Source: Chloroflexota bacterium (GTDB lineage: Bacteria > Chloroflexota > UBA6077). Taken from it: DNA of 8,687 nt. A program made the translations under genes and the position numbers. The DNA lies in NCBI GenBank assembly GCA_021786215.1, contig JAJYNT010000140.1, positions 1 through 8,687 on the forward strand, given 5' to 3'. The number at the start of each line of letters is the position of its first letter. Within the stretch, counting starts at the first letter, position 1. The notes under the pieces are model-generated. The model saw only the letters and a list, made by a program, of their open reading frames with translations. It had not been told where the DNA came from and ran no database searches. Shown piece after piece: positions 1 through 8,687 of the stretch.

Positions 1-12
1 TGGCCCCGGCGT

Positions 13-117
13 CTAAACGACCAGCCTGATATCTTCGTCGCGGAGAAGCCAATTCGACGCTTCCTCCTTGTGCCGCGCGATGCCTCGCCGGTGGCACCAC
101 GCCCGGACCTTCGTCAC
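13..117 (-). CDS. Small ORF overlapping the receiver gene, possible HTH fragment
   Basis: This 34-codon frame starts with GTG, whose last two bases and the following A form the TGA stop of the upstream receiver gene (GTGA overlap, 114-117). That arrangement is typical of translational coupling. The product is basic and contains a Trp-Cys-His pair, then RGIARHK, a second Trp and a terminal acidic LRDEDI. The spacing loosely resembles the second half of excisionase-like (MerR/HTH_17) helix-turn-helix domains, but the first helix is missing. It could be the tail of a longer protein whose frame was lost, or chance. No domain can be assigned with certainty. The coding frame is only weakly supported. 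Confidence 0.3.
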   Translation of the reverse strand: MTKVRAWCHRRGIARHKEEASNWLLRDEDIRLVV

Positions 118-648
118 AGCAAAGTTGCTCGATCCCCGGCAAGGGGGGCTGGCCTGGAGAGCGCATACTCCAGCTTGCTCACCAGTTCGACCGGATCGAA
201 TGGTTTCGTGATGAAGCCCTGAACCCCCTCGTCGGCGAGCTCTTCCACTTCCTCGAACTGAAATGCGGTCACCACCACCACCGGGATTCTCTGCCACTTT
301 GGATCGCGCCGCAGCAGTCTGACAAGCCTGAACCCAAAAATACCCGGCAAACCTAGTGCTTCGACACAGTGAAGGTGATGGTTACTGTCATGCTGAGCGA
401 AGCGAAGCATCTCCACATTCCGCCGAGGAGATCCTTCGCTATCGCTCAGGATGACACTGGTCAGAACCATTGTGTCGCCGCACTAGATCGAGGATCACTG
501 CATCGCAATCCGCCACATCGAGGACGCCGCAGGCCTCCACCCCATCCTGAGCAGAAACCACCCTGTAACCAGCCTGCTCCAGATTCACCTGGATGATGTC
601 GAGCATCTCGGGCTCATCCTCCACCACGATCACCCTTGATCCGCCCAT
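114..648 (-). pseudogene. CheY-like single-domain response regulator, split by a 126-bp element
   Basis: A stand-alone receiver (REC) domain that would take a phosphoryl group from a histidine kinase. The start at 648 is chosen because an AGGAGG-type Shine-Dalgarno lies 8 bases upstream; an in-frame ATG at 681 lacks this. The frame runs through VIVVEDEP (acidic Mg-binding pair) to the phospho-acceptor Asp54 in VILDL, then enters a mobile element and stops at 439, giving a 69-residue truncated product. Deleting the element plus one CTAG copy (130 bases) rejoins LDL to GLPGIFGF in frame. The restored 134-residue protein also has Thr84 (VVVTAF) and Lys105 (ITKPF) and ends at 114. All catalytic residues are therefore present but divided, and the gene is almost certainly inactive. 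It is transcribed divergently from the OmpR-type regulator at 861. Unlike that neighbour it has no DNA-binding domain. Confidence 0.9.
353..486. mobile_element. 126-bp miniature inverted-repeat element, copy 1, with CTAG duplications
   Basis: The element occupies 357-482 and is flanked by CTAG at 353-356 and 483-486. Its ends are imperfect inverted repeats: TGCTTCGACACA on the left, and TGCGGCGACACA when the right end is reverse-complemented. Inside, the arms continue as GTCATGCTGAGCGAAGCGAA facing a matching GTCATCCTGAGCGATAGCGA, so the whole element can fold into one long hairpin with a short unpaired centre near 415-430. It encodes no transposase and would need one supplied in trans. The boundary is supported independently because removal of element plus one CTAG restores a receiver reading frame. 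The inner palindrome resembles dispersed repeats often mis-annotated as proteins with a HPERSEGS/LRFAQHD signature (from memory). Confidence 0.92.
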
Positions 649-687
649 CTCGCGCGCCTCCTCCGAAGGCATGTGTCGCACATCATC

Positions 688-717
688 TTAATACGAGCGG
701 ATTAAAGATATGCTCAA
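688..717 (-). promoter_or_regulatory. Candidate sigma70-type promoter for the receiver gene
   Basis: On the minus strand TTGAGC (717-712) is followed after 18 bases by TATTAA (693-688). Each hexamer matches the consensus at four of six positions. It lies about 40 bases upstream of the chosen start at 648 and overlaps the phased ATTAA motifs. Moderate to weak; not verified. Confidence 0.35.
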
Positions 718-738
718 CCACCATTAATCACTCATTAA
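700..738. promoter_or_regulatory. Phased ATTAA motifs, candidate response-regulator binding sites
   Basis: CATTAA occurs at 722-727 and 733-738, exactly 11 bp apart, and a related GATTAA lies at 700-705, exactly 22 bp from the first. OmpR/PhoB-family regulators commonly bind direct repeats spaced by one helical turn, and a regulator of that family is encoded immediately downstream. The sites sit between the two divergent start regions, so autoregulation is plausible. The region is AT-rich, so chance occurrence cannot be excluded. Confidence 0.35.
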
Positions 739-802
739 CAGATCTCCCATTTACCTATTTTCTTTTCCGGATCATAACGCCTAATCCGTATATGTACCGT
801 TC

Positions 803-811
803 TGCTATAAT
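803..811 (+). promoter_or_regulatory. Extended -10 promoter of the OmpR-type regulator
   Basis: TGCTATAAT is a perfect extended -10 element (TGn followed by TATAAT). No good -35 hexamer is visible 16-18 bases upstream, which fits extended -10 promoters. Transcription would begin near 818 and leave a leader of roughly 43 bases before the GTG at 861. Confidence 0.6.
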
Positions 812-860
812 GTCGAAGAGGCACCTGTTGCTAACCAACTGCAGAAAGGCTGGAGCGAAG

Positions 861-1547
861 GTGAGAGTACTGGTAGTGGATGACGATCCATACATCGCCG
901 AGCTCATTGCGGTGGGCTTCAATCTCCAGTGGCGGGAAATCGAGGTCCTGGGAGCTCAGGACGGCAAGACAGCACTGGACATGGTCGAGCAGAAGCACCC
1001 CGACATGGTTCTTCTGGACATCACCCTGCCGGGCATCAATGGTTACGAAACGCTACGGCAGCTGCGCGAATTCTCCGACGTGCCCGTGATCATGCTCTCG
1101 GCACGAGACGCGCTGGTGGACAAGGTGAAGGGTTTGGAGTTGGGTGCGGACGACTACGTGACCAAGCCGTTCGAGCCCTTGGAACTCCTCGCCAGAACAA
1201 AGTCGCTCATGCGCAGACTGGGCATGCCGCGTCCGCTGGATCGATCCCCATCCTTTCGATACGGCGAGTTGGCGATGGATTTCGCCAGCCAGCAAGTTAG
1301 GCTAAGGGGGGAACCTGTTGCGCTAACGGTGATCGAATACAAGCTGCTCTACCACCTGGTGCGCAACGCTGGTCGTGTGCTGTCCCACAAGATGCTTCTG
1401 GCCCGGCTCTGGGGTGATGATCGTCTGGACGAGATCAACTACCTGAGGGTTTACATCTGGAGACTCCGACACAAGCTGGAGGATAATCCACGGCAGCCAA
1501 GATACATCGTCACGGAACATGGGCTTGGCTACCGATTCCAGGAGTAG
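861..1547 (+). CDS. OmpR/PhoB-family response regulator
   Basis: A 228-residue transcription factor of a two-component system; phosphorylation by a kinase would control DNA binding. The receiver domain spans about residues 1-120, with Asp7-Asp9 in VLVVDDD, phospho-acceptor Asp53 in VLLDITLPG, Ser80 in VIMLSA and Lys102 in YVTKPFEP. A winged-helix DNA-binding domain follows (about 132-226), with the family hallmarks YKLLYHLVRNAGRVLS, YLRVYIWRLRHKLE and the C-terminal GLGYRF. The start is the GTG at 861, because GGAG lies 5 bases upstream and the protein then begins directly at the first receiver strand. Longer in-frame extensions to 636 run through the AT-rich promoter and look non-coding. No partner histidine kinase is in the window, so it is an orphan here. 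Its TAG stop is part of the target duplication of the element that follows. Confidence 0.95.
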   Translation: MRVLVVDDDPYIAELIAVGFNLQWREIEVLGAQDGKTALDMVEQKHPDMVLLDITLPGINGYETLRQLREFSDVPVIMLSARDALVDKVKGLELGADDYVTKPFEPLELLARTKSLMRRLGMPRPLDRSPSFRYGELAMDFASQQVRLRGEPVALTVIEYKLLYHLVRNAGRVLSHKMLLARLWGDDRLDEINYLRVYIWRLRHKLEDNPRQPRYIVTEHGLGYRFQE

Positions 1548-1677
1548 TGCTTCGACACAGTGAAGGTGATGGTTACTGTCATGCTGAGCGAAGCGAAGCA
1601 TCTCCACATTCCGCCGAGGAGATCCTTCGCTATCGCTCAGGATGACACTGGTCAGAACCATTGTGTCGCCGCAGTAG
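1544..1677. mobile_element. 126-bp miniature inverted-repeat element, copy 2, with GTAG duplications
   Basis: The element occupies 1548-1673 and is identical to copy 1 at all 126 positions and in the same orientation. It is flanked by GTAG at 1544-1547 and 1674-1677. The left GTAG is the last base of the final Glu codon plus the TAG stop of the response regulator, so insertion left the protein unchanged but placed a long palindrome right behind it. The palindrome could act as a transcript-end hairpin or mRNA-stabilising structure. Two copies with different 4-bp duplications (CTAG, GTAG) indicate independent transposition into an NTAG-type target rather than a segmental duplication. Confidence 0.92.
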
Positions 1678-1707
1678 TGGTAGCTATCTGCTGTCAAGGC
1701 AAACCGA

Positions 1708-1851
1708 TCATTTCGTCCGGCTCTCGCTCGGCTTGAGTCTATCAGTGAGCACTCGGTAGAACTCTTCCACCCATTCCTCTTGTTCCTCTTCAGTCATGTC
1801 CAGCTTGGGATGAGCCGCCAGACTGAGTGGTGCGTCCGGCAAGTCCACCAC
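1708..1851 (-). CDS. Small acidic ORF, probable remnant of an unidentified gene
   Basis: A 47-codon frame from a GTG at 1851 (a second GTG follows at 1848, and an ATG at 1797 would give 29 residues) to a TGA at 1708. The product reads VDLPDAPLSLAAHPKL, then a strongly acidic helix-like stretch (MTEEEQEEWVEEFYRVL) and a short polar tail. The composition looks like genuine protein rather than random frame, but no family is recognised and the Shine-Dalgarno is weak. Its upstream side runs straight into the palindromic repeat at 1875, so the beginning of the gene may have been lost there. It is convergent with the response regulator. Confidence 0.35.
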   Translation of the reverse strand: MVDLPDAPLSLAAHPKLDMTEEEQEEWVEEFYRVLTDRLKPSESRTK

Positions 1852-1874
1852 ACCTTTGCCCGCCGCTAATGATC

Positions 1875-1988
1875 GTTGCCGAAATAGTCGTACACATCCC
1901 GGTCTCGGCCCTGAACGACCGGGCTAACAACGGGCCGGTTAGCCCGGCCCTTCAGGGCCGCGACGGTGTACCAGGTTATTTCGGCAAC
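1875..1988. repeat. 114-bp long palindromic repeat
   Basis: An imperfect inverted repeat with three perfectly matching blocks. GTTGCCGAAATA (1875-1886) pairs with 1977-1988, GGCCCTGAA (1907-1915) with 1951-1959, and CCGGGCTAAC (1919-1928) with 1938-1947. The inner end forms a tight GC-rich hairpin. It is distinct in sequence from the 126-bp element. No clear target duplication was found at its ends. Confidence 0.75.
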
Positions 1989-2000
1989 CGCCAATAAGCA

Positions 2001-2036
2001 GCGGGCTGGGAAAACAAAGCCCGCTTCCAGCGGGCT
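2001..2036. repeat. GCGGGCT short palindromic repeat
   Basis: GCGGGCT occurs at 2001-2007 and 2030-2036, with its reverse complement AGCCCGC between them at 2018-2024. The last two form a 7-bp hairpin with a 5-base loop. A related CAGCCCG reappears inverted at about 2109, outside the next palindrome, so this may be the outer arm of a larger nested repeat. Confidence 0.5.
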
Positions 2037-2044
2037 GGGAGGCT

Positions 2045-2098
2045 GTAGGAGCGAGCTCCTGCTCGCGATCCGAGTCGCCGGCAGGAGCCGGCTCCTAC
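2045..2098. repeat. REPIN-like doublet of GTAGGAGC hairpins
   Basis: Two 24-base arms face each other: 2045-2068 on the plus strand and 2098-2075 on the minus strand, separated by 6 bases. Both begin GTAGGAGC and end GCGA. Each arm is itself a hairpin with a TCCT loop, GCGAGC/GCTCGC in the left and GCCGGC/GCCGGC in the right. The arms differ at four positions, and these form paired changes that keep each stem perfect. This is the architecture of REP doublets (REPINs), which are mobilised by dedicated REP-associated transposases; none is present here. Confidence 0.75.
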
Positions 2099-2121
2099 TG
2101 CGTCTTTTCAGCCCGAGGCTT

Positions 2122-2186
2122 GTAGTAACGACTTTAGTCGTTCGTCCTGTTGCGGCGAGGGGACGAAGGACTGAAGTCCTTACTAC
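2122..2186. repeat. REPIN-like doublet of GTAGTAA hairpins
   Basis: Two 26-base arms (2122-2147 and the complement of 2161-2186) are separated by 13 bases. Both begin GTAGTAA and end TTCGTCC on their own strands. The left arm contains the palindrome AACGACTTTAGTCGTT; the right arm contains the equivalent AAGGACTTCAGTCCTT. Two of the three differences between arms are compensatory (C-G swapped for G-C), and the third lies in the loop. The design matches the adjacent 2045-2098 repeat although the sequence differs. Confidence 0.75.
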
Positions 2187-2396
2187 TGGGTCCTTCTCCT
2201 GCTGGACCGGACCTATTAGCAAATTGCGTCAAACTTGGCGGACGCACCACTGAGTGGACCGTACAAGGCCCCACGACTGCCATAAAGCTTGTGCCCGACG
2301 GCCACAAAATGGGACGTTGGTATGTCCCTTGCCTTCCCGCCAACCTCAACGATCAGCTAATGAAGATCTCGACCAGAAAGCCAGGAGCGCATATCT
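2187..2396. other. Leader region of the P-type ATPase without an assignable gene
   Basis: No strong promoter or known riboswitch was recognised. A short GGGAC/GTCCC hairpin (2311-2328) lies about 70 bases before the ATPase start. One plus-strand frame is open across most of the stretch and ends at 2434, inside the ATPase, but its only upstream start is a TTG inside the preceding repeat. It is not called as a gene. Confidence 0.4.
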
Positions 2397-4943
2397 TTGG
2401 TCCAATCGGAACCCCTATACGCCGGACTGCCTGACCTCAAGGTCAGTCCATCTCAAGGCTTGAGCTCGGCTGAGGCTACGGCTCGCTTCTCCCGCTACGG
2501 TCCTAACGTCCTCACACCAGAGCAGAAGCGCTCCCTCTGGCGAGAGTTGCTGCAGCCGCTGAGGGACCCGATGGTGATCATACTGCTGGTGGCAGGAGGC
2601 ATCTTCATTGGCCTGGGGGAGACCACAGACGGCGTCACTATGATGTTAGCAACTATCCCCCTGATCGTAGTGGACTTGGTCCTGGAGGTGCGAGCCGAGA
2701 GAACGTTGGATCGGCTGCGTCAGATGGCAGCGCCTCGAGCCCTCGTGCGGCGAGACGGCAAGGAAAAGGTGATCCCCGGCGCGGAGGTCGTGCCAGGCGA
2801 TGTGGTCCTGCTGACAGAGGGCGAGATCGTGCCTGCCGACGGGGTGGTCGAATCGGAGTCCAATTTCCAGGTCGACGAGTCGGCCCTCACTGGCGAGTCA
2901 CTTCCCGTGAGCAAGAAGGGGGTAGGCTGGCCAGCTCCAGGCTCGATCGAGGATCGCGATGCCAAGGTGTTTGCCGGAACCACGGTGCTGGCGGGCCGGT
3001 CCACCATCGTTGTGACCGCGACCGGCGCGAGAACGGAGTTTGGCAGCATCGGGGCACTCGTTGCGCGGACTCATCCACAGCCGACGCCGTTCGAGCTGTC
3101 GGTGCAGGGGCTCGTCCGAACCCTATCGGTATTGGCGATAGTCCTCTCACTGGCTCTGGCGGGAATCGTCTATCTGCGGGGAGGAGGTTGGGTTGAGGCG
3201 CTGCTGGCAGGGGTGGGCCTCGCCATCGCGGCCATCCCGGAGGAGTTCCCAATCGTCTTCGTCATCTACCTGACGGTGGGGGCGTGGCGGATGGCCCGTC
3301 GCAGCGCGCTGGTTCGGCGTCTGGCCGGAGTCGAGACGCTGGGTAGCACAACAGTCATCTGCACCGACAAGACGGGCACCCTCACCCAGGGACGGCTTGC
3401 CATCAGAGCACTTCAAGCCGAGGACCGGCTCAGCATCGGGGACCGACCCGCGATCACGCCGGCCATGGGGCGGCTGCTGGAAGATGCCCTTCTGGCCTCG
3501 GAGCCCAACCCCTTCGATCCACTTGACCAGACTATCGCCACCTTCGCCAAGGACTCGGGCGTCAACCCTTCCACAGTCTACGTCCACTGGAGCATGGCCC
3601 AGGATTATCCCTTCGATCCCGTGCGCAAGTACGTCACCCACATTTGGCGTTCCCCTCGCGGGGAACTGCGACTTTGCTCCAAGGGATCGATCGAGGGGAT
3701 ACTGGAAATCGCGATTCTCTCAGAGCAGCAGAAGGAGTCCGCACTCGAAGCCAATCAACAATTGACCGGCATGGGTATGCGGGTCATCGCTGTGGCCGAG
3801 AAGGAGCTGCATCAGTTGGCAGTGGAGCGCTGGGCCAACGAATCCGGTATGCGATTGGTGGGCTTGATCGGATTCGCCGACCCCATCCGCGAAGGAGTCA
3901 GAGAGGCTGTTGCCCAATGCCAAACGGCAGGGGTGCGCGTGATCATGATCACGGGTGACCATCCTTTGACGGCGCACGCGATCGCGGAAGCCACCGGCCT
4001 GCGTCACGACGACCAGGAGATCATGACTGGAGCAGAGTTGGAGCAACTGGACGATCAGGGACTGCAGCAGGCACTGGCGGACGTATCCATCTTCGCCAGG
4101 GTGCAGCCGGCCCAAAAGTACCGCATTGTGGAGGGACTCAAAGCGCGCAATGAAATCGTGGCGATGACCGGCGATGGGATAAACGACGCGCCGGCCCTTC
4201 GCGTCGCCGACATCGGGGTTGCCATGGGCCGCAGAGGCACCCAGGTGGCCCGAGAAGCAGCCACCATGGTCTTGATGGACGATAATTTCGGCACCATTGT
4301 CGAAGCTGTAAAGGAGGGCCGTCGGGTCTTCGACAGTCTGCAACGGGCGTTCATCTATCTGATTATCTTCCACTTCCCGCTCGTCCTTGCAGCGCTGTTG
4401 ATCCCGCTAATAGGCGCGCCCCTGCTGCTCTTCCCCACCACGTTGGTGTGGCTGGAAGTAATTGTCCACCCAACGGCGGCACTGGTGTTCGCTGGCGATC
4501 CGCCCGGTCCAGACCTGATGGACCGCGCACCACGAGACCCTAAGGAGCCGTTCTTCCCTCGGCGGGCTGTGCGCTGGATGGTCATTCAGGGCATCGCGAT
4601 GGTTCTGGGAGTGATAGCCATCTACCTTGGCCTGCTTTGGAGCGGCACACCCGTGGATCAGGCGCGCGGAGCGGGGATCGCCACCATGGTGATAGGACAG
4701 ACCCTGATGGTGCTGCAGACTCGCTCCACCAAGCAGGCCTTCTGGCGTCTGAGCTTCCTAGACAACAAAGTCCTGATGCCAACACTCCTGGCAACCCTGG
4801 CAAGCGTCTGGCTCTTCCTCTATCTGCCCCCCCTCGCCGCGGCAGCCCAGCTAGCCCCCATAACGCCATATCAGTGGGCAGCCGCGGCCGCAGCCGCGAT
4901 CGTTACGACTCTCGCATTCGAGCCTCTGAAGCTCATGGATTAG
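2397..4943 (+). CDS. P2-type cation-transporting ATPase, PEEFP variant
   Basis: An 848-residue integral-membrane pump that would couple ATP hydrolysis to cation movement through a phospho-aspartate intermediate. The start is a TTG at 2397 with AGGAG 9 bases upstream; the next in-frame stop upstream is near 2361 and no ATG or GTG intervenes. It opens with the cation-ATPase N-terminal motif (GLSSAEATARFSRYGPN, about 21-37). M1-M2 lie near 59-98. The actuator domain has TGES at 165-168, M3-M4 near 241-295 carry PEEFP at 281-285, and Asp324 in DKTGTLT is the phosphorylation site. A nucleotide-binding Lys429 is in KGSIEG, TGDGINDAP is at 591-599, and M5-M10 occupy the C-terminal third. All catalytic motifs are intact and the length is normal. 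Most Ca/Mg pumps have PEGLP in M4; PEEFP and the M6 sequence LEVIVHP (His691) mark a divergent subgroup whose ion I cannot name. Ca, Mg or another divalent cation, or a monovalent ion, remain possible. Confidence 0.95.
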   Translation: MVQSEPLYAGLPDLKVSPSQGLSSAEATARFSRYGPNVLTPEQKRSLWRELLQPLRDPMVIILLVAGGIFIGLGETTDGVTMMLATIPLIVVDLVLEVRAERTLDRLRQMAAPRALVRRDGKEKVIPGAEVVPGDVVLLTEGEIVPADGVVESESNFQVDESALTGESLPVSKKGVGWPAPGSIEDRDAKVFAGTTVLAGRSTIVVTATGARTEFGSIGALVARTHPQPTPFELSVQGLVRTLSVLAIVLSLALAGIVYLRGGGWVEALLAGVGLAIAAIPEEFPIVFVIYLTVGAWRMARRSALVRRLAGVETLGSTTVICTDKTGTLTQGRLAIRALQAEDRLSIGDRPAITPAMGRLLEDALLASEPNPFDPLDQTIATFAKDSGVNPSTVYVHWSMAQDYPFDPVRKYVTHIWRSPRGELRLCSKGSIEGILEIAILSEQQKESALEANQQLTGMGMRVIAVAEKELHQLAVERWANESGMRLVGLIGFADPIREGVREAVAQCQTAGVRVIMITGDHPLTAHAIAEATGLRHDDQEIMTGAELEQLDDQGLQQALADVSIFARVQPAQKYRIVEGLKARNEIVAMTGDGINDAPALRVADIGVAMGRRGTQVAREAATMVLMDDNFGTIVEAVKEGRRVFDSLQRAFIYLIIFHFPLVLAALLIPLIGAPLLLFPTTLVWLEVIVHPTAALVFAGDPPGPDLMDRAPRDPKEPFFPRRAVRWMVIQGIAMVLGVIAIYLGLLWSGTPVDQARGAGIATMVIGQTLMVLQTRSTKQAFWRLSFLDNKVLMPTLLATLASVWLFLYLPPLAAAAQLAPITPYQWAAAAAAAIVTTLAFEPLKLMD

Positions 4944-4947
4944 ACGA

Positions 4948-6009
4948 TCAGCGATTCCTTCTCACGAAACTGCCAAAGCCACCGCCGACCCTGGCCCAGA
5001 CTGGTTGAGCGGCCTCTCGCCCTCTCTGATGCAGGCTGGCTTCCTCAGCCGGTACGCGCACCGCCTCCATGAGCTGGTCGAGCACTCCGGCGTGCCGCGC
5101 ACGATCCACCACCTCACGAGTGACGGCATCCCCCTGAGCCACTACCACATCCCCATCCGGGGTCTGGACCGTCCTGCCGGCCATTCGTCCCACCGCCACC
5201 CGGGCGTACTGATCAGCTAGGCTCGCTGACAGGGCGGCCGCAGCCGCCTCGCCGGCCGCCTGCACCAGATCGTTCAGCTTGCCGGCCGCCTTCGCCTTCT
5301 CCACAGTGTCCTGAGTTATGGGCTCACCCTCGTAGCAAATCACCCCGCCGGCATCCTCGTTGGCGACCACCCTGGTGGCTCGCATGCCGGCCACTAGATC
5401 CTCCTGCTTGGCCACCAGCTCCGTGGCCACCCTTTCGATCTCCACGGGGCCCAGCTCGATCTGTTCGCTCGGCGGCACCTCCACTACCAGGGGCGGGCCT
5501 GCTTCAAGCTGGGCCCGACGGTCCATCACGGCCGACTCGGCAACGATCATGAATTCCGGACCCACCGCTAGGGGCACCGTGGCTGAAAGGGAAACTCTAC
5601 CGGACATGGCATCCCGGAGATGCCCTGCCGATATCTCGTAGCGCTCGATTGTTCCGGATCGCTCATCCAGCACCACATCCGACACCGTGCCCACCGTCCG
5701 CCCGCTCTCGGTCAGCACCCTAAGCCCCTGCAGATGCGAAGGACCGGAAAAGAGCCTTTGGGCGCTGGGCTGCTCAGAGATCGGAGTCACGGCCGCCTCT
5801 TGCTCGACCATAACCGCGTGAGGGCCTATCCTTCGCACCGTCCGAAATGGGACCTGCTTGGATGGTTTCTGCTGGTTCCCCTCAGCCAACAGAAGCATCG
5901 TGATTGTCCCGCGGCCCGGATCGATCAGCAGGTCACGGATCGTCCCAACCAGCACCGCTTGAGACAGGGAGACAACCGGCAGACCAACTAGGTCTTTGCC
6001 CTTCCTCAT
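4948..6009 (-). CDS. Double PRC-barrel domain protein with C-terminal tandem repeats
   Basis: A 353-residue protein with no signal peptide or membrane segment. The start at 6009 (MRKGKDLVGLPVV) is chosen because GGAGGT lies 7 bases upstream; an in-frame ATG at 6078 would add 23 residues encoded partly by a hairpin repeat. Residues about 7-75 (LVGLPVVSLSQAVLVGTIRD) and about 92-158 (LQGLRVLTESGRTVGTVSDV) are two PRC-barrel units, small beta barrels found in the photosynthetic reaction-centre H subunit, RimM and many uncharacterised proteins. The C-terminal half has two related units, near 222-252 (EGEPITQDTVEKAKAAGKL) and 286-317 (QGDAVTREVVDRARHAGVL), joined by an Ala-rich helix. No catalytic residues are evident; a scaffold or binding role is inference. 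It follows mnmE on the same strand after 144 bases. Its stop is 4 bases from the convergent ATPase stop. Confidence 0.85.
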   Translation of the reverse strand: MRKGKDLVGLPVVSLSQAVLVGTIRDLLIDPGRGTITMLLLAEGNQQKPSKQVPFRTVRRIGPHAVMVEQEAAVTPISEQPSAQRLFSGPSHLQGLRVLTESGRTVGTVSDVVLDERSGTIERYEISAGHLRDAMSGRVSLSATVPLAVGPEFMIVAESAVMDRRAQLEAGPPLVVEVPPSEQIELGPVEIERVATELVAKQEDLVAGMRATRVVANEDAGGVICYEGEPITQDTVEKAKAAGKLNDLVQAAGEAAAAALSASLADQYARVAVGRMAGRTVQTPDGDVVVAQGDAVTREVVDRARHAGVLDQLMEAVRVPAEEASLHQRGREAAQPVWARVGGGFGSFVRRNR

Positions 6010-6153
6010 CCCGTCCACCTCCGCCTGACATGGCTGTGGGGGCGAGTTTGAGACCCGCCCCCACCAGAGGGTCCTCAACCTTACCGATGGAACAGGAGGG
6101 TGAAGATCTCCCCCCCGTCACGGCATAGCGGAGCGGTTGCACAGGCTGTGCCA
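6010..6153 (-). other. mnmE-PRC spacer with two hairpins
   Basis: The spacer holds two hairpins. GCACA/TGTGC (6139-6151) lies immediately after the mnmE stop and has a 3-base loop but no T-tract. The other is the long palindrome at 6036-6064. Read-through from mnmE into the PRC gene is possible. No independent promoter was recognised. Confidence 0.4.
6036..6064 (-). repeat. GTGGGGGCG hairpin repeat before the PRC-barrel gene
   Basis: On the minus strand GTGGGGGCGGGT pairs with ACTCGCCCCCAC through 12 base pairs (one G-U in RNA), leaving a 5-base loop. It ends 27 bases before the PRC start codon at 6009, close to its Shine-Dalgarno. There is no T-tract, so it is not a canonical terminator. 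From memory it resembles a widely dispersed palindromic repeat whose spurious translations read GAGLKPAPT; the equivalent frame here reads VGAGLKLAPTAMS. Confidence 0.65.
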
Positions 6154-7575
6154 TTACTTGCCTATGCAGAAGTTGGAGAATATGGTCTCCAGCAGATCCT
6201 CGGTGGAGGTTTCGCCGGTGATCTCCCCCAAAGCGTCCATCGCGAATCGAAGATCCGAGGCTGTGCAATCAGCCGGCAAGCCAGCTAGAAAACCGGTAAG
6301 GGCATCCCTCAGATGTGATTCCACCCGAAGAAGTATCCCCTTGTGGCGAGGATTGGAGACCAGCAACTCCTCACTCTGAACAGCACGACCGGAAAGAACG
6401 AAACTCAAGATGGCATTCTCAAGAGACTCGAATCCGGTCCCTGCCACGGTCGAGGTCTCCACTACTGGCGATCCCGCGACCAGCAATTCCAACTCCTCGG
6501 GTCTCACAGCCCTGGGCAGATCCGCTTTGTTGGCCACCACCACAGTTGTCCTGCCCGCCAGCGTCGTCGCTATCTCCCGATCCCCCTGTTCCAGCGGCGC
6601 GGAACGATCGACCGCCATCAGGCAGATGTCGGCCTCCTCAATGGCTCGGCGGCTGCGCTCGACTCCCAATCGCTCCACCAGCTCGTCGGATTCCACAATC
6701 CCGGCGGTGTCCACCAGGCACACAGGAACCCCGGAAAGACTGACTGTCTCTTCCAAGGTATCCCTGGTGGTACCCGCGACCGATGTGACGATAGCGCGAT
6801 CGGCCCGGAGAAGGGCATTCAGCAGCGAGGACTTCCCCACATTGGGCCGCCCGACGATCGCCACTCGCACACCCTGTCGGTAGACGATCCCCTGATCGGC
6901 CGTGGCAAGCAGCCGTTGCACCGAATCCAGACAGCGCACCAGTGGACCCTCCACATCCTCCTCCGGGATGTCGTCCTCAGAGAAGTCTATCGTGGCCTCC
7001 AGGTAGGCCAGCAATCGCACCATTTCCGCCCTAACAGCGCGAACCTGATGAGAAAGTTGGCCGCTGAGCCCCTTGAGCGACAGCGACAACCCACGATCGG
7101 TCTTGGATCGAATCACGTCCGCAACGGCCTCGGCTTGAGCCAGGTCGATCCGGCCGTTCAGGTACGCTCGCAGGGTGAACTCGCCCGGCATGGCCAACCG
7201 TGCGCCGCTTTGAAGCGTTGCCAGAAGCACCCTCTGTAGTGGCATGGGTCCCCCGTGGCAGTGGATCTCGACGACGTCCTCACGAGTGTACGATCGAGGC
7301 GCCAGCATGCAGAAGGCAAGCACTTCGTCGATGAGAGCATCTGTAGATGGGTCCACGGCATGGCCATAGTAAACGTGGTGGGACTCGAACCGGTAAGAGG
7401 TCGACCCCGCGGTCGAAGCTTCCTCCGCTCGTCGGCCTTGAATGGGGCCGTTTTTCCTGGCTGGCCGGAAGACGCGCCGCAAGATGAGAAGGGCATCGCG
7501 ACCGCTCAGACGAACGATCCCGATGCCCGCCTCCCCAGCAGAGGTGGCGATAGCAGCGATGGTGTCCTCGTACAT
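6154..7575 (-). CDS. mnmE: tRNA uridine-5-carboxymethylaminomethyl(34) synthesis GTPase MnmE
   Basis: A 473-residue cytoplasmic GTPase. With MnmG it installs the 5-(carboxymethyl)aminomethyl group on the wobble uridine (U34) of certain tRNAs, using methylenetetrahydrofolate and FAD. The N-terminal folate-binding domain (about 1-120) starts DTIAAIAT and includes YTREDVVEIHCHGG. The helical domain carries FTLRAYLNGRIDLAQAEA (133-150). The inserted G domain has G1 GRPNVGKSS at 242-250, G2 GTTRDT at 268-273, G3 DTAG at 289-292 and G4 NKAD at 349-352. The protein ends with the family's CIGK, whose Cys470 is needed for modification. Length and all motifs are standard. The start is the ATG at 7575, directly preceding the conserved opening. 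Shine-Dalgarno complementarity is poor (AGGGT abuts the ATG), and a -10 element is placed for leaderless transcription. Confidence 0.98.
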   Translation of the reverse strand: MYEDTIAAIATSAGEAGIGIVRLSGRDALLILRRVFRPARKNGPIQGRRAEEASTAGSTSYRFESHHVYYGHAVDPSTDALIDEVLAFCMLAPRSYTREDVVEIHCHGGPMPLQRVLLATLQSGARLAMPGEFTLRAYLNGRIDLAQAEAVADVIRSKTDRGLSLSLKGLSGQLSHQVRAVRAEMVRLLAYLEATIDFSEDDIPEEDVEGPLVRCLDSVQRLLATADQGIVYRQGVRVAIVGRPNVGKSSLLNALLRADRAIVTSVAGTTRDTLEETVSLSGVPVCLVDTAGIVESDELVERLGVERSRRAIEEADICLMAVDRSAPLEQGDREIATTLAGRTTVVVANKADLPRAVRPEELELLVAGSPVVETSTVAGTGFESLENAILSFVLSGRAVQSEELLVSNPRHKGILLRVESHLRDALTGFLAGLPADCTASDLRFAMDALGEITGETSTEDLLETIFSNFCIGK

Positions 7576-7581
7576 ACCCTG

Positions 7582-7590
7582 ATTCTAACA
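7582..7590 (-). promoter_or_regulatory. Extended -10 promoter of mnmE, probably leaderless
   Basis: On the minus strand TGTTAGAAT (7590-7582) fits an extended -10 element; the hexamer TAGAAT matches TATAAT at five of six bases. Six bases separate it from the ATG, so transcription would begin at or next to the A of the start codon. The -35 region is weak. Confidence 0.45.
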
Positions 7591-7653
7591 GCAAGCAGGG
7601 CAGCTCAGTAAGCCGGATGCCGGTCCCCGCGACCCATCAAGCCACCACCGTGA

Positions 7654-7674
7654 GTACAGAGAGGCAAACCTCTG
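7654..7674 (-). terminator. Weak hairpin downstream of the CAP-domain gene
   Basis: Directly after the CAP gene stop, the minus strand carries AGAGG, TTTG, CCTCT with partial extension on both sides. There is no run of T after it, so it is at best a weak or factor-dependent terminator between this gene and mnmE. Confidence 0.25.
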
Positions 7675-7677
7675 CTC

Positions 7678-8475
7678 TCAGTCGGTGAAGTCACACACAT
7701 AGTAGGTCTTCCCGTTCTGCCCGGTGTACACGCCAATGCCCACTTTGTGTAGAGAGCCATTCAGGATGTTCTCCTTGTGGCCGTCGTCGGGAGGGGTCTC
7801 GGCCATCATCGTGTTGTGGTTGTTGCGCACCGAGTCGGTTGGGCTACCAAAACCTACTCCGTACCCGATGTTCTCCGCGGCCATCCGGTAGCTGATGCCT
7901 CCGGCTGTCATCAGATCGAATGGGCTCTTCCCTTCCGGCGTGATGTGGCTGAAGTAGTTGCGCGCGGACATGTCCTGAGCACGCGCTCGGGCCAACTGGT
8001 GCAGCGCTTCGTCCATCATCAGGGGGGGCACTCCGTTCTGCTGCCTGCTCTGGTTCACCATATCCAGGGCAGCCTGCTCCGCTCCGGCATCGAAGCCGGC
8101 CCCCTGAAGGGGATGCTGCATCAGGCCAACGCTCTGGACCGATGACTCCCACGAAAACCGCTGATCGTTTGGCCTGTCCTGGATCCCATAGGGTCCGTTG
8201 ATCCAGGTATGGGACCCGTTCGTGAAGGCCGTCCAGTTCTCAGCCTTGCGCCAGACCATCAACCCATTGCTGGTTTGTTGCAGCCCATCCCCGTTGATCG
8301 GATTGTAATGCTCATCCTCCAGCGGTTGTCCGACGATGGTAGGTATCCGATCAGCCAGCAACTTGAAGCCCATCACGAACTGCGGACTCGCCTCAGCGTG
8401 AGGGGTCCTTGCAAACACGAGCATGGCGACTAGGGCGATTGCGAGGCATGGGAGCACACGTCTCATGATCAACAT
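7678..8475 (-). CDS. Secreted CAP/SCP-domain protein
   Basis: A 265-residue exported protein. The N-terminus has Arg5-Arg6, a hydrophobic core (VLPCLAIALVAMLVF) and a likely signal-peptidase I site after AHAEA (residue 29). Residues about 62-110 form a Trp-rich module (LMVWRKAENWTAFTNG, then HTWINGPYG) that I recall before CAP domains in Chloroflexota proteins. The CAP domain follows (about 132-264). It has the NQSRQQNGVPPL opening, His177 in YFSHITPEGKSPFDL, Glu201 in AAENIGYG, and HKENILN at 233-239, ending with the YYVCDFTD strand. Bacterial CAP proteins are extracellular; their activity is mostly unknown. Start choice is uncertain: AGGAG lies 2 bases before the ATG at 8475 and 11 before the ATG at 8466, and the second fits ribosome spacing better. 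It is upstream of mnmE on the same strand, with no functional link visible. Confidence 0.9.
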   Translation of the reverse strand: MLIMRRVLPCLAIALVAMLVFARTPHAEASPQFVMGFKLLADRIPTIVGQPLEDEHYNPINGDGLQQTSNGLMVWRKAENWTAFTNGSHTWINGPYGIQDRPNDQRFSWESSVQSVGLMQHPLQGAGFDAGAEQAALDMVNQSRQQNGVPPLMMDEALHQLARARAQDMSARNYFSHITPEGKSPFDLMTAGGISYRMAAENIGYGVGFGSPTDSVRNNHNTMMAETPPDDGHKENILNGSLHKVGIGVYTGQNGKTYYVCDFTD

Positions 8476-8687
8476 CTCTCCTGTAGAACTCGTTACTTAC
8501 TCGAACTGCTCGTTGCGGTCGGGGGTGCGTCGCACCCGCCTCGCCGCCTATCGCACATCTCGCGCCGAGTTCTCATCTCGGACAACCAGTTCACCCACCC
8601 TCACGGGAAGTTATTCTCTTGCAGGCGCACAGAGGAAATGAAAGTAGTTGGCAAAGGTGCGGGGAAATCGTACGGATGCATTCACGA
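8476..8687. other. Upstream region of the CAP-domain gene
   Basis: No gene is supported here. A GC-rich hairpin, GGGTGC/GCACCC with a 3-base loop (8523-8537), lies about 50 bases upstream of the CAP start, probably in its 5' leader. No promoter with convincing -35 and -10 boxes was found. Confidence 0.4.

Follow-up and report, generated by a model that had tools for sequence, protein, structure and literature searches.

What has split the receiver gene at the start of this Chloroflexota contig, what moved it there, and what became of the gene? The window analysed here is the whole contig of 8687 bases. A sequence-only reading had described a miniature element with a CTAG duplication splitting the receiver gene, and our analysis bore this out: an element at 357-482 lies between two CTAGs, and on the unjoined halves of the gene the Pfam model PF00072 matches consecutively, over positions 1-50 (35.6 bits) and then 50-110 (38.0 bits). 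We also found a second copy that had gone unmentioned, directly behind the stop codon of an OmpR-type regulator, which places two copies within 8.7 kb. The features are as follows.

114-352, minus strand: 3' portion of the interrupted receiver gene, carrying Thr84 and Lys105
353-356, no strand: left target duplication CTAG of copy 1 (TA at 354-355 under the IS630 rule)
357-482, no strand: miniature element, copy 1, a hairpin of 126 bp
483-486, no strand: right target duplication CTAG of copy 1 (TA at 484-485 under the IS630 rule)
487-648, minus strand: 5' portion of the interrupted receiver gene, encoding residues 1-54 with Asp54
861-1547, plus strand: OmpR-type response regulator with receiver PF00072 and Trans_reg_C PF00486 (Pfam), intact and divergent from the split receiver gene
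1544-1547, no strand: left target duplication GTAG of copy 2, whose last three bases (1545-1547) form the TAG stop of the neighbouring OmpR-type gene
1548-1673, no strand: miniature element, copy 2, 126 bp, in the same orientation as copy 1 and identical to it at 126 of 126 bases
1674-1677, no strand: right target duplication GTAG of copy 2

A repeated hairpin element

The two copies differ in their flanks (CTAG versus GTAG) and share their borders. Each has the ends TGCTTCGACACAG/TGCGGCGACACAATGG and is a near-palindrome that forms one long hairpin, with a DNA fold of -37.7 kcal/mol against -17.3 (s.d. 2.7) for shuffled sequences (z = -7.6; none of 200 shuffles was as good). The 126-bp element holds no transposase gene, and the two open frames entering copy 1 match only Response_reg in Pfam. 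We rejected the end repeats and the duplication as stand-alone evidence, since the best combination of 4-bp direct flanks with an ungapped inverted match reached at least 12/18 in 91 of 100 shuffled versions of the window. The evidence for the element consists of the exact second copy, the restoration of the reading frame and the hairpin, rather than of the end repeats alone. Searches with the element returned no match among phages and plasmids and none in Rfam; among viral contigs, two records contained stretches of the core but lacked the element ends, and two further patterns found nothing.

The mRNA of the OmpR-type regulator could end in the copy-2 hairpin, with an RNA fold of about -66 kcal/mol over 1545-1677. 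Separately, the two direct copies bracket this regulator, and recombination between them would delete it.

Intactness of the split receiver gene

The insertion site is a CTAG within receiver codons 55-56. Left unjoined, the frame of the 5' part enters the element and ends after 69 amino acids (stop codon at 439-441), and an open frame of 118 amino acids at 114-470 starts inside the element. Removing 130 bp and keeping one CTAG (130 mod 3 = 1) rejoins the frame into a product of 134 amino acids, MGGSRV...GDRATLL, which is a complete single-domain receiver with Asp54, Thr84 and Lys105 and is whole only once the halves are joined. This is the product that had been predicted for a deletion of 357-482 plus one CTAG. 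As it stands in the window, the receiver would have lost its function, a natural knock-out. The locus also carries a warning for annotation: a 98-amino-acid version of the 114-470 frame, a broken C-terminal half that starts inside the element, has already been entered in the protein database as a protein (P0030).

We compared the gene with its relatives in a search of about 5.8 billion proteins. The 71 matches comprised P0030, which is the window's own piece, 42 members (53-80% identical) of a separate family of single-domain receivers, and 28 more distant proteins. All 42 aligned relatives are unbroken through the insertion site, none carries the element there, and the alignment of residues 45-70 has only two insertion columns, near residue 46. 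Asp54 is present in 42/42, and Thr84 and Lys105 are each kept in 41/42. The comparison proposed in the sequence-only reading showed uninterrupted relatives, but the protein matches included no close allele with an empty site, the best intact relative being 80% identical. Among the genomes searched, the nearest to the window is the Chloroflexota MAG UBA6077 (G001), with MnmE 69% identical, the best of 6 MnmE matches in 29 genomes of its class. Its receiver is 64-66% identical to the window's. The receiver occurs in 12 of these 29 genomes, G001 included, at E <= 1e-20; none of the 15 receiver matches listed for them has an internal stop, though most are 35-48% identical and may not be orthologues.

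The joined receiver keeps 23 of the 24 columns that are invariant in the 42 relatives and all 30 nearly invariant ones. Residue 61 is Phe in the split receiver and Ser in every one of the 42; at the same position 144 other receivers have D, N, S, G or P and never F, in a comparison set in which the motif used was missing from 6 of 191 proteins. With each of the 42 relatives left out once as a control, 38 broke no invariant column, two broke one, one broke two and one broke six. Because 4/42 relatives thus break at least one such column, a single broken residue is unusual, not unique, and we regard S61F as a hint, not proof, that constraint on the receiver sequence is relaxed. Phe61 may reflect decay since the insertion or may be an older change. 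The insertion had been called recent and the rest of the gene intact; a recent event is favoured by the identical second copy and by a frame that is otherwise open, but Phe61 tempers the claim of intactness.

Protein clusters P0004 and P0074 share one longest contig (17340 bases), and P0005 and P0183 another (50100 bases), which suggests that receiver and OmpR-type regulator adjoin there too.

Related elements and the probable mobilising transposase

G001 holds at least 43 matches to the element (40 of 106 candidates were scored). Many share only the core, at about query positions 33-104, and some share the ends too; those read out measure about 96-210 bp and often sit in CTAG. Complete miniature elements flanked by CTAG at either end number 11, all distinct: seven from one read-out and four from a second, in which a pair was found at 11 of the 21 loci given. 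For a related end motif we counted 66 occurrences in G001; a reversed control pattern had 0. Elsewhere in the class, core matches at E <= 1e-6 appear in at least 10 of the 29 genomes, with at most 30 candidates scored per genome; when 12 such loci were read out by eye, L118, L124 and L127 had CTAG-type ends and the others none. Miniature-size CTAG-flanked pairs are also present in G018 (145 and 202 bp) and G006 (124 bp). Across 400 Chloroflexota genomes the window-type end motif matched 21, the control pattern matched more, and only the matches in G001 looked real. We tentatively entertain the idea, which we consider doubtful, that the palindromic core (TGTCATnCTGAGCGnAGCGAAGnATCTC and its mirror) spreads independently, alone or in tandem, and has been captured between IS630 ends of several types (GACACAGTG, CGACCAAACTGG, CCGCCACGGC).

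Other repeats came to light along the way. Three further palindromes lie within one 300-base stretch of the window, at 1902-1964, 2039-2104 and 2122-2186; the second and third have GTAG in an arm and presumably resemble REP-type repeats. This cluster is enclosed by 23-base inverted repeats (91%) at 1822-1844 and 2233-2255, separated by 388 bases; by eye, ACTGAGT may be directly repeated outside them, and the whole is perhaps another mobile element. Six G001 loci (L083, L094, L095, L144, L251 and L254) share a different palindromic repeat, which starts GGGC(C/G)CT, has TGCA on both sides and is 117 bp long in 4/6. At L126, in G025, the palindromic core forms a tandem array with a period of about 97 bases, without IS630-type ends.

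Two relatives carry IS630 elements in CTAG. At L306 998-2199, G001 has a CTAG-flanked element of 1202 bp encoding an IS630 transposase in two overlapping frames (167 and 259 amino acids), and its ends agree with those of the window element at 16/26 and 17/26 positions. As a control, seven other G001 insertion sequences reach at most 10/26, and among 60,000 random 26-mers 0.03% reach 16 and 0.005% reach 17. G006 has a CTAG-flanked element of 1197 bp that encodes an IS630 transposase (NF033545, 141 bits; PF13358), its ends agreeing with the window's at only 11/26 and 13/26. These are the two distinct, convincing CTAG-flanked IS630 elements among 33 loci tested for ends, in a search of four genomes that gave 13 IS630 matches in G001, 4 in G006, 1 in G018 and 14 in G019. 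In G019, 24/26 bases are shared between miniature element L127 and the end of L274, a partial IS630 element that matches NF033545 at 28 bits, under the cut-off of 100. The weight of the G006 locus lies in its paired ends and transposase only, because the related-end pattern is not enriched in the class over its control (13 matches in 4/29 genomes versus 26). G006 also contains a 1170-bp CTAG-flanked stretch (L279 1505-2674) whose ends match the window's at 16/26 and 16/26; among its listed open frames, read by eye, no transposase was recognised. This stretch and the sub-threshold L274 match slightly weaken the IS630 end match.

Several candidate partners were set aside. The 1374-bp CTAG-flanked pair around a decayed IS630 at L316 (G001) is taken as a chance pairing, its ends agreeing with each other at 12/20 and the left one with the window's at no more than 6/26. 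The 2018-bp CTAG-flanked stretch at L246 is not an autonomous partner but really a miniature element with a nested insertion sequence, which we take to be IS1182; the latter (L246 580-2444 in G001) is 1865 bp long, has 16-bp inverted ends GTTTCCGTTGGTTTTC and a 5-bp GAGCC duplication, and has its transposase split over two separate open frames. The ends of the rve-type elements L266-L268 were mismatched or not found. The IS701-like element L146 has no ends like the window's, and none were seen at the G001 loci matching DDE_5 (3), DDE_Tnp_1 (20) or rve (3), for many of which ends could not be placed.

The mover could instead belong to a different DDE family (IS701, or IS5- or IS481-like) that genuinely duplicates 4 bp at sites resembling CTAG, the likeness to IS630 ends being coincidental. 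Both window copies and L197 display 4-bp duplications, IS701 members duplicate 4 bp according to the sections of PMC2266710 drawn on here, and G001 has its own IS701-like element, L146 (PF13546), in TTAG; an IS481 member duplicates NCTAGN, as stated in a portion of PMC2516522. Yet the ends of L146, the sole IS701-like element compared, agree with the window's at only 10/26 and 7/26, window-like ends are missing from the G001 DDE_5, DDE_Tnp_1 and rve loci described above (for many of which ends were unplaceable), the bases outside CTAG do not repeat as an NCTAGN duplication would have them do, and in relatives four asymmetric flanks are consistent with duplication of 2 bp. We consider such a family an unlikely mover.

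Judged from the ends, an IS630-family transposase is the most likely mover; the IS630 elements themselves were observed in relatives' genomes, and such a transposase would have acted in the window's own. Very probably a non-autonomous MITE moved in trans by an IS630-family transposase broke the receiver gene and left an identical second copy behind the OmpR-type regulator. In the mechanism we propose, a transposase of this Tc1/mariner-type DDE group would recognise the inverted ends of the MITE and act on it in trans, inserting it at the CTAG inside codons 55-56 of the single-domain receiver gene. The frame would shift and stop after 69 residues, giving a product without everything behind Asp54 and its strand, Thr84 and Lys105 included. 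A second identical copy would have entered the GTAG containing the OmpR-type regulator's stop codon; that gene would stay intact and acquire a strong hairpin right behind it.

Target duplication, reversibility and known systems

Elements of the IS630 family target TA, which they duplicate on insertion, and IS630 itself reportedly prefers TA in CTAG, according to the title of Tenzen and Ohtsubo (1991) as cited in PMC2170065. TA is present in both flanks of both window copies, and CTAG is compatible with either a TA or a 4-bp duplication; if the element is G...C between TAs, CTAG flanks arise under both models. Four asymmetric flanks in relatives fit 2 bp: CTAG/CTAA at L294, TTAG/CTAG at L300, GTAG/CTAG at L127 and CTGG/CTGA at L297 (TG in L297). 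Flanks that fit 4 bp are GTAG/GTAG at window copy 2 and CTCT/CTCT at L197 in G001, and neither size fits L285, L286 or L301. The sequence-only reading had reported a CTAG duplication and ends fixed to the base. CTAG is indeed seen on both sides and copy 2 has the same borders, but with an IS630-type mover and four asymmetric flanks the true duplication may be TA rather than CTAG. The element would then measure 128 bp (356-483), which leaves its ends uncertain by one base and makes the earlier wording slightly too strong. The restored empty site is identical under both models.

Three further explanations concern what the insert is and whether it stays. A hairpin between short direct repeats is an arrangement classically prone to deletion by slippage, and it would suit a reversible switch in which the palindrome is lost precisely during replication and intact and split receiver alleles coexist. 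We find this very improbable: among matches from about 5.8 billion proteins no near-identical intact allele appeared, the best reaching 80%, and S61F suggests a receiver that is not under full selection. Still less probable is a REP-type palindrome, tagged by GTAG and moved by a RAYT. The strong hairpin, the GTAG at copy 2 and the palindromes nearby at 2039-2186, two with GTAG, are in its favour; however, REPs measure 20-40 bp (PMC3733652), against 126 bp and a duplicated flank at either end here, and copy 1 sits in CTAG instead of GTAG. Equally hard to credit is an assembly artefact in which the 126-bp repeat joined unrelated contigs of a metagenome. The short contig (8687 bases), the two identical repeats and the lack of a close empty-site allele among those found would fit, but a wrong join would not yield matching duplications at both copies, nor receiver halves in register.

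If the mover is of the IS630 type, its excision would be expected to leave a footprint and not the exact gene, judging from the cleavage pattern described in excerpts of PMC2170065. Because such excision should leave a footprint, exact reversion, if any, would more likely come from slippage across the hairpin.

The IS630-mobilised MITE favoured here has close counterparts. It resembles IS630/ISY100 (Tc1/mariner-type) elements in that a relative has an NF033545/PF13358 transposase between similar ends; it differs from them in lacking a transposase and in that both window copies resemble 4-bp duplications. IS701 elements share with it the apparent 4-bp duplications, with a TTAG-flanked member in G001, but differ in their ends, which agree at 10/26 at most. 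Its precedent is RUP, the repeat unit of pneumococcus, a MITE of 107 bp and 108 copies thought to be moved by IS630-Spn1; its inverted ends resemble IS630 ends and its targets hold TA, as given in passages of PMC2229807. RUP has another sequence and another host phylum, the favoured target here is CTAG, and the middle of our element is a palindrome also found without these ends in other Chloroflexota genomes. This miniature-element family was not found in print in the open-licence part of PubMed Central.

The window element is most likely a RUP-like IS630 MITE that would have knocked out a gene in an ordinary way, a clean example of a known process. In an uncultured Chloroflexota lineage it shows at base level how a MITE has disrupted a signalling gene; the biology is otherwise ordinary, and IS630 is named as the likely transposase family for these miniature elements. 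Should the palindromic core truly be captured between different IS630 ends, one hairpin parasite would be using several IS630 transposases across an entire class within the Chloroflexota.
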